Source: Deltaproteobacteria bacterium (lineage in GTDB: Bacteria > Desulfobacterota > Desulfuromonadia > Desulfuromonadales > Geopsychrobacteraceae). Taken from it: a DNA stretch of 64,000 bases. The first letter of the stretch is position 1. The number at the start of each line of letters is the position of its first letter. Shown here in pieces: positions 1-64,000 of this stretch. The position numbers were made by a program, and so were the translations under genes. The notes under the pieces were generated by a model. The model had not been told where the DNA came from. It made no database searches and worked only from the letters and a program-made list of their open reading frames with translations. The stretch spans positions 1 to 64,000 of the forward strand of contig JAJRQI010000004.1 of the NCBI GenBank assembly GCA_024280335.1, given 5' to 3'.

Positions 1-190
1 CGCCTGCATGTCGTCATCCTCGCGGATGCGGGGATCCAGCGACCTTAAACCTTCTGGATTCCCGCCTGCGCGGGAATGACGAGTAGTGGTGCATTTTTAT
101 TTATCGACCTCAACGCCTGCATGTCGTCATCCTCGCGGATGCGGGGATCCAGCGACCTTAAACCTTCTGGATTCCCGCCTGCGCGGGAAT
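1..190. repeat. Two 77-bp direct repeats of a palindromic dispersed element
   Basis: Bases 1-77 and 114-190 are identical over 77 bp, 113 bp apart. Each copy contains GGATTCCCGCCTGCGCGGGA, a short palindrome of the kind found as dispersed intergenic repeats in many proteobacteria. The same family recurs at 1445-1650 and 23193-23225. The second copy ends 20 bp from the hsdS stop codon. The first copy begins at the window edge, so the array may extend to the left. Confidence 0.85.
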
Positions 191-209
191 CCAGGTTCTT
201 TCCTAACGC

Positions 210-1427
210 TCATGCCACGGCCTCTGCAACTGTTGTTTCGGGTTGGGCGGTCAGTTCACCGGCGAAGGCTTTTTGCAGGATTGATTGTTTGAGTTCGGCG
301 AGGGCGGTGAGTTTTTGTTGGTAGTTGGTTTCGAGGCGCATTGTCTCACCAAATAGCTCATCGAATTTCGCCGCAAACTGTTTCTGTTTGGAAACCTCAG
401 GGAGGTAAACGCGATACTTGAAAAGGTGGTCTCTATTGACCTTTGGCATGCCAGCGCGACCGGAGCCTGCTATTGCATAAGCGGTGAAGTGCTGGCTCAT
501 GAGCAAATGGAATAGATAACTTCGATCTATGCTTCCATCGACAGGTGATAGTGGATAAACGTCTGCACTACAAAGGCCTTTGAAGTCTGGCATGCATGCC
601 TTCATCAAATATGGGCGGATTTTGCTATAGAGAACCATCTTCTCATCAAATAAGAATTTGCCCGATATTAGGCCCTCTTCCCGAGCAGTTTGAACCTCTA
701 TGAGTTCACCAGTTCTCGAAATCATATTCCCAGCCCCAAGGTGCGGCAGATCAATAAACTCTGGCTCTCGCGGGTCCACCAATTTCGAGTTAATACTACA
801 CACTTCGGACAACGTCTTCTCCACCCACCCATCACCCTTGCGGGTGAAAACACCATTCAGATAGCTTTCAAACAGCTCACGGGCATTGGCGAGGTTCTTC
901 TCGGTATTGGCGGCCGCCGCATCGATTGCCGCAAAGGCTTTATCGAGAATGGCGACAATGCGCTTTTGTTCGGGGAGGGGTGGGAGAGGGATCGCAACGC
1001 CAGACAGCGCTCCTTTTGAAAGCTCTTTAAATGTAGCGCCAGTACCAAGATCATTCAGCAAGTCAACGCTCATGCGAAGAAAGTAAAACAGATATTTCGT
1101 GTCTAGTTCTTCGGTGGTGACAAGACCTCGGCAACCTTGGTTGGTCGCCATAGGCAACTCGTTAATTGCTAAATGCCCAATTGGCGCCCTAGTTGAAAGG
1201 ATAACTGAGTTTGCAGGTATTAGTTTCGCCGATGATTTAGCCAGACCTTTTTCGGTAATTTTTCTACTGGTGTTTGCAACGTATTCACTGGTGAGCTTCC
1301 CCATATCCTTGGGGGTAATCCAAGGCACATTGCCTTTCCAGTATTCAGCTACACCACTTTTTGGCGTACCTCCATTAACGATGGTAGTGACTTCTCCGAT
1401 GGATTTTATTGACCAAGTATTGTTCAT
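210..1427 (-). CDS. hsdS: Type I restriction-modification specificity subunit HsdS
   Basis: DNA-recognition subunit of a type I restriction-modification enzyme; it pairs with HsdM to direct adenine methylation at a bipartite site. The 405-residue protein has the usual two-fold layout. The first target-recognition domain spans about residues 1-145, including GGTPKSG and PWITPKD near the N-terminus. A conserved helical spacer follows at 149-195 (LPPLPEQKRIVAILD). The second recognition domain covers about 200-350 and the second helix about 352-393. The gene is read after hsdM on the same strand, but the usual tight hsdM-hsdS junction is replaced by about 250 bp of palindromic repeats. No hsdR is visible; it may lie left of the window. 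Family call is secure; the target site cannot be predicted by eye. Confidence 0.93.
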   Translation of the reverse strand: MNNTWSIKSIGEVTTIVNGGTPKSGVAEYWKGNVPWITPKDMGKLTSEYVANTSRKITEKGLAKSSAKLIPANSVILSTRAPIGHLAINELPMATNQGCRGLVTTEELDTKYLFYFLRMSVDLLNDLGTGATFKELSKGALSGVAIPLPPLPEQKRIVAILDKAFAAIDAAAANTEKNLANARELFESYLNGVFTRKGDGWVEKTLSEVCSINSKLVDPREPEFIDLPHLGAGNMISRTGELIEVQTAREEGLISGKFLFDEKMVLYSKIRPYLMKACMPDFKGLCSADVYPLSPVDGSIDRSYLFHLLMSQHFTAYAIAGSGRAGMPKVNRDHLFKYRVYLPEVSKQKQFAAKFDELFGETMRLETNYQQKLTALAELKQSILQKAFAGELTAQPETTVAEAVA

Positions 1428-1444
1428 ACCATCTCACCCCTCTC

Positions 1445-1650
1445 GTCATTCCCGCGCAGGCGGGAATCCAGTTCTTTACAAACCGCTGGGTCCCCGCATT
1501 CGCGAGGACGACGGGCGAAGGGCAAAACCTTCTGGGTCCCCGCCTGCGCGAGGACGACGGGCGAAAGGCAACCCTCTGGGTCCCCGCCTACGCGAGGACG
1601 ACGGGCGAAGGGCAAAACCTTCTGGATCCCCGCATTCGCGAGGATGACGG
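1445..1650. repeat. Tandem palindromic repeat array between hsdM and hsdS
   Basis: One inverted unit at 1445-1471 (GTCATTCCCGCGCAGGCGGG and on) is followed by four tandem units starting at 1486, 1532, 1576 and 1622, with periods of 46, 44 and 46 bp. Each unit has the pattern CTGG(G/A)TCCCCGC...CGCGAGGA(C/T)GACGG, and the cores can fold on themselves. The units lack unique spacers, so this is not a CRISPR array. The array fills most of the gap between hsdM and hsdS and would fold in the shared transcript. Confidence 0.85.
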
Positions 1651-1677
1651 ACTTACAACTGAAATCGGTCTGGTTTC

Positions 1678-3138
1678 TCACACCATCCCCCGAATCCCAG
1701 CCAAAATCTCCGCACTCTCCACATCCAGCGCCGCAATCTCATCCAGAATCGCCTGCGGATCACGCAGCGGAGCTTCCTCCTCTTTATTCGGGTTCTTCAC
1801 CGACAGATCAAAACCGGCCTGATCGACATCCTGCACAGCGACCGACCACGATTTATCCGAATCGGTAAAACTGGCCTGCAACGCGACAAACTCTTTCAAA
1901 TCCCCATCATTCAGCGCATTGGTCTTGCCCATCTTACGGCCCGGATCAAGCTGGTAATGCCAGGTGTTGCGGGTCGGTGCGCCCTTCTCAAAAAACAGCA
2001 CCACGGTCTTGACCCCGGCACCCAAGAAGGTGCCGCCGGGGCAATCGAGCACCGTATGCAGGTTGCAGCTCTGCAGCAGCTCTTGGCGCAGGGCTTTGGA
2101 GGCGTTATCGGAGTTGGAGAGGAAGGTGTTTTTGATCACCACCGCCGCCCGGCCACCGGCCTTGAGCGATTTGATGAAATGCTGCAAAAACAGAAAAGCG
2201 GTCTCGCCGGTTTTGATCGGAAAGTTCTGCTGCACCTCTTTGCGCTCTTTGCCGCCGAAAGGCGGATTGGCCAGGATAACGTCGAAGCGATCCTTCTCCT
2301 GAATATCGCTGATATTCTCGGCCAACGTGTTGGTGTGGATAATGTTGGGCGTGTCGATGCCGTGCAGAATCATGTTCATGATCGCAATGACATAGGCGAG
2401 GCTCTTCTTCTCCTTGCCGTAAAAGGTCTTGGTTTGCAGGGTTTCCAGCTGGCTGGTGGTCAGCTTGCTGCCATCTTTTGGGTGGCGCAGGTAATCGTGC
2501 GCTTCACACAAAAAGCCCGCCGAGCCGACCGCGCCATCATAAATCCGTTCGCCGATCTGCGGCTTGGTCACCGCAATCATCGCCCGGATCAACGGCCGGG
2601 GGGTGTAATACTCGCCGCCGTTGCGGCCAGCGTTGCCCATGTTTTTGATCTTCTCTTCGTACAACGCCGACAGCTCGTGCTTCTGCACCTGCGAGCGGAA
2701 CTGGAGGCTGTCGATCAACTCCAGCGCGTCGCGCAGAGAGTAACCGCTGCGGAACTTGTTTTTTATCTCGCCGAAGATTTCGCCGATCTTGTATTCGATG
2801 CTGTCGGGACTCGGTGCCCGCAGCTTGAAGCCTTTCAGGTACGGGAACAGCTGATTATCAACAAACTCGATCAGATCATCACCGGTCAGGGCGTTGTCGT
2901 GATCGAATGCGCCATTCTTTTTCGGTGCCGCCCAGCGCGACCACTGGTGCTGTTGGTCGATGATAAACTGATAAGGCTTGCCGACCAGCTCCGCCGCCAG
3001 CGCCCGTTCGCGCTCCAGATCATCCAGATATTTGAGGAACAACATCCACGACGACTGCTCGGTGTAATCCAGCTCAGAAGAACAGCCGGCCTCTTTCCAG
3101 AGGACATCATCGATATTTTTAAAGGTTTGCGCGAACAT
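1678..3138 (-). CDS. hsdM: Type I restriction-modification methyltransferase HsdM
   Basis: N6-adenine DNA methyltransferase subunit of a type I restriction-modification system, 486 aa. An N-terminal helical HsdM domain occupies about residues 5-140. GEYYTPR (175-181) opens the methylase domain. The SAM-binding motif I reads DGAVGSAGFL (201-210), a variant of the commoner DPxxGSGGFL. The catalytic NPPF tetrad is at 291-294. The last 40 residues are predicted helical and would pair with HsdS. The ATG at 3138 is preceded by GTAAGGAAAT, an acceptable ribosome binding site. hsdS follows downstream after a repeat array. No restriction subunit is seen, so the pair could act as an orphan methyltransferase or have hsdR to the left. 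Confidence 0.95.
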   Translation of the reverse strand: MFAQTFKNIDDVLWKEAGCSSELDYTEQSSWMLFLKYLDDLERERALAAELVGKPYQFIIDQQHQWSRWAAPKKNGAFDHDNALTGDDLIEFVDNQLFPYLKGFKLRAPSPDSIEYKIGEIFGEIKNKFRSGYSLRDALELIDSLQFRSQVQKHELSALYEEKIKNMGNAGRNGGEYYTPRPLIRAMIAVTKPQIGERIYDGAVGSAGFLCEAHDYLRHPKDGSKLTTSQLETLQTKTFYGKEKKSLAYVIAIMNMILHGIDTPNIIHTNTLAENISDIQEKDRFDVILANPPFGGKERKEVQQNFPIKTGETAFLFLQHFIKSLKAGGRAAVVIKNTFLSNSDNASKALRQELLQSCNLHTVLDCPGGTFLGAGVKTVVLFFEKGAPTRNTWHYQLDPGRKMGKTNALNDGDLKEFVALQASFTDSDKSWSVAVQDVDQAGFDLSVKNPNKEEEAPLRDPQAILDEIAALDVESAEILAGIRGMV

Positions 3139-3352
3139 GGATTTCCTTACTTATGTGGAAATAGAGGGGCGAAATAGAAAAACCGCCCAAACAACTCTTG
3201 GCCAGCTGCTGCGCGGTATCGCTCTGCTTCAGTCGGTATCCCCTTAGAAAATGTCATCCATTCTGACAAAAGATGAGCTGCTGAATCTTAGGCGATTTTT
3301 TTCAATATTTCTATCTGTTTCTTGTTTCGTGGCGGGGCAGCTGTCGACCGGC

Positions 3353-3847
3353 TCAGCCCGGTTTTTTCGGATAATCGTAGACAAGTATTTCGGCGCAGTT
3401 CTCTGCGCTCTGGCTCCAGCTGTCGATCGGTAATTCCAGCTTCAGCAGACCGCAGGTCGGCAGCCAGGCGGGTGCGTCGCCGGTCAGCCATTGTCCCAGT
3501 TCGGAAAAACCGGGGTTGTGGCCGACCAGGATGACCGAATCGGCTTCATTATCAAGGTTGTTTAGTAGGTCGATCAAGGTTTCCAGCGTGGCCTCGTAGA
3601 TCTCATCACAGAAAATGATTTGCGGCTCCGGGTAGTCCAGCGCTGTGGCAATCAGCCGGGCGGTTTTGCGGGCGCGTTTAGCCGGACTGCTGACCAGCTG
3701 ATCGGGGATGTGACCGGCAGCGGCCAGCCGTTCTCCCATGGTGACCGCTGCTTTTTTCCCGCGACCGTTCAAGGGACGATCGAAATCGCTGTCAGCCGCA
3801 CTCTGCCAGTCCGATTTGCCGTGTCTAATCAGGGTCAGGCTTTTCAT
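3353..3847 (-). CDS. sixA: Phosphohistidine phosphatase SixA
   Basis: Small histidine phosphatase of the phosphoglycerate-mutase-like superfamily, 164 aa, matching the usual length of about 160. The RHGK signature is at residues 8-11 with the catalytic histidine. The second conserved histidine is in VILVGHNPGFSEL near residue 108. Known members remove phosphate from phosphohistidine on HPt domains or PTS proteins; the partner here is not evident. The start overlaps the ppx stop in an ATGA arrangement (3844-3847), so the two are translationally coupled. This links it to the polyphosphate genes as in related genomes. Confidence 0.88.
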   Translation of the reverse strand: MKSLTLIRHGKSDWQSAADSDFDRPLNGRGKKAAVTMGERLAAAGHIPDQLVSSPAKRARKTARLIATALDYPEPQIIFCDEIYEATLETLIDLLNNLDNEADSVILVGHNPGFSELGQWLTGDAPAWLPTCGLLKLELPIDSWSQSAENCAEILVYDYPKKPG

Positions 3848-5421
3848 GATTGCTCCAACGCAGAAGTTTGAATCCGATAGCCGAAGGCGGCTTCGAACAG
3901 GTCAGCTTTGGTCTGAGCGCCGTACAGTTCTACCGACAGATCCCCCTTGCCGATCAGTTGCAGGTGCAGGATACCTTTTTGTAACCGACAGTCGATATCG
4001 CTGATCTGCCGATTGCGGCGGCGGTCCAAACCGTCCGCCAGGCGTAGAATTCCGCCCAGCTTGCAGACCAACTGCTGGTCTTCGGGATTCAGGGGGGCAA
4101 AGTTCTCATGCAGCTTTTTCGGTTTGGCTTTGCGATGGTAGCGGGCCAGGTTGGCAATAATCTCCCGCTCGCGCGGCGTGAAGCCGAACAGGTCGGCATG
4201 GCGGATCAGGTGGTAGCTGTGTTTGTGGTGCTGGTGATAGCTGATGAAATAGCCGATATCGTGCAGCAGGGCGGCGGCTTCCAGTAGCTCTTTGCTGCGC
4301 TGGTCAAGGTTGTTCTGCTTGGCAACGCCGGCAAAAATTTTCAGCGCCAGTCGGTTGACCTGTTCGGAGTGCTGTTCATCAAAGCGGCAGGAGCGGGCAA
4401 AGGTAAGCACCGAATCCCGCCAATCGCGCGGCTGGCTGTTGATCGGCAGCAGACCGCGCTTCTGCAGGCTCTGCAGGATCAGTCCTTCACGAATCCCTTT
4501 GGCGTTGATGCGCAGCAGATTGGTGTGGGTGCGGCGCAACAGTTCGTCGGCCAGGACCATCCCGGCGAGAATAATATCGGCCCGTTCCGGATTCAGCCCT
4601 GGGGTGTTCTGCCGCTCTTTGGTGGTTTGGCGGGCCAGCATCGCCAGCAGGTGGACCACCTCGGAGTGGAGCACTTCATAGCGATGGATCGACTGGTACT
4701 GCTCGCCGCGCATCGCCATCACCATGCTGCCGATATTGGTGATGGTGCCGCCCGAGCCGATCAGGCAGTTGACCGGCAGGCCGTCGCCGATCCCCTCCTC
4801 TTTCAGCGCATTGCGGATATATTTGCGCAGTTTTTTCAACTCCTTCTCGCGGGGGGGATCACTGTGAAGAAATTTTTCGCTGAGAAAAACCGCCCCCAAC
4901 TCCAGGGAGGTGACAATTTCACTGTGCTGTCCGGAGGCGATCAGGATTTCGACGCTGCCGCCGCCGATGTCGGCCATGGCGAAGCGCTGCTGTCCCATGG
5001 CAAAATTATGCTGGACACTCAGCGCCGCCAGGGCGGCTTCCGCTTTGCCGTCGATGACGTTGATGTCGAGACCGGTAGCGGCCTTGATCTCCCGAAGGAA
5101 AGCCTCACGATTGTCTGCTTTGCGTACCGCACTGGTGGCGACCACTTCGACCATCTCGGCACCTAAGCCGGTGATGATTTTATTCATCCGCTGCAAGGCG
5201 TCGATCGCCCGGTCGCGGGCCGCTGGACTGATTTTGCCGGTCTGGTTGAGCCCTTCACCGAGCCGGACCGTGGCTTTTTCATCGTCCAGCACGCGAAAAC
5301 CTTCCAGCGGATTGACTTCGACGACAATACAGCGGAACGAATTGGTGCCGATATCGATGGCAGCCAGGCGCGGAAACGGAGCGCCGATGGTCAGGCGGGT
5401 TTTTTCTGGAAGGTCTTTCAT
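3844..5421 (-). CDS. ppx: Exopolyphosphatase / pppGpp phosphohydrolase (Ppx/GppA family)
   Basis: Enzyme that releases phosphate from polyphosphate ends or from pppGpp. The 525-residue protein has the actin-fold ATPase signatures AIDIGTNSFR (21-30) and DIGGGSVEIL (151-160). A C-terminal HD-like domain holds ALLHDIGYFISYHQ. I start it at the ATG at 5421 (MKDLPEKTRL), since the reading frame further upstream (to 5508) is not protein-like and lacks family similarity. The Shine-Dalgarno sequence is weak. It is followed by sixA with a 4-nt overlap and lies divergently from ppk1, giving a synthesis and breakdown pair for polyphosphate. Sequence alone does not decide between Ppx and GppA specificity. 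Confidence 0.93.
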   Translation of the reverse strand: MKDLPEKTRLTIGAPFPRLAAIDIGTNSFRCIVVEVNPLEGFRVLDDEKATVRLGEGLNQTGKISPAARDRAIDALQRMNKIITGLGAEMVEVVATSAVRKADNREAFLREIKAATGLDINVIDGKAEAALAALSVQHNFAMGQQRFAMADIGGGSVEILIASGQHSEIVTSLELGAVFLSEKFLHSDPPREKELKKLRKYIRNALKEEGIGDGLPVNCLIGSGGTITNIGSMVMAMRGEQYQSIHRYEVLHSEVVHLLAMLARQTTKERQNTPGLNPERADIILAGMVLADELLRRTHTNLLRINAKGIREGLILQSLQKRGLLPINSQPRDWRDSVLTFARSCRFDEQHSEQVNRLALKIFAGVAKQNNLDQRSKELLEAAALLHDIGYFISYHQHHKHSYHLIRHADLFGFTPREREIIANLARYHRKAKPKKLHENFAPLNPEDQQLVCKLGGILRLADGLDRRRNRQISDIDCRLQKGILHLQLIGKGDLSVELYGAQTKADLFEAAFGYRIQTSALEQS

Positions 5422-5534
5422 CGGTTCTCGTCGTGGTTGCTTGCTAAATATTACCGATATGGTTATTATTCTGTTTGGCATATTACAATAGTTAATAGTA
5501 ACGCACAAAGGTGTTTTTCGCGGGAGAAAATGAA

Positions 5535-5684
5535 ATGGGGTGTCGCAAGGGTGAATCCGAAGTGAAAAAGAAGGCTGCCAAATTCGAATGCGGCAAATGT
5601 GGGGCCAGGGTGGAAAAAAAGTCGCACGCCTGCAAGCCGGTGAAGGTGAAGGGAGAAAAGAAGGACGGAAAGAAGAAGGACTGA
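5535..5684 (+). CDS. Small lysine-rich zinc-ribbon-like protein (49 aa)
   Basis: A 49-codon frame starts at ATG 5535, with GGGAG eight bases upstream, and ends at TGA 5684. The product has an acidic and basic start, then CGKC and, 11 residues on, HAC, a possible C-x2-C...H-x2-C metal site. The tail is almost all lysine, glycine and glutamate. It lies alone between divergent ppx and ppk1, followed by a repeat-bearing gap. I recognise no named family; similar short proteins exist in Desulfuromonadales from memory only. It may bind zinc and, with its basic tail, nucleic acid or polyphosphate, but that is inference. Confidence 0.6.
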   Translation: MGCRKGESEVKKKAAKFECGKCGARVEKKSHACKPVKVKGEKKDGKKKD

Positions 5685-5837
5685 TTCGACCTGGGCTATT
5701 GCCCGCTGAAAAAAAGCTGCACCCCGTCTTGTTTGTTCCTCGCTAAGCTCTGCAAATCTGCTAAAATTTAGCGTTACCGTTTCCCGGAGATAGCCAGTGG
5801 TGTCCGGTTTGGTTCCTGCTGGTGATTTAAGACGATC

Positions 5838-5924
5838 AAATCCCCCTCAATCCCCCTTTGTTAAAGGGGGAGGCAAGTACATTGTGCTCAAATCCCCCTT
5901 TGAAAAAGGGGGGCTAGGGGGGGC
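5838..5924. repeat. Paired C-rich/G-rich palindromic repeats upstream of ppk1
   Basis: Two hairpin units lie in tandem: CCCCCTTTGTTAAAGGGGG at 5852-5870 and CCCCCTTTGAAAAAGGGGGG at 5894-5913, with AATCCCCC flanks. The same element type is found inside cbiA at 29795-29882. The surrounding gap 5685-6003 otherwise shows no gene and no clear promoter. The repeat lies about 80 bp before the ppk1 start and would form a stable stem in any transcript crossing it. Confidence 0.85.
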
Positions 5925-6003
5925 GTTTTCGTGAAATGGATCGGTGCGGCTGGTACAGGCCGTTGCGCAGATGAATGAAACCCCTTGCAGAAGATGTGTG
6001 CTG

Positions 6004-8163
6004 ATGTCGAGTGAAAATACCGGTGGGGCAAGTGCCCCGTTTGATCTGGATGATCCAAGCCTTTATTTCAACCGTGAGCTGAGCTGGCTGGAATTCAACC
6101 GGCGGGTTTTGTCGCAGGCGGATGATCGCCGCAAACCGCTGCTGGAGCGGGTGAAATTTCTCGCCATTGCCGGATCGAACATGGATGAGTTCTTCATGAA
6201 ACGGATCGGCGGTTTCAAGCAACTGGTGGCGGCGAATGTTCAGGAGCCGGTGGTTGACGGGCGTACGCCGCAACAACAGATCGATGCTTGCTGTGCCGTG
6301 GTGCGTGACTATCTGCGAAAGAAAGAGCAGGTGGTGGCTGACATCTTCAGCGAGCTGAAAAAAATCAACATCGATATCCTGGCGTATTCCGAGCTGACAG
6401 AGATTGAACGGACGGAGCTGCGCGAATATTTTTACGACAATATCTTTCCGCTGGTCACTCCCCAGTCGGTCGATCCGACCCACCCGTTTCCCTTTGTTTC
6501 CAATCTGTCACTCAATCTGCTGGTGACCCTGCGTTATCCGGACGAAAAGGAGGTGTCGCTGGCGCGGGTCAAGGTTCCGGTCGGCGCTGGAGCCAATCGT
6601 TTTCAACGGGTCGGCAGCGACAACCGTTTTGTGCTGCTGGAAGAGTTGCTGGAGGAGAATCTGGATCTACTCTTTCCGGGGATGGAGATCCTCAGTTGCG
6701 AACTGTTCCGGGTCACCCGCAATGCCAACACCAGCAAAGAGGAAGAGCATGCCGATGACCTGATGGAGATGATCGAAACCGCACTGCAGCATCGCAAGTT
6801 TGCGCCGATCGTTCGTTTGCAGGTCAAGCCGGGGATTGCTCCGCAGCACCGCGGCCGCCTGGCGGCCGAGCTGGGCCTGGACGAGGAGCAGGATGTCTTT
6901 GCCGCCGACGGCATGATGGGATTGTGTGATCTTTGGGAAATCTATCGTCTGGAATTGCCGGAGCACAAGGAGCCGCCCCACCATCCGATCGATCATCCGC
7001 TGCTGCCCAAGGAGCGGAATATCTTCCACACCATCCGCGAGCACCGGGAGATCCTGCTGCAGCATCCCTACGAATCCTTCTCCTCGTCCGTCGAGCGGTT
7101 TCTCTACGAAGCGGCCACCGACTCGAAGGTGCGCGGCATCAAGATGACCCTCTATCGCACCGATCCGGACAGCGAGATCATCAAGTATCTGATCCGCGCG
7201 GCACGCAACGGCAAGCAGGTGGCGGTGGTGGTTGAGCTGAAAGCCAGCTTCGATGAACAGGCCAATATCAACCTGGCCAGTCGCATGGAGGAGGCGGGGA
7301 TTCACGTCACCTACGGGGTGGTCGGCCTGAAGACTCACGCCAAGGTGATTCTGGTTATCCGCCAGGATTTTAAAGGGTTGCGGCGTTATGTCCATGTCGG
7401 TACCGGCAACTATCATCCGGTCACGGCCAGGCTCTATGCGGACCTGGGGATGCTCCTTTACGACAAGCAGGTCGGCCGTGACGCCACCGAGCTGTTCAAT
7501 TACCTGACCACCGGCTTTACCCCCAAGCGCAGCTATACGCAGATGTTACCGGCGCCGAAGATTCTCAAGCAGGCGTTGCAGGATAAGATCGAGCGGGAAA
7601 TCGCTCGGCACACAGCAGAATCTCCTGGGCTGATCCGCTTCAAAATGAACGCTCTGGAGGATATCGATATTGCCAAGGCGCTCTACCGGGCTTCCCAGGC
7701 CGGGGTGCAGGTGGAACTGTTGGTGCGCGACAGTTGCCGGGTGCGGCCGGGCATCCCTGGTCTTTCGGAGAATATTCGCGTGGTCTCCATCGTCGGTCGA
7801 TTTCTGGAGCATGCGCGGGTCTTTTATTTTCGCAACGGCGGTCAGGAGGAGTTCCTGATCGGTTCGGCTGATGCCATGCAGCGCAATCTGGAGCACCGGG
7901 TTGAGGTGCTGGTCCCGGTTCCTGGTGGCGTTCTTCAGGAGCAGATCCGGGAAATTCTCGATCTGCAACTACAGGACCGGGTCAGTGCCTGGGAGTTGCA
8001 GTCGGACGGAAAGTATCAATTGGTGAATCCGCAGGCGCGTAAAGGGGCCGACGGCTGTCAGGAAAAACAGATCAAGCTGGCCGAAAAGCGGCTGCATGAG
8101 GTGCAACGCTTGCGCAAGCGCAAATCGCGTCAGGCCGGTGAGCGCAGTGTGGAAAAGCGCTGA
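6004..8163 (+). CDS. ppk1: Polyphosphate kinase 1
   Basis: Membrane-associated enzyme that makes polyphosphate from ATP. The product is about 719 aa, close to the family norm of roughly 690. The N-terminal domain starts with LYFNRELSWLEFNRRVL, a hallmark of PPK1. The two phospholipase-D-like C-terminal domains carry GLKTHAKVIL, with the autophosphorylated histidine, and VHVGTGNYHP. I place the start at ATG 6004 (MSSENTGG); in-frame GTG 5944 and ATG 5971 are alternatives and none has a strong ribosome site. Together with ppx on the other strand it forms a polyphosphate metabolism pair. Confidence 0.96.
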   Translation: MSSENTGGASAPFDLDDPSLYFNRELSWLEFNRRVLSQADDRRKPLLERVKFLAIAGSNMDEFFMKRIGGFKQLVAANVQEPVVDGRTPQQQIDACCAVVRDYLRKKEQVVADIFSELKKINIDILAYSELTEIERTELREYFYDNIFPLVTPQSVDPTHPFPFVSNLSLNLLVTLRYPDEKEVSLARVKVPVGAGANRFQRVGSDNRFVLLEELLEENLDLLFPGMEILSCELFRVTRNANTSKEEEHADDLMEMIETALQHRKFAPIVRLQVKPGIAPQHRGRLAAELGLDEEQDVFAADGMMGLCDLWEIYRLELPEHKEPPHHPIDHPLLPKERNIFHTIREHREILLQHPYESFSSSVERFLYEAATDSKVRGIKMTLYRTDPDSEIIKYLIRAARNGKQVAVVVELKASFDEQANINLASRMEEAGIHVTYGVVGLKTHAKVILVIRQDFKGLRRYVHVGTGNYHPVTARLYADLGMLLYDKQVGRDATELFNYLTTGFTPKRSYTQMLPAPKILKQALQDKIEREIARHTAESPGLIRFKMNALEDIDIAKALYRASQAGVQVELLVRDSCRVRPGIPGLSENIRVVSIVGRFLEHARVFYFRNGGQEEFLIGSADAMQRNLEHRVEVLVPVPGGVLQEQIREILDLQLQDRVSAWELQSDGKYQLVNPQARKGADGCQEKQIKLAEKRLHEVQRLRKRKSRQAGERSVEKR

Positions 8164-8264
8164 AGGAGGCCATTTCGGTAAGCATTGATCGTTCCGTTCG
8201 CTTCAGCGCCCAGGGGGATTCCCGGCCGGATAGTCAGACCGGACGTTTTGTCAAGATAAATAAG

Positions 8265-8293
8265 TTGACACTGTTCGATGCTGCCGTTATAGT
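8265..8293 (+). promoter_or_regulatory. Sigma-70 promoter for rplU-rpmA
   Basis: A perfect -35 TTGACA (8265-8270) is separated by 17 bp from a -10 TATAGT (8288-8293). Transcription would start near 8300, leaving a leader of about 55 nt before rplU. This is the best housekeeping promoter I can see in the window and fits a strongly expressed ribosomal protein operon. Confidence 0.8.
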
Positions 8294-8355
8294 TCGCCGT
8301 TGCAGCGCAATCCCTGCGCTGTAGTTTTTCAGTTATCGTAGATAGGAGAAGCAAC

Positions 8356-8664
8356 ATGTATGCGGTGATCAAGACCGGAGGCAAACAGTACAAAGTTTCC
8401 GAAGGCGACCTGTTGAAGGTCGAAAAGATCGATGGCGCAGTCGGTGAGACTGTTGAAATTGATCAGGTCCTCATGGTCGGTGGCGCAGAGGTTAAAATCG
8501 GAACACCTCTCGTACCAGGTGCCAAGGTTAAGGCACAGATCGTTGCCCAGGAGAAGGACAAGAAGATTCTTGTTTTCAAATCCAAGCGGCGCAAAGGGTA
8601 CCGAAAAAAATTCGGCCACCGTCAACCTGTTACCCGACTTAAAGTCGCGGCAATCGAAGCTTAA
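8356..8664 (+). CDS. rplU: 50S ribosomal protein L21
   Basis: Ribosomal protein of the large subunit, 102 aa, full length. It opens with [14 protein letters not shown], the L21 signature, and ends with the [17 protein letters not shown]-type basic segment that contacts 23S rRNA. GGAGAAG lies before the ATG. It is followed 12 bp later by rpmA, the usual pairing, and then by obgE, the standard rplU-rpmA-obgE order. Confidence 0.98.
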
Positions 8665-8676
8665 GGAGGCGATCTC

Positions 8677-8931
8677 ATGGCACATAAGAAAGCTGCCGGT
8701 AGTTCCAGAAACGGCCGCGATAGCGCTGGTAAGCGCCTCGGGGTCAAACGTTATGGTGGTCAGGAAGTGACCGCCGGTTCCATTCTGGTTCGCCAGCGTG
8801 GTACCACCTTCCATCCCGGCAACAATGTCGGTTGCGGCAAGGATTACACTCTGTTTGCTCTGGTCGACGGCGTCGTCAAGTTTGAGACCAAAGCCAAGGG
8901 GCGTAAACATATCAGCGTTTACGCTGACTAA
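8677..8931 (+). CDS. rpmA: 50S ribosomal protein L27
   Basis: Large-subunit protein near the peptidyl transferase centre, 84 aa. The sequence begins [16 protein letters not shown] and has the conserved LGVKRYGGQ and [15 protein letters not shown] segments. A strong AAGGAGG lies upstream of the ATG. There is no N-terminal extension of the Firmicutes type that needs cleavage. It ends just before a terminator-like hairpin. Confidence 0.98.
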
Positions 8932-8954
8932 GCAAGTCCGTACGAAGCAACCAG

Positions 8955-8990
8955 AAAAACCCGGTACCGCAATGGCAGTATCGGGTTTTT
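8955..8990 (+). terminator. Terminator-like hairpin after rpmA
   Basis: The stem AAAACCCGGTAC pairs with GTATCGGGTTTT with one G-T pair, a loop of about 10 nt and a following T-run. It lies between rpmA and obgE and may reduce but not abolish read-through, since obgE is usually co-transcribed. Confidence 0.75.
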
Positions 8991-9008
8991 CTATTCAAAG
9001 AGAAATTT

Positions 9009-10076
9009 ATGAAGTTTGTTGATCAGGTTAAAATCGAAGTGAAGGCCGGAGATGGCGGGCGCGGTTGCCTGTCGTTTCGGCGCGAAAAGTTTATCCCCAG
9101 GGGCGGTCCCGACGGCGGCGACGGCGGCAAGGGGGGAGATGTCTACTTTGTTGTCGATCCGGCCCTGACGACCTTGCTCGATTACCGCTATATGCACCAC
9201 TGCAAGGCAAAAAACGGTGCCCCCGGTCTGGGCAAGCACATGCACGGCAAAAACGGTGAGTCGTTGGAGCTGCGGGTGCCGGCCGGTACGCTGGTCTATG
9301 ATGATGAAAGCGGTGAACTGCTGGCTGATTTGACCGCTGGCGACGAGCCGATCCGGTTTATCGCCGGCGGCCAGGGCGGTCGCGGCAATGCCCGTTTTGC
9401 CACCAGTACCAACCGGGCGCCGCGACATACGCAACCGGGAGTTCCCGGGGAACATAAATCGTTGCGGCTGGAGCTGAAACTGCTCGCCGATGTCGGTCTG
9501 GTCGGCCTGCCGAATGCCGGGAAATCGACCCTGATCTCCTCGGTTTCTGCGGCCCGGCCGAAGGTCGCCGATTATCCCTTCACCACCCTGGTGCCGAACC
9601 TCGGCGTGGTTCCTTACGGCGGCTTTAAGACCATGGTGATGGCTGATATCCCCGGGCTGATCGAAGGGGCCAGCGAGGGTCACGGTCTCGGCACCCGCTT
9701 TTTGCGGCATGTCGAGCGGACCGATCTGTTTCTGCATCTGGTCGATCTCTCCTGCATGCAGGAAGGTGACCCGTTCGACAACTTTAAGATGCTCAACGAC
9801 GAACTGTGCAGATATGATGAAGCTTTGGCAAAGAAACCGCAAATGGTGGTTTTGACCAAGGCCGATATTACCGAAGTAGGCGAACAGGCGGAAACGTTGC
9901 GCGGCCAGTTTGAAGCGCTCGGCTATCCGGTCTTCCTGATTTCGGCGGTGACCGGTCAGGGGTTGAAGGAGTTGGTGCGAGCGGTCGGTGATGAGTTGGA
10001 CCGTCGCCGCGAAAAGTCAGCCGAGCCGCTGGATCTGGGAATTCCACCGCACCTTGCCGAGGATGAGGATGAATAA
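9009..10076 (+). CDS. obgE: Obg family GTPase ObgE/CgtA
   Basis: Essential GTPase linked to 50S ribosome assembly and stress control, 355 aa. The glycine-rich Obg domain covers residues 1-158 (GGPDGGDGGKGGDV near 32-45). The G domain follows, with GLPNAGKST (166-174) as the P-loop, DIPGLIEGAS as switch II and the TKAD specificity motif. The short C-terminus ends with an acidic DEDE. The position after rplU-rpmA is typical. Confidence 0.97.
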   Translation: MKFVDQVKIEVKAGDGGRGCLSFRREKFIPRGGPDGGDGGKGGDVYFVVDPALTTLLDYRYMHHCKAKNGAPGLGKHMHGKNGESLELRVPAGTLVYDDESGELLADLTAGDEPIRFIAGGQGGRGNARFATSTNRAPRHTQPGVPGEHKSLRLELKLLADVGLVGLPNAGKSTLISSVSAARPKVADYPFTTLVPNLGVVPYGGFKTMVMADIPGLIEGASEGHGLGTRFLRHVERTDLFLHLVDLSCMQEGDPFDNFKMLNDELCRYDEALAKKPQMVVLTKADITEVGEQAETLRGQFEALGYPVFLISAVTGQGLKELVRAVGDELDRRREKSAEPLDLGIPPHLAEDEDE

Positions 10077-10140
10077 TAATGCAAAAATGCAGCCTGGTTA
10101 TCCTCTCTCCCGATGAGGTTTAGCGGTCCAAGGCAGGGGG

Positions 10141-10240
10141 ACACAGATTTACACGGATGGCCACGGATTTAGATTCAAAGCGAGGAGCAATCTTATCGGT
10201 TTCGACTTGATCCGTGGTAATCAGATTTCATCCGTGTTCA
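10141..10240. repeat. Nested inverted repeat of the ACACGGAT type
   Basis: The gap before proB holds a nested inverted repeat. ACACGGAT (10151-10158) pairs with ATCCGTGT (10230-10237), and CCACGGAT (10161-10168) pairs with ATCCGTGG (10210-10217). It resembles a dispersed non-coding repeat rather than an operator. Nothing else is evident in the 203-bp gap. Confidence 0.65.
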
Positions 10241-10279
10241 GGGTTTTGAAGCGATTTTTTTGAGTGAGGATTTGTCGGG

Positions 10280-11422
10280 ATGCGCAACGCATTGTTTGCA
10301 CATGTAAAACGGGTCGTTGTCAAGATCGGCAGCAGGGTGATCTCGACCGATGAGGGACTTGACGAAGCGCGCCTGGCGGCGATTGCAGCAGATGTCTGCG
10401 GACTGCTCAATCGCGGTCTAGAGGTGGTCGTGGTCTCCTCCGGTGCGGTTGCCGCGGGCAAGGGTCAGCTCGGGATCAGCGGACGGCCGCAGACCATTCC
10501 GCAGAAACAGGCCGCCGCAGCGATCGGTCAGACCCGGATCATCCGTGAATACAAGGAAACCTTTCAGTCTCACAATTACAATGTCGCCCAGGTATTGTTG
10601 ACCCGTGATGATCTGTCGAACCGCCGCCGCTATCTGAATGCCCGCAACACCATGATGACCCTGTTCGAGTACGGGGTGACGCCGATCGTCAACGAAAACG
10701 ACACGGTGGTGGTCGAGGAGATCCGTTTTGGCGATAACGACAATCTGTCGGCACTGGTCACCAGTTTAGTTGAAGCTGATATGTTGATCATTCTCTCTGA
10801 TGTGGATGGTTTCTACGATAGTAATCCGGCTGAAAATCCGCAGGCGCAGCTGATTCCGATTGTCGAGCGGGTCACGCCGAAGATTGAAGAGATGGGCAGA
10901 AGCAGCGTGGGAACACTTGGTACCGGCGGTATGGTCACCAAGTTGAAAGCGGCAAAGAAGGCCTCGTTGACCGGCGTCGGCACCCTGATCGTCAACGGTC
11001 GCAGCCCGAAGATTCTCAGCCGGATTTTTTCCGGAGAGGATGTCGGCACCTATTTTCTGCCGGCGCAATCGAAGCTGACCGCCAAGAAACACTGGATCGC
11101 CTTTTCGAAAAAACCGCGCGGCAAACTGCTGATCGATGCCGGTGGTCAACAGGCGCTGATCAAACGCGGCAAAAGTTTGTTGCCGTCGGGAATCTGCGGA
11201 GTGGAAGGCGGTTTCGAACGGGGCGATGCGGTACGCATCTGTGATCTGCACGGCAATGAATTCGCGCGCGGGGTGGTCAGCTATTCTCTAGCGGAAACCC
11301 TGCAGATTATGGGCAAGCAGAGTAACGAAATCGAAACCACGCTCGGTTATAAATATCGTGATGAGGTGGTCTGCCGGGACGATCTGGTGCTGACCATTGA
11401 AGGGGAAGAGGAGGACGAGTGA
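10280..11422 (+). CDS. proB: Glutamate 5-kinase
   Basis: First step of proline synthesis: ATP-dependent phosphorylation of glutamate. The 380-residue protein has an amino-acid-kinase domain ([11 protein letters not shown] near residue 10, then [11 protein letters not shown], and [20 protein letters not shown] around 140). A C-terminal PUA domain occupies about 285-365. The full-length two-domain form matches the family. Its stop overlaps the proA start by one base (TGATG), so proB-proA is a coupled operon. Confidence 0.97.
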
Positions 11423-12678
11423 TGGAGATCCGTGAGGAGATGCTGAAACTGGCGGTCGCCGCGCAAAAAGCGTCGCGGCAGATGGCGCTGCTGTCGTCGG
11501 CAGTGAAGAATGAATTGCTGCTGAAGATGGCTGCTGCGCTGGAAGTTGCGCAAGACGAACTGCAGCAGGAGAATGCCAAGGATCTGCAGGCCGCGCGTGA
11601 CAAGGGGATGGCCCCGGCGATGGTCGACCGGTTGAGCTTGACGCCGGAGCGGATCAAGGCGATGGCCGACGGCTTGCGCGAAGTGGCTGCGCTGCCCGAC
11701 CCGGTCGGTGAAGTGACCGGGATGTGGCTGCGGCCCAACGGGATTCAGGTCGGCCGCCGGCGGATTCCCCTCGGCGTTATCGGCATTATCTACGAATCGC
11801 GCCCCAACGTTACCGCCGATGCCGCCGGACTCTGCTTGAAGAGTGGTAACGCCGTGGTGCTGCGTGGCGGCTCCGAGGCGATCCATTCGAACCGGGCGAT
11901 CGGTTCCGTCCTGCAGCAGACGATCGCCCGGATGGGCCTGCCGCAGGCGGCACTGCAGGTGGTGACGACCCGTGACAGAAATGCGGTGAGCGAACTGCTC
12001 AAGCTGGAAGAACAGATCGATCTGATTATCCCGCGCGGCGGCGAAGGGTTGATCCGTTTTGTTTCAGAGAATTCCCGCATCCCGGTCATCAAGCATTACA
12101 AGGGGGTCTGCCACACTTACGTCGATGCTGCCGCTGATCTGCAGATGGCGGAAGAGATCTGCCTCAACGCCAAGGTGCAGCGTCCCGGTGTTTGTAATGC
12201 CATGGAGACGCTGCTGATCCATCAGGATGTGGCGGACATCTTCCTGCCGCAGATTACTGCGGCGCTGCGCAAGGAAGGTGTTGAGCTGCGCGGTTGCGAG
12301 AAGTCCCGACAGATTGTTGCCGATCTGATTCCGGCCGGCGAAGAAGACTGGCATACTGAATATCTGGAGCTGATTCTGGCCGTACGGGTGGTAGAAGATT
12401 ATCCGCAGGCCAAGGAGCATATCGAGACTTACGGTTCGCTGCATACCGAGGTGATCGTTACCAACGACTACCAGCTCTCGCAGCAGTTTCTGCGCGAGAT
12501 CAATTCAAGCGTGGTGATGGTCAACACCTCTTCGCGCTTCTCCGACGGCAACCAGCTGGGGTTGGGGGCCGAGATCGGTATCTCGACTTCCAAGCTGCAC
12601 TCCTTCGGGCCGATGGGCCTGGAAGATCTGACCACCCGTAAATTTGTGGTGCTGGGTAACGGGCAGATCAGGGACTGA
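11422..12678 (+). CDS. proA: Gamma-glutamyl phosphate reductase
   Basis: Second step of proline synthesis: NADPH-dependent reduction of glutamyl phosphate to the semialdehyde. The product is 418 aa with the aldehyde-dehydrogenase fold. [20 protein letters not shown] is the cofactor region, and the catalytic cysteine lies in [14 protein letters not shown] choose ATG 11422, overlapping the proB stop, over the GTG one codon upstream. nadD follows after a short gap. Confidence 0.97.
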
Positions 12679-12704
12679 CGAATAGTTTACAATGGATGGA
12701 GTCT

Positions 12705-13424
12705 ATGCGTATCGGGATTCTCGGCGGCACCTTTAATCCGATCCACTTCGGGCACCTGCATATCGCCGAGGAGGTGCAGAAAAGTTGCGCACTCGATCAG
12801 GTCTGGTTTCTGCCGACCTGCCGGCCGCCGCACAAGCAGCTTGCCGCCGACATCCCCTTTGCCCAGCGCCTGGCGATGGTTGATGTTGCGCTGGTCGATT
12901 ATCCCGATTTTCAGGCCGATGATAGCGAGGGGCGCCGTGGCGGTACCAGCTATTCTGTCGAAACCCTTGAACAGTTGCGCCAGGAGTATCCGCAACACCA
13001 GTTTTTCTTCATCATGGGACTCGATTCGTTTCAGGACATATCCTCCTGGAAAGACTATCCTCGCCTGTTTGAACTAAGCCATCTGGTCGTTACTGCTCGA
13101 CCCGGTTTTTCCGGGACATTACAACAACTTCTGCCGGTTGCTATCGCAGATCGCTTCTGCTATGATGCCGTCTTCAAAAAACTGACGCATGATGCGGGGT
13201 TTACGCTGTTTGCGGTGACCGATACCTGCCGCGATATCTCCTCAACGCAGATTCGTCAGAAGTTGCTCGCCGGGGAGTCGGTCGCTGATCTGGTCCCGGC
13301 CGCTGTTATCGCGTACATACAAAAGCATCGGCTTTACCTGGACAGCCGTACCGATCCGGGCGGCGCTGATAAAAGGGAATCATCTTGCAAGCAAAAAAGT
13401 TCGCCCTGCAGGCGGTTGAATTAG
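12705..13424 (+). CDS. nadD: Nicotinate-nucleotide adenylyltransferase
   Basis: Makes nicotinic acid adenine dinucleotide in NAD synthesis. GILGGTFNPIHFGHLHIA holds the nucleotidyltransferase GHxH-type signature, and ISSTQIRQKL is the second ATP motif. I prefer ATG 12705 (MRIGILGG) with GGATGG just upstream; an in-frame ATG at 12696 has no ribosome site. The 239-residue product overlaps rsfS by 40 bp, and its last 13 residues lie in that overlap, suggesting a drifted C-terminus. proA-nadD-rsfS-rlmH is a common order in this group. Confidence 0.94.
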   Translation: MRIGILGGTFNPIHFGHLHIAEEVQKSCALDQVWFLPTCRPPHKQLAADIPFAQRLAMVDVALVDYPDFQADDSEGRRGGTSYSVETLEQLRQEYPQHQFFFIMGLDSFQDISSWKDYPRLFELSHLVVTARPGFSGTLQQLLPVAIADRFCYDAVFKKLTHDAGFTLFAVTDTCRDISSTQIRQKLLAGESVADLVPAAVIAYIQKHRLYLDSRTDPGGADKRESSCKQKSSPCRRLN

Positions 13425-13744
13425 CTCTCGATAAAAAAGGTTTCAACCTCAAACTGCTTGAGGTGACAGAGCTTTCGTCGCTGACCGATTACCTGTTGCT
13501 GATTTCCGGTCGCTCTGACCGTCAAGTTCAGGCGATTGCCGAAAATATCAAGATTGAGTTCAAGAACCAGCATCAGGAGTTGCCGTTGGCGATCGAGGGG
13601 ATGAATCAGGGCCGCTGGGTGTTGCTCGATTACGGCAGTGTCATGGTGCATGTGTTTCAGGAACAGGTTCGGCAATTCTACGACCTTGAGGGTTTGTGGA
13701 GCGAAGCCCCTGAGGTCGAATTAGAACGGGTTGACGCCGAGTGA
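13385..13744 (+). CDS. rsfS: Ribosome silencing factor RsfS
   Basis: Binds L14 and blocks subunit joining in starved cells. The 119-residue protein has LSSLTDYLLLISGRSDRQVQ and WVLLDYGSVMVHVF, the RsfS/Iojap signatures. The start is TTG 13385, with AAGGGAA upstream, placing it inside the 3' end of nadD. Its stop overlaps the rlmH GTG start by 4 bp. Confidence 0.93.
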   Translation: MQAKKFALQAVELALDKKGFNLKLLEVTELSSLTDYLLLISGRSDRQVQAIAENIKIEFKNQHQELPLAIEGMNQGRWVLLDYGSVMVHVFQEQVRQFYDLEGLWSEAPEVELERVDAE

Positions 13745-14214
13745 AACTGCGCCTGGTCTGTGTCGGCAAGCTGGCCGAAGCCTGGCAGCGGGAAGCTGTC
13801 GGAGATTATGCCGACCGGCTGCAACACTATTTTCCGTTCGATATCTGCGAATTAAAAGAAGAAAAAGGGGGGCGCAAAGGGGATATCCCCGGTCTGCTGA
13901 AGCGTGAAGGGGCGCGGATTCTGGAGAAGGTTCCGCCGCAATCCTTTCTGATCGTGCTTGATGAGCGGGGGCGCAATCTTGCTACGGAGCAGTTTGCGGA
14001 GCAGTTGGCCGCAGAGATGTTACATGCCGGTCGAGACTGGTGCCTGGTGATCGGTGGCCCCTACGGTCTGGACGCCGCAGTCAAGCAACGTGCTGATCTG
14101 CTCCTCTCCCTGTCGAAGATGACCTTTACTCACCAAATGGCGCGGCTGTTCCTGCTGGAGCAGCTCTATCGATGCAGTACCATTCTGCGCAACGAACCAT
14201 ATCACAACCGCTAA
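13741..14214 (+). CDS. rlmH: 23S rRNA pseudouridine-1915 N3-methyltransferase RlmH
   Basis: SPOUT-fold methyltransferase that modifies helix 69 of 23S rRNA, 157 aa. The SAM site is seen in FLIVLDERG and LVIGGPYGLD, and the conserved C-terminus reads LRNEPYHNR, the family hallmark. The start is a GTG overlapping the rsfS stop. Confidence 0.96.
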   Translation: MKLRLVCVGKLAEAWQREAVGDYADRLQHYFPFDICELKEEKGGRKGDIPGLLKREGARILEKVPPQSFLIVLDERGRNLATEQFAEQLAAEMLHAGRDWCLVIGGPYGLDAAVKQRADLLLSLSKMTFTHQMARLFLLEQLYRCSTILRNEPYHNR

Positions 14215-14246
14215 ATGCAAAAGCAACATGAGGAGGCAGTCGTAAG

Positions 14247-14600
14247 ATGGACGAAGAACAGTTGCAGGAAATCAGAGACAACCTGTTGAAAATGCGCGAA
14301 GAAGTGCTCGAAGAGTCGGAAAAAGCTTATGCCGCATCGCAATCGTTAGGAAAAGATGGTGTGCCCGATATTGGCGATATGTCGTCGAACAGCTATAATC
14401 AAGAGGTGCTGATGAACCTGAGCGCAACACAGCGCAGTCGGGTGCGTGATATTGATGCAGCACTGGAGCGGATGGATCAAGGGGTTTATGGTCTCTGTGC
14501 CGGCTGCGAGGAAGAAATTCCGCAGCGCCGGATGGAAGTGCGTCCCTTCTCTCGCTATTGTGTTGATTGTAAGTCTGAAGTTGAAAAGTTCGGTGAATAA
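14247..14600 (+). CDS. DksA/TraR-family zinc-finger protein
   Basis: A 117-residue protein with a helical N-terminal half and a C4 zinc finger, C84-x2-C87 and C105-x2-C108 (CAGCEEEIPQRRM then RYCVDC). Family members bind the secondary channel of RNA polymerase and modify promoter response, often with ppGpp. The coiled-coil part carries DIGDMSSNS, where true DksA has a pair of acidic tip residues. A strong GAGGAGG lies before the ATG. It could be a DksA proper or one of the short paralogues that are numerous in Desulfuromonadales, so I give no symbol. Confidence 0.88.
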   Translation: MDEEQLQEIRDNLLKMREEVLEESEKAYAASQSLGKDGVPDIGDMSSNSYNQEVLMNLSATQRSRVRDIDAALERMDQGVYGLCAGCEEEIPQRRMEVRPFSRYCVDCKSEVEKFGE

Positions 14601-14644
14601 ATAATTTCTCAACGCCCCTTAAGCGGGCCAGCCTGGAGATGACC

Positions 14645-16015
14645 ATGATCGTTGTTGCCCTGTTCATGTTCGTGTTTATCGTATTTGCCGTTGGATTTCT
14701 GGTGTTCTGGGGAAATAATCCGGGCGAAATTACGGTTTTTTTGACCAGTGAACAGAGCTTTACCCTGCCGACCGCGATCATGCTGGTCTGTGCCGTGCTG
14801 CTCGGCCTGTTGTTCGGCAATGGTGTTCATATCTTCAGCGCGCTGGCGAATTCGTTCGGCACCTGGCGCGGCGGCCGCAAACAGAAAAAGGCGGCAGAGA
14901 TCAGTGTCGTCTACCGCAGCGGTGTCGGTCGGTTGTTGTCCGGTGATTTGAAAAAAGCCCGCACCTTGTTGCGAAAAGCCCTCGATCGTGATCCGCAACG
15001 GATCGACAGTCATCTGGCTTTGGCGAGTGTCGCCGAGCAGGAAGGGAACAGCCAGGAAGCGATCGATCTGTTGCAGACCGCCCGCAAGATCGATCCCAAG
15101 GGGTTGGAAATTCTTTTTAAACTGGCGGTAACCTTTCAGCATGCCGGTCGCAGCGAAGAGGCGCTGGTGGTTTACAAGGAGCTGCTCGCCAACGATGCAG
15201 ACAATCGTAAGGCGATGCGCGCGCTACGTGATATTCAGATTGAGCAGGGCAGTTGGCAGGATGCTTTGGCCTTGCAGAAGCGGATCAGCAAGGCCACCTC
15301 ATCCGGGCCGAAAGCCGAGGCAGAGAAACAGCAACTGCTGCAACTTCGCTACGAGGTTGCCCGAAACGCTCTGCTCAATGGTGAAGCGGAGCAGGCCGTT
15401 GATGCCTGCAAAGATCTGATCAAGCAAAATGCCGGTTTCACCCCGGCCCGGGTCACCCTGGGGGATGCTCATCGAGAGCTGAAGCGCGACGCCGATGCGA
15501 TCCGCGTCTATCAGGAAGGCTACAAGGCGCTGCAGAAGAGTATCTTTCTGGCCCGTCTGGAAGACCTTTATATCGGTGCCGAGGATCCGGCAGCGCTGCT
15601 CTCTTTTTATCGCAGCCGGATGCAGGAGGACAGCGAAGATCTGCTGCTCAAGCTCTATCTCGGTCGCCTTTGCCTGCGCCTGGAAATGGTTGATGAAGCC
15701 CTGCAGCACCTGACCGATCTGGAGGCCACCGGGATCGAATTTTCGCAATTGCATCTGTTGCTGGCGGAAGCCCATCGCCGTCGCCACAAGGTGGACGAGG
15801 CGGTCGTCGAGTACCAGCGGGCGCTCGGTATCGACAATCATCTCAGTCTGGGGTTTGTCTGTGAAGACTGTGGTGCCAAGCATTTTGAGTGGCTTAGCCG
15901 CTGCACGGACTGCAAGGCCTGGGATACCCTGGTTCTGCCCGAGCGCAAGCAGATTCAGGACGCCAAGCTGATTGAAGGACCGAAGGCGATCCCGCACGGC
16001 CAGCGAGTCTATTAA
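14645..16015 (+). CDS. LapA-LapB fusion: TPR membrane protein with C-terminal zinc ribbon
   Basis: An inner-membrane-anchored TPR protein, 456 aa, of the lipopolysaccharide assembly type. The N-terminus has two membrane segments (about 2-20 and 40-60), as in the small LapA/DUF1049 family. Tetratricopeptide repeats run from about 75 to 395. The C-terminus has a rubredoxin-like ribbon with C406-x2-C409 and C420-x2-C423, as in LapB/YciM. In enterobacteria LapA and LapB are separate genes; here both parts are in one chain. LapB is known to control LpxC turnover through FtsH, and the same role is likely but unproven here. I start at ATG 14645 with GGAG six bases upstream. gpmI follows 2 bp later. 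Confidence 0.85.
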
Positions 16016-16017
16016 TC

Positions 16018-17544
16018 ATGCCGAGCGGGCCGGTCGCACTGGTGATTCTGGATGGCTGGGGGATCAGCGAACGCTGTGACAATAACGCCGCCTGCCAGGC
16101 AAAAACACCGCTGATGGATCGGTTGCGGCGTGATTGGCCGAACAGCCGACTGGTGGCTTCCGGGCGTGACGTCGGTCTGCCGGATGGACAGATGGGCAAC
16201 TCAGAGGTTGGTCACCTGAATATCGGTGCCGGGCGGATTGTCTATCAGAATCTGAGCCGCATCAGTCTGGCTTGTGAAGATGGCAGCCTGCTCGAAATCC
16301 CGGCCCTGCAAAGGGTCTGTCAACGCCTGATTAAGTCTGGCGGCAAGTTGCATCTACTCGGCCTGCTCTCCGACGGCGGAGTTCATTCCCACAACAGTCA
16401 CCTTTATGCCCTGATCCGCATGGCCAAGCAGCTTGGTGTCAGCGATGTCTGTGTCCATGCTTTTATGGATGGTCGTGACACGCCGCCGAGCAGCGGTATC
16501 GATTATCTCCAGCAGCTCGAAGCTGAACTGGCGGCAATCGGTCTCGGCCGGGTGACGACGATTACCGGACGTTACTGGGCGATGGACCGTGACAATCGTT
16601 GGGACCGGGTCGAGAAGGCCTATCAGGCCTTGATCGCTGGGCGCGGCAGCGTCGCCGCCGACTCCGTTGCTGCGATCGAAGCTGCCTATGCCGCCGGTCA
16701 GACGGATGAGTTTGTCGAGCCGTACCTGGTCGGTCGGTCAGGGACCATCGATGACGGTGACGGCGTGATCTTTTTCAATTTTCGCGCCGACCGGGCGCGC
16801 GAGATCACCCGTGCTCTGACCGAAGAGAGCTTCGCCGGTTTCGCCCGTGGCAGTGCCCCGCAACTGGTCGATTATGTCTGCCTGACAGAATACGATGAGA
16901 ACTTCGATCTGCCGGTCGCCTTTGCGCCGGAAAGCTACCCCGATATTCTCGCAGAGGTTGTTTCCAGGGCCGGTCTGAAACAGTTGCGGATTGCGGAAAC
17001 GGAAAAATACGCCCATGTTACCTTCTTCTTTAACGGCGGTATCGAGCAGGCCTGGGCGGGGGAAGAGCGGGTCCTGATTCCATCGCCGCAGGATGTCGCC
17101 ACCTATGACCTAAAGCCGGCCATGAGTGCGGTCGAGGTGACGGACGAAGTGGTCAAACGGGTTGAGTCCAACGACTACCAGATGATTATCCTCAACTACG
17201 CCAATCCCGACATGGTCGGTCATACCGGTGTCCTCTCTGCGGCGATCGAAGCGGTGGAGACAGTTGACCGCTGCCTCGGCCGGGTGGTCGATGCGGTCAC
17301 TGCTGCCGGTGGTTGCCTGCTGATTACCGCCGATCATGGAAATTGCGAGCAGATGACCGACGCCGGCGGCGGCGCTCATACCGCTCACACCAGCAACCCG
17401 GTGCCGCTGATCTTTGTCGATCCGCAACAGCCGCAGCGGCAACTGCGTGCCGGAATCCTCGCCGACCTGGCCCCGACCATTCTCGAATTACTCGATGTTT
17501 CGTCGCCTGCGGCGATGACCGGCCGCTCCCTGTTGGGCGGCTGA
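16018..17544 (+). CDS. gpmI: Cofactor-independent phosphoglycerate mutase
   Basis: Interconverts 3- and 2-phosphoglycerate with a phosphoserine intermediate and two manganese ions. The 508-residue protein starts with [12 protein letters not shown] (metal site) and has [14 protein letters not shown] with catalytic Ser62. DGRDTPP and the C-terminal [10 protein letters not shown] metal motif are intact. It sits in a tight run with the LapAB-like gene before it and comF after it. Confidence 0.97.
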
Positions 17545-17565
17545 CCGATCCGGCGGGAGGGGGAT

Positions 17566-18306
17566 TTGCCGGATCTGCGCCGCACTCTTATCTGGCTGGC
17601 TGACCAGCTTTTTCCCGCCGCTTGTCCTTTATGCCGTTGCACCTTTCCCGCCGGGTGGAGGGACCCTTTCTGCGCTAACTGTCAGGCTGGATTTAAACCG
17701 CTCCCTCCTGCTCATTGCCCTCGCTGTGCTTTGCCGTTCCAGGCGGTGAACAGCAGTTCGCATCTCTGTGGTCGCTGTTCCCTGCTGCGCCCGCCGTTCA
17801 GCAAGGTCCATTGTGTCGGGCTTTACGATCTTGCGCTGCGAAAAGCGATCCACCAGTTTAAATTCAATCAGCGGGTCGGTCTGGACCGACCCTTGGCGAT
17901 ACTTCTGGACCGGGTGATTGCCGACGACGGACAGTTCGACCTGATTATTCCGCTGCCGTTGCATCCGCGACGCTTGCGGCAGCGGAGCTACAATCAATCC
18001 TTGTTATTGGCGAAGGAGATCGGCAAACTACGCGGTCTTCCGGTTGCCTCGCGACTGCTGTTGAAGCAACGAGACACCCTTCCCCAGCAGGGCCTTTCTG
18101 CGCGTGACCGGGAGATGAATTTACGCAGTGCATTCGGCATGTCCCGCTGTTTGAGCGGCGAACGAATACTGCTGGTGGACGATGTAATGACCACCGGCGC
18201 GACGGCTTCGGCCGCCAGCCGTGTCTTGTTGCAGAACGGTGCCGGCGAGGTGCAGGTCGCCGTTGTCGGTCGGGCGCCGAGTGAATCCCCACAGTCAGTA
18301 CGCTGA
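17566..18306 (+). CDS. comF: ComF family phosphoribosyltransferase-like protein
   Basis: A 246-residue protein with an N-terminal four-cysteine zinc region (CPLCRCTF, CANC, CPRCALPF, CGRC) and a C-terminal phosphoribosyltransferase fold marked by ILLVDDVMTTGAT. Members are needed for DNA uptake in naturally competent bacteria, but many non-competent species also carry them, so the role here is open. The start is TTG 17566, supported by GGGAGGGGG. Confidence 0.9.
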   Translation: MPDLRRTLIWLADQLFPAACPLCRCTFPAGWRDPFCANCQAGFKPLPPAHCPRCALPFQAVNSSSHLCGRCSLLRPPFSKVHCVGLYDLALRKAIHQFKFNQRVGLDRPLAILLDRVIADDGQFDLIIPLPLHPRRLRQRSYNQSLLLAKEIGKLRGLPVASRLLLKQRDTLPQQGLSARDREMNLRSAFGMSRCLSGERILLVDDVMTTGATASAASRVLLQNGAGEVQVAVVGRAPSESPQSVR

Positions 18307-18380
18307 AGAATAATCCCTTTGGTCGATTTTTGTTGGGTGTTATAGTTTCTGTGACGACTGCTGTCAGGAGGATAGTGGGA

Positions 18381-19841
18381 ATGGCTGCGAATCTTGATCG
18401 TTTTTTTGTTGGATATCCGCTGGAAACGCTGTTACAGACGATTCCGACCGGCCTGTTTCTGGTCGATGTCGATCGGAATATCGCTTACTGGAACGCTGAG
18501 GCAGAGCGGATTACCGGCTACAGCGCTGCTGATGCGGTCGGTCGTCACTGCTCTTTTCTTGAGGGAATCCCCTGTACCAGAATCTGTGGTCTGTTTCTCG
18601 ACACGGTCGAAAAACCGGTGATCGGCGTCAGTTGTTCGGTGCGACACAAGGCTGGCCATCGCGTTGAATTAAGCAAGAATTTTGATCTGCTACGGGATGA
18701 TCAGGGACAGGTGATCGGTGGAATTGAAGCCTTTGTCGATGTCTCCCGGCAGAAGGAGCTGGAGACCCGTCTGCGTTCGGCAGTCGACGAGCGGACCCAA
18801 GAGCTGGAGTTGGAAAAGGCCAGCCTGCGCTCGGTCCTCGACGGTATGGCCGACCCGGTCTATATCTGCGACTCAGCCTACCTGATCACCTTTATTAACC
18901 GCGCTATGCACGATCTTTTCGATGGGATCGAAGGGCAACTTTGCTACCAGGCTTTGCATCAGGAGGAATCGATCTGCAGCGATTGTCCCCTGCCGGCAGT
19001 CCTGCGCGGCGAGGTGATCCAGCGGGACCGTTATCTGGCAATCAACGGTTGTGACTATGAAATTATGCATTCCCCCTATCCGACACGTGAAAAACCGACC
19101 CACAAGTTGGGAGTTTTTCGCGATATCACCAAGCGCAAGGAAGTGGAGCTGCGACTCAAACAGGTGAATCGCGAGCTGGATGCTTTTGTTTCGACCGTTT
19201 CGCACGATCTGCGCTCGCCATTGACGCCGTTAATCGGTTTTGCCGATCTTCTGGACGAGCGTTATCGGGACCAGCTGGATGCCGTTGGTCGAGAGTGTTT
19301 GCGAGAAATAAAGCAGACCGCCAGTCGCATGACGATGCTGCTGGAGGATCTGCTGACCCTGGCCCGGGTCGGGCAGCTGAAACTGCCCGAGCAGCAGCAG
19401 GACGTCACCCGGATTGCTGAAGATGCGTTGCTGGAGTTGGCGGACAAAGTACTTGCACATCGGGCGCAGGTCCGGATCGAGCCGTTGCCGAAGATAAAGA
19501 TTCCTGAGTCGCTGCTTTTCGATCTGTTTCGCAACCTGATCGGCAATGCCCTGAAATATGCAGCTGGCGAGAATCCGCAAATCGAGGTTCAGGGACAGCA
19601 GTTTTCCGACCGGGCTCGTTATCTGGTGATCGATCACGGCTCCGGCATCCCGGAAGAAGAGCGGCAGCTGATTTTTGAACCCTTCAAACGGGGCAGCAGC
19701 AGCGAAGGGGTGCCCGGGACCGGAATCGGTCTGGCGACCGTGGCGAGGATCGCCCGAGTCTATAACGGTGACGCCTGGGTGGAAGTGACTCCCGGTGGCG
19801 GCGCCACCTTTGTCGTCGAGATTCGCGATCCCTCCGGTTGA
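18381..19841 (+). CDS. Soluble PAS-PAS sensor histidine kinase
   Basis: A cytoplasmic two-component sensor, 486 aa, with no membrane segment. A first PAS domain (about 10-130) has cysteines at PCTRIC. A second PAS domain (about 155-265) has a CYQALHQEESICSDC cluster that could bind metal or respond to redox. The HisKA box reads STVSHDLRSPLTPLIGF, followed by a HATPase domain with NLIGNALKYA and GTGIGLATV. ATG 18381 is chosen for AGGAGG nine bases upstream. No response regulator lies beside it, so it is an orphan kinase here. Signal and target are unknown. Confidence 0.88.
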   Translation: MAANLDRFFVGYPLETLLQTIPTGLFLVDVDRNIAYWNAEAERITGYSAADAVGRHCSFLEGIPCTRICGLFLDTVEKPVIGVSCSVRHKAGHRVELSKNFDLLRDDQGQVIGGIEAFVDVSRQKELETRLRSAVDERTQELELEKASLRSVLDGMADPVYICDSAYLITFINRAMHDLFDGIEGQLCYQALHQEESICSDCPLPAVLRGEVIQRDRYLAINGCDYEIMHSPYPTREKPTHKLGVFRDITKRKEVELRLKQVNRELDAFVSTVSHDLRSPLTPLIGFADLLDERYRDQLDAVGRECLREIKQTASRMTMLLEDLLTLARVGQLKLPEQQQDVTRIAEDALLELADKVLAHRAQVRIEPLPKIKIPESLLFDLFRNLIGNALKYAAGENPQIEVQGQQFSDRARYLVIDHGSGIPEEERQLIFEPFKRGSSSEGVPGTGIGLATVARIARVYNGDAWVEVTPGGGATFVVEIRDPSG

Positions 19842-19955
19842 GCTTTCAGCGCAGAGCTGATTGGTATGGACATATGTTTGTTTGAATAAATTGAAAACAT
19901 GAGCTATGGTAACACTGTTTTTATTCCTTTACCCCTTTCCAACAGGAGGAGATTC

Positions 19956-21047
19956 ATGGACAGAAGAGGGTTTATCAAGAAAGCAGGTGTTGGAGCGTTG
20001 GCCGCAGGAACAGTTTTAGCCGGTGCTCCAGCGGTTCATGCCGCAAAAACAATCCGCTGGAAGATGGTCACAACCTGGCCGAAGAATTTCCCCGGGTTAG
20101 GAACAGGGGCAAACAACTTGGCAAAATACATCACTGAGATGTCCGGGGGGCGGCTAACGGTTAAGGTGTACGGTGCCGGTGAACTGGTCCCTGCTTTTGA
20201 ATCATTTGACGCCGTTTCTCGCGGTACGGCCCAAATGGGCCATGGGGCTGCCTACTATTGGAAAGGCAAGTCCGAAGCCACTCAGTTTTTCGCTGCCGTT
20301 CCTTTTGGCTTGAATGCGGATGAGATGGCCGGCTGGATAAATCATGGTGGTGGCCAGCAGCTTTGGGATGAACTCTACGGGCAGTTTGGCCTCAAAGCCT
20401 TTGCTGCAGGAAATACCGGCGTTCAAATGGGCGGCTGGTTTAACAAAGAAATCAACTCGATCAGTGATTATAAAGGCCTCAAAATGCGCATGCCCGGTTT
20501 GGGCGGTGAGGTGATCAAGCGGGCCGGGGCAACACCGGTGTCTCTTCCCGGTGGTGAGATCTTTACCTCATTGCAATCAGGCGCGATTGATGCGACTGAG
20601 TGGGTTGGTCCCTACAACGATTTAGCGTTCGGTTTTTACAAGGCAGCCAAATACTATTATTGGCCAGGCTGGCACGAGCCGGGAACAGTTCTGGAGTGTT
20701 TTGTGAACAAGAAAGCCTATGAAGGGCTGCCAACCGATCTGCGAGCGATTGTCGATCACGCTATGAAGGCCGCTTACGTGGATATGTTATCCGAATTCAC
20801 CACCAAAAATAACGCCGCTTTAATGCAACTGGTTAATAAGCATGGCGTGAAATTGAAGCGATTCTCCGATGATGTCTTGAAAAAAATGGGACAATTGAGC
20901 CAGGATGTTGTGGAAGAAGTTGCGGCCAAGGATAAGATGTCGGGCGAGGTTTACAAGTCTTTCAATGAGTATCGAAAACAATCACTCAATTGGAATAAAA
21001 TTGGCGAAGCAGGCTACAGTCTGGCTCGAAGCTTAACGTTTAAATAA
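19956..21047 (+). CDS. dctP: TRAP transporter solute-binding protein, TakP-like (Tat-exported)
   Basis: Periplasmic substrate-binding subunit of a TRAP uptake system, 363 aa. The N-terminus MDRRGFIKKAG followed by a hydrophobic stretch and VHA is a twin-arginine signal with a likely AxA-type cleavage. The mature part contains GNTGVQMGGWF, LKMRMPG and ATEWVGPYND, which resemble the TakP subgroup that binds 2-oxo acids or lactate; that substrate call is inference. ATG 19956 has AGGAGGA upstream. dctQ follows after a 144-bp gap. Confidence 0.93.
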   Translation: MDRRGFIKKAGVGALAAGTVLAGAPAVHAAKTIRWKMVTTWPKNFPGLGTGANNLAKYITEMSGGRLTVKVYGAGELVPAFESFDAVSRGTAQMGHGAAYYWKGKSEATQFFAAVPFGLNADEMAGWINHGGGQQLWDELYGQFGLKAFAAGNTGVQMGGWFNKEINSISDYKGLKMRMPGLGGEVIKRAGATPVSLPGGEIFTSLQSGAIDATEWVGPYNDLAFGFYKAAKYYYWPGWHEPGTVLECFVNKKAYEGLPTDLRAIVDHAMKAAYVDMLSEFTTKNNAALMQLVNKHGVKLKRFSDDVLKKMGQLSQDVVEEVAAKDKMSGEVYKSFNEYRKQSLNWNKIGEAGYSLARSLTFK

Positions 21048-21191
21048 TCGGCCGGCGATCAATCAATCTTGTTGATTTTCTGCTCACATGGTAGTACCCA
21101 GGGGACATGTAACAGTTACATGTCCCTTGGTTTTATTTTCATACTTTGAACAGTGCCAAACGCCTGTTTATAACTTTTAAGGGTAATTTTT

Positions 21192-21713
21192 ATGCTTCGC
21201 AAAATTGCCGATGCAATTGATGCCACGAATGACTGGATTGGAAATAAAGTCGCATGGTTATCGTTGGCGATGGCGGTGGTGATGTTTCTGACCGTCATCT
21301 TAAGGTATGTGTTTGATATGGGCTGGATCTGGATGCAGGAGTCCGTTATCTTTATGCATGGCGCACTATTCATGATTGCCGGCGGCTTTACGCTTAAGCA
21401 TGAGCAGCATGTAAGGATTGACGTAATTTATGATCCGATGTCACAACGAAAAAAAGCGATCGTAAACTTGCTGGGAACCATTTTTCTGCTTTTCCCAACC
21501 TGCTTTGTCATTTTTTATTATGCCTTTCCCTATGTTCAGAATTCCTGGGCGGTTCTTGAAGGCTCCATGGAGGCGGGGGGATTACCGGGTATTTATCTGC
21601 TGAAAACCATCATCCTTATATTCCCGATTTTATTAGCTCTACAAGGGCTCGCCAAATCGCTACGAGCCATTCTCATCTTGACCAATTCAGACGAATCACC
21701 AACCACTACATAG
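21192..21713 (+). CDS. dctQ: TRAP transporter small permease subunit
   Basis: Four-helix inner-membrane partner of DctM, 173 aa. Hydrophobic segments are at about 17-38, 52-72, 93-116 and 136-158. VAWLSLAMAVVMFLTVILRY is typical of the family. It lies between the binding protein and the large permease in standard order, ending 10 bp before the dctM ATG. Confidence 0.93.
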   Translation: MLRKIADAIDATNDWIGNKVAWLSLAMAVVMFLTVILRYVFDMGWIWMQESVIFMHGALFMIAGGFTLKHEQHVRIDVIYDPMSQRKKAIVNLLGTIFLLFPTCFVIFYYAFPYVQNSWAVLEGSMEAGGLPGIYLLKTIILIFPILLALQGLAKSLRAILILTNSDESPTTT

Positions 21714-21723
21714 ATTGAATCTT

Positions 21724-23115
21724 ATGCCATACGAAATTTATCCATTGTTAATGTTTGCACTCGCTGTTGCTATCTTGCTGATGGGGTATCCGGTTGCGTT
21801 CAGCTTGTCCGGGTCTGCTATCATATTTGCGCTGTTCGGCGTCTATATGGATGTGTTCGACCTTACTTTTCTAGGCGCCTTCCCCGAACGTATTTTCGGT
21901 GTCATGCGCAACCAGACATTGATTGCCATTCCCCTGTTTGTCTTTATGGGAGTCATGCTGGAACGCGCAAAAATATCTGAAGAACTGCTGGACACCATGG
22001 GGATGTTGTTTGGAAAAGTGCGTGGTGGCCTAGGGATTTCCGTCTGCCTTGTTGGCGCACTTTTAGCGGCTTCGACAGGAATTGTCGGTGCAACGGTCGT
22101 GACCATGGGCCTGATCTCATTGCCGGCAATGTTGAAATACAATTACTCTCCTTCGCTTGCGGCCGGGATTGTGACTGCTTCAGGAACTTTGGGACAAATC
22201 ATTCCTCCCAGTATTATTCTGATTATCCTCGGAGATGTCATCAGCTCTGCCCATCAGCAGGCACAATTGGCGATGGGGAATTTTTCGCCCTCCTCAGTAT
22301 CTGTCGGGGACCTGTTTGTCGGTGCGATCTTCCCCGGCTTAATTTTGGTTGGACTCTATATTGTCTATATTGGAATTATTGCCGCCCTGAAGCCTGAAGT
22401 GGCCCCGGCGATTCCACCCGAGCGCCTGAAAGAGCTGGCAATAGATGGCGTCTGGGTTAAAATTTTTAAAGTCATGGTCCCACCGTTGATCCTGATCATT
22501 GGTGTTTTGGGTTCAATTTTGACCGGGCTTGCAACACCAACGGAAGCTGCGTCTGTCGGCTGTATTGGTGGAATCCTGCTCACCGCCTTGAAAAAGAAAT
22601 TGAGCATGAAGATACTCAAGGAGGTGGTCGTCACCACCGCGCACGTGAACTGCATGGTGTTCGTCATTCTTCTGGGAGCCAGTTTGTTTTCATTGGTCTT
22701 CCGCGGATTCGAAGGAGACGAGGTCATTCATGAGCTGTTGACCAACCTGCCGGGTGGGACGGCGGGGGCATTCCTGGCCGTGATGATATTAATGTTCGTG
22801 ATGGGTTTTTTCCTCGATTTTTTTGAAATCACCTTTGTTGTGGTGCCTATTGTCGGACCGGTTTTACTGATGATGGGCCTGGACCCGGTCTGGCTGGGGG
22901 TGATGATCGCGTTGAACCTGCAAACCTCCTTCCTGACGCCACCTTTTGGTTTTGCACTGTTTTATCTGCGTGGCGTCGCACCACCAGAGGTGACAACCAT
23001 GCAGATTTACAAGGGCGTTATCCCTTTTATCGGCCTGCAGATGGTCATGTTGGTTATTTTGTGGTTTTGGCCTGGCTTGGCAACCTGGTTGCCGGAGGTA
23101 ATCTACGGGAGATAA
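21724..23115 (+). CDS. dctM: TRAP transporter large permease subunit
   Basis: Sodium-coupled transport subunit of the TRAP system, about 463 aa with many membrane helices. GYPVAFSLSGSAIIFA and the loop GTLGQIIPPSIILII are family signatures. ATG 21724 or TTG 21715 could start it; neither has a clear ribosome site, so translation is probably coupled to dctQ. A hairpin terminator lies downstream at 23252-23293. Confidence 0.94.
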   Translation: MPYEIYPLLMFALAVAILLMGYPVAFSLSGSAIIFALFGVYMDVFDLTFLGAFPERIFGVMRNQTLIAIPLFVFMGVMLERAKISEELLDTMGMLFGKVRGGLGISVCLVGALLAASTGIVGATVVTMGLISLPAMLKYNYSPSLAAGIVTASGTLGQIIPPSIILIILGDVISSAHQQAQLAMGNFSPSSVSVGDLFVGAIFPGLILVGLYIVYIGIIAALKPEVAPAIPPERLKELAIDGVWVKIFKVMVPPLILIIGVLGSILTGLATPTEAASVGCIGGILLTALKKKLSMKILKEVVVTTAHVNCMVFVILLGASLFSLVFRGFEGDEVIHELLTNLPGGTAGAFLAVMILMFVMGFFLDFFEITFVVVPIVGPVLLMMGLDPVWLGVMIALNLQTSFLTPPFGFALFYLRGVAPPEVTTMQIYKGVIPFIGLQMVMLVILWFWPGLATWLPEVIYGR

Positions 23116-23192
23116 GACTCAACTGCAGAGAACTGTTGGCAAAAACGTCTGTCATCTGCGAATGATTCTATCGGGGATCCATGGTTTTGGGT

Positions 23193-23225
23193 CTGGATTC
23201 CCGATTACACCCTCGGGAATGACGG
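23193..23225. repeat. Single copy of the GGATTCCCG...CGGGAATGAC repeat
   Basis: The stretch contains CTGGATTCCCGATT and CTCGGGAATGACGG, an imperfect palindrome of the same family as the arrays at 1-190 and 1445-1650. It sits alone downstream of dctM. Confidence 0.6.
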
Positions 23226-23251
23226 ATTACTTATTGTGCCTGAATAGTTAC

Positions 23252-23294
23252 GAACCGCAGAGCCGTTCTTTTGAGCGGCCCTGCGGTTCTTTTA
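23252..23294 (+). terminator. Terminator after dctPQM
   Basis: GAACCGCAG (23252-23260) pairs with CTGCGGTTC (23281-23289), followed by TTTT. The inner sequence can also pair (GCCG with CGGC). It separates dctM from the convergent ferritin and rubrerythrin genes. Confidence 0.8.
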
Positions 23295-23314
23295 GTTGCG
23301 GCTGTTAACGTCAC

Positions 23315-23812
23315 CTATTCGCGAACGAAAGTATCGATATCGGTCTCGTGAACCATCCCCATCAAGCGGGCGTACTCAGACTCGATGATCACGTAATGGT
23401 TGTGGGTCGATTTGGCGTTCTCTTCAAAAATGGCGCGAACCTCGGGATCTTCAATTTTGGCCGCCATCTCGCGCAAGCTCTCTTCGAGGCGTTTCTCTTT
23501 CTCCAGTGCCAGTTCCATCGCCTTGCGGTCGTCGAAGTTGGCCAGCAGGGCCTTGTCCAGATCGGAGAGCCATGTCCCCTCTTGATCGGGAGCAGCAGTG
23601 ATGAATTCTTCAAAAGAGGCTAATTCATCCCCTTCATATTTGTCGAAAAAGTGCTTGGCGTGCTCGCGCTCTTCGCGGGCCAGCAGCTCAAAGGTTTTGA
23701 TCGCGTCAGCATTTTTCATCTGCTTGGCAGCAATTTGATAGAAGTTCATCGCGTTCTTTTCGGTCTGGACCGAACGGATCAGGGCTTTTTCGATTTCAGC
23801 AGCATTCAGCAT
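23315..23812 (-). CDS. Rubrerythrin-like diiron protein lacking a rubredoxin domain
   Basis: A 165-residue helical protein with the ferritin-like diiron pattern: glutamate in TEKNAMNFYQ, EEREHAKHFF (ExxH), and a second glutamate and histidine set in the C-terminal helices (KSTHNHYVIIESEY). There is no C-terminal CxxC rubredoxin part. Such proteins reduce peroxide or store iron in anaerobes. I use ATG 23812 with AAGGAG upstream. It is the second gene of a minus-strand pair with ferritin, fitting a shared oxidative-stress role. Confidence 0.87.
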   Translation of the reverse strand: MLNAAEIEKALIRSVQTEKNAMNFYQIAAKQMKNADAIKTFELLAREEREHAKHFFDKYEGDELASFEEFITAAPDQEGTWLSDLDKALLANFDDRKAMELALEKEKRLEESLREMAAKIEDPEVRAIFEENAKSTHNHYVIIESEYARLMGMVHETDIDTFVRE

Positions 23813-23853
23813 CGGGTAATTTCTCCTTGTTTCTTGCACGTTGGATTTCAGTG

Positions 23854-24357
23854 TTACACCGTCGGGACGAAGACCCGCCCGGCCAGCTCCTGATCGATCA
23901 TCAGCAGGCCACGACCATCCCCCTCGACCATCTTCAGTTTTTTGATAATCAGCCCGGCGTTGGCCTCTTCTTCAATCTGCTCAGTTATAAACCATTGCAG
24001 ACAGATCTGCGCGGCGTGGTCCTTTACTTCTTGCGCCAACTCCATCAGCCTGTCGATTCTCCCGGTGACGATCTGCTCATGGGCCAAGGCCGCTTCAAAG
24101 ACTTCGAGCGGCGAGCTGTAGTCGTTACAGGGCTCGTCCATCGCCAGCATTTTAGCTCTGCCGCCTGCTTCGCAGAGATAGCTGAATAGTTTTTCAGCGT
24201 GGGACAGCTCTTCCTGGTATTGGATATTCATCCAGTTGGCCATGCCGGGAAAATCTTCAGCCTCAAAGTAGGCCTGCATCGCTTTGTAGATCAACGCAGA
24301 GTGGATCTCAAACTGGATCTGCCCGTTAAAGGCATCAACAAGTTTTTTGCTTTTCAT
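23854..24357 (-). CDS. ftnA: Non-heme ferritin
   Basis: Iron-storage protein, 167 aa, the usual bacterial ferritin length. The ferroxidase residues are seen in FEIHSALIYKAMQAYFE, EELSHAEKLF and FITEQIEEEAN. CCAGGAGGT lies upstream of the ATG. The rubrerythrin-like gene follows 41 bp later, so the two are probably one transcript. Confidence 0.94.
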   Translation of the reverse strand: MKSKKLVDAFNGQIQFEIHSALIYKAMQAYFEAEDFPGMANWMNIQYQEELSHAEKLFSYLCEAGGRAKMLAMDEPCNDYSSPLEVFEAALAHEQIVTGRIDRLMELAQEVKDHAAQICLQWFITEQIEEEANAGLIIKKLKMVEGDGRGLLMIDQELAGRVFVPTV

Positions 24358-24406
24358 CGCTCAAACCTCCTGGAGAGAAAAACCGTTGTGGTTTAGATAG
24401 GTGACA

Positions 24407-24412
24407 ATTATA
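24407..24412 (-). promoter_or_regulatory. Possible -10 element for ftnA
   Basis: On the minus strand TATAAT lies about 50 bp upstream of the ftnA start. No good -35 is present at 17 bp, so this may be activator-dependent or simply chance in an AT-rich gap. The rest of 24413-24603 shows no gene. Confidence 0.35.
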
Positions 24413-24603
24413 CTCTTGAATTGGCGGGGATCGCATATCGAATTATATATCCTAGCAGAAAGTTCCTTTCAGGATCAGTAAAAATCATCAATTTGTAAAT
24501 CTTTCACATTACCGGAACCGGGCACTCTCGACAGTTGCAATGGCGCTTTTGCTGGGATATGCTCCAGTGTCAGGATTTCGTTCCTTTTTACTGTGGATTG
24601 TTT

Positions 24604-25188
24604 ATGAAGATCTCTTCAGCCGTTTTTACGAAAAGTGCCACCAAACCGAGCAATTATCCGCCAGTGGAGCTTCCGGAAATCGCCTTCGCCGGGCGTAGTA
24701 ACGTCGGTAAAAGTTCACTGATCAATGTCCTGGTCAACCGGAAGAGCCTGGTACGTACCTCCTCTACCCCGGGGCGTACCCAGCTGCTCAATTTTTTTGA
24801 TATTAACTCGCAGTTTTCTTTGGTCGACCTGCCCGGATACGGCTTTGCCAAGGTTCCGTTGGCCGTAAAAAACGCCTGGGGGCCGATGCTGCGCACCTAT
24901 CTGGGCAAGCGTGAATCGCTGAAGGGGGTGGTGTTTATCTTCGATATCCGCCGTGTCCCCCGGGAAGAGGATATCCAGCTGCTCGATTGGTTGGAAGAGT
25001 TCGCGGTGCCGACCATTCCGGTGATTACCAAGATAGATAAACTCAAGCGTAGCCAGCGGGATAAACAGATTGAGCAGATCGCTGAAGCAACCGGTTTGCC
25101 GCGTGAAGCCTTCAGCCTTTTTTCCGCTCATACCCGCGACGGGAAGGATGAAATCTGGGAGCGGATTGAGGATGCGATCGTCGCCTGA
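24604..25188 (+). CDS. engB: Ribosome biogenesis GTPase EngB/YsxC
   Basis: GTPase required for 50S subunit maturation, 194 aa. The P-loop [17 protein letters not shown] (switch I), DLPGYGFA (switch II) and TKIDK (base specificity) are all present. I start at ATG 24604 (MKISSAVF); the frame open to 24535 upstream has no family resemblance. The ribosome site is weak. It precedes the cobalamin riboswitch by about 65 bp and is not part of that operon. Confidence 0.95.
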
Positions 25189-25254
25189 ACTGCGACTGAA
25201 TTGCTTTTTTTTGCCGTCTCATGCTACAACCGCAGGACAATTTTTAGTAAACTG

Positions 25255-25424
25255 TTTGGGTGTCCGCCGAAGCTTCAGCACCGGCGGAAGAATAGGGAAG
25301 AGGGTGCAAATCCCTCGCTGCCCCGCAACTGTAAGTGGTGATGACCGTCAGCAGGCCACTGGCTCTACCGAGCCGGGAAGGGCTGACCAGTAAACCGACC
25401 CACGAGCCAGGAGACCTGCCCGGA
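25255..25424 (+). promoter_or_regulatory. Adenosylcobalamin (B12) riboswitch
   Basis: The leader contains the conserved cobalamin aptamer pieces in order: GGGTGCAAATCCC (25302-25314) followed by GCTGCCCCGCAACTGTAA (25318-25335), then GGCCACTGG, and the B12-box-like GAGCCAGGAGACCTGCC (25404-25420). The length of about 170 nt and the position before cobO fit this class. Binding of adenosylcobalamin should favour the terminator just downstream, giving feedback control of the whole cobalamin operon. Confidence 0.95.
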
Positions 25425-25476
25425 TATTTTGCCGTTGCCCTTTCGCGGGAAAGGTGTCGGAGTCGCGTAATTAAAG

Positions 25477-25504
25477 ACCCCGGTGCTTGCTGTGCCGGGG
25501 TTTT
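25477..25504 (+). terminator. Riboswitch expression-platform terminator
   Basis: ACCCCGG pairs with CCGGGGT around an 11-nt loop, followed by TTTT, 17 bp before the cobO start codon. It lies after the aptamer and fits transcription termination as the OFF mechanism. Confidence 0.8.
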
Positions 25505-25520
25505 GCGTTGTGGAGAAACG

Positions 25521-26042
25521 ATGGAGAAGGCGCTTATCCAGGTTTACACCGGCCCGGGCAAGGGGAAGACAACCGCTGCAATCGGCTTGATTGTCCGCGC
25601 TCTGGGGCAGGGGTTTCAGGTGTTGCTGGTGCGTTTTCTCAAACCGTCTGTGCCGCCCGGCAACGAGCTGCAGGTTCTGGAAAAACTACCCGGTCTGGAT
25701 GTCGTTACCGCCGGGCTCGGCGGAGTCGAGGCGCGAAATCGTCCCGAGGAACTGGCACAGAATGTCCGTGCGACCTTCGCCCAAATCAGACCGATGATCT
25801 TCGGCGGCTATTACGATCTGGTTGTACTCGATGAGTTTAACGGCGTGCTACACAAAGGCTATCTGCCGCTGGAAGAGGGTCTGCAACTGCTGGATCAGCG
25901 GCCGCCACAGATCGAACTGGTCTTAACCGGTCGCAATGCCCCACCAGCAGTGATCGAACGGGCCGATCTGGTAACGCGGATGGAGGCGGATAAACACCCC
26001 TTTCAGCAAGGCATAGCGGCCCGGCCGGGAATTGAATTCTGA
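25521..26042 (+). CDS. cobO: Cob(I)alamin adenosyltransferase (CobO/BtuR type)
   Basis: Transfers the adenosyl group of ATP to reduced corrinoid, 173 aa. The P-loop GPGKGKTTAAIG starts at about residue 11, and LVVLDEFNGVLHKGYL is the second motif. ATG 25521, with TGGAG upstream, is used; the frame is open further upstream but that part is the riboswitch. It is the first gene of the locus, and cobU follows 11 bp later. Confidence 0.95.
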   Translation: MEKALIQVYTGPGKGKTTAAIGLIVRALGQGFQVLLVRFLKPSVPPGNELQVLEKLPGLDVVTAGLGGVEARNRPEELAQNVRATFAQIRPMIFGGYYDLVVLDEFNGVLHKGYLPLEEGLQLLDQRPPQIELVLTGRNAPPAVIERADLVTRMEADKHPFQQGIAARPGIEF

Positions 26043-26053
26043 CAGGATAATCT

Positions 26054-26575
26054 ATGGCACGGATGATTTACATCACCGGCGGAGCGCGGTCGGGTAAAAG
26101 CAGTTATGCGCAGCAGTTAGTTGAGCAACACCAGGGAGACCTGCTCTACATCGCTCCGGCTCGGGTTGAGGGTGACGAAATGGCGACCCGGATCGAGTTG
26201 CACCGGCAGGCGCGCGGTGAGCGTTGGCAGTTGCTGGAGGAGCAACTCTGGCTAGCGGAACGACTTCCCGATGCCGCCGCAGGGAAGGGCGCATTGTTGC
26301 TCGACTGTGTCACCCTGTGGGTCACCAATCTGTTCTTCCACTTCGATGAGCAGTCGGGACCGGTGCTGGCTGAAGTCGACCGTTTGATTGAATTGGCCTG
26401 GCAGCTCGACGAACCCCTCTATCTGGTTTCCAACGAACTGGGCAGCGGTATCGTCCCTGAAAATCGCCTGGCGCGCAAATTTCGCGATCTGGCGGGAATT
26501 GTCAACCAGCGCTTGGCCGCTGCCGCCGATGAAGCCTGGTTGGTGGTCTCGGGTTTGCCGGTGAAATTGAAATAA
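26054..26575 (+). CDS. cobU: Adenosylcobinamide kinase / GTP guanylyltransferase
   Basis: Phosphorylates adenosylcobinamide and then attaches GMP, activating it for nucleotide-loop assembly. The 173-residue protein has the P-loop ITGGARSGKSSYA near the N-terminus, followed by ELHRQARGERW with the guanylylated histidine. Length matches CobU. It lies between cobO and cobT with a small repeat after it. Confidence 0.94.
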   Translation: MARMIYITGGARSGKSSYAQQLVEQHQGDLLYIAPARVEGDEMATRIELHRQARGERWQLLEEQLWLAERLPDAAAGKGALLLDCVTLWVTNLFFHFDEQSGPVLAEVDRLIELAWQLDEPLYLVSNELGSGIVPENRLARKFRDLAGIVNQRLAAAADEAWLVVSGLPVKLK

Positions 26576-26611
26576 CTCGATTACGGTTAACCGGTAAATT
26601 AATTGCTTGCC

Positions 26612-26647
26612 GGGGCGAGACGTTCAGGCGACCCGGCGGGTCGCCCC
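26612..26647. repeat. Palindromic repeat between cobU and cobT
   Basis: GGGGCGA (26612-26618) and TCGCCCC (26641-26647) enclose GGCGACCC / GGGTCGCC (26627-26634 and 26638-26645). The outer sequence TCGCCCCTAC matches the element at 31873-31936, so it is a dispersed family. Confidence 0.75.
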
Positions 26648-26693
26648 TACGGTGTTTTACGAGCGTTGTTGTTTTCTTGTTAGCGGAGCTATC

Positions 26694-27755
26694 ATGCCAA
26701 ATTTCGATCTGCAAGCTACCCTCGATCGCATCCAACCGGTTTCTGCACAGCGCCTGAGCGAGATCCAGGCGCGGATCGATCGACAGGCCAAGCCGGTCGG
26801 TTCCTTGGGGCGTCTGGAAGAGTTCGCGCGCCGTTATGTTGCTATCAGCGGGCGCGAAGATATCCGTGCCAAGCGGGTCTACACCTTTGCCGGAGATCAC
26901 GGTGTGGTGGCCGAGGGAGTCAGTGCTTTCCCGCAGGAAGTGACCCCGCAGATGGTTTACAATTTTGTCGATGGCGGTGCTTCTATTAACGCCTTGGCAC
27001 GGCATGCCGGGGCCGAGGTGCTGGTCGTCGACATGGGGGTGGCTTGTGAGTTTGACGAGCTGCCTGGTTTGCTCCGGCGCAAGGTCGCCAAAGGGACCGC
27101 CAACTTTACCCGAGGTCCGGCAATGACCGGCGAGCAAGCGTTACAGTCACTGCAGACCGGAATTGAACTGGCAGCGCAGGCGAAAAAGGAGCAGATTGAT
27201 CTGCTCGGCACCGGTGATATGGGGATCGGCAATACCACGCCGTCGGCGGCAATTGCCGCCAGTTTCTGCGATCTGTTGCCGGCCCAGGTTACTCATCGTG
27301 GCACCGGAATTGATGACGAGACTCTGCAGCGGAAAATCTCTGCAGTTGCCGCAGGGTTGATGATCAACAAGCCTGACCCCTCTGATCCTCTTGATGTGCT
27401 GACCAAGGTGGGTGGGTTCGAAATCGGTGGCATCGCCGGGCTGGTGCTCGGTTGTGCTGCGGAGGGGATTCCGGTGGTGATCGATGGTTTCATCTCAACG
27501 GCCGGTGCCTTGCTCGCTTCCGAGTTGCATCCCAACGTCCGTGATTACATCTTTGCCGGCCATCAGTCGGTGGAGATCGGCCATCAACACATGCTGGCCC
27601 GGATCGGTCAGCAGCCGATGCTTGATCTCGGCTTGCGCCTTGGTGAAGGAACCGGTGGCGCCTTGGCGATGACTCTGCTCGAAGCAAGTTTGCAGGTGCT
27701 GCGCGAAGTACTGACCTTTGCCGAAGCGGGTGTCTCTGCCGGGGAGGATCAGTGA
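26694..27755 (+). CDS. cobT: Nicotinate-nucleotide-dimethylbenzimidazole phosphoribosyltransferase
   Basis: Activates the lower-ligand base by making alpha-ribazole phosphate, 353 aa. [21 protein letters not shown] and [14 protein letters not shown] are family motifs, and the catalytic glutamate is in [19 protein letters not shown] 26694 has CGGAG upstream. Its stop overlaps the cobS GTG start by 4 bp. With bzaF nearby, the substrate is likely a benzimidazole made in the cell. Confidence 0.96.
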
Positions 27756-28501
27756 GGAAGTCCTGGGAGGATTTTCGGGTTGCCTGCGCTTTTCTGACGG
27801 TATTCCCGGTGGCCGGCTCGCTGTCGATTGATGATCAACGGCTCGGTCGCAGTATGGGGCTGTTCCCCGCTGTCGGTCTGGCGCTCGGACTCCTGTTGGT
27901 GGTTTGTAATTGGCTGCTGGCGCCGTTGCTGCCGCGAGCGGTGCTCGACTGCCTGTTGCTGCTGCTGCTGATCCTGGCGACGGGCGCTCTGCATCTGGAT
28001 GGTATCGCCGATATGATCGATGGTCTGGCTGGCGGACGTGACCGCGAGAGCAGCTTGCGGATCATGAAAGACAGTCGTGTCGGGGCGATGGGCGTGGTCG
28101 GATTGGTGATGGTTTTGCTGCTCAAATACCTGAGCCTTTACCATCTGCCGTTGGCGCAGAAGGCTGGTGCATTGATTTTTATGCCTGCCGCCGGTCGCTG
28201 GTGCCAGGTTTTTCTCGCGAGCTGTTCCAGTTATGTCCGCAATGAAGGGGGGACAGGCTCGGTATTCGTTGATCAAGTCGGCCGAGCCGAATTGCTTCTC
28301 GGCTCGCTGACTCTGCTGCTGGCCGGGCTGGTGCTGTTTTCCTATCAGGGCCTGTTGCTGTTGGTGCTGGTGTTGGTGTTCGCCGCATTGCTGTTACATT
28401 ATTTTGAACGGCGAATCGGCGGAGTGACCGGTGATATTCTTGGTGCCGGCACTGAATTTGTTGAAGTTTTCAGCCTGTTGGCAATCTTAGCTCTTTATTG
28501 A
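27752..28501 (+). CDS. cobS: Adenosylcobinamide-GDP ribazoletransferase (cobalamin synthase)
   Basis: Polytopic membrane enzyme joining adenosylcobinamide-GDP and alpha-ribazole. The 249-residue protein has [18 protein letters not shown] and KDSRVGAMG, the metal-binding signatures of the family, and several hydrophobic helices. The start is a GTG overlapping the cobT stop. Confidence 0.95.
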
Positions 28502-28508
28502 GGTCGAT

Positions 28509-29108
28509 ATGAAAGCAACCCGCATCCATCTCCTGCGTCACGGCCAGGTCGAAGGCTTTGAGCAGAAGCGTTATAACGGCCAGGCAGATATCGCTTTGAC
28601 CGCTCTCGGGCGCAAGCAATCGGCGGCTTTTGCCGGGCGCTTGCAGCATAAGCAGCTGGCCGCGATCTATTCCAGCGATCTGCTCCGCTGCCGCGTTGCT
28701 GCGGATCAGATCGCTATCTTGCAGCAGCCCTCGCCACAGTACAAAGAGCAGTTGCGCGAACTGCATATCGGTGACTGGGAGGGGAAGAGTTGGCAACAAT
28801 TGCAGCGCGACTCTCCCGAACTCTGGCAGGCGCGGCTCGATGACATTGTCAACGTTGCCCCGCCGAACGGCGAGACCCTGCAGCAGATGGCAGAACGGGT
28901 CCGCGTTGTGCTGCGGGAAATTATTGCTGCACACCCGGGCGGGGAGCTGGTCATCGTCGCGCATGGCGGTGTCAATCGGGTGATTCTGCTCGATGCCATC
29001 GGCGCGCCTCTGGACCGGCTGTTCCATATTGAACAGGATTTCGCTTGCCATAATATCATCGATTATTTTACCGATGGTATTGCGGTTGTTAAACAGCTCA
29101 ACGGCTGA
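28509..29108 (+). CDS. cobC: Alpha-ribazole phosphatase (CobC-like)
   Basis: Histidine phosphatase that removes the 5'-phosphate of alpha-ribazole phosphate or of cobalamin phosphate, 199 aa. LLRHGQVEG carries the catalytic histidine, and VIVAHGGVNRVIL the second one. Placement directly after cobS supports this role over other members of the superfamily. Its stop overlaps the cbiA start by one base. Confidence 0.9.
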   Translation: MKATRIHLLRHGQVEGFEQKRYNGQADIALTALGRKQSAAFAGRLQHKQLAAIYSSDLLRCRVAADQIAILQQPSPQYKEQLRELHIGDWEGKSWQQLQRDSPELWQARLDDIVNVAPPNGETLQQMAERVRVVLREIIAAHPGGELVIVAHGGVNRVILLDAIGAPLDRLFHIEQDFACHNIIDYFTDGIAVVKQLNG

Positions 29109-30526
29109 TGGCGGCCCTGACAGAACCCCCAGGACTGCTGATAGCGGCCCCTTCAAGTGGTAGCGGAAAGACAAGCCTGACCCTCGGATTGATGGCCTCG
29201 TTGAGGAGAAGAGGTATTGCCGTTGCCCCCTTCAAGGTCGGCCCGGATTATATTGATCCGGGCCATCATGCTGCTGTTTGCGGCCGTCCTTCACACAACC
29301 TGGACAGTTGGTTCTGCAACAAAAGCCAGCTTCGTACCATCTATCAGCGCGGCTGCGCGGGCGCAGAGTTCGTCATCGTCGAAGGGGTGATGGGTCTGTT
29401 CGACGGTGTCAGCGGTGAAAGCGAAGAGGGCAGCAGCGCTCAGATTGCCAAGTGGCTCGGCCTGCCGGTTCTACTGGTGGTCGACGCGCGGGCTCAGGCG
29501 CGCAGCTTTGCCGCTCTGGTAAAAGGGTTCTGTGAGTTTGATCCTCAGTTGAAAATTGCCGGGGTTATTGCCAACCGGGTCGGCAGTGAGCGCCATCAGC
29601 AACTTCTGCGGGAAGCCCTTGAGTCGACCCCCGGTTTGCCGCCATTGCTTGGCTGCTTGCCGCGCTGCGAAGATATTGTTCTACCCGAAAGGCATCTGGG
29701 ACTGGTCGCTGCTGATGATCTTCAAGGGGATCATACCGAAAAACTGGCTGATTGGGCTGAAGAGCACCTCGATATTGAAATGCTTCTGTCGCTCCCCCCG
29801 TTATCAAAGGGGGGCCGGGGGGGATTGGTTTTACACGAAGAAACCACCGGAATTCCCCTCGATCCCCCTTTGATAACGGGGGAAGATAAAAAGGTGCGGA
29901 TCGGGATCGCGCGTGACCGGGCTTTCTGCTTTTACTACCCGGAAAATCTGCGTCTGCTTGAAGCGGCCGGTGCCGAACTGATCGAGTTCTCACCGCTGAC
30001 AGATGAGCAATTGCCGAAGAATCTTGCCGGACTCTATCTGGGGGGTGGGTATCCGGAGTTGCATGCAGGGCAGTTAGCGAAGAATGCACTGCTTCGCGAG
30101 CAGATCAGACAGTCGGCAGAGAACGGTTTGCCGATTTATGCAGAATGCGGCGGCTTCATGTATCTCTGTCAGACCATCGACAAGTACCGCATGTGCGGGG
30201 TATTCCCGGCTCAGGCACAGATGCTGTCGCGCCGCAAAGCGCTCGGCTATCGGCAGCTCAAATTGACTGAAGATACGCCACTGGGGCCGATCGGCAGTCA
30301 GGTCAGAGGCCATGAGTTTCATTATTCTGAAGTCGAGATGCCGGAATCGATTGAGCGTTGTTACTCTTTAAGCCGGCGCGGTGGTGAAGCACTTGGGACT
30401 GAAGGCTATCGGTATAAAAACTGCCTTGGCTCTTACGTGCATCTGCATTTCGCCAGCAATCCACAGCTGGCGAAATACTTTGTTGGATTTTGTCGACACA
30501 ATAACATAGGTCCTCAGGATTTCTGA
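29108..30526 (+). CDS. cbiA: Cobyrinic acid a,c-diamide synthase CbiA
   Basis: Glutamine- and ATP-dependent amidation of the a and c side chains of cobyrinate. The 472-residue protein has the P-loop APSSGSGKTSLTLG (14-27), a domain linker and a C-terminal class I amidotransferase with GGGYPELHA and the cysteine in AECGGFMYL. The linker, residues about 230-260, is translated from a dispersed DNA palindrome (29795-29882) and reads LPPLSKGGRGG...DPPLITGED. The frame stays open through it, so the enzyme is probably active. Next is bzaF after a 32-bp gap. Confidence 0.95.
   Translation: MAALTEPPGLLIAAPSSGSGKTSLTLGLMASLRRRGIAVAPFKVGPDYIDPGHHAAVCGRPSHNLDSWFCNKSQLRTIYQRGCAGAEFVIVEGVMGLFDGVSGESEEGSSAQIAKWLGLPVLLVVDARAQARSFAALVKGFCEFDPQLKIAGVIANRVGSERHQQLLREALESTPGLPPLLGCLPRCEDIVLPERHLGLVAADDLQGDHTEKLADWAEEHLDIEMLLSLPPLSKGGRGGLVLHEETTGIPLDPPLITGEDKKVRIGIARDRAFCFYYPENLRLLEAAGAELIEFSPLTDEQLPKNLAGLYLGGGYPELHAGQLAKNALLREQIRQSAENGLPIYAECGGFMYLCQTIDKYRMCGVFPAQAQMLSRRKALGYRQLKLTEDTPLGPIGSQVRGHEFHYSEVEMPESIERCYSLSRRGGEALGTEGYRYKNCLGSYVHLHFASNPQLAKYFVGFCRHNNIGPQDF
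29795..29882. repeat. Dispersed inverted repeat inside the cbiA coding region
   Basis: CCCCCGTTATCAAAGGGGG (29795-29813) and its exact complement CCCCCTTTGATAACGGGGG (29864-29882) form 19-bp perfect arms around about 50 bp. Extra G-rich and C-rich flanks (GGGGGGGATT, AATTCCCCTC) extend the pairing. The element type matches the hairpins before ppk1 at 5838-5924. It is translated in frame as part of CbiA. Confidence 0.9.
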
Positions 30527-30558
30527 GGTTCGATGATGATCAAGCCAGGAGGAAGTCA

Positions 30559-31866
30559 GTGAAAACCCAGATTGAATTTGCCCGTGACGGCGTTGTCACC
30601 CCGCAAATGGAGACGGTTGCCGAGCGGGAAAAAGTCAGCCAAGAATACATCCGGGAGCAGGTCGCTCTCGGCACCATCGTGATTCCCTGGAATCATAATC
30701 GCAAGCCGAAAGCGGTCGGTATCGGCAAGGGGCTTACGACCAAGGTGAATGCATCGATCGGCACCAGCAGCGATATTGTTGATTATGCTGCCGAAATCCG
30801 CAAGGCCAAGGCGGCGGAAATTGCCGGTGCCGACACCCTGATGGAACTTTCGGTCGGCGGTGACCTTGACCGGGTGCGTCGCGAGGTGCTCGCTGCCGTC
30901 GACCTGCCGGTCGGCAACGTGCCGCTCTATCAGGCCTTCTGCGAGGCGGCCCGCAAATATGGTAACCCGAACAAGCTTGACGAAGAGCTGCTCTTCGATA
31001 TTATCGAACAGCAGTGCGCTGACGGCATGGCCTTTATGGCGGTGCACTGCGGGATCAACCTGTACACCATCGAGCGACTGCGTAATCAGGGCTATCGTTA
31101 TGGCGGGCTGGTCAGCAAGGGTGGCGTGTCGATGGTCGCCTGGATGATGGCCAACGGCAAAGAGAACCCCCTCTACGAGAAGTTCGATCGGGTGATCGAT
31201 ATTTTGAAAAAGTACGATACGGTCCTCTCGCTCGGCAACGGTTTGCGCGCCGGGTCAATTCACGATTCCCACGACCGGGCGATGGTGCAGGAGCTGCTGA
31301 TCAACTGCGAACTGTCTGAACTAGGACGTGAGATGGGCTGTCAGATGCTGGTTGAAGGTCCGGGGCATATGCCGCTGGATGAGATCGAGACCAACGTCAA
31401 GCTGCAAAAACGGATGAGCGGTGATGCACCATATTACATGCTTGGCCCCATCTCGTCCGATATCGCTCCAGGTTACGATCATATCACTGCCGCTATCGGT
31501 TCTGCCCAGTCGAGCCGTTTCGGTGCCGACCTGATCTGCTACATCACCCCGGCGGAACACTTGGCATTGCCGAACGAGCAGGATGTCATCGATGGTGTCA
31601 AGGCGGCCAAAGTTGCTGCTTATGTTGGCGATATGAACAAGTATCCAGAGAAAGGACGTGAACGCGACAAGCAGATGAGTAAAGCGCGGCGTGATTTGAA
31701 CTGGCAGAAGCAGTTTGATCTGGCCCTGTTTCCCAAGGATGCAGAAGCGATCCGCGCCAGTCGGGTGCCGGAAGATGAAGATACCTGTACCATGTGCGGC
31801 GATTTTTGTGCGTCACGGGGTGCGGCAGAGTTGTTCCAGAATGATCTTCGCGGAGATAAAATCTGA
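30559..31866 (+). CDS. bzaF: Probable 5-hydroxybenzimidazole synthase BzaF (ThiC paralogue)
   Basis: Radical SAM enzyme of the ThiC family, 435 aa, the short anaerobic form. ThiC turns aminoimidazole ribotide into the thiamin pyrimidine; its paralogue BzaF turns the same substrate into 5-hydroxybenzimidazole for the cobalamin lower ligand. The C-terminal iron-sulfur cysteines are C410, C413 and C417 (CTMCGDFC), a C-x2-C-x3-C spacing. GGDLDRVRREVL and EGPGHMPLDEI are also seen. I favour BzaF since it lies inside the riboswitch-led cobalamin operon, between cbiA and cbiC, with cobT in the same operon. The alternative is a true ThiC. GTG start at 30559 with AGGAGG upstream. Confidence 0.75.
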   Translation: MKTQIEFARDGVVTPQMETVAEREKVSQEYIREQVALGTIVIPWNHNRKPKAVGIGKGLTTKVNASIGTSSDIVDYAAEIRKAKAAEIAGADTLMELSVGGDLDRVRREVLAAVDLPVGNVPLYQAFCEAARKYGNPNKLDEELLFDIIEQQCADGMAFMAVHCGINLYTIERLRNQGYRYGGLVSKGGVSMVAWMMANGKENPLYEKFDRVIDILKKYDTVLSLGNGLRAGSIHDSHDRAMVQELLINCELSELGREMGCQMLVEGPGHMPLDEIETNVKLQKRMSGDAPYYMLGPISSDIAPGYDHITAAIGSAQSSRFGADLICYITPAEHLALPNEQDVIDGVKAAKVAAYVGDMNKYPEKGRERDKQMSKARRDLNWQKQFDLALFPKDAEAIRASRVPEDEDTCTMCGDFCASRGAAELFQNDLRGDKI

Positions 31867-31872
31867 ATCCGG

Positions 31873-31936
31873 GTAGGGGCGAACCTTGTGTTCGCCCTGC
31901 TCTCAAAAAAAGGGCGAACACAAGGTTCGCCCCTAC
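31873..31936. repeat. Perfect 26-bp inverted repeat between bzaF and cbiC
   Basis: Bases 31873-31898 (GTAGGGGCGAACCTTGTGTT and on) and 31911-31936 are exact inverted complements with a 12-nt loop holding an A-run. The element fills the gap between two co-directional operon genes. The RNA stem would be very stable and could slow or stabilise the transcript. It shares its GTAGGGGCGA end with the repeat at 26612-26647. Confidence 0.9.
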
Positions 31937-31952
31937 GATAAAAGGTTGTCGA

Positions 31953-32582
31953 ATGTCCGAAGGACCAATAATTCTGAAACCGGAAGCGATCGAAGCGGAA
32001 AGTTTCCGCATCATCGACAGTGAAATCGGTCCGCACCAGTACGATGCGCAACAGTGGGCAGTGGTGCGGCGGATGATTCATACCACGGCAGATTTTGAAC
32101 TGGTACAAACGACAGAGTTTGCCCCTGCTGTTATCGAGCGAGCCCTGGTCGCCTTGCGCGGCGGGGCGAAGATTCTCTGCGATACCAACATGGTGCTCTC
32201 TGGCGTTAATAAACAGAGGTTAGCCAACTTGCGTGGCAGCATCGCTTGTCATGTTGCTGATCCGCAGGTCGCAATCGATGCTAAAATTGCAGGCCTGACC
32301 CGATCAACCTATGCTCTTCGCAAGGGTGTAGCAGATGGCTGTCGCGTTTTTCTAATCGGAAATGCTCCAACCGCCCTGTTCGAATTGCTCCGACTGGTCG
32401 AGACCGGAGCGGTGCAACCTGAGCTGATCATCGGCGTGCCGGTCGGCTTTGTCGGTGCCGCAGAATCGAAGGATGCGCTGCTGGCGACTGACCTGCCCTA
32501 CATCGCCATCAAGGGGCGCAAGGGGGGGTCGGCGATCGCTGCTGCGATCCTCAATGCATTGCTGATTCAGGCCGAAGGCTGA
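31953..32582 (+). CDS. cbiC: Cobalt-precorrin-8 methylmutase
   Basis: Moves the C11 methyl group to C12 to form cobyrinate, 209 aa. VRRMIHTTADFEL holds the catalytic histidine. GAKILCDTNMVLSG and FLIGNAPTALFEL are conserved. I use the anaerobic name since cbiD and cbiG are in the same operon. Its stop overlaps the cbiD ATG by one base. Confidence 0.95.
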   Translation: MSEGPIILKPEAIEAESFRIIDSEIGPHQYDAQQWAVVRRMIHTTADFELVQTTEFAPAVIERALVALRGGAKILCDTNMVLSGVNKQRLANLRGSIACHVADPQVAIDAKIAGLTRSTYALRKGVADGCRVFLIGNAPTALFELLRLVETGAVQPELIIGVPVGFVGAAESKDALLATDLPYIAIKGRKGGSAIAAAILNALLIQAEG

Positions 32583-33637
32583 TGGCAAAACGGCAACTGC
32601 GCAGTGGCTTTACCACCGGTGCCTGTGCGGCAGCGGCAGCCAAAGGAGCGGCACTGCTGCTGCGTGATGCGACTCCGCTGGCGTCGGCAGAGATCGATCT
32701 GCCGGCCGGTTTTGCTGCCAGCTTTGAATTGTACGGACAAATGTCAACCACCGAACGAGCCAGTTGTTTTGTCATCAAGGATGCTGGTGATGATCCCGAT
32801 GTGACAAATGGTATTGAGCTGCACGCCGAAGTAATAAAGACTGATGGTGCCGGGCTTGAAATCCTTGCTGGGGCAGGCATCGGTCAGGTGACCAAGCCGG
32901 GGCTGGCGGTTGCGGTCGGTTTGCCGGCAATCAACCCGGTGCCGCGACAGATGATTGTGCAGGCGGTTGCCGAGGTGTTTCCTGTCACTGAAGGATTGCA
33001 GTTAACCCTGTCGATTCCCGATGGGGAGCGTCGAGCGGAAAAGACCCTCAACGCCCGCCTCGGGATTATCGGCGGATTGTCGCTGCTCGGCACCACCGGG
33101 GTGGTCAAGCCGATCTCCCATAAGGCCTGGACCGATACCCTTGAGGTGGCACTCGACGTGGCGCTGGCCGCGGGCAGGGGGCCGGTGGTTTTATCGACCG
33201 GCCGTACTAGCGAAGCAGCCGCCCAGCATAATTTCGATCTGCCCGAAGAGTGCTTCGTGATGATGGGCGATCACCTCGGCTATACCTTGCAGGCCTGTCA
33301 CCGTAAAGGTCTGCCGGCAGTGGCCCTGTCGGCGCAATTTGCCAAGCTGTTAAAGATCGCCTGCGGCCATCCGCAGACCCACGTTCGTCATTCTCAGCTC
33401 GATCTGGGGCAGCTGCTCATCTGGGCTGAGGAGAACGATCTTGACGCTGTCGATCGGCAAAAGCTAGAGTTAGCGAATACGGCTCGTCAGGTGTTTGAAA
33501 GCTTCGGTGTCGAATCACCGCTGATTGAGCGGGTTGCTAAAGAAGCATTGCTTATTTGTCAGCAGCAGATTCCTGGTACAGAATTATCTATCCTGCTGGT
33601 TGATTATCAGGGGCGGCTCGCCAAGCTATATCGCTGA
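32582..33637 (+). CDS. cbiD: Cobalt-precorrin-5B C1-methyltransferase
   Basis: Methylates C1 of the contracted corrin ring in the anaerobic route, 351 aa. LRSGFTTGACAAAAAKGAAL near the N-terminus and VLSTGRTSE are family marks. CbiD is specific to the oxygen-independent route. A 78-bp gap with a short hairpin (CCCTGC/GCAGGG at about 33652-33665) precedes cbiET. Confidence 0.95.
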   Translation: MAKRQLRSGFTTGACAAAAAKGAALLLRDATPLASAEIDLPAGFAASFELYGQMSTTERASCFVIKDAGDDPDVTNGIELHAEVIKTDGAGLEILAGAGIGQVTKPGLAVAVGLPAINPVPRQMIVQAVAEVFPVTEGLQLTLSIPDGERRAEKTLNARLGIIGGLSLLGTTGVVKPISHKAWTDTLEVALDVALAAGRGPVVLSTGRTSEAAAQHNFDLPEECFVMMGDHLGYTLQACHRKGLPAVALSAQFAKLLKIACGHPQTHVRHSQLDLGQLLIWAEENDLDAVDRQKLELANTARQVFESFGVESPLIERVAKEALLICQQQIPGTELSILLVDYQGRLAKLYR

Positions 33638-33715
33638 ATGATTTTTCTCCTCCCTGCTTGCAGGGGCGGCGGAAGTTCCTTGCTAGAAGTCGGTCCCCCC
33701 AAGGGAGGCAAAAAG

Positions 33716-34927
33716 ATGAAATCGATTCATGTTATCGGCGCCGGAATCGCCGGGCAGGAAGGCTTCACGCCACAGGCGTTGGATCTGATCGGTCAGGCGG
33801 AACTGCTGCTCGGTGCTGAGCGCCTGTTGCAGCTCTTTCCTGAATTCACCGGTGAAAAATTGACCCTCGGCAATAATCTGGCGGAGGTTGTTTCACGGGT
33901 GCAAAAAGCCGATTGTCGCGTTGTGGTGCTTGCTTCAGGCGACCCGCTGTTTTTCGGTATCGGCCGCTACCTGCTGCGCAATCTGCCTGATGAGTTGATT
34001 GAGTTTCTGCCGAATGTCACTTCGGTTCAGTATGCTTTCGCCAAGATTCGCGAGCCTTGGGACGACGCAGTGTTCATTTCTGCCCACGGTCGTGAACTCA
34101 AGGATGCTGTCGACCGGATTGTTGCCAACGACAAGGCAGCAGTGCTCACGGATGAGATCAATACGCCTGGCGCTATCGCCCGTGAACTGCTCAGCCGCCG
34201 CCGGGGTGGCTACAAGGCCTATCTCTGTGAAAACCTAGGTACCGACGTGGAACGGATTCGAGTGACCGATATCAAGGGGCTGCTTGAATTTGAGGTAGCG
34301 CCGCTCAATGTGTTGCTGCTGATCAAGGAGTACGAGGATGACGCCCACCAGTATGTGCCGACCCTCGGCATCCCCGACGACGAATTTGTTACCGTCAAAA
34401 AGCTGATCACCAAGGAGGAGATCCGCGTGGTCACTTTGGCCAAACTCAAATTGCGCCACGACATGTGTCTCTGGGATATCGGTGCCGGTTCAGGCTCGAT
34501 ATGTATCGAAGCGGATCACCTGTTACCGAATGGTCGTATCTTTGCCATCGAGCGGAACGAAGAGTGTCGCCAGTTCATCAAGGAGAATCTGCGCAAGTTC
34601 AACACCCGCAATGTTTCACTGATCGAAGGGCTGGCTCCCGATTGTCTCGAAGGGTTGCCCGATCCCGACCGGGTGTTTATCGGCGGCAGCGGCGGCAAAC
34701 TTTGGGAAATCCTTGATACGGTCGATCAGCGACTGGCGACCGGCGGGCGGATTGTTCTCAATGCGATCACACTGGATACCCTGACTGCTGCCAACGAATA
34801 TTTCGGCAATGCCGGCTATGCGGTTGAGGTGGTCACGGTTAATATCTCCCGCACCCGGCCACTTTCCGACTACAAGATGTTCGAGGCTTACAATCCGGTC
34901 TATATCCTCACGGCCGTGAAGGAATAG
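33716..34927 (+). CDS. cbiET: Cobalt-precorrin-7 methyltransferase / decarboxylase fusion CbiE-CbiT
   Basis: Bifunctional enzyme that methylates C5 and C15 and decarboxylates the C12 acetate. The 403-residue chain has a CbiE tetrapyrrole-methylase domain (about 1-210, IHVIGAGIAGQEG and VVLASGDPLFFGIGRYL). A CbiT Rossmann methyltransferase follows (about 215-403, LWDIGAGSGSICIEA). This fusion is known, as in CobL of the aerobic path. ATG 33716 has AAGGGAGG upstream. Confidence 0.94.
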   Translation: MKSIHVIGAGIAGQEGFTPQALDLIGQAELLLGAERLLQLFPEFTGEKLTLGNNLAEVVSRVQKADCRVVVLASGDPLFFGIGRYLLRNLPDELIEFLPNVTSVQYAFAKIREPWDDAVFISAHGRELKDAVDRIVANDKAAVLTDEINTPGAIARELLSRRRGGYKAYLCENLGTDVERIRVTDIKGLLEFEVAPLNVLLLIKEYEDDAHQYVPTLGIPDDEFVTVKKLITKEEIRVVTLAKLKLRHDMCLWDIGAGSGSICIEADHLLPNGRIFAIERNEECRQFIKENLRKFNTRNVSLIEGLAPDCLEGLPDPDRVFIGGSGGKLWEILDTVDQRLATGGRIVLNAITLDTLTAANEYFGNAGYAVEVVTVNISRTRPLSDYKMFEAYNPVYILTAVKE

Positions 34928-34930
34928 GCG

Positions 34931-35725
34931 GTGGCAACGATGAGACCCAAGGCGGGACAGGTGCTGTTTGTCGGTGCCGGTCCCGGCGACCCGGAGTTGA
35001 TCACCGTTAAGGGCTTAAAGGCGCTGCAGCAGGCCGAGGTTGTGGTCTATGCCGGCTCACTGGTCAACCCTGCGCTGCTGGAAGAGTGCCCGGCCGGTTG
35101 CCAGATTCATGACAGCGCACCGCTCAATCTGGATCAGGTGCTGGAGCTGCTGATTGCCGGTGGTCGGGCGAATAAAAAGGTGGTGCGGCTGCATACCGGC
35201 GACCCGACTCTTTATGGGGCGATCCAGGAACAGATGGAAGCACTCGACGCGGTCGGAATCGACTATGCGGTGATCCCCGGAGTGACCGCCACTTTTGCTG
35301 CTGCCGCCAGCCTGAAGCAGGAGCTGACCCTTCCAGGGGTATCTCAAACCTTAACCCTGACCCGCCTCGCTGGCCGAACGCCAGTGCCTGACAGGGAACA
35401 GCTACAACGTATTGCTGCTAACGCCGGCACTGTTGCACTCTATCTATCGGTCGGGATGATGGACAATCTGGTTGCGGAACTGTTGGCCGGTGGAGCCTTC
35501 ACTGAACAGACGCCAGCCGCGGTAGTCAGTCGTGCCAGCTGGCCGGACGAGAAGATTGTTGAGGGAACGTTGGCAGAGATCAGCGCAAAGGTTGCAGCGG
35601 CCGGGATCACCCGGCAGGCATTGATATTGGTCGGTGAAGTGCTCAGTGCTCGCCGTAAGGGGGTGCCGGAGAAGTCAAAGTTGTACGATCCGCAATTTGC
35701 CCACGGTTATCGGAAGACAACCTGA
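34931..35725 (+). CDS. cbiF: Cobalt-precorrin-4 C11-methyltransferase
   Basis: SAM-dependent methyltransferase, 264 aa, of the tetrapyrrole methylase family. LFVGAGPGDPELITVKGLKAL is the N-terminal signature, and LHTGDPTLYGAIQEQ and PGVTATFAAAASL follow. The start is GTG 34931, with AAGGA seven bases upstream, three bases after the cbiET stop. Confidence 0.95.
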   Translation: MATMRPKAGQVLFVGAGPGDPELITVKGLKALQQAEVVVYAGSLVNPALLEECPAGCQIHDSAPLNLDQVLELLIAGGRANKKVVRLHTGDPTLYGAIQEQMEALDAVGIDYAVIPGVTATFAAAASLKQELTLPGVSQTLTLTRLAGRTPVPDREQLQRIAANAGTVALYLSVGMMDNLVAELLAGGAFTEQTPAAVVSRASWPDEKIVEGTLAEISAKVAAAGITRQALILVGEVLSARRKGVPEKSKLYDPQFAHGYRKTT

Positions 35726-35752
35726 CGGCAGCGTTGCAAGTAGAGGCAGATT

Positions 35753-36805
35753 ATGAAGCTCGCTATCGTTGCCATCACTTCGGGAGGGGTTCAACTGGCG
35801 CGTCGTCTTGGCAGTCAACTGCCGGAGGCGCGGGTTTATCTCCCGGAGAAGTTCCGGGGCCGTGATGACTGCGATTACTTTGACAAGCCGCTGGCGATTT
35901 TCTTTCCGCAACTGTTTGCAGAGGTTGAGCAGCTGATCTGTATTATGGCGACCGGGATTGTCGTGCGGATCCTGGGATCTGAACTGCAGGGCAAAGATAA
36001 AGATCCGGCGATCGTGGTGATGGATGAGGCGGGGCAGTTTGCCATCAGTCTGCTCTCCGGGCATCTCGGCGGCGCTAACGATCTGGCCAGACGCTTGGCC
36101 CAAGTAGCCGGCGCGACAGCTGTCATTACCACGGCGACCGATGTCAACAACCTTCCGGCTTGGGATCAGGCGGCTCGAGATGCCGGTTTGCAGGTCGAGC
36201 CGGTGGCTCATTTGAAGACCCTCAACCGGCTGCTGCTCGATGGTAGCAAGATCGCACTGGTTGATCGACGCAGGCGTATCGCCGGAACTTTTTCCGCAGT
36301 GCCGGGTGTCACACTTTACGACAATTTTTCTGCCGCCATCCGTTCAAACGCCGACGGCCTGGTGTTTGTCACCCACCGTTTTTTACCCCACCTGCAGGAT
36401 CAGCCGGAGATGCTTGCCCTGCGACCGCTCGATCTGGTCGTCGGGATCGGTTGTAATCGCGGCACCAGTGCCGAGGAGATCGAACAGGCGGTCCGTAGCA
36501 AGTTGAAGCAATCATTTCTTGCCTTTGCCAGTATCGGTTGCGTGGCCAGCATTGACGCCAAACAGGATGAAGTCGGTTTGCTGGAATTCGCCAAGCGGAA
36601 CAAATTACCGCTGCAATTCCATTCGGCAGAGCAGTTAAATAAAGTTGAAATGCAAAGCCCGATATCATTCCATGCGCAAAAGGCAGTAGGCGCCAAAGGG
36701 GTTTGTGAGCCGGCAGCACTGCTCTCCGCCGGTTTGGGCGACCTGCTGATCCGCAAGCAAAAAATCGGTAATTTGACTTTGGCGGTGGCAGAAATACAGG
36801 CCTGA
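35753..36805 (+). CDS. cbiG: Cobalt-precorrin-5A hydrolase
   Basis: Opens the delta-lactone and releases acetaldehyde in ring contraction, a step found only in the anaerobic path. The 350-residue protein has an N-terminal CbiG domain (LICIMATGIVVRIL, LLSGHLGGANDLA), a mid region and a C-terminal domain with VGIGCNRGTSAEEIE. The order cbiF-cbiG-cbiH follows the chemistry. Confidence 0.94.
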   Translation: MKLAIVAITSGGVQLARRLGSQLPEARVYLPEKFRGRDDCDYFDKPLAIFFPQLFAEVEQLICIMATGIVVRILGSELQGKDKDPAIVVMDEAGQFAISLLSGHLGGANDLARRLAQVAGATAVITTATDVNNLPAWDQAARDAGLQVEPVAHLKTLNRLLLDGSKIALVDRRRRIAGTFSAVPGVTLYDNFSAAIRSNADGLVFVTHRFLPHLQDQPEMLALRPLDLVVGIGCNRGTSAEEIEQAVRSKLKQSFLAFASIGCVASIDAKQDEVGLLEFAKRNKLPLQFHSAEQLNKVEMQSPISFHAQKAVGAKGVCEPAALLSAGLGDLLIRKQKIGNLTLAVAEIQA

Positions 36806-36900
36806 AGGATGCTGGGGACACATGCGGCATCATCTTACAACGATTAAATAACAACGGGCGAGCCAGTGGTTTTTCCCGGCCTACAGGTAAAGAGAGAGTT

Positions 36901-39201
36901 GTGTTGAAAAAGTTGCCAGGTAAACTTTGGGTCGTCGGGCTGGGCCCCGGCGACGTTTTGCATTTGACCCCAGCAGCACGTCTGGCAATCGAACAGGCGG
37001 ATGTCATTGCCGGGTATAAAACCTACCTTGATTTAATTCCCGAACTGATTGCCGGTAAAGAGCTGCTTTCCAGCGGCATGCGTCAGGAGGTGGAACGCTG
37101 CCGATTGGCGTTGGAACGGGCCGAGGCGGGCACTACGGTAGCACTGGTCTGTTCCGGGGACGCCGGGGTTTACGGTATGGCCGGGCTGATTCTGGAACTG
37201 CTCGACGGTCGTGAACTGGATGTCGAGATGGTTCCCGGCGTGTCGGCAGTACAGGCGGCCGCGGCTCGTCTCGGTGCGCCGCTGATGCACGATTTTGCGG
37301 TGATCTCACTCTCCGATCTGCTCACCCCCTGGCCGCTGATTCGACAGCGGCTGAATGCCGCCGGTGGGGCTGATTTTGTTGTCGCCCTCTACAATCCGAA
37401 AAGTCGCGGCCGCACCACCCAGATCGGCACAGCGCGTGAGATTCTGTTGCGCCATCGCGGTCCAGAAACTCCGGTGGGGATTGTGCGCAATGCTTGCCGT
37501 GCCGGGGAGGAGGTTGTCGTTACCACTCTCACCGAGATGCTGTCTTGTGAGATCGACATGTTTTCGCTGGTGATAATCGGCAACAGTTCTACCTATATCG
37601 ATGCTGCCGGGCGGTTGGTGACTCCGCGCGGTTACGCCGGGAAATATTTATCCAGAGAGGAAGAGACGCCAGCGACCGGTAAATCGAAGGCCCTGTTTAT
37701 CGGTGGCACCGGCAGTGATGTCGGCAAGAGCATTATCACTGCCGGACTCTGTCGGATCTTTGCCCGTCGCGGTTGGCGGGTGGCGCCGTTTAAAGCACAA
37801 AATATGGCGTTGAATTCCGCAGTAACCCAGGATGGAGGCGAGATTGGACGCGCTCAGGCTTTGCAATCAGCTGCCTGTGGTTTGGAGCCGCACGTCGATA
37901 TGAACCCGGTGTTGCTCAAGCCTAACTCTGATCTGGGCTCCCAGGTAATTATTCAGGGTCGGCCGATTGGCAATATGGATGTCAGTGAGTATCACCGCTA
38001 TAAACCTGAGGCTTTCGTCAAAGTTACAGAGTCTTTTCAGCGGCTGGCAGCCCAGGTCGATCTGGTGGTGCTGGAAGGGGCGGGCAGTATCGCCGAAATC
38101 AACCTGATGCAGCACGACATCACCAATCTGAAGGCGGCAGCACTGGCCGATGCGCCGGTGATTTTGGTTGCCGATATCGATCGGGGCGGGGTGTTTGCCA
38201 GTATTGTCGGGACCCATGAATTGCTGTCGCCGTTACAACGGTCCCAGCTCAAGGGGATCATCATCAACAAGTTCCGTGGTGATGCCGGATTATTGAAGTC
38301 CGGGATTGAGGCGATTGAAGATCGCACCGGCGTACCGGTACTTGGGGTGGTGCCGATGCTTGATCTGCAACTGCCAGAAGAGGACTCGGTGGCTCTCGAC
38401 AGAAAACGTCCGGCGGTAAAAAACGGTCTGCAGATCGGAATCGTACGCCTGCCGAGAATTTCCAACTACACAGATTTCGATCCGCTGGAGCAGGAGCCGG
38501 ATGTCGCTTTGCACTACATCGATATGCCGGAGCAGATCGACGGTCTCGACCTGCTGATTCTCCCCGGAACCAAGAGCACCCTGGCCGATCTGGAATTTTT
38601 ACGCGAGTCGGGTTTGTTGCAGATCATCCGCAATTATCAGACTGCCGGTGGGCGGGTGGTTGGCATTTGCGGTGGTTTTCAGTTGCTGGGGATGAAAATC
38701 AGTGATCCGCAAGGGGTGGAGTCGGTGCGTTCTGATGCGACCGGGTTGGGCCTGCTGGATGTGGAGACAGTTCTCAGGCCGGGGAAACAGACCCATCAGG
38801 TTGTGGCGCGTTTTCAGCAGGCGGCTTGCGCTGCCGGGTTTGCCGGCTTGGAGGATGTCAAGGGCTATGAGATTCACGCCGGAGAAACCGAGTACGGCAT
38901 CAGGAGCCGTCCACTGCTGCAACTGCTCAGTCGTTCCGGTGAGCCGGTCAACATCAATGATGGTGCGGTCTCTGCCGATGGTCGGGTTTGGGGAACTTAC
39001 CTGCATGGATTCTTTGACGATGACCGGGTTCGTGCTGCAGTGCTTGCACCGTTGCGGGCCGAGCGGGGTTGTGCCCCAACAGTTCATGCATGGCAGCGGA
39101 AGCAGGAGGATGAATTAAATCGCTTGGCCGATCATCTTGAAGCCCATCTCGATCTGGAACAGATCTGTTCCTGGCTGCAGGCTCCCGGAGGGGACAAATG
39201 A
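36901..39201 (+). CDS. cbiHP: CbiH-CbiP fusion: precorrin-3B C17-methyltransferase plus cobyric acid synthase
   Basis: A single 766-residue chain joins two enzymes of the path that act at distant steps. Residues 1 to about 255 are CbiH (WVVGLGPGDVLHLTP, CSGDAGVYGMAGL, FVVALYNPKSRGR), the ring-contracting C17 methyltransferase. From about 262 to the end it is CbiP/CobQ: P-loop-like GGTGSDVGKSIITAG, QNMALNS, LKPNSDLGSQVI and the amidotransferase cysteine in GICGGFQLLG. It amidates four side chains of cobyrinate. The linker (EEETPATGKSK) has no internal start codon with a ribosome site, so a true fusion is likely. GTG start at 36901. Confidence 0.93.
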   Translation: MLKKLPGKLWVVGLGPGDVLHLTPAARLAIEQADVIAGYKTYLDLIPELIAGKELLSSGMRQEVERCRLALERAEAGTTVALVCSGDAGVYGMAGLILELLDGRELDVEMVPGVSAVQAAAARLGAPLMHDFAVISLSDLLTPWPLIRQRLNAAGGADFVVALYNPKSRGRTTQIGTAREILLRHRGPETPVGIVRNACRAGEEVVVTTLTEMLSCEIDMFSLVIIGNSSTYIDAAGRLVTPRGYAGKYLSREEETPATGKSKALFIGGTGSDVGKSIITAGLCRIFARRGWRVAPFKAQNMALNSAVTQDGGEIGRAQALQSAACGLEPHVDMNPVLLKPNSDLGSQVIIQGRPIGNMDVSEYHRYKPEAFVKVTESFQRLAAQVDLVVLEGAGSIAEINLMQHDITNLKAAALADAPVILVADIDRGGVFASIVGTHELLSPLQRSQLKGIIINKFRGDAGLLKSGIEAIEDRTGVPVLGVVPMLDLQLPEEDSVALDRKRPAVKNGLQIGIVRLPRISNYTDFDPLEQEPDVALHYIDMPEQIDGLDLLILPGTKSTLADLEFLRESGLLQIIRNYQTAGGRVVGICGGFQLLGMKISDPQGVESVRSDATGLGLLDVETVLRPGKQTHQVVARFQQAACAAGFAGLEDVKGYEIHAGETEYGIRSRPLLQLLSRSGEPVNINDGAVSADGRVWGTYLHGFFDDDRVRAAVLAPLRAERGCAPTVHAWQRKQEDELNRLADHLEAHLDLEQICSWLQAPGGDK

Positions 39202-40136
39202 CGCCCGGCCTGTTGCTTGCCATCCTGTTGCTAGACCTGCTGCTGGGTGATCCGCACGGCTGGCCGCATCCGATCATCTGGATCGGTAAGCTGATCGAGA
39301 AAATCGAAGACTGGATACGTGAAATTCACTTACAGAAAAAGATTGCGGGTGTCGTGCTGGTGATATGCGTAGTAAGTATAACGGCGATCGCAATGACTTT
39401 AGCTCTGCAAATTGCGGCTGGTTTTGGTGGCTGGCTGGCCTGGTTGCTGACACTCTGGGCTGGTTGGAGTTGTCTGGCTCTGCGTTCGTTGCACCGGGAG
39501 AGTCAGCTGGTAATCGATGAGCTTGAGCGGGGCGACCTGGATGCTGCCCGACAGTCGCTGTCAATGATTGTCGGCCGTGAAACCGCACAGCTGGATGAGG
39601 GGGGAATTCTCAAGGCGACCCTGGAGACGGTCGCGGAAAACAGTTCGGATGGAGTCATCGCACCGCTCTTTTACCTGCTGCTCGGCGGTCCAGTGTTCGG
39701 CATGGTCTACAAGGCGGTCAGTACCCTCGATTCGATGGTCGGCTATAAAAATGACAAATACCGTGATTTCGGCTGGGCCGGCGCGCGGCTTGATGACCTG
39801 CTTAACTATATTCCGGCGCGCTTGACCGGTTTCCTGTTCGTTGCCGCCGCCTTCCCGTTAAAATTAAATGGCTTCGGCGCATTGCAAGTGATGTTACGCG
39901 ATGCCGGGAAACATGCCAGCCCCAATGCCGGTTGGCCGGAAGCCGCTGCCGCCGGCGCGCTCAATCTGCAACTTGGCGGTCCGGCAGTCTATTTCGGCCG
40001 GACAAGCGAAAAGCCGTACTTCGGTGATCCGGGCTTGCGGGTGACGTGCAAGCACTATCGACAACTGATCAAACTCCTCTATCTGTCAACATTGTTTGCG
40101 GTGCTGCTCGGGTTGCTGCTGCTGGGGGGGCTATGA
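39198..40136 (+). CDS. cbiB: Adenosylcobinamide-phosphate synthase CbiB
   Basis: Integral membrane enzyme attaching aminopropanol phosphate to cobyric acid, 312 aa. LLLDLLLGDPHGWPHPIIWIG is close to the family N-terminus, and SSDGVIAPLFYLLLGGPVFG and STLDSMVGYKNDKY are conserved. The ATG overlaps the cbiHP stop by 4 bp, and its own stop overlaps the cobD start by 4 bp. Confidence 0.95.
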   Translation: MTPGLLLAILLLDLLLGDPHGWPHPIIWIGKLIEKIEDWIREIHLQKKIAGVVLVICVVSITAIAMTLALQIAAGFGGWLAWLLTLWAGWSCLALRSLHRESQLVIDELERGDLDAARQSLSMIVGRETAQLDEGGILKATLETVAENSSDGVIAPLFYLLLGGPVFGMVYKAVSTLDSMVGYKNDKYRDFGWAGARLDDLLNYIPARLTGFLFVAAAFPLKLNGFGALQVMLRDAGKHASPNAGWPEAAAAGALNLQLGGPAVYFGRTSEKPYFGDPGLRVTCKHYRQLIKLLYLSTLFAVLLGLLLLGGL

Positions 40137-41200
40137 GCAAGCCGATTCACGGTGGCGGTGTTGATCGGGCAATGGCTGATTTAGGCAGGTCCCGTGATGA
40201 AATCGCTGATTTTTCCGCCAGTATCAATCCCCTAGGTGTTCCGCCGCAGGTCCGCTCTGCACTGAATGAGGCCGTAGCGCGGATCGGTGATTACCCGGAG
40301 ATCGATGCTGAGTCGTTGCGTCAGGATCTGGCCGCCTTTCACCATCTGCCCGCGGAGAACTTGCTTCCCGGCAGCGGCTCTACCGAACTGATCTATCTGC
40401 TGCCGCGGGTTTTCAGGCCGCGCACCACCCTGCTGGTCAAGCCCTGCTTCGGTGAATATGCCCCTGCGTTGACTCGCAGTGGTTCACAAATCAACAGCCT
40501 GTCCCTGTCTGATGGTGACAACTTCAAGTTTTCCGTCGATCGAATTCTTTCAGCTGTTGATGCTTCTACCGACTTGGTGTTGCTGGCGAATCCCGGTAAT
40601 CCGAGCGGTATCGGTATCGACCCCCGGCAGTTAATCGAGTTGGCCGAGAAACTGGGGCCGTGCCGCTTACTGGTCGACGAGGCTTTTGCTGATTTCTGTC
40701 CCGAGCGCTCGTTGCTTGCCGTGGTGCCGCGGTCAGAAAATCTGTTGATTCTGCGTTCCCTGACGAAGTTCTATGCGATTCCCGGTCTGCGCGCCGGTTA
40801 CCTTGCCGGACCGGCGACGGATATTTCTCTGTTGCTTGCCGCCCGTGAGCCTTGGTCGATCTCCAATCTGGCGATCGCCGCCGCCAGGGCGTGCCTGACC
40901 GCTGCCGATTATCAGGCCGAGACGCTGCGGCTGATCCCGCAACTGCGAGAAGAATTAGCAGCGGGGTTGACCGGACTGGGGCTGAAGGTCTTTCCCAGCG
41001 AAGCCAACTATCTGCTCTGTCAGTTGCCGGAAACGGCTCCGCCTGCTGAACGGGTCGCGGAACTGCTGCGTCAACACGGCATATTGATTCGCAACTGTGC
41101 CGATTTCTTGCCGCTTGACAGCCGGTTCTTGCGCGTTGCGGTACTTGGCAAAGTGACAAATGACCGTTTACTGAGGGAGTTGCAGTTGATCTTTGAATAA
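40133..41200 (+). CDS. cobD: L-threonine-O-3-phosphate decarboxylase CobD
   Basis: PLP enzyme that makes aminopropanol phosphate for CbiB, 355 aa, related to histidinol-phosphate aminotransferase. IADFSASINPLGVPP, LLANPGNPSGIG and the PLP lysine in RSLTKFYAIPGLR (K212) are clear. ATG 40133 overlaps the cbiB stop. The opposite strand carries the open 3' part of the PP2C gene. Being next to cbiB supports CobD over HisC. Confidence 0.93.
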   Translation: MSKPIHGGGVDRAMADLGRSRDEIADFSASINPLGVPPQVRSALNEAVARIGDYPEIDAESLRQDLAAFHHLPAENLLPGSGSTELIYLLPRVFRPRTTLLVKPCFGEYAPALTRSGSQINSLSLSDGDNFKFSVDRILSAVDASTDLVLLANPGNPSGIGIDPRQLIELAEKLGPCRLLVDEAFADFCPERSLLAVVPRSENLLILRSLTKFYAIPGLRAGYLAGPATDISLLLAAREPWSISNLAIAAARACLTAADYQAETLRLIPQLREELAAGLTGLGLKVFPSEANYLLCQLPETAPPAERVAELLRQHGILIRNCADFLPLDSRFLRVAVLGKVTNDRLLRELQLIFE

Positions 41201-41936
41201 AATTCCAGGCAGTTCTGCCTTCCTCACAATCGAGGATATCAACCACGATCACACTGATATTGTCGTGTCCACCCTGGTTATTCGCTTGCCGTACCAGTTG
41301 TTCGCAGGTTTCTCCAGGGGGGTCTGATTGAATGAGTATCCGGCGGATTTCGTTGTCGGAAAGCATATTGTTCAGGCCGTCAGTACAGAGTAGCAGTCGG
41401 TCGCCCGGCTGGAGCGCAAATTGTTGCTGATATAGATCGGGCGGCTGATCCAGCCCGATTGCTTGGGTGAGGATGTTGGAGAGCCTCTGTATTTTACCGT
41501 CGAACAAGGCGGCACCTATTGGGTTGTGATCCTTGCTGCATTGTCTCAAGGAGCCGTTCTGTAACCGGTAGATACGGCTGTCGCCAATATTTGTAGTAAA
41601 AGCCCGACCCCCAGAAACGATTGCAACTGAGGCCGTAGTTCCCATATTGTGCCATTGCGAATTACTTCGACCGGCCGAAATGACGACTTGGTTGGTTCGT
41701 TGAAAGGCATGCTCCAAGCGCTGCGGGATCTCCTCCGGCTTGGCGAAAGCTTCGCGCACCTCAAGAGTTTTTCGCAAGGTTTCTACCGCCAGTCGGCTGG
41801 CAACATCACCGGCTGGGTGGCCACCCATGCCGTCGGCAATGATAAACAAGCCAAGTTGCGAATTGCTGTAACAGTAGTCCTCGTTGCGCTTGCGTATTCG
41901 GCCGACATCGCTTCGTTGATCGCTCTTTAGCCACAT
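40566..41936 (-). CDS. PP2C-type serine/threonine phosphatase with long unexplained C-terminal extension
   Basis: Residues 1-240 are a full PP2C domain: SDVGRIRKRNEDYCY, FIIADGMGGHPAGDVAS, TTNIGDSRIYRL, LLLCTDGLNNML and GGHDNISVIVVD hold the metal aspartates. Such proteins oppose Hanks-type kinases. The frame does not stop after the domain but runs about 210 codons more, antisense to cobD, with composition unlike a protein domain. The real protein may have lost its stop by a frameshift near 41215, or the tail is translated. ATG 41936 has AAGGGA upstream. No partner kinase is near. Confidence 0.8.
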   Translation of the reverse strand: MWLKSDQRSDVGRIRKRNEDYCYSNSQLGLFIIADGMGGHPAGDVASRLAVETLRKTLEVREAFAKPEEIPQRLEHAFQRTNQVVISAGRSNSQWHNMGTTASVAIVSGGRAFTTNIGDSRIYRLQNGSLRQCSKDHNPIGAALFDGKIQRLSNILTQAIGLDQPPDLYQQQFALQPGDRLLLCTDGLNNMLSDNEIRRILIQSDPPGETCEQLVRQANNQGGHDNISVIVVDILDCEEGRTAWNFIQRSTATPSVNGHLSLCQVPQRARTGCQAARNRHSCESICRVDAAVPRPVQQAEPFPATDRADSWLRWERPSAPVRSTPLLILLAVAGSAAASRPDNRQRSGTPWRRRSPDWRSTKAHGRQATEKYPSPVRQGNRRADRESHRTSSGNAESTDFLTAAPRQATSARDRNQQKPRRPVSGTAPVSRPTRLTAGGRYRYRSDYRDSPATPSR

Positions 41937-42007
41937 ATATTCCCTTTGCCTTCCACTTGGAATCCCTGCTATTTTAGCCGCTGTTACACGACAGGCAATC
42001 AATTACT

Positions 42008-43042
42008 GTGGATTATTTGATGCAGCACGACACGATTATCGAGCGCTTTCGTGAGAATGAGCAACTTGCAGAGAAGTTTCATCTGCTGGAAACGCGGATT
42101 CTCGGGGTCCTTAACTTTCAGGACTTCTTTCAGGTTCTGCTGGAGCAGATCGGTGATATCTTTGTGGTGCCGCATGTTTGGCTCAGCCTGATCAAAGATG
42201 AACCGGCGGCCGAGCCGATTCGTAGAGCGGCAGCATCGGCGCGGTTGCGGGTACGACTCAATCAGGTCGAGGCAGATACCTTTCGCAAGCTGTTTGGGCG
42301 AGATGACAAGCCGTTGCTGGAAAATGAGCAGTTGGAGCGCTATCACACGCTGCTCCCGGAAGCAGACAGGTTTCATTTTAGATCGCTGGCGATGGTGCCG
42401 GTGACGTTGGACGGCAAACTGGTCGGCAGCCTGAATCTGGCCGATCCGACGGCCAATCGCTATCGGCCCGGCTACAACACCATCCTGCTGGAGCGGCTGG
42501 CCGTCAAGGTCTCGCTCTGCTTGTCGAATGTCACTGCCCACGAAAATCTGCAACACTTGGCCTTTCACGACCCGCTGACCGACCTGCATAACCGGCGCGC
42601 CATGGAACAGGCGCTGGAGCGTGAATTCTCGCGTGCCCAGCGTTATCGTTCCCACCTGTCACTGGTTTTTGTCGATCTTGACCTGTTCAAGCAGGTCAAC
42701 GATACCCACGGCCATGATTGCGGAGATGCACTGCTGCAGCACTTGGCAGAGGGGATGCTGCAGATGTGCCGACAATCCGATCTGGTGACGCGTTTGGCCG
42801 GCGATGAATTTGTGCTGCTGCTGCCGGAAACCGTACTAGAGCAGGCGCAGGGGCTGCTGGAGCGGATCACCGCTAAATTTGTCGAGCAACCGATGAGTTG
42901 GATGGAGGAGAAGATCTCCATTCAGCTCAGTTTCGGAATTTCCTCGGTGCTAGAGGATAAGGTTGAGTCGGCGCAAGCATTGCTCAAACTGGCTGATGAC
43001 CGGCTCTATCAAAAAAAGCAGCAGCGCAAGATCGATGTCTGA
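42008..43042 (+). CDS. GAF/DUF484-like domain diguanylate cyclase
   Basis: A soluble 344-residue protein. The N-terminal part (about 10-175) resembles DUF484/GAF sensory domains. The C-terminal part is a GGDEF domain with the signature AGDEF at 264-268 and an RQSD inhibitory site five residues before it (255-258). Both support an active, feedback-inhibited c-di-GMP synthase, although the first glycine is alanine. GTG 42008 or ATG 42020 may start it. It is divergent from the PP2C gene and overlaps the next small gene by 8 bp. Confidence 0.86.
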   Translation: MDYLMQHDTIIERFRENEQLAEKFHLLETRILGVLNFQDFFQVLLEQIGDIFVVPHVWLSLIKDEPAAEPIRRAAASARLRVRLNQVEADTFRKLFGRDDKPLLENEQLERYHTLLPEADRFHFRSLAMVPVTLDGKLVGSLNLADPTANRYRPGYNTILLERLAVKVSLCLSNVTAHENLQHLAFHDPLTDLHNRRAMEQALEREFSRAQRYRSHLSLVFVDLDLFKQVNDTHGHDCGDALLQHLAEGMLQMCRQSDLVTRLAGDEFVLLLPETVLEQAQGLLERITAKFVEQPMSWMEEKISIQLSFGISSVLEDKVESAQALLKLADDRLYQKKQQRKIDV

Positions 43043-43268
43043 AACCTTGCAGCCCGATCCGCAAGCATTACGTAAATTGGCGGTCACCCGCATGCCGTTC
43101 GGTAAGTATGCCGGACGCTACCTGGTAGATCTGCCGGAGCCTTATGTTGTCTGGCTGGTCGCTAATCAGTTGCCGCAGGGGTTGCTGGGCAGGCAGTTGC
43201 TGGAGATCTATGAGATCAAAGTCAACGGCCTGGAAGCCCTTTTACAACCATTCATACCCAAATCCTGA
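43035..43268 (+). CDS. Small DUF3820-family protein
   Basis: A 77-residue protein with RMPFGKYAGRYLVDLPEPYVVWL, typical of the DUF3820 (putative quorum-sensing-regulated virulence factor) family. Biochemical role is unknown. ATG 43035 lies inside the end of the GGDEF gene, so the two are coupled. Confidence 0.8.
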   Translation: MSETLQPDPQALRKLAVTRMPFGKYAGRYLVDLPEPYVVWLVANQLPQGLLGRQLLEIYEIKVNGLEALLQPFIPKS

Positions 43269-43304
43269 CCCCGAATAACTAGAATTTAGGCTGCTTTATA
43301 ATTT

Positions 43305-44279
43305 ATGCGTAAAATACCCTGGTCTGCTGACCATCCCGCTTTGATGCTGGCCCCGATGCAGGGGTTGACCAATACTGTCCTGCGGAGCTGGTTTATCCGG
43401 CAGGTGACCCCTGATCTGGTTTTTACCGAATTTTTCCGGGTGCAACAGCAGTCACGTAAGCGGATCGCCAAAGCCGATCTGGCCGAAATCGTTGCTCACA
43501 ATGCGGTGGTCCCTTTGGTTGTGCAGTTGATCGGTCACAATGCCGTAGCGTTGGCGGCTGCTGCCGTGCGGGTTCAGGAGGCCGGCTGTCGGCATCTCAA
43601 TCTGAATCTCGGTTGTCCCTACGGGCGGATGACTACAGGTGCGACCGGCGGTGAACTGCTGCGTGAGCCGGGAAAGTTGGTGGAATTACTCAGTTCGCTA
43701 CGCCAGGCGATCAGTGGGACGCTTTCGGTGAAATGCCGCGCCGGTTACGACGATCCCCGACAAATCTTTCAGCTGTTACCAATTTACGAAGACTGCAGCA
43801 TCGATTATCTGATTCTGCATCCGCGGACTGTTGTGCAAAAGTACGGTGGTCATGCCGATCACCATTTAACGGCTGAAGTGGTAGAGAAGACCGATCTGCC
43901 GGTAATTGCCAACGGCGATATCAACGACGCTGAAACCGGTCGACGGCTGCTGGCCGAAACCGGCGCTGCAGGTTTGATGCTCGGCCGCGGTGCGCTGGCC
44001 GATCCATGGTTGTTTTCGCGGATTCGAGGAATTGCGCCATTGCAGGTTGGTGAGGCGCAGCGGCGCAGGGAATTGGCGGACTATATCGGCGAGCTGCTGC
44101 CGCTCTATCTGGAAAAGTTCTGCGGTGAGCGGCAGGCGCTGATGAAAATGAAAGATCTGCTTAACTTTATCCCCGACGAAAAATTGCAGAGGGAACTTGG
44201 TAAGTTGAAACGAGCGACGACGGTTGCTGCTTTTCGCCCCCTTCTCGAACGCTTTTGTAACTTCAGCATAGACGAATGA
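43305..44279 (+). CDS. tRNA-dihydrouridine synthase
   Basis: FMN enzyme reducing uridines in tRNA, 324 aa. LAPMQGLTNTVLRSWF, the catalytic cysteine in LNLGCPYGRMTTGATGGEL, VKCRAGYDD and VIANGDINDAE match the Dus family. Bacterial DusA, DusB and DusC cannot be told apart safely by eye; the form is nearest to DusC-like proteins. There is no good ribosome site before ATG 43305. Confidence 0.9.
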   Translation: MRKIPWSADHPALMLAPMQGLTNTVLRSWFIRQVTPDLVFTEFFRVQQQSRKRIAKADLAEIVAHNAVVPLVVQLIGHNAVALAAAAVRVQEAGCRHLNLNLGCPYGRMTTGATGGELLREPGKLVELLSSLRQAISGTLSVKCRAGYDDPRQIFQLLPIYEDCSIDYLILHPRTVVQKYGGHADHHLTAEVVEKTDLPVIANGDINDAETGRRLLAETGAAGLMLGRGALADPWLFSRIRGIAPLQVGEAQRRRELADYIGELLPLYLEKFCGERQALMKMKDLLNFIPDEKLQRELGKLKRATTVAAFRPLLERFCNFSIDE

Positions 44280-44317
44280 CGCCAGTTCAAGCTTTTTTTG
44301 CCGGAGGAACGTAGTAA

Positions 44318-44448
44318 ACTCGGGACTGTCCCCAGGGTTATCGGGGGCTGTCCCAGATGTTTGCGGGCTATGAAATTCTGGTGTAGAGCGCCGCAAAATC
44401 CTGGGACAGCCCCCTCTAAAACAAAAGAGCGCGGGGACAGTCCCGGTT
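44318..44448. repeat. Large nested palindrome with GGGACTGTCCCC arms
   Basis: Outer arms CGGGACTGTCCCC (44321-44333) and GGGGACAGTCCCG (44433-44445) are exact complements. Inner arms GGGGGCTGTCCCAG (44343-44356) and CTGGGACAGCCCCC (44401-44414) are also exact, and TTTGCGG/CCGCAAA pair further in. The whole 131-bp element could fold into one long hairpin. It resembles a mobilised REP- or MITE-like unit between two convergent genes. Confidence 0.9.
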
Positions 44449-44491
44449 TTGCTGAACATCTTCCCCCAGTTAAACAGCGTATTCCGCGTTG

Positions 44492-44911
44492 TTACCGCAG
44501 ATTCTGCCCGGTTGTTGTCGCGACCAGTTTCCCATGTTTGACCCCTTTGGTGCCGATCAGCTCATCGGCAATCCGTTTGACCCGGCTGGCTTGCCCTTTG
44601 ATCACCACGACTTCCAGGCAGTGCTGGAGGTCAAGATGGATGTGCAGGGTGGAGATGATCTCTTCATGGTGCGAGTGCTGGTGCTCAGTCAGTTTGTCCG
44701 CCAGATCACGGGTGTGATGGTCGTAGACCAGGGTCACTGTCGCGACCGTCTCCTGATTTGCATCCCCCCACTCTTCTTCGACCAGCGCAGCACGGATCAG
44801 GTCGCGGATCGCTTCCGAGCGATTGACGTAACCCTTGTTGTTGATCATCTCATCAAACCGGGTCAGCAGGCGTTCGTCGATGGAGATTCCGAAGCGGGTT
44901 AAGTCGGTCAT
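44492..44911 (-). CDS. nikR: Nickel-responsive regulator NikR
   Basis: Ribbon-helix-helix repressor with a C-terminal ACT-like nickel domain, 139 aa. The N-terminus [16 protein letters not shown] is the DNA-binding ribbon. The metal ligands are His79, His90, His92 and Cys98 ([16 protein letters not shown]), with the same spacing as H76/H87/H89/C95 of E. coli NikR. ATG 44911 has AAGGA upstream. No nickel transporter or hydrogenase genes are in view, so its targets lie elsewhere. Confidence 0.94.
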
Positions 44912-45062
44912 TTTTTGCGTCCTTGATCTAGATAAAAGAACTAATAATTGCATGAGAACCAGGATTAGAAACTGGTTTAACACATGCCATAAAACAGGGC
45001 AAGAAAGATAGAAGGATTGCTTGAACTTAGCGGTTTTGTCCACAGGTTGCTCACAGTGCTTC

Positions 45063-45110
45063 CAACAAGATATTGTGTTTAATGAGAAGCGGAACTACAA
45101 GATGTAGTGT
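45063..45110 (+). promoter_or_regulatory. Tandem NrdR boxes upstream of nrdD
   Basis: Two 16-bp sites, CAACAAGATATTGTGT (45063-45078) and CTACAAGATGTAGTGT (45095-45110), match the NrdR box pattern ACACwATATaTwGTGT on the reverse strand. Their offset is 32 bp, about three helical turns, the standard spacing. A possible -35 TTGCTC (45047-45052) and -10 TATTGT (45071-45076) would place the first box over the promoter. Between 45111 and 45252 I see only the leader. NrdR should repress this operon when dATP is high. Confidence 0.85.
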
Positions 45111-45252
45111 TTTTCTGTTTTGATATCACGACAGGTTGTGGTAGCCTTTGCGCCAATGAGAATTGCATGTATGAGCTTGTTGAAAATGTTATCAGCAATG
45201 TTTGGTTGGTGTTTTTTTATTAAATGAAGTGGTTCAATCCGGGAGGCACGGC

Positions 45253-47241
45253 ATGATTGAGTTTATCCGCAAGCGTGACGGTCGTTTGCTACCGTACGAA
45301 GAGGAAAAGATCGCCCAGGCGATCATCAAGGCGGTTCAGGCTGTCGGTGGGACCGACCTGCATAAGGCTGCGGATATCACCCGCCAGGTCGGCGGTATCC
45401 TGTCGGTTCTCTATAAGGATGGTCGGGTGCCGACGGTCGAAAATGTTCAGGATCTGGTCGAGAAGATTCTGATCGAAAATGGCCACGCCCAGACCGCCAA
45501 AGCCTATATTCTCTATCGTAAGCAGCACGAAAGCCTGCGCCAGACCAAAGAGTTTATGAAGGAGTCGATCGAGGCGATCGATTCCTATCTGGTACGTGAA
45601 GACTGGCGTGTCAACGAAAACGCCAATATGGGCTATTCACTGCAAGGGCTGAACAATCATATCGCCGCCAATATCACCAGCAATTACTGGTTGAATAAAA
45701 TTTATCCGGATGATGTCGCCAATGCCCATCGTGATGGCGAGTTTCATATCCACGATCTGGGGATGCTTTCGGTCTATTGCTGCGGCTGGGATCTGAAGGA
45801 TCTGCTGCTGAAAGGTTTTACCGGCGCCTATGGCAAGGTGCAGAGCGCTCCGCCGAAACATTTTCGGGCGGCACTCGGGCAAGCGGTCAACTTTTTCTAC
45901 ACCCTGCAAGGCGAGGCGGCCGGGGCGCAGGCGTTTGCCAATTTCGATACCCTGATGGCACCCTTTATCGCTTACGATCAGCTCGATTACGCGGCAGTCA
46001 AGCAGTGCCTGCAGGAGTTTGTTTTCAATATGAATGTGCCGACCCGGGTCGGCTTTCAGACGCCCTTCACCAATATCACCATGGATATGATGGTGCCGAC
46101 GACTATGGCGAACGAAGCGGTGGTGATCGGCGGCGAACTGCAGGATCGCGGTTACGGGGAGTTTCAGGTTGAGATGGATATGCTCAACCGGGCCTTCTGT
46201 GAAGTGATGATGGCGGGTGATTCCTCGGGACGGATTTTCTCATTTCCGATCCCGACCTACAATATTACCAAGGAGCTTGACTGGGACAGTGACCGCTTGC
46301 AACCGGTCTGGGAGATGACCGCCAAGTACGGCATCCCTTACTTCAGCAATTTCGTCAATTCTGATATGGACCCGGAAGATGCCCGCTCCATGTGCTGCCG
46401 TTTGCGACTCGACAATCGTGAATTGCGCCGCCGGGGCGGCGGCCTGTTCGGCTCCAATCCGCTGACCGGTTCCATCGGTGTGGTGACCATCAATCTGCCG
46501 CGCGCCGCCTATCAAACCGCTAGCCAGGGCGATTTTTTTATTCGCATCGGTCGGCTGATGACGTTGGCTTTTGCCTCGTTGGAGCTCAAACGCAAACAGC
46601 TTGAGCGGCTGACAGAAGAGGGACTTTATCCCTACAGCAAGTTCTATCTTGCGGCGATTCGTGAGCGTAGCGGCAAATTCTGGGATAACCATTTTTCCAC
46701 CATCGGCCTGATCGGCATGAACGAGGCATGTCTCAACCTCAACGGCAGCGGTATCGACAGCCCCGAGGGGCAGTCGTTGGCCAAGGCGACCCTCGATTTT
46801 ATGCGCCAGCAGCTGGAGGCTTTTCAGGAGGAGACCGGCCACCTCTACAATCTCGAAGCGACCCCGGCCGAAGGAACCAGCTACCGGCTTGCCAATCGTG
46901 ATCGGCAGCATTATCCTGACATCATCACTGCCGGAACCGATGAGCCTTACTACACCAACTCGACCCAGTTACCGGTCGGTAGCACCGAGGATATTTACCA
47001 GGCGCTTGAACATCAGGACGGCTTGCAGACGCTGTACACCGGCGGCACGGTTTTTCACGGCTTCCTCGGTGAGCGACTCGACGACTGGCGTAGCGCCCGG
47101 TTGTTGGTACAACGAATTTCCGAGAATTTCCACCTGCCCTACTTTACCATCAGCCCGACCTTTACCATCTGTCCGGTCCACGGTTATATTTCCGGCGAAC
47201 ACTTTGCTTGTCCGCACCATCAGGAGGGTCAGGCGGCATAG
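45253..47241 (+). CDS. nrdD: Anaerobic ribonucleoside-triphosphate reductase, large part lacking the glycyl radical tail
   Basis: Class III ribonucleotide reductase, 662 aa. An ATP-cone regulatory domain covers about 1-95 (MIEFIRKRDGRLLPYEEEKI). The ten-stranded barrel follows, with candidate active-site cysteines at MCCRL (C381, C382). The chain ends just after ICPVHGY (C640) and ACPHH (C653), where most homologues continue through a zinc-binding CxxC and the RVCGY glycyl radical loop. Those are absent here and are found on the separate gene at 47340. ATG 45253 has GGGAGG upstream. Two NrdR boxes precede it. Confidence 0.95.
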   Translation: MIEFIRKRDGRLLPYEEEKIAQAIIKAVQAVGGTDLHKAADITRQVGGILSVLYKDGRVPTVENVQDLVEKILIENGHAQTAKAYILYRKQHESLRQTKEFMKESIEAIDSYLVREDWRVNENANMGYSLQGLNNHIAANITSNYWLNKIYPDDVANAHRDGEFHIHDLGMLSVYCCGWDLKDLLLKGFTGAYGKVQSAPPKHFRAALGQAVNFFYTLQGEAAGAQAFANFDTLMAPFIAYDQLDYAAVKQCLQEFVFNMNVPTRVGFQTPFTNITMDMMVPTTMANEAVVIGGELQDRGYGEFQVEMDMLNRAFCEVMMAGDSSGRIFSFPIPTYNITKELDWDSDRLQPVWEMTAKYGIPYFSNFVNSDMDPEDARSMCCRLRLDNRELRRRGGGLFGSNPLTGSIGVVTINLPRAAYQTASQGDFFIRIGRLMTLAFASLELKRKQLERLTEEGLYPYSKFYLAAIRERSGKFWDNHFSTIGLIGMNEACLNLNGSGIDSPEGQSLAKATLDFMRQQLEAFQEETGHLYNLEATPAEGTSYRLANRDRQHYPDIITAGTDEPYYTNSTQLPVGSTEDIYQALEHQDGLQTLYTGGTVFHGFLGERLDDWRSARLLVQRISENFHLPYFTISPTFTICPVHGYISGEHFACPHHQEGQAA

Positions 47242-47339
47242 TAACCATGTTTGTAACTATTTAGCACATCCCCCCCTTGTCCCTGTTGCAACCGGGGAGC
47301 GAAGGGGATTTCTGAAAAATGAGAAGCGAGGAGAGTTAT

Positions 47340-47486
47340 ATGGCAACCAAGTGTGATTCAAAAACAGAAGTTTATTCACGTGTCTGCGGTTTCTTCCGAC
47401 CGGTTCAACAGTGGAATCGCGGTAAAAAGGAAGAGTTCAAGGACCGTTCTGAGTATCAGGTGACGAGCAAGGAGCAAAACCGCTGA
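47340..47486 (+). CDS. Separate glycyl-radical domain peptide of NrdD (48 aa)
   Basis: A 48-codon gene with GAGGAG six bases before ATG 47340. The product holds KTEVYSRVCGFFRPVQQW, the exact glycyl-radical loop of NrdD, with Gly17 as the radical site and Cys5 as a possible zinc ligand. It is in a different frame from nrdD and 98 bp downstream, so a simple stop read-through or a single frameshift would not restore one chain. It ends in CTGA, overlapping the nrdG start. I infer that the active reductase is made of two polypeptides. It is too short for many gene finders. Confidence 0.88.
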   Translation: MATKCDSKTEVYSRVCGFFRPVQQWNRGKKEEFKDRSEYQVTSKEQNR

Positions 47487-48187
47487 ACTCTATCCGCATC
47501 AAGGGGGTTCAAGGGACCAGCCTGCTCGACTTTCCTGGGCGGGTTGCGACGCTGCTGTTTACCGGCGGCTGTAACCTGACCTGCCCGTTTTGTCACAACC
47601 CGGGACTGGTCATGAGTCCGGATGATTTTCCCGATATCCCGATCGACGAGTTGCTGGCAGACCTGAAAAAGCGCAAGCGGTTTATCGACGGGGTTGTTAT
47701 ATCGGGCGGAGAACCGACCCTCGATACAGGTCTGCCGGCTTTTTTACGCCAGCTCAAACAGCTGAATCTGCAGGTGAAACTGGACAGTAACGGTCTGCTG
47801 CCGCAGGTAATTGAAGGATTGCTCGATGAGCGTTTACTCGATTACCTGGCAATCGATATCAAAACGGTTCCGCAGCGCTATTCCGAACTGCATACGCAGC
47901 CGGTGGCGACTGCCGGTCTGTTACGAACGATCGAACTGGCCAAAACAGCGTCGATTGAGGTTGAATTTCGCACCACCTGTGTACCGCAACTGATCGACAG
48001 ACAGGAAATTGCCGAGATCGGCAGTCTGCTGCGGGGGGCACCGCTCTGGGTGCTGCAGCAGTTTGTCCCCGAGCACTCACTGGTTGTCGACTGGCAACAA
48101 TCGCCGACTTATGCAGCGACCCGACTGGAGGAGTTTTCTCAGTTGGCGGAAGAATATGTCGGACGGGTCGTGACGCGGGGGATCTGA
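47483..48187 (+). CDS. nrdG: Anaerobic ribonucleotide reductase activating protein (radical SAM)
   Basis: Radical SAM activase that makes the glycyl radical on NrdD, about 234 aa. The cluster C30-x3-C34-x2-C37 (GGCNLTCPFCHN) is intact, followed by VVISGGEPTLD. The only start that keeps this cluster and has a ribosome site is CTG 47483, with AAGGAG nine bases upstream; the first ATG (47612) would remove the cysteines. The CTG overlaps the stop of the glycyl peptide by 4 bp. Length is nearer to the longer NrdG form than to the 154-residue E. coli one. Confidence 0.88.
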   Translation: MNSIRIKGVQGTSLLDFPGRVATLLFTGGCNLTCPFCHNPGLVMSPDDFPDIPIDELLADLKKRKRFIDGVVISGGEPTLDTGLPAFLRQLKQLNLQVKLDSNGLLPQVIEGLLDERLLDYLAIDIKTVPQRYSELHTQPVATAGLLRTIELAKTASIEVEFRTTCVPQLIDRQEIAEIGSLLRGAPLWVLQQFVPEHSLVVDWQQSPTYAATRLEEFSQLAEEYVGRVVTRGI

Positions 48188-48204
48188 TCGGTCGGTTATC
48201 AAAA

Positions 48205-48242
48205 CAAAAAAGCCACGACATCTCGGTGTCGTGGCTTTTTTG
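48205..48242. terminator. Bidirectional terminator after nrdG
   Basis: AAAAAGCCACGACA pairs with TGTCGTGGCTTTTT around a short loop, with A-run and T-run on both sides, so it can end both nrdG and the convergent cytochrome gene. Confidence 0.92.
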
Positions 48243-48257
48243 TTGAAGGCTTGTCTG

Positions 48258-48512
48258 TCACAGTTGCATTTTGTGGCAGAGCAGGCAGCGTCTTTTCGGC
48301 GGATGTTCCGGCGGGAAGGGCACCCCCGCCTTGTTGTGGCATTCCTCACAGAGTTTGCCGGTCGCTTTTTTGCCATTTTTCTGGAAACTGTCATACATCA
48401 ATTGGTGGGTTTCATCCTTCGGCACCCGGGTGGTTGTCTCTTCCGGGGCCATCCAAAGGACGCCGAGGATTGCCAGCGCTCCCAGCAGTAACAGAATATC
48501 CCGTTTTTTCAT
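48258..48512 (-). CDS. Small membrane-anchored diheme c-type cytochrome
   Basis: An 84-residue protein with an N-terminal hydrophobic segment (5-21) and two heme-binding motifs, CEECH (55-59) and CLLCH (76-80). The rest is short and basic, as in small periplasmic electron carriers anchored to the inner membrane. ATG 48512 has GGAGAAG upstream. It follows a membrane protein gene on the same strand (48622-48954), perhaps as an operon. Partner and role are unknown. Confidence 0.85.
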   Translation of the reverse strand: MKKRDILLLLGALAILGVLWMAPEETTTRVPKDETHQLMYDSFQKNGKKATGKLCEECHNKAGVPFPPEHPPKRRCLLCHKMQL

Positions 48513-48621
48513 TTTATCTTCTCCGGACAATGGTCGCAGCGGCGGTTGCTGCACGATACGAAAATGATAGTGCAATAGATCGGCGGTTGGGGTCAATCGA
48601 TGCGGGAGGCATTTTGAGTAA

Positions 48622-48954
48622 CTATTCCGATTTGATAAACAGCATATAGATAAACAGACCGATCGCGACGGCCCCGCCGCCGAGAATGACATAGAGTCCA
48701 CCACCCTCGATCCCTTCGGTGCCGGTTCCTCGACCGACAGTCCAGGTGAGAGCCAAGGTGAAACCGCCGATCCCGACGATGCAGGCTGAGATGGCACGCA
48801 TGCCGAGGAAGTAGGTCAGCAGAACCGTTGCGGCAAAGCCGCCGAGAAACCATGGGTTGGAGCTCAGTTCGCCGACATTCCAGGTTTGCAGCGTCTGCAG
48901 GATCTGATCGGTCCGAAAATTGTCGATAAACGCTTTAATGTCGGCCCAACTCAT
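48622..48954 (-). CDS. Small membrane protein of unknown function (110 aa)
   Basis: Three hydrophobic helices are evident at about 36-52, 55-74 and 88-107, after an amphipathic N-terminus (MSWADIKAFIDNFRTDQILQ). I recognise no family. GGGGAG lies before ATG 48954. It is the first gene of a two-gene set with the diheme cytochrome, so it may help anchor or serve it. A MITE-like element begins 39 bp upstream of its start. Confidence 0.75.
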   Translation of the reverse strand: MSWADIKAFIDNFRTDQILQTLQTWNVGELSSNPWFLGGFAATVLLTYFLGMRAISACIVGIGGFTLALTWTVGRGTGTEGIEGGGLYVILGGGAVAIGLFIYMLFIKSE

Positions 48955-48992
48955 CTTTTCTCCCCGGCATCTGGCAGTGTTATGAAATACCA

Positions 48993-49155
48993 GGAGGCTG
49001 TCCGAGAATATGGGCCGAAGCGAAAATCCAGAAGTTTGAGGCCAGATTTTGGCTCGTTTGAAGAGCTCATAGCCTTGGCTATGGGCCGATAAGGAGCTGA
49101 AATATGGGCCAAACAGCTGGGTTTGCAGCCGGTCAGATATTCTCGGACAGCCTCC
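48993..49155. mobile_element. 163-bp MITE-like element with 19-bp perfect terminal inverted repeats
   Basis: GGAGGCTGTCCGAGAATAT (48993-49011) and its exact complement (49137-49155) bound a 163-bp element with no coding capacity of its own. Inside, GAATATGGGCC-like blocks recur. No clear target duplication is seen at the edges. It lies between the membrane protein start and murI, so it may carry or displace the promoter of the minus-strand pair. Confidence 0.85.
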
Positions 49156-49221
49156 CAAGACACATTATCGGTACCTTAGCAGAATTATCTCCAGAGACAA
49201 AGCTGTAAAAGGTTGTAAATC

Positions 49222-49250
49222 TTGACTTTAGCCAAGGGCTTAACTAGGAT
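49222..49250 (+). promoter_or_regulatory. Probable sigma-70 promoter for murI
   Basis: TTGACT (49222-49227) and TAGGAT (49245-49250) are separated by 17 bp. A leader of about 70 nt would precede murI. Confidence 0.55.
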
Positions 49251-49328
49251 ATCGGCCACATTTCGGTCATTTTTCTACAGATTCAGATCGACTCTTTCAG
49301 TCTTTTTTTCGGATGATTTGGTGACTTT

Positions 49329-50123
49329 GTGCTGCATCGTGCAATCGGTATTTTTGATTCCGGGGTCGGTGGCCTGACGGTCCTTAAGGAAATCAGCGAA
49401 CAATTGCCCGGCGAGGATCTTCTCTATCTGGGTGATACTGCACGGGTCCCCTACGGGACAAAGAGTGCTGCGACTGTTCAGCAGTATGCTTTGGAATCTG
49501 CATCTTTTCTCGTTGACCGCGGGGTCAAGCTTTTGGTTGTTGCATGCAATACCGCCTCGGCGGTGGCCCTGCCGGCTTTGCGTGGACGGTTTCAGCTGCC
49601 GGTGATCGGTGTGATTGAGCCGGGTGCCCGGCGTGCCGTCAGCAGTCGTAACCGGCGGATCGGCGTCATCGGCACGGAAGGGACGATCAACAGCGGTCGT
49701 TACGAGCGCGCCATCCACGCATTGCTGCCGGATGCTCAGGTCTTCTCAGCAGCCTGTCCGCTGTTTGTGCCGCTGGCCGAAGAGGGCTGGGCAGAGCATG
49801 AAGTGGCCCGACTGACCGCCGCTGAATATTTGCAGCCGATGATCGAGGCGCAGATCGATACCCTGGTGCTCGGTTGCACCCACTACCCCTTGTTGCGTCG
49901 AACCCTGCAGCAGGTGCTCGGCCCGCAGGTGACCCTGGTCGATTCTGCGGCGGAAACGGCCTGCACGGTTGCCGCGCTGTTTCGGGAACAGGGGCTGGCC
50001 CGGCCTGAGCATGGTGGCCGGCGGTCGGTTTTTGTCACCGATGTGCCGACTCGCTTTGAACGGGTCGGATGGGGGTTTCTCGGTTGTGAGTTGGGCAAGG
50101 TCGAGCAGGTTCGGATCGGTTGA
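49329..50123 (+). CDS. murI: Glutamate racemase
   Basis: Makes D-glutamate for peptidoglycan, 264 aa. IGIFDSGVGGLTVL is the N-terminal signature. The two catalytic cysteines are C73 (VACNTASA) and C183 (LGCTHYPLL). The start is GTG 49329 with a modest GGTGA site. A GerMN-domain gene follows 32 bp downstream. Confidence 0.96.
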   Translation: MLHRAIGIFDSGVGGLTVLKEISEQLPGEDLLYLGDTARVPYGTKSAATVQQYALESASFLVDRGVKLLVVACNTASAVALPALRGRFQLPVIGVIEPGARRAVSSRNRRIGVIGTEGTINSGRYERAIHALLPDAQVFSAACPLFVPLAEEGWAEHEVARLTAAEYLQPMIEAQIDTLVLGCTHYPLLRRTLQQVLGPQVTLVDSAAETACTVAALFREQGLARPEHGGRRSVFVTDVPTRFERVGWGFLGCELGKVEQVRIG

Positions 50124-50155
50124 GGGTTCGCCCTCTAGATGGAGCAATGAACAGA

Positions 50156-50776
50156 ATGAAAAAGCTACTGCTAGGCCTGGCGGGATTGTTGGTTCTCGGA
50201 ATTCTGGCCGGGTACGGAATCGGCTGGTATGTTCAGCAAGGCAAGCAATCGGTCGAGCGGATCCCGATTGTGGCGGCGGTCGCATTGCCGCCGCAGGCGG
50301 TTCAGCTTTATTTTGCCGCTCCGCAAGGCACCTATCTGCAGTCGGAGATGCGTCAAATTCCCGGCTGTGACGAGGACCGGGACTGCATCGGTTCGTTGCT
50401 GCAAGAATTGATCAGCGGTTCGCAGCAGGGTAGTTTGCCGGTCTTGCCGGAATCGCTTCGGGTGCTCGGCATCGAACTGGAGAACGATCTGGTGCGGATC
50501 AATTTTTCTCGCCAATTGGTCGATTATCATCCCGGGGGCAGCCTCTCGGAACTGTTGACGGTCTACAGCATTGTCAACAGCCTGGTAGAGAACTTTTCCT
50601 ATTTACGCCAACTGCAGATCCTCATCGATGGCCAATCACAACAGACTCTCAAAGGACATGTGCGGATTGATCAGCCGGTTTATGCCGATTTCAGTTTCAG
50701 TCATCCACCGTTGCCCGGTCCTGAAATTGTCGATGAAACGGAAATTCAAGAGGGACAGGATTTAAACAATGAATGA
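50156..50776 (+). CDS. GerMN-domain membrane-anchored protein
   Basis: A 206-residue protein with a signal-anchor helix (about 3-22) and a GerMN-like domain at about 45-175 (VQLYFAAPQGTYLQSEMRQI, LRVLGIELENDLVRINFS, LTVYSIVNSLVENF). The domain occurs in cell-envelope proteins, often near murI. It acts outside the inner membrane. ATG 50156 (MKKLLLG) is chosen; ATG 50147 is possible. The gene overlaps metH by 8 bp. Confidence 0.85.
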   Translation: MKKLLLGLAGLLVLGILAGYGIGWYVQQGKQSVERIPIVAAVALPPQAVQLYFAAPQGTYLQSEMRQIPGCDEDRDCIGSLLQELISGSQQGSLPVLPESLRVLGIELENDLVRINFSRQLVDYHPGGSLSELLTVYSIVNSLVENFSYLRQLQILIDGQSQQTLKGHVRIDQPVYADFSFSHPPLPGPEIVDETEIQEGQDLNNE

Positions 50777-53171
50777 TTTTTTGCAGGCCTTAAATGAGCG
50801 GGTGCTGGTGCTCGACGGAGCCATGGGCACCATGCTGCAGGCCCGCGGTCTGGCATCCGGGGCTTCCCCGGAAGGGATGAATCTTGAGCAGGCGGAGATC
50901 GTCGCAGCGGTTCACCGTGAATACGTCGATGCCGGTGCCGATATTATCGTCACCAATACCTTCGGCGGCAATGCGCCGAAGCTGGCGAACTACGGGCTGG
51001 AAAATCGCGTTCGGGAAATTAATATTGCTGGGGTTGAAATTGCCCGTCGGTCCGCCGGACCGAACACCTTTGTTGCCGCCTCGGTCGGCCCGACCGGCCG
51101 TTTTCTAGAGCCGGTCGGTGATGCCGAGTTCGATGAGATTGTTGCGGTCTATCGGGAGCAGATCGAAGCTTTTGTCGCCGCCGGAGCCGACCTGATCACC
51201 TTTGAAACCTATCTTGATATCCGCGAGTTGCGCGCTGCGGTGATTGCTGCCAGGCAGTACAGCGATCTGCCGATCATGGCGCAGATGACCTTCGATGATG
51301 GTGGCCGTAGCGTGCTCGGCACCCCACCGGAGTCGGCTGCGGTCACCCTTGATGCGCTTGGTGTTGATGTCATCGGTTCGAACTGCGGACTGGGGATCGA
51401 CGGGATCTATACGATTCTGGCAAAGATGCGTACCGTCACCAGCCTGCCGCTGATTGCTCAGGCCAACGCCGGTTTGCCGGAGTTGCGCAATGGCGAAACG
51501 GTGTTCCCCGGCAGCCCGGACGAGATGATCGCCTATCATCAGCGTTTGATCGAGATCGGCGTGCGGGTTATCGGCGGCTGTTGCGGTACTACCCCGGCGC
51601 ATATCGGCGCAATGCAGCAGGCGCTGGGCAATTATCCGCAAACCTGGCAGGCGCCGGCCCGGCGTTGCTTTCTTTCCAGCCGGACCCAGGTGGTTGAGAT
51701 CGGCGGCGCGGCCGGTTGCAGGGTGATCGGCGAGCGGATCAATCCGACCGGAAAAAAAGCCTACAGTGCCGAACTGCGCGAAGGCAAAACCGCCTATATT
51801 CGTCGCGAGGCGCAACAGCAGGTGGCGGTCGGTGCTGATCTGCTCGATGTCAACTGCGGTGCCCCCGGCGTTGACGAGCCGCTGGCTCTGGAGCAGGCAG
51901 TGTTTGCCGTCAGTGGTGTCACCGGTGCTCCGCTGGTGCTCGATTCCTCCAATCCGGAAGCGCTTGAGCGGGGTCTTAAAGCGGCCGACGGCAAGGTGTT
52001 GATCAACTCGGTTTCCGCCGAAGAGAAGAGCCTGCGGGTAGTTCTTCCGCTGGCCAAAAAATATGGCGCCGCGATCATCGGTCTGGCCCTGGATGGCCAG
52101 GGGATTCCAGCAACTGCCCAGGATCGCTTGCAGGTCGCCCGGGCGATTCTGGCTGCGGCGCGGGCACTTGATTTGCCACGCGAGGATTTGATCATCGATT
52201 GTCTGACCCTGACTGTCTCTGCCGAGCAAAAACGGGCAAGTGAAACCTTGCAGACCCTGCGGCTGGTCCGTGATGAGCTGGGGTTGGCGACGGTTCTCGG
52301 CGTTAGCAATATCTCTTTTGGTTTGCCGAGCCGACCGGTCCTTTCTGCCGGCTTCTTCAGCATGGCGCTCGAGGCAGGCTTGAAGGCAGCAATTATCAAT
52401 CCGAAGGAAGAGCGGATGATGGATGCCCTGCGCGCCGCTAAAGTTCTGTTGGGGCAGGACCTGCGGGCCGAAAAATATATTGCTCATTACGCACATCAGG
52501 TTGAAACCCTGACCCCGACGGGAAGCGATCCTGAAGGATCCGTTACGATTCGTGAACGGCTGTTCCGAGCAATTGTCGAAGGGGATAAGGATGGCGTGGT
52601 TGCTCTGGTCGAGAGTGCCTTTGCCGAAGGCCTGGAGTCGCTGCAGATCAGCAACGAGGGGCTGCTGCCCGGCCTGGAAGAGGTTGGCAAGCGCTTCGGC
52701 AAGAACCAGGTTTTCCTGCCGCAGGTAATGCTTTCCGCCGAAACCATGCAAACTGCTTTTGCCCGGTTAAAAGAGGAGACCTGTGGGCAGGAGATGGCAA
52801 GCCTCGGCAAAATCCTGATGGCCACCGTCGAGGGGGACATCCATGACATCGGCAAGAATATTGTCTGTACCTTGCTGGAGAACCACGGCTTCGAGGTGAT
52901 AGATCTGGGCAAGAACGTTCCGGCGGCAAAAATTATCGAGCAAGCCAAGGCCCGGCAGGTTGATGCTGTCGGCCTTTCGGCACTGATGACCACCACCCTG
53001 GAGCAGATGCAGGTCTCTATCGATGCCTTGCGCGCTGCCGGGGTCAAGGTCTTTACCATGGTTGGTGGTGCCGTCGTGACTCAGTCTTATGCTGATGAAA
53101 TCGGCGCCGATCTCTATGCCGAAGATGCTCTGGAGGCAGTGGCGAAGATCAAACAGTTGCTGGTTAAATAA
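50769..53171 (+). CDS. metH: Cobalamin-dependent methionine synthase without reactivation domain
   Basis: Transfers methyl from methyl-tetrahydrofolate to homocysteine through cobalamin. The 800-residue protein has a homocysteine domain (1-290, LVLDGAMGTML and zinc cysteines in GGCCGTTP). A pterin-binding domain follows (about 315-570, RVIGERINPTGKKAY, DVNCGAPGVDEP). The cap and B12 domain span about 590-800, with DIHDIG at about 690. The C-terminal SAM-dependent reactivation domain of the 1227-residue E. coli enzyme is absent. Cobalamin comes from the operon at 25-41 kb; a separate reactivation factor is expected. Confidence 0.95.
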   Translation: MNDFLQALNERVLVLDGAMGTMLQARGLASGASPEGMNLEQAEIVAAVHREYVDAGADIIVTNTFGGNAPKLANYGLENRVREINIAGVEIARRSAGPNTFVAASVGPTGRFLEPVGDAEFDEIVAVYREQIEAFVAAGADLITFETYLDIRELRAAVIAARQYSDLPIMAQMTFDDGGRSVLGTPPESAAVTLDALGVDVIGSNCGLGIDGIYTILAKMRTVTSLPLIAQANAGLPELRNGETVFPGSPDEMIAYHQRLIEIGVRVIGGCCGTTPAHIGAMQQALGNYPQTWQAPARRCFLSSRTQVVEIGGAAGCRVIGERINPTGKKAYSAELREGKTAYIRREAQQQVAVGADLLDVNCGAPGVDEPLALEQAVFAVSGVTGAPLVLDSSNPEALERGLKAADGKVLINSVSAEEKSLRVVLPLAKKYGAAIIGLALDGQGIPATAQDRLQVARAILAAARALDLPREDLIIDCLTLTVSAEQKRASETLQTLRLVRDELGLATVLGVSNISFGLPSRPVLSAGFFSMALEAGLKAAIINPKEERMMDALRAAKVLLGQDLRAEKYIAHYAHQVETLTPTGSDPEGSVTIRERLFRAIVEGDKDGVVALVESAFAEGLESLQISNEGLLPGLEEVGKRFGKNQVFLPQVMLSAETMQTAFARLKEETCGQEMASLGKILMATVEGDIHDIGKNIVCTLLENHGFEVIDLGKNVPAAKIIEQAKARQVDAVGLSALMTTTLEQMQVSIDALRAAGVKVFTMVGGAVVTQSYADEIGADLYAEDALEAVAKIKQLLVK

Positions 53172-53212
53172 AGTCGCCCTGCCGGTTCAGAGTGTTGTGA
53201 GTTCCGCGAAAT

Positions 53213-53250
53213 AACCGCTTCAGCCTGTTGCCCGAAGCGGTTTTGTTATT
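53213..53250 (+). terminator. Terminator after metH
   Basis: AACCGCTTC (53213-53221) pairs with GAAGCGGTT (53234-53242), loop of 12 nt, followed by a T-rich tail. Confidence 0.8.
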
Positions 53251-53350
53251 TCACGGGCGAAGAAAACCCTTGATTTTAGCTAGATAAGTGACTCATTGCG
53301 CCATTTCGCGGAGTATGATATCTTCGCCATAATTTTTCAGAGGGAAAGCA

Positions 53351-53869
53351 ATGATCGTCGGATTTAATCACAACGTCAGCTATCGGGGGAGCGGGTTTCA
53401 TGTCCAGACCGAAGATAGTGGTGTCAAGAAACCGCAGTTAGTGACCCTGCTCTATCACGGCGGCACGATCATCGCTTCGCAAAAGACGGTTTATGCCGAT
53501 ATCCTCAAGGTCGACAACCTCAATCGGGTGGTTGAGGATCTGGCCAAAGAACAGCATAAAGGGATGTTGCGCAGATTGACTAAAGGGGAGTTTGATCAAC
53601 GGATTGTCGATTCAGGCATCCCGCTGGCGCCTGCTCCTGTTCCGGCGGATACGGTTGGAAATGAGCCGGTGGAAACGCCCGCCCCGCCTGTCGATATGTC
53701 GGCAAGTGCGGTGGACCTGCCTGAGGCGCTGCCGGTGGCGATGTCTACCGTTGCCGAACCGGTACAGATTGTTGAGGAACCGATAGTTGACAGGTTTCGT
53801 AAGTCGCCACCTGCGCAGAACCTGGATGCACTGATTTTTGCCTATCTCTCCGGGGCTGACCGGCTGTAG
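53351..53869 (+). CDS. Conserved protein of unknown function
   Basis: A 172-residue protein. The N-terminal 90 residues (MIVGFNHNVSYRGSGFHVQTEDSG, VTLLYHGGTIIASQKTVYADI) look well folded and similar to proteins of delta-proteobacteria known to me only as hypothetical. Residues about 92-150 are rich in proline, alanine, valine and glutamate and probably disordered. The tail LDALIFAYLSGADRL is helical. There is no signal or membrane segment. AGAGGGAAA precedes the ATG. The heme-sensor kinase follows 51 bp later, so the two may share a transcript. Confidence 0.75.
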   Translation: MIVGFNHNVSYRGSGFHVQTEDSGVKKPQLVTLLYHGGTIIASQKTVYADILKVDNLNRVVEDLAKEQHKGMLRRLTKGEFDQRIVDSGIPLAPAPVPADTVGNEPVETPAPPVDMSASAVDLPEALPVAMSTVAEPVQIVEEPIVDRFRKSPPAQNLDALIFAYLSGADRL

Positions 53870-53920
53870 TTTCTCGCAAGTAACTGGCGTCCAGATCTTT
53901 GGCCCTGAAAGGTTTTCTCC

Positions 53921-55405
53921 TTGTTCACTAGCCTGATCAGTCGAATTATCCTGCTTATCATTATTCTGCTTACCATCGGGGTGAGCGGCTTTACCCTGTT
54001 TCATCTGCAGCGTGAGAAGGTCCACCTGATCGATGGTACTCGGCAGAGCGCGCAGTTGCTGCTCAATACGATTGAGAAATCAATCTTTCACTCGATGCGG
54101 CTGGGGAATTCTGCAGAAGTCCAGGCGGTTCTGGAGATGGTCGGTGACAGCAAAGGGTTCGCGGGAGTGCGCATTTTCGGCACGGATGGCTTGATCCTCA
54201 AGTCGCACCATCCTGAAGAGATCGGCCAGATGGTCGATAAACGCAGCTTTAACCTCTATGTTCAGCAACAGGATGAGGCAATCTTTGATAACCCTGACGG
54301 GGAGCAGGTGATGTCGTTGATTCGGCCGATTGTCGCTGATGAACGCTGCTTTCGCTGTCATGGTTCGGGGCAAAAGGTGGTTGGGATTCTGAACCTTGAT
54401 TTTTCTCTGGCACAGATGTCTCAACAGTTGCGAGAAACCACCGAAATGTTTGGTTTTTCAACGCTGTTTATCCTGCTGTTTCTGGCTCCGGGAATTGCCC
54501 TGGTGATGATCCGGCTGTTACGGCGGCCGTTGCAACGTATTACCGATTGCATGGGACAGGTTGAGGCGGGAAATCTGAGTGTGCGGATGGAGCCACGTAC
54601 CGACGACGAGGTCGGTCGGCTGATGCAGGGGTTCAATTCGATGGTCGGCAACCTCGATCGAACCCAAAACGAGTTGAAACAATATCACTATCGGCAAATG
54701 GAACGTGCCGACCGGTTGGCATCAGTGGGGGAAATGGCGGCCGGATTGGCGCATGAAATCAAGAACCCCTTGGCCGGGATCTGCGGTGCTATCGATGTCT
54801 TGGCCGATGATTATCCGGAAGATGATCAGCGCCGTGAGGTCATGAGGCAGATCCAGGTTCAGGTCGGTCGATTGAACAACACGGTCAATGATCTGCTCTT
54901 TTTCGGGAAACCGGGCCAGCCTGTTTTTACCTACTGCGACATCAACAACCTGATCAAACAGACCCTGATGTTTGTCGTACAGCATCCGGAAGCGAAAAAT
55001 ATTAATCAGGTCGAGGAGTTTACTCGAGGGTTGCCGCCGGTCTGGGTCGACCAGAAGCAGATCCAGCAGGTCCTGCTCAATGTGGTTGTCAATGCTCTGC
55101 AGGCCATGGTGGCTGGCGGCGTATTGACCGTGATAACGGACAAGGTTGAGCGCGGGGGGCAGGATTGGGTGCAGATTGAGATTTGTGATACGGGGCCGGG
55201 GATTTCGGCCGACGAGTTGAAGAAGATATTTAACCCGTTTTATACCACGAAAAGCCAGGGTACCGGACTGGGACTGCCGATCTGTCGACAGCTGATGGAG
55301 AGCAACGGCGGAACCCTGCGTGTAGATAGCGGGCGGAGCAGTGGCGCTTGCTTTATTCTGGATTTGCCGGCGGTTAAGGTCGGCGAGGGGCCGGTACCTG
55401 AATAG
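53921..55405 (+). CDS. Membrane sensor histidine kinase with periplasmic c-type heme motif
   Basis: A 494-residue kinase. Helix 1 lies at about 7-28 and helix 2 at about 175-197, with a periplasmic domain between. That domain holds C143-F-R-C146-H147, a c-type heme-binding motif, just before VVGILNLDFSL, so it probably binds heme and reads redox state or a gas. HAMP follows (about 198-250), then HisKA with H278 in GLAHEIKNPLAGI, and HATPase motifs NVVVNALQAM and GTGLGLPIC. The TTG start at 53921 has AAAGG upstream. The NtrC-type regulator follows 37 bp later and is the likely partner. Confidence 0.9.
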   Translation: MFTSLISRIILLIIILLTIGVSGFTLFHLQREKVHLIDGTRQSAQLLLNTIEKSIFHSMRLGNSAEVQAVLEMVGDSKGFAGVRIFGTDGLILKSHHPEEIGQMVDKRSFNLYVQQQDEAIFDNPDGEQVMSLIRPIVADERCFRCHGSGQKVVGILNLDFSLAQMSQQLRETTEMFGFSTLFILLFLAPGIALVMIRLLRRPLQRITDCMGQVEAGNLSVRMEPRTDDEVGRLMQGFNSMVGNLDRTQNELKQYHYRQMERADRLASVGEMAAGLAHEIKNPLAGICGAIDVLADDYPEDDQRREVMRQIQVQVGRLNNTVNDLLFFGKPGQPVFTYCDINNLIKQTLMFVVQHPEAKNINQVEEFTRGLPPVWVDQKQIQQVLLNVVVNALQAMVAGGVLTVITDKVERGGQDWVQIEICDTGPGISADELKKIFNPFYTTKSQGTGLGLPICRQLMESNGGTLRVDSGRSSGACFILDLPAVKVGEGPVPE

Positions 55406-55442
55406 TTGACTTGATGGATAGAATTTGCTGAGGAGAGAACCC

Positions 55443-56813
55443 GTGCAAAAAAACAAGATTCTGGTTGTTGATGATGAGCACTTGATCCGCTGGTCTTTGG
55501 AGCAGAACCTGAAAAAGCAGGGCTACGATGTCGCCACTGCCGGTTCCGGTGAAGACGCGCTGCGCTTGTTGCAGGAGGAATCGCCCGATTTGGTGTTACT
55601 CGATGTGCAGTTGCCGGGAATGAACGGCATGGAAGTGCTGGAGCGGATCAAGGAGATGGAAGAGGAGGTCATCGTTATCATGGTGACCGCGCTCGGCGTT
55701 TTGGAAACTGCGGTTATGGCAATGCGCTTGGGGGCTTACGATTACATCAACAAGCCGTTTAATCTTGATGAGTTGGCGATTGTTATCTGCAAAGCCCTTG
55801 AGACTCAGGAGCTGAAGCGTGAGGTCGCTCAGCTGCGCTCAACCCAGCCGAAAAAGTTCAGTATTGACGAAATCATCGGTGAGAGCGAAGACTTGAAACA
55901 TGTGCTTGGCATGGTCCTCAAAATTGCCCAGAGTGACGCAGGCACCGTGCTGGTGCAGGGGGAGAGCGGGACCGGCAAGGAGTTGATCGCCAAGGCGATC
56001 CATTATGAAAGTGCTCGGGCCGACAAGCCCTTTATGGCGATTAACTGCGCCGCAGTGCCGGAGACCCTGCTTGAAAGTGAGCTGATGGGGCATGAAAAGG
56101 GCGCTTTTACCGATGCCAAGAGTCTGAAGAAGGGGCTGTTCGAAATGGCCCACGGCGGCACCGTGTTTCTTGACGAAATCGGTGATATGCCGCAGGGGAT
56201 TCAGGCCAAGTTGCTGCGGGTACTTGAAGATCGTTCCTTCCGGCGGGTCGGTGGAACCAAGGATATCCATGTCGATGTGCGGATTGTCTCGGCGACCAAC
56301 AAGGATTTGCTGGCGGCGATCGAAGACAAGAGCTTTCGCAATGACCTCTATTACCGGTTGCAGGTCATCCCGATCTTTTTAACCCCGCTGCGGGAGCGGC
56401 GCAGCGATATTCTGATCTTGGCACACAGCTTTATCGAATCGTTCAATAAGGAGTTCGGCAAGTCGGTCCAGGGGATTTCCGCAGCTGCGGAGAAGTTTCT
56501 CATGGAATACGATTGGCCGGGCAATGTCCGCGAGCTGCGCAATGTGATTGAGCGGGCGATTATTCTGGAAGATGAGGAAATCATGCGACTTGAGCATCTG
56601 CCGCGCGAACTGGTGTCGCGATCCGGCGGAACCGAGTCCGGGCCGTTGGAGTTTATTCTGCCGCCGGAAGGGATCGATATTGAAGATGTTGAACGTGAAT
56701 TGATCCGTCAGTCCCTGGAGATGGCAGAAGGAAATCAATCAAAAGCGGCCAAAAAATTAAACCTGGGAATCGACGCTTTCAGATATAGAATGAAGAAATT
56801 CAAATTCTTATAG
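55443..56813 (+). CDS. Sigma-54-dependent response regulator, NtrC family
   Basis: A 456-residue activator with a receiver domain (phosphorylated Asp54 in [10 protein letters not shown]). The AAA+ domain has [11 protein letters not shown] (Walker A), GAFTDA (sigma-54 contact loop) and [12 protein letters not shown] (Walker B). A C-terminal Fis-type helix-turn-helix reads [24 protein letters not shown] 55443 with GAGGAG upstream is the start. It is paired with the heme-motif kinase. The next plus-strand promoter (56929-56946) is of the sigma-54 type, so it is the likely target. Confidence 0.95.
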
Positions 56814-56856
56814 ACAGCTTATTAGCTTTTATATACAATGTGACGATTCTAGAACT

Positions 56857-56895
56857 GCGGGAATTTTGTAACTTATGAAGATTCCCGCTTTTTTT
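56857..56895 (+). terminator. Terminator after the sigma-54 regulator gene
   Basis: GCGGGAAT (56857-56864) pairs with ATTCCCGC (56881-56888), followed by a run of seven T. It isolates the two-component genes from the cytochrome cluster. Confidence 0.9.
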
Positions 56896-56928
56896 ATCTT
56901 TTACAGCCCGATGAGAGACGGCTAACCT

Positions 56929-56946
56929 TTGGTATTCTCCTTGCAA
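56929..56946 (+). promoter_or_regulatory. Sigma-54 (-24/-12) promoter of the cytochrome cluster
   Basis: The sequence TTGGTATTCTCCTTGCAA has GG (56931-56932) and GC (56943-56944) separated by exactly 10 bp, with TTGCA at -12. Transcription would start near 56956, about 70 nt before the NHL-protein gene. An enhancer-binding activator is encoded immediately upstream. The -24 half lacks the CAC of the best consensus. Confidence 0.7.
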
Positions 56947-57026
56947 TCTTAGATGGCAGGAAAGCACCGAAACAGTCTCCCGGTAGCTACTGCTCTGGGG
57001 TTCAGGCTCTCGAAGGGGAGGTTTTT

Positions 57027-59831
57027 ATGGCCCGTGTATGGATAAACATCTGCTTTTTGGTGGCGTTATCGCTGCTCTCTGGCGTGATATGGCCTGATTG
57101 TGTTGCTGCCGTACCGGCACCGCAGCTTGAACGACTTGGTCAGATCAAGGCTGGACTGCGGGTTCCTTCGCGGATCGACGTGGATGCAGCAGGCAATCTT
57201 TATGTTGCCGATTCCCGTTTGCAGCAGGTCGTCAAGTTCGATCGCTTCGGTCGTCAGGTGGCCCTGTTTACCCAGGTCGAGGCCTCAGGCGCCGGTCTGG
57301 CGGTCAGCGCCGACGGCAGCCGGATCTATGTTGCCGCTAACGACAAGGTTGCTGTGTATGCCGCAGGCGGTGAGCTGGTTGGCTATCTCGGAAGTGGGGC
57401 TGGTGAATTCAGCACCGCAGGTTCCATCGATCTCGACAGTGACGGCAATATCTATGTGGCCGACCTGGGCCGACGCAAGATCAACGTTTATACTCCCCGA
57501 TTGAGCTTCAGCGGAAACTTGGGCTCAGTCTCCTTCGTCGCCAGCTCCGCTTTAGCTATCGATCCGAATACCGACCAGATCTATATTGCAGAATCTGCAA
57601 CTGCCGAGACTTCCGGCTTGGTCCCGCAGGTTCGCGTTTTTGACCGTCTCGGCAACCAACTGCGTAGCATCAATGCCGAAACCGGTTTCGGCGCTACCGC
57701 GATGCTGTTTTTCGGCGGCATGACTTTTGACCGTGCCGGCCGTTTTTTTATCGGCGATGTCGCCGGCAAGAGTGTCCGTATTCTGGAGGCTTCTTCCGCA
57801 ACCGCATTAGTCAACTATGCTGAGTACAGCATCTCCCGGCCCGCTTCGTTGGCCTACGATGAGGTGACCGGTCGCTTGTTTGTGCTGCGCTCCGATCGGC
57901 AGATCGACATCTATGGCGTTAATGGCGGCAGCAACCCTCTGCAGCTTAACAGCGCACCGAATGTTCCGGTTCTAACCGCCCCTGTCGCTGGTAGCGAAGT
58001 GGCAACCCTGACCCCTTCTGTGGCCTTTGTAAACGCGATTGATCCAGATGGGTTCGATGAGATCAGCTATACGGTTCGGCTCTTTGATGCGGCGCAGAAC
58101 CTGGTCAGCAGTTTCGACCTGGCCGAGCTGCCGGTTGTAACTTCAGGCCGTGTTGCTGTCTCCCTGCAGGAAGATGCTCTTTACCGCTGGCAGGTACAGG
58201 CGTTTGACGGTCAGGATATCTCTGCCTGGTCCGATCTGCAGAGTTTCTATGTAAACACTGTCAATAGTGCACCCAGTATGCCGCTGTTGCTGGCACCGCT
58301 GGCTGGTGCTGAAGTCTATAGCGATGGACTGCTGCGCTGGCAGGTTTCAGTCGACAGCGATCCCTTCGATCAGGTTCACTATCTGGTTGAGGTTGCCAGT
58401 GATTCAGGTTTTCACTACAAGGTTATCAGCGAACTGGTGAGCGGCAGTGAATTGCCGCTGATCGATTTCAGCGCGGTTCTGGAGCCGGGGCATAGCTATT
58501 ATTGGCAGGTGTCTGCGATAGATAGAGATGCGGCGACCCGGGTTTCAAACGCGGACGGTCGCTTCAGCTATCAGGCTTCGGCGCTGATCGTTGCGGCCAA
58601 TATGCCGGACGCCCGGGTTTATCTCGGAGGGCACCAGAATTACGCCGGTCAGTTTGTCGGGGTTGCGCCGCTAGAATTGCGCGACCTGCCGCCGGGTCGT
58701 TATCAGCTTGTGGTTGAACGGGCCGGATTCGAACCGTTTCTGCTGCCGGTCGAGGTCAGCCCGGGCAGCACCAGCGATATTTATGCGCTGCTGCAGCCGG
58801 CCCTGATTCCTACAGGGTTGTCTTTCGCTCCTCTGCCGGTTGCCGGTCAGCAACTCGCAAGTTCCGCAACGCTTACGCCGCTGGTGGCAGATCTCGATAT
58901 GGACGGGGTTGAGGATCTGTTGCTGACCGATGCCGATGGGGTCATCCATCTCTATCCGGGTGCTTTACGCAACGAACCGGAGCTGTCAGGCGGCAAGAGC
59001 GAAAAGCGTCAGCTCGAATTCACCAGCGAGCAGCCACTCAACCTGCCGCAAATTATTGGTGCCAGCCCTTGTCTGATCGACTGGAATAACGATTTTCAGC
59101 AGGATCTGCTGATCGGTTCTGCCGACGGCAGCGTGCGTCTTTATCTGAATCAAGGCAATTTCAGTTTTACTGCCGAAGGTCAGTGGCTGGTCGGTGTGAT
59201 CGGTCAGGCAGTGCCGACCGTTGCAGATATCGATCAAGATGGAGCCAAAGATCTGGTCGTCGGCAGCGGGATCGGCGAGCTGCTGCTGTACCGCAACCTC
59301 GGCAGCGATGCCGCGCCGCAACTGTCAGAACCTCAATTGCTGGTGACTTTTGCTGAAGCTGCCGCGCCGAGCTTTGTTGATTGGGATGCTGACGGTGTCC
59401 GTGAATTGTTGATCGCGACCGAAGGTCAGGTTTATCGTGCCACCTATACGGCCGGTGCGCTGAGCAGTTTGACACTGATCGATACTGCCGGCATTCAGGT
59501 TGAACGTTTAAGTGCCATGGATCTGGACGCGGTTGCCGGTAAAGACCTGTTGGCCGGGACCGCTGACGGCCGGCTGCTGCTGGCGACGGCTGAAGGTAGC
59601 GAGTATGTCGATCAGTTTTACGTCGCGCTTGAAGCTAAATTGTTACAGATTAAAGCTCCGCTGGTCGAAGAGCAACCGGTACATCTGCCCCTTATCGATC
59701 TGATGTCCGCCAGTCTGGCCGAACGGAAACTCGCCGACGTACTGCTTTTGATTGAAGAATTAATTTTTCGGCTGCCGGCAGATGCCGCAGCGACAGTGGT
59801 GGCCAGCGAATTGGCGGTCATTCTGCAATAA
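57027..59831 (+). CDS. Exported NHL-propeller / FN3 / PEGA / FG-GAP multidomain protein
   Basis: A 934-residue secreted protein with a signal peptide (about 1-28). NHL-type beta-propeller repeats run from about 38 to 300 (DAAGNLYVADS, DSDGNIYVADL). Two fibronectin-III-like domains lie at about 315-410 and 415-515. A PEGA domain follows (about 520-595, PDARVYLGGHQNYAG, LPPGRYQLVVERAGF). FG-GAP/VCBS-like repeats cover about 615-850 (DLDMDGVEDLLLTDADG, DIDQDGAKDLVVGSG), with calcium-type DxDxDG loops. GGGGAGG precedes the ATG. It is followed by two cytochrome genes and is likely an outer-surface scaffold for them; no enzymatic motif is seen. Confidence 0.85.
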   Translation: MARVWINICFLVALSLLSGVIWPDCVAAVPAPQLERLGQIKAGLRVPSRIDVDAAGNLYVADSRLQQVVKFDRFGRQVALFTQVEASGAGLAVSADGSRIYVAANDKVAVYAAGGELVGYLGSGAGEFSTAGSIDLDSDGNIYVADLGRRKINVYTPRLSFSGNLGSVSFVASSALAIDPNTDQIYIAESATAETSGLVPQVRVFDRLGNQLRSINAETGFGATAMLFFGGMTFDRAGRFFIGDVAGKSVRILEASSATALVNYAEYSISRPASLAYDEVTGRLFVLRSDRQIDIYGVNGGSNPLQLNSAPNVPVLTAPVAGSEVATLTPSVAFVNAIDPDGFDEISYTVRLFDAAQNLVSSFDLAELPVVTSGRVAVSLQEDALYRWQVQAFDGQDISAWSDLQSFYVNTVNSAPSMPLLLAPLAGAEVYSDGLLRWQVSVDSDPFDQVHYLVEVASDSGFHYKVISELVSGSELPLIDFSAVLEPGHSYYWQVSAIDRDAATRVSNADGRFSYQASALIVAANMPDARVYLGGHQNYAGQFVGVAPLELRDLPPGRYQLVVERAGFEPFLLPVEVSPGSTSDIYALLQPALIPTGLSFAPLPVAGQQLASSATLTPLVADLDMDGVEDLLLTDADGVIHLYPGALRNEPELSGGKSEKRQLEFTSEQPLNLPQIIGASPCLIDWNNDFQQDLLIGSADGSVRLYLNQGNFSFTAEGQWLVGVIGQAVPTVADIDQDGAKDLVVGSGIGELLLYRNLGSDAAPQLSEPQLLVTFAEAAAPSFVDWDADGVRELLIATEGQVYRATYTAGALSSLTLIDTAGIQVERLSAMDLDAVAGKDLLAGTADGRLLLATAEGSEYVDQFYVALEAKLLQIKAPLVEEQPVHLPLIDLMSASLAERKLADVLLLIEELIFRLPADAAATVVASELAVILQ

Positions 59832-59887
59832 GCTACATATGTAATTAAAAAATGAAATCAGGGTACTGCAGGAGTGAGGGCAAATCG

Positions 59888-60637
59888 ATGAAGAAATTGA
59901 CATTAATGCTGATCGGGATATTGCTGGTTGCCGGACCGGTCTGGGCGGCCAAGGTTTCGGATGTGTTCAACACCAAACACAATCTCGCCAGCACTCAGCC
60001 GAACGCTTTCTGGAATGCTGCCTACTCCGCAACCAATGTCGATGAAGTCTGCATTTTCTGCCATACCCCGCATGGCGGCTCCCTCGACGGACCGCTCTGG
60101 AACCGAGATGTGTCAGCGATTACCGGCGCCGGGATTTTCACCCATTACACCAGCGAAACCCTCTCGACCACCGTCGGGGCTTCCAACCGGGCTGTCAACA
60201 AGCAATCGTTGCTCTGCCTCTCCTGTCACGACGGCAGTATCGGTGTCGGCGATAATCTGATCAACAATGCCGGGACCGCCCCGGATAACACCGGAGCCGG
60301 GTTCAAAATCATTATCAATGCCGATGGTGTCAATCCGGCCAAGCGTACCGGCGCCGCACGCGGCAACCTTGGCAGCACCACCGACCTGTCGGACGACCAT
60401 CCGATCTCTTTCAATTATCCAGATGTCCTGGCCGATGCGACCAACGCCGGTGCGCTGCAGACTGTGGCTGTCGTTGAAGCCGCAGATCTGGTTCTTTATA
60501 ACGGCGCCAGCAAGACCGTTGAATGCGTGACCTGCCACGATCCTCATGTCGACTCTTCGGTTGACGCTGATTACAAGCCGTTTTTGAGGATTCCGAACAC
60601 TGGTAGCGCAATGTGTCTGGCCTGTCATATCAAGTAG
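59888..60637 (+). CDS. Exported tetraheme c-type cytochrome
   Basis: A 249-residue protein with a signal peptide ending near VWAA (residue 20-21) and four CxxCH motifs: CIFCH (55-59), CLSCH (110-114), CVTCH (213-217) and CLACH (243-247). Histidines in NTKHNL (H31) and DDHPISF (H171) are probable distal ligands. The layout, with wide spacing and NTKHNL near the N-terminus, recalls surface cytochromes of Geobacter such as OmcE/OmcS, but I cannot confirm orthology. ATG 59888 is used. It lies between the NHL protein and the giant cytochrome. Confidence 0.9.
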   Translation: MKKLTLMLIGILLVAGPVWAAKVSDVFNTKHNLASTQPNAFWNAAYSATNVDEVCIFCHTPHGGSLDGPLWNRDVSAITGAGIFTHYTSETLSTTVGASNRAVNKQSLLCLSCHDGSIGVGDNLINNAGTAPDNTGAGFKIIINADGVNPAKRTGAARGNLGSTTDLSDDHPISFNYPDVLADATNAGALQTVAVVEAADLVLYNGASKTVECVTCHDPHVDSSVDADYKPFLRIPNTGSAMCLACHIK

Positions 60638-60680
60638 CCTGACAGGTCGTAGGACCGCCTTAACATTGGGGAGTATGCTG

Positions 60681-63600
60681 ATGAGACGTAATATTCTGAT
60701 ACCTTTATTTGTGATGGTTGTGCTGTTGAGCCTCCCAGCTCTGGCGACCGCGCGGATGGTGCACGATTTCGATTGTGCCAACTGTCACAAACCGGGTTCA
60801 GGTCTCAAGTCTTTGTCAAACGTCTGTGTCGATTGTCACTCTACGGCGATGGTCGGCAGCACCTTTCCGTTTCGGCGCGGCGGTGGCAATACCAATCCGA
60901 TCCCCAACAAAACCTTTGCCATCGGTGACGCCAGCGATGCTTTCGGTTCGGTGACCGCCACCGGTGAAATCCCCGGTGATCAGACCTCGCATAACTGGGC
61001 AGCGCTCGATGCCAATCCTGCCGCCGGTGCCAGCGCTCCGAGTGACCCGCTCTTTTATGGTTCTGATAACTATTCCGGCAACTATGTTACCTGCGGTCGT
61101 TGTCATGATCCGCATGGTTTCGAGACCAATCCCAAGCTGTTGAAACTGGGTGTCGGCAGCGAAAGTGCCCTGTGTAACGATTGTCATGTCGACTGGGCAT
61201 CAGATACCGCCCTTTTTGAAGGGGGCAGCGCCGCGACCAACGTCCACCCGATGGTCAGCAACTATGCCGCCATCGCTGCCGCCAAACCGGGCCAGTACAA
61301 TGACGTTGCCAGCCTCAATGCCGCTCCCGGTGAAATTGCCCTGAACGCCACCGGCGGCATCGACTGCTTGAGTTGCCACGGGGTTCACTGGACTGATTCC
61401 GACGCCAGTACCACCGATGGTGCTGCCCAGGCTTTGAATGTTGGTGATGGCAGAATCCTCCATGCCGACGGTGGCCAGAGCGACGGGTCCAACGTTTGTC
61501 AGACCTGCCACAAATACGAAGAGCATGGTTTGAATCGCAGCGGCGGAGCCAATGCCATCGGTTGTTTGATCTGCCACGCGGCTCACGTTGAAGATCAGGG
61601 CGGGCTGATCAACAACTATATGCTGCGCAAGCAGATCACCACCTACCTGCCGAAAGATTCTGCCAGCGGGACCGTCACCGGTTTGCTGCTCGATGTCAGT
61701 AACGTCCAGAAACAGCGTCTGTGGGATTACTGCTTCACCTGCCACGACTCGGCTGCTGCGGTTGCCGGGCATAACTCGTCCTGGAACTGTGTCGATTGTC
61801 ACGGTCACGACAATGCTACCGGCAGCTGGACTGCCGCAGGTGGTTGCAACACCTGCCACGGCTATCCGCCGAGCGAAAATGTCGTTTCCGATGGCGCCGG
61901 TGGTAACGCCGGTTATGCCTCGGGTTATGACAGCAGCGGACATTTTAAGAATGAGTTGAACACCCAACACAGCGCCCACGCCGGTGGCGGCAGTGATTAT
62001 TCCTTTTCTTGCGCTACCTGTCATGCCAACAATAATCACATGGCCGGCGATTATGCCGATGTCTTTTTCGCGCCGATGAACAGCTTGGTCGATGCCGGCG
62101 GCCAGTTGGCAGCAACCTATGCCGCCGCCGGCGGAACCTGTTCGGCAGTCTATTGCCACAGTAACGGCGGCCCGCGCGGCGCAGTGCCGACCGTCAACAA
62201 TCCCGGCGTTTGGGAAGGCGGTGCCGCGATCAACAGCTGTGATGCCTGCCATGGTAATGATGCGACCGATATGGCGACCCGCAGTAATTCAGCGACCCAT
62301 ATCGCTCACCTGAACAAGGGCTACAGTTGTCAGGTTTGCCATGCCGATACCGCAGACAGTGCCACCACCCTGGCTGCCGGTGCCATCGGCGGTACTCACG
62401 TTAACGGCGCTGCGGATGTCACTTTCGACGCAACTTCACTCAGTTTTGGCCTGGGGGCAACCTCTTACGGAACTAACGGCAGCTGTTCGGTTTATTGCCA
62501 CAGTAACGGCACCACCAACGTGTCTCCGGACTGGGACGATAACACCAGCGGTGCCTGCGGAACTTGCCACCAGTACAACAATGCCGGTGTCGCAACCGGC
62601 AGCGGAACCGCGCTGGGGAATGCCCATGCCGTGCACCTGTTTGCAGCAAATGGCCCCAAAATCGCGACCTGCTCTACCTGCCATACGCACGACGGTGCCG
62701 GCGGTGTGGCGAACAGCGACCACGTCAACGGTGCCAAGGATCTGGTAGCTGGTGCCTGCGATGCCTGTCACGGTACCGATGGTATTTCCGCTACCGGTAC
62801 TGACCGGATGCCGGTCTGGAGCGATGCAACTTCTGTCGATTGTGAAACCTGCCACAGCGGTAGTAATATCGCCGTTATCGGTGGCAACACCGCTCCGGCA
62901 AAAACAAATTTTACCAGCCTGGGTCATGGTGATGCCGGTTTGACCGCTGCTCCTGCCTGTGCTGACTGTCACGATGCAGCCGATGTCGGCCACTTTGACG
63001 GCGATCAGCTTGACAAGCGTTTGAAGGTCGATCCGCAGGCCGACGGCGGTGCAGAAGATTATGCTGTTTCTGCTACAGGTTGGTGCCAGGATTGCCACAC
63101 CGAGAATGCCCACTTCGACAACACCAATACCGCCAGCGGGACCAGTAGCGACGGCGACAGCTGTATTCTCTGCCACGAGCCGCACGGCGACGGCATGGGC
63201 AGCAATACTGATGCCATGGTTATCGTCGGCGCCGGTTTTACCGATCGCACCGCTGCCGCCAGCTATTTCAACGTCGGCAACAACGGCGTCTGTCAGGTCT
63301 GTCACGATCCGGCTGAAGTCAGCCATTACAACACTGCCGGTAACGATGGTCACAACGCTGCCACCGCCTGTTATAGCTGTCACAGCCACAGCAGTTCTCC
63401 GCAAGCCTTTCAGGGCGGCGAATGCTATGCCTGTCACGGTGATGGTATCAGTGAATACTGGCCGCAGAATACCGGGAACAATCGTACCACCGATGCCGTT
63501 GGCGATTTTAACGATGCCGGTCGTCATCAGAAGCATATGGAGCTTCTGGCGAGCAAACTCGGTTACACCCTACCGGGCAGTGACGCCGAGCAAAAGGCGA

Positions 63601-64000
63601 TGTGTACTTACTGTCATGTCGTCAGTGACGGTGACCATGCCGGCCTGAACAACGGCTTTGCTGATGTATTCGCCAGCGGCGCCCAGAAATACTGGGATGC
63701 CAGCAACGATGCCGATGCCACTTGGAACACCACCAACGACAACACCTGCTCGAACATCGACTGCCACAACAGTAAAGAGACCCTCGACGGTAGCTACGGC
63801 TGGTACGATGCCGGAACCGCCGACTGCATCATGTGTCACGCCGATGTCACCGACGGCAGCACCCCGAACAGCACCGGCGGCACTCACGTCGCCCATACCG
63901 GCGCCAGCACCGCTTACGGCGTGACGATTAATTGTGCCAGCTGCCACGAAGCCGCCACCGACTGGGCGAGCAGCACTAAACCGGCCAGCGGGCACTGGAA
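60681..64000 (+). CDS. Giant multiheme c-type cytochrome (partial, runs off the window)
   Basis: An open frame of 1106 codons and 2 bases with no stop before the end. ATG 60681 has GGGGAG eight bases upstream, and a signal peptide (LFVMVVLLSLPALATA) follows. I count about 29 heme motifs: 26 of CxxCH form, one C-x3-CH (CSVYCH) and two C-x4-CH (CSAVYCH, CSNIDCH). The protein has repeated CHxxxxG and THVNG/THIAH blocks and is rich in Gly, Ala, Asn, Asp. It should be an outer-surface or periplasmic electron conduit. The frame is uninterrupted from start to end on reading. Confidence 0.92.
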   Translation, partial: MRRNILIPLFVMVVLLSLPALATARMVHDFDCANCHKPGSGLKSLSNVCVDCHSTAMVGSTFPFRRGGGNTNPIPNKTFAIGDASDAFGSVTATGEIPGDQTSHNWAALDANPAAGASAPSDPLFYGSDNYSGNYVTCGRCHDPHGFETNPKLLKLGVGSESALCNDCHVDWASDTALFEGGSAATNVHPMVSNYAAIAAAKPGQYNDVASLNAAPGEIALNATGGIDCLSCHGVHWTDSDASTTDGAAQALNVGDGRILHADGGQSDGSNVCQTCHKYEEHGLNRSGGANAIGCLICHAAHVEDQGGLINNYMLRKQITTYLPKDSASGTVTGLLLDVSNVQKQRLWDYCFTCHDSAAAVAGHNSSWNCVDCHGHDNATGSWTAAGGCNTCHGYPPSENVVSDGAGGNAGYASGYDSSGHFKNELNTQHSAHAGGGSDYSFSCATCHANNNHMAGDYADVFFAPMNSLVDAGGQLAATYAAAGGTCSAVYCHSNGGPRGAVPTVNNPGVWEGGAAINSCDACHGNDATDMATRSNSATHIAHLNKGYSCQVCHADTADSATTLAAGAIGGTHVNGAADVTFDATSLSFGLGATSYGTNGSCSVYCHSNGTTNVSPDWDDNTSGACGTCHQYNNAGVATGSGTALGNAHAVHLFAANGPKIATCSTCHTHDGAGGVANSDHVNGAKDLVAGACDACHGTDGISATGTDRMPVWSDATSVDCETCHSGSNIAVIGGNTAPAKTNFTSLGHGDAGLTAAPACADCHDAADVGHFDGDQLDKRLKVDPQADGGAEDYAVSATGWCQDCHTENAHFDNTNTASGTSSDGDSCILCHEPHGDGMGSNTDAMVIVGAGFTDRTAAASYFNVGNNGVCQVCHDPAEVSHYNTAGNDGHNAATACYSCHSHSSSPQAFQGGECYACHGDGISEYWPQNTGNNRTTDAVGDFNDAGRHQKHMELLASKLGYTLPGSDAEQKAMCTYCHVVSDGDHAGLNNGFADVFASGAQKYWDASNDADATWNTTNDNTCSNIDCHNSKETLDGSYGWYDAGTADCIMCHADVTDGSTPNSTGGTHVAHTGASTAYGVTINCASCHEAATDWASSTKPASGHW

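Follow-up and report, generated by a model that had tools for sequence, protein, structure and literature searches.

The stretch of DNA analysed here (the window) comprises 64,000 nucleotides, positions 1 to 64,000 of the forward strand of contig JAJRQI010000004.1 (GenBank assembly GCA_024280335.1), from a Deltaproteobacteria bacterium of the Geopsychrobacteraceae (Desulfobacterota; Desulfuromonadia; Desulfuromonadales). In the window, a gene for the class III ribonucleotide reductase (RNR) NrdD, the oxygen-sensitive enzyme that makes DNA building blocks, is followed by a separate small ORF and by the gene for the activase NrdG. The features are as follows.

45063-45110, + strand: two NrdR-box-like sites upstream of nrdD (45063-45078 and 45094-45110), tentative
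45253-47241, + strand: nrdD large chain (662 aa), ATP-cone and class III RNR barrel, ending after the third zinc-ligand position
47170-47211, + strand: three zinc-ligand positions on the large chain, C640 (47170-47172), H643 (47179-47181) and C653 (47209-47211)
47242-47339, + strand: 98-nt intergenic stretch
47328-47333, + strand: ribosome-binding site GAGGAG of the small ORF
47340-47486, + strand: small radical chain (48 aa), with Cys5 (47352-47354) at the fourth zinc-ligand position and Gly17 (47388-47390) as the predicted radical glycine in RVCGFF
47483-48187, + strand: nrdG activase (NrdG2 type), with an inferred CTG start overlapping the TGA of the small ORF

The nrdD ORF stops with TAG at 47239-47241, after ...CPVHGYISGEHFACPHHQEGQAA. 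The small ORF, MATKCDSKTEVYSRVCGFF..., opens in another frame at ATG 47340, 6 nt behind GAGGAG. Mechanical ORF calling places its start earlier, at ATG 47319 (55 aa). However, we take 47340 because of the ribosome-binding site and the conserved MATKC start. In a Pfam search, the large chain matched the ATP-cone (PF03477, 7.2e-20) and positions 1-526 of the 562 positions of NRDD (PF13597, 1.8e-176), and the small chain matched positions 526-562 of PF13597 (8.7e-11), so that nothing of the family is missing. NCBIfam gives the large chain NF006126 (1024 bits). The downstream ORF matches TIGR02495 above the cut-off (3e-55), and this is the only match over the cut-off in the genome. From position and homology, we infer that nrdG begins at CTG 47483; ORF listing with ATG, GTG and TTG starts misses it. 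An in-frame CTG stands at the same place in 25 of 70 relatives' loci with an NrdG motif. A hairpin can be drawn in the intergenic stretch, but it is not significant (z -1.41; 15 of 200 shuffles fold as well) and we make no claim for it. The evidence for the NrdR boxes is also weak: there were 3 hits against 0.48 expected, two of them one palindrome read on both strands, and the second pattern was written after the site had been seen. The observation in the first-pass annotation, namely that nrdD breaks off and that the radical loop lies 98 bp later in a different frame with its own GAGGAG site and ATG, is confirmed, and the arrangement is wider than could be seen from the window; the overlap with nrdG is added here.

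Two outcomes had been named in advance as counting against the split: a joining of the two frames by resequencing, and a second full-length nrdD elsewhere in the genome. We searched the genome (3.59 Mb, 72 contigs, 99.5% complete) with NRDD. Exactly two matches were found, the large and the small chain, and no second nrdD is present. We then examined relatives. Of 60 relatives searched, 56 have NRDD matches and 4 have none; in all 30 loci that were read, which are the best-scoring, the two ORFs are separate. In the named collection genome_contigs, 77 of the best 80 of 203 hits to the small protein have the large chain just upstream. These include the cultured Desulfuromusa kysingii, Malonomonas rubra, Pelovirga terrestris and Geothermobacter hydrogeniphilus. 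The search patterns were taken from small chains of the window's type (type B, below) and favour that type, but they did not include the zinc Cys. Of the 111 loci with a small chain (30, 80 and the window's own), 3 had no large chain upstream (loci are designated by L numbers and genomes by G numbers): L106 lies at a contig edge, and L087 and L107, two Desulfuromusa assemblies, keep the small ORF but have lost nrdD, apart from a 22-residue remnant in L087. The remaining 108 loci collapse to 88 distinct pairs, and one (L135, with a run of N) was dropped, leaving 87. Type-B pairs also occur in assemblies labelled Chloroflexi (L080), Gammaproteobacteria (L103) and, by taxonomy, Myxococcota (L140); whether these are mislabelled bins or transfers was not decided. 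The split stands in many independent assemblies, cultured isolates included, and neither of the two outcomes named in advance was borne out.

The junctions vary. Among 87 distinct junctions, the stop codon is TGA in 53, TAG in 21 and TAA in 13, and the relative frame is 0, 1 or 2 in 34, 15 and 38. The gap runs from 11 to 290 nt. No recoding signal, intron or single error explains this. Over 3828 pairs of 88 loci, the 34 core codons of the small ORF have pN 0.08 and pS 0.85 (saturated), and a stretch of the large ORF has pN 0.13 and pS 0.69. Thus, both ORFs are under purifying selection. A Shine-Dalgarno-like pattern stands before the small ORF in 89 of 89 distinct loci, although the pattern is permissive (357 of 2160 random 18-mers match). 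An NrdG motif lies close downstream in 70 of the 89 loci; it was not seen in 16, and 3 reach the contig end.

We next examined the zinc site. T. maritima NrdD binds zinc by CxxxHx6CxxC, and the T4 and E. coli enzymes by CxxCx14CxxC (PMC4493059). Most fused homologues read from the phylum have CPxHGY..GE...CPxC followed, four or so residues on, by EVYSRV. In contrast, in the window's type the large chain stops after CPxH...C (in the window, ...FTICPVHGYISGEHFACPHHQEGQAA) and the small chain begins M-x-x-K-C-x-x-K-T-E-V-Y, so that its Cys falls on the fourth ligand. In 87 of 87 distinct pairs, C, H and C on the large chain and Cys on the small chain are invariant, and the radical glycine of the RVxG[YF] loop is likewise present in 87 of 87. 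The place three after the third ligand, where fused homologues have the fourth Cys, holds twelve different residues (H in 42, Q in 14 and ten others in the rest). However, the second place after the third ligand is H in 74 of 87, and His or Cys stands three or four after the third ligand in 70 of 87 large chains and could complete the zinc site without the small chain; 17 have neither. Conservation thus points to a four-ligand site divided between the chains, but metal was not measured and the fold model is of low confidence there, so this comparison does not settle whether the site exists in that form. We take the shared zinc site as likely, not shown.

To see whether the small chain can occupy the usual place of the radical domain, we used a natural locus, L124, which reads from large to small chain in frame through one TAG and could be folded as one chain. 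A first AlphaFold2 prediction with 36 alignment rows was uninformative (pLDDT 60, C-terminal part under 50) and was discarded. With 57 rows, fused viral enzymes among them, pLDDT was 86.4 and pTM 0.81. Residues 681-710 of the small chain score 84-88 and its last ten residues 68, whereas the linker and the first five small-chain residues, including the Cys (residue 680), lie in blocks at 46 and 53. VIA-align spans model 100-706 on T. maritima NrdD 33-637 (Z 30.9, rmsd 3.1, 526 aligned) and model 94-715 on Prevotella copri NrdD (Z 35.8); a span gives only the first and last aligned residue. The small chain can thus take the usual place of the radical domain in the predicted fold, but the alignment half suggests this, and the model does not test the zinc site, because the Cys lies in a low-scoring block, the alignment held fused viral enzymes and zinc geometry was not measured.

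Detachment of the radical domain recurs with other junction designs. Among 146 genomes of the class, 79 have an NRDD match; the matches examined, not all of them, include at least one fused copy (G074) and at least one genome with only the small chain (G163). The fused nrdD (L046, contig C2 of G074) is in a genome of the window's order that also has the split nrdD and a lone radical chain. Among 297 genomes drawn from the phylum, 188 have NRDD matches; most of those examined, again not all, run to the end of the family in one frame, but several families end near position 526-532. Bacterial phyla other than the window's were not surveyed. We named the junction designs by their ends, by eye. Type B is that of the window's order, with the Cys on the small chain. 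Type C (L050, L051) has CPKC and a charged tail, and a small chain with a charged, helix-like N-terminus. Type D (L053-L057, L059) has CPxPH and an extension. Type E (L058, L060-L065) has CPxC and a small chain with CEVWTRVMGYHRP. Type F (L048, L049) is a distant subfamily whose small chain scores weakly (E 0.24 and 0.32) and is the least sure. In types C, D and E, the large chain has a fourth candidate ligand of its own, and the small chain lacks the Cys in 2 of 2, 6 of 6 and 7 of 7 loci (15 of 15).

We also considered whether the split had one origin. On a tree of 57 barrels, cut before the zinc site, types C, D, E and F are each one clade (99-100 support), and 20 of 21 type-B rows form one clade (87/96), whereas L140 (long branch) stands apart. 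Fused and split change at least five times on the best tree, and starred branches force at least three changes of the fused label. However, the tree carries long-branch warnings (L047, L260, L046, L140 and others), several deep forks are open and only 21 chosen type-B rows are in it. Therefore, we say only that a single change does not fit it. In viruses, of 79 NrdD barrel loci, 50 are fused, 22 end after the zinc knob with a separate radical ORF in the locus, 3 are otherwise broken, 3 lie at an edge and 1 shows none. The 22 were obtained from 25 loci labelled split by setting aside L288, L290 and L325 (broken in the barrel or unclear), and they are 20 distinct ORFs of 73. Two viral loci, L330 and L339, have CPxC on the large chain and the Cys on the small chain too, which counts against the shared zinc site. 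In L292, L294 and L337, the viral NrdD ORF runs on into a thioredoxin-like tail, judged by eye.

Small radical chains also occur without a barrel. We examined 19 genomes picked for extra or fragmented NRDD matches, so that the counts are not frequencies; ten of them have a second type-B small chain away from nrdD. Nine of the ten neighbourhoods (L193-L202) have PHROG matches that fit a prophage: DNA transposition protein (L198, L200, L201), Mu Gam-like (L196, L197), endolysin (L202, L199), integrase (L199), primase and neck protein (L194) and, in L195, only a family of unknown function beside ORFs that look Mu-like. In the tenth, L193, a neighbour matches CobT- and cobalamin-type PHROGs, which are no phage hallmark. 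A scan of virus contigs with type-B small chains, whose patterns favour that type, gave 56 loci (L203-L258). We then searched PF13597 in 50 of 58 records (49 of these contigs' records and the virus ANMV-1, KP703175). Only the last few dozen positions were found in 48 records, and a barrel plus a separate radical ORF in two. One of the 48 lone matches (G482) is under the Pfam cut-off, some contigs are near-copies (L205, L206), and many are fragments, so that absence of a barrel is not proof for each. In ANMV-1, whose host is given as an uncultured archaeon, the match is a 144-aa protein annotated as anaerobic ribonucleoside triphosphate reductase. Of 55 distinct small chains, 38 have the zinc Cys, 11 have only the Cys next to EVY, 4 have neither and 2 could not be read. 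GemA-, Gam-, MuB-like or another shared marker lies in the fetched stretch in 13 of 56 loci, GemA in 11; in several Mu-like phages the radical-chain gene lies just before a GemA-like gene. These small phage genes may be overlooked by annotation: the members scanned matched only whole-NrdD models or weak models of unknown function in Pfam, NCBIfam and PHROGs.

Proteins of YfiD-like shape were found in some genomes with a fused nrdD, among 21 genomes picked for extra or fragmented NRDD matches, whose counts are again not frequencies. In a family designated f58, five of five genomes tested (picked for two or more NRDD matches; G197 of that family showed one) have a fused nrdD, that of G447 with an internal stop, and also a separate protein of about 100 aa (L354, L355, L356, L358, L361, L369). 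It consists of an N-terminal part of ~70 aa without a Pfam or NCBIfam match and a radical domain like that of their NrdD, and is a candidate spare part for class III RNR. A PHROG of unknown function matches the N-terminus of one. Another genome with a fused nrdD (G444) encodes a 112-aa protein with a cysteine-rich N-terminus and an NrdD radical domain (L365).

From these results, we propose with high confidence that the locus encodes a working class III RNR made of two polypeptides. What the sequences themselves show is that the large chain carries the ATP-cone, the barrel and three zinc-ligand positions, that the small chain carries the fourth position and the radical loop, and that both are conserved, co-encoded with nrdG and under purifying selection. 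The rest of the mechanism is our inference: Zn2+ would be held by three residues of the large chain and Cys5 of the small one, stapling the radical domain to the barrel; NrdG would put the radical on Gly17; the loop would enter the barrel as in one-chain NrdD; and after oxygen cleaves the loop only a 48-aa chain would need replacing. Phages that carry only the small chain may load it onto the host's large chain. There are no protein, EPR or metal data, and neither the glycyl radical nor NTP reduction was assayed. We regard zinc sharing as likely, phage supply as evenly balanced and replaceability as possible but somewhat less likely than not. The interpretation in the first-pass annotation is supported. 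Its claim that the break falls inside the zinc knob, with zinc perhaps shared, is supported by conservation but not proven, and its suggestion that the small chain is replaceable like YfiD stays an inference, made more plausible by the lone small chains in virus records and by the YfiD-shaped proteins. The genome also has a PF02867 reductase that looks class II by eye, so that NrdD need not be essential, and, as described above, two related assemblies have lost the large gene.

We weighed other explanations. It is possible, but in our view unlikely, that the enzyme is two-chain while the zinc site is complete in the large chain (Cys, His, Cys, His) and the small-chain Cys does something else, such as docking or contact with NrdG. 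The His or Cys residues after the third ligand favour this reading, as do the type D large chains, which end CPxPH and whose small chains have no such Cys. However, the 17 large chains without His or Cys at these places, the lack of any single conserved position against a small-chain Cys that never varies, and the absence of that Cys in 15 of 15 loci of types C, D and E speak against it. A reading in which the small chain is only a repair part, used after oxygen cleavage, is very unlikely. Its size and shape recall YfiD, lone copies exist in prophages, and spare parts may exist for other glycyl radical enzymes (PMC8683613). In this genome, however, the large chain has no radical domain to repair and there is no other NRDD match, so the small chain would be the primary radical carrier and repair could only be an extra benefit.

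A frameshift, sequencing error or decaying copy can be all but dismissed. The presence of another reductase and the loss of the large gene in two assemblies could be cited for it, but the same split in many assemblies, the three frames and three stop codons, the varied gaps, the purifying selection on both ORFs and the absence of another nrdD contradict it. Production of one chain by recoding, intron splicing or an intein is also very unlikely. Phage nrdD genes are often broken by introns and inteins (PMC3653736; PMC12363816), but the mixture of stop codons and frames, gaps as short as 11 nt and the start with an SD-like pattern in 89 of 89 loci argue against it here.

If the two-chain reading is true, this would be a glycyl radical enzyme whose radical-bearing domain is a separate gene product, so that radical transfer between chains, docking and exchange after oxygen damage could be studied by mixing parts. 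In these sediment bacteria the enzyme is encoded as two separate proteins, and the occurrence of the tiny chain on its own in some phages suggests a detachable and perhaps replaceable radical part. A more tentative reading, somewhat less likely than not, is that bacteria replace it after oxygen damage and that phages of anaerobes, an archaeal virus included, carry only this tiny subunit and use it to capture or revive the host's reductase barrel, with one gene of about 45-150 residues in place of a whole reductase. The phage side could be the larger discovery. The finding bears on the open question whether spare parts exist for glycyl radical enzymes other than pyruvate formate-lyase (PMC8683613). 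We found no account of a class III RNR with a separately encoded radical domain in the open-licence literature searched, which did not include RNRdb (PMC9531940, PMC3019208, PMC9669993, PMC4493059, PMC4390871, PMC11226230, PMC11528403, PMC12288474, PMC8683613, PMC3653736, PMC3322345, PMC3888941, PMC9694453, PMC12363816, PMC12338860). Some cellular organisms are said to contain split RNR genes, without the organisms or the class being given (PMC3653736), so an earlier mention cannot be excluded. Division of an RNR over two chains is known from class II.

Four known systems are closest. Phage nrdD genes in pieces (PMC3653736; Jug phages, PMC12363816) likewise have nrdD in several ORFs, but they are described as introns, inteins, endonuclease insertions or unexplained fragmentation. 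In Jug phages, no splicing evidence was seen between the 230-aa and 91-aa pieces; that this may be a radical-domain split is our guess. The split class II RNR NrdJa/NrdJb (PMC9669993) is also divided over two chains, one with the C-terminal zinc finger. However, it is a B12 enzyme without a glycyl radical, split domains may be strategies for oligomerization distinct to class II (PMC9669993), and the large chain described here matches NRDD and ATP-cone only in Pfam at E up to 0.1, not the class I/II barrel PF02867. YfiD/GrcA and Y06I, spare parts of pyruvate formate-lyase (PMC8683613), are small separate proteins with a glycyl radical domain. Y06I is a phage T4 protein. They belong to a different enzyme family and rescue an enzyme that has its own radical domain, whereas here the small chain is the only one found; the small ORF matched PF13597 only at E up to 0.1, and the one PF01228 (Gly_radical) match of the genome is on another contig. 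One-chain class III NrdD (T. maritima 4coi, E. coli, phage T4) has the ATP-cone (where present), barrel, zinc knob and radical loop in the same order, belongs to the same Pfam family and has an NrdG partner. In the solved structures, however, barrel and radical domain are on one polypeptide, with the zinc knob and radical loop on the same chain. In contrast, the chain here ends between the third and fourth zinc-ligand positions, and we therefore regard the enzyme as a two-chain variant and not as the standard form.
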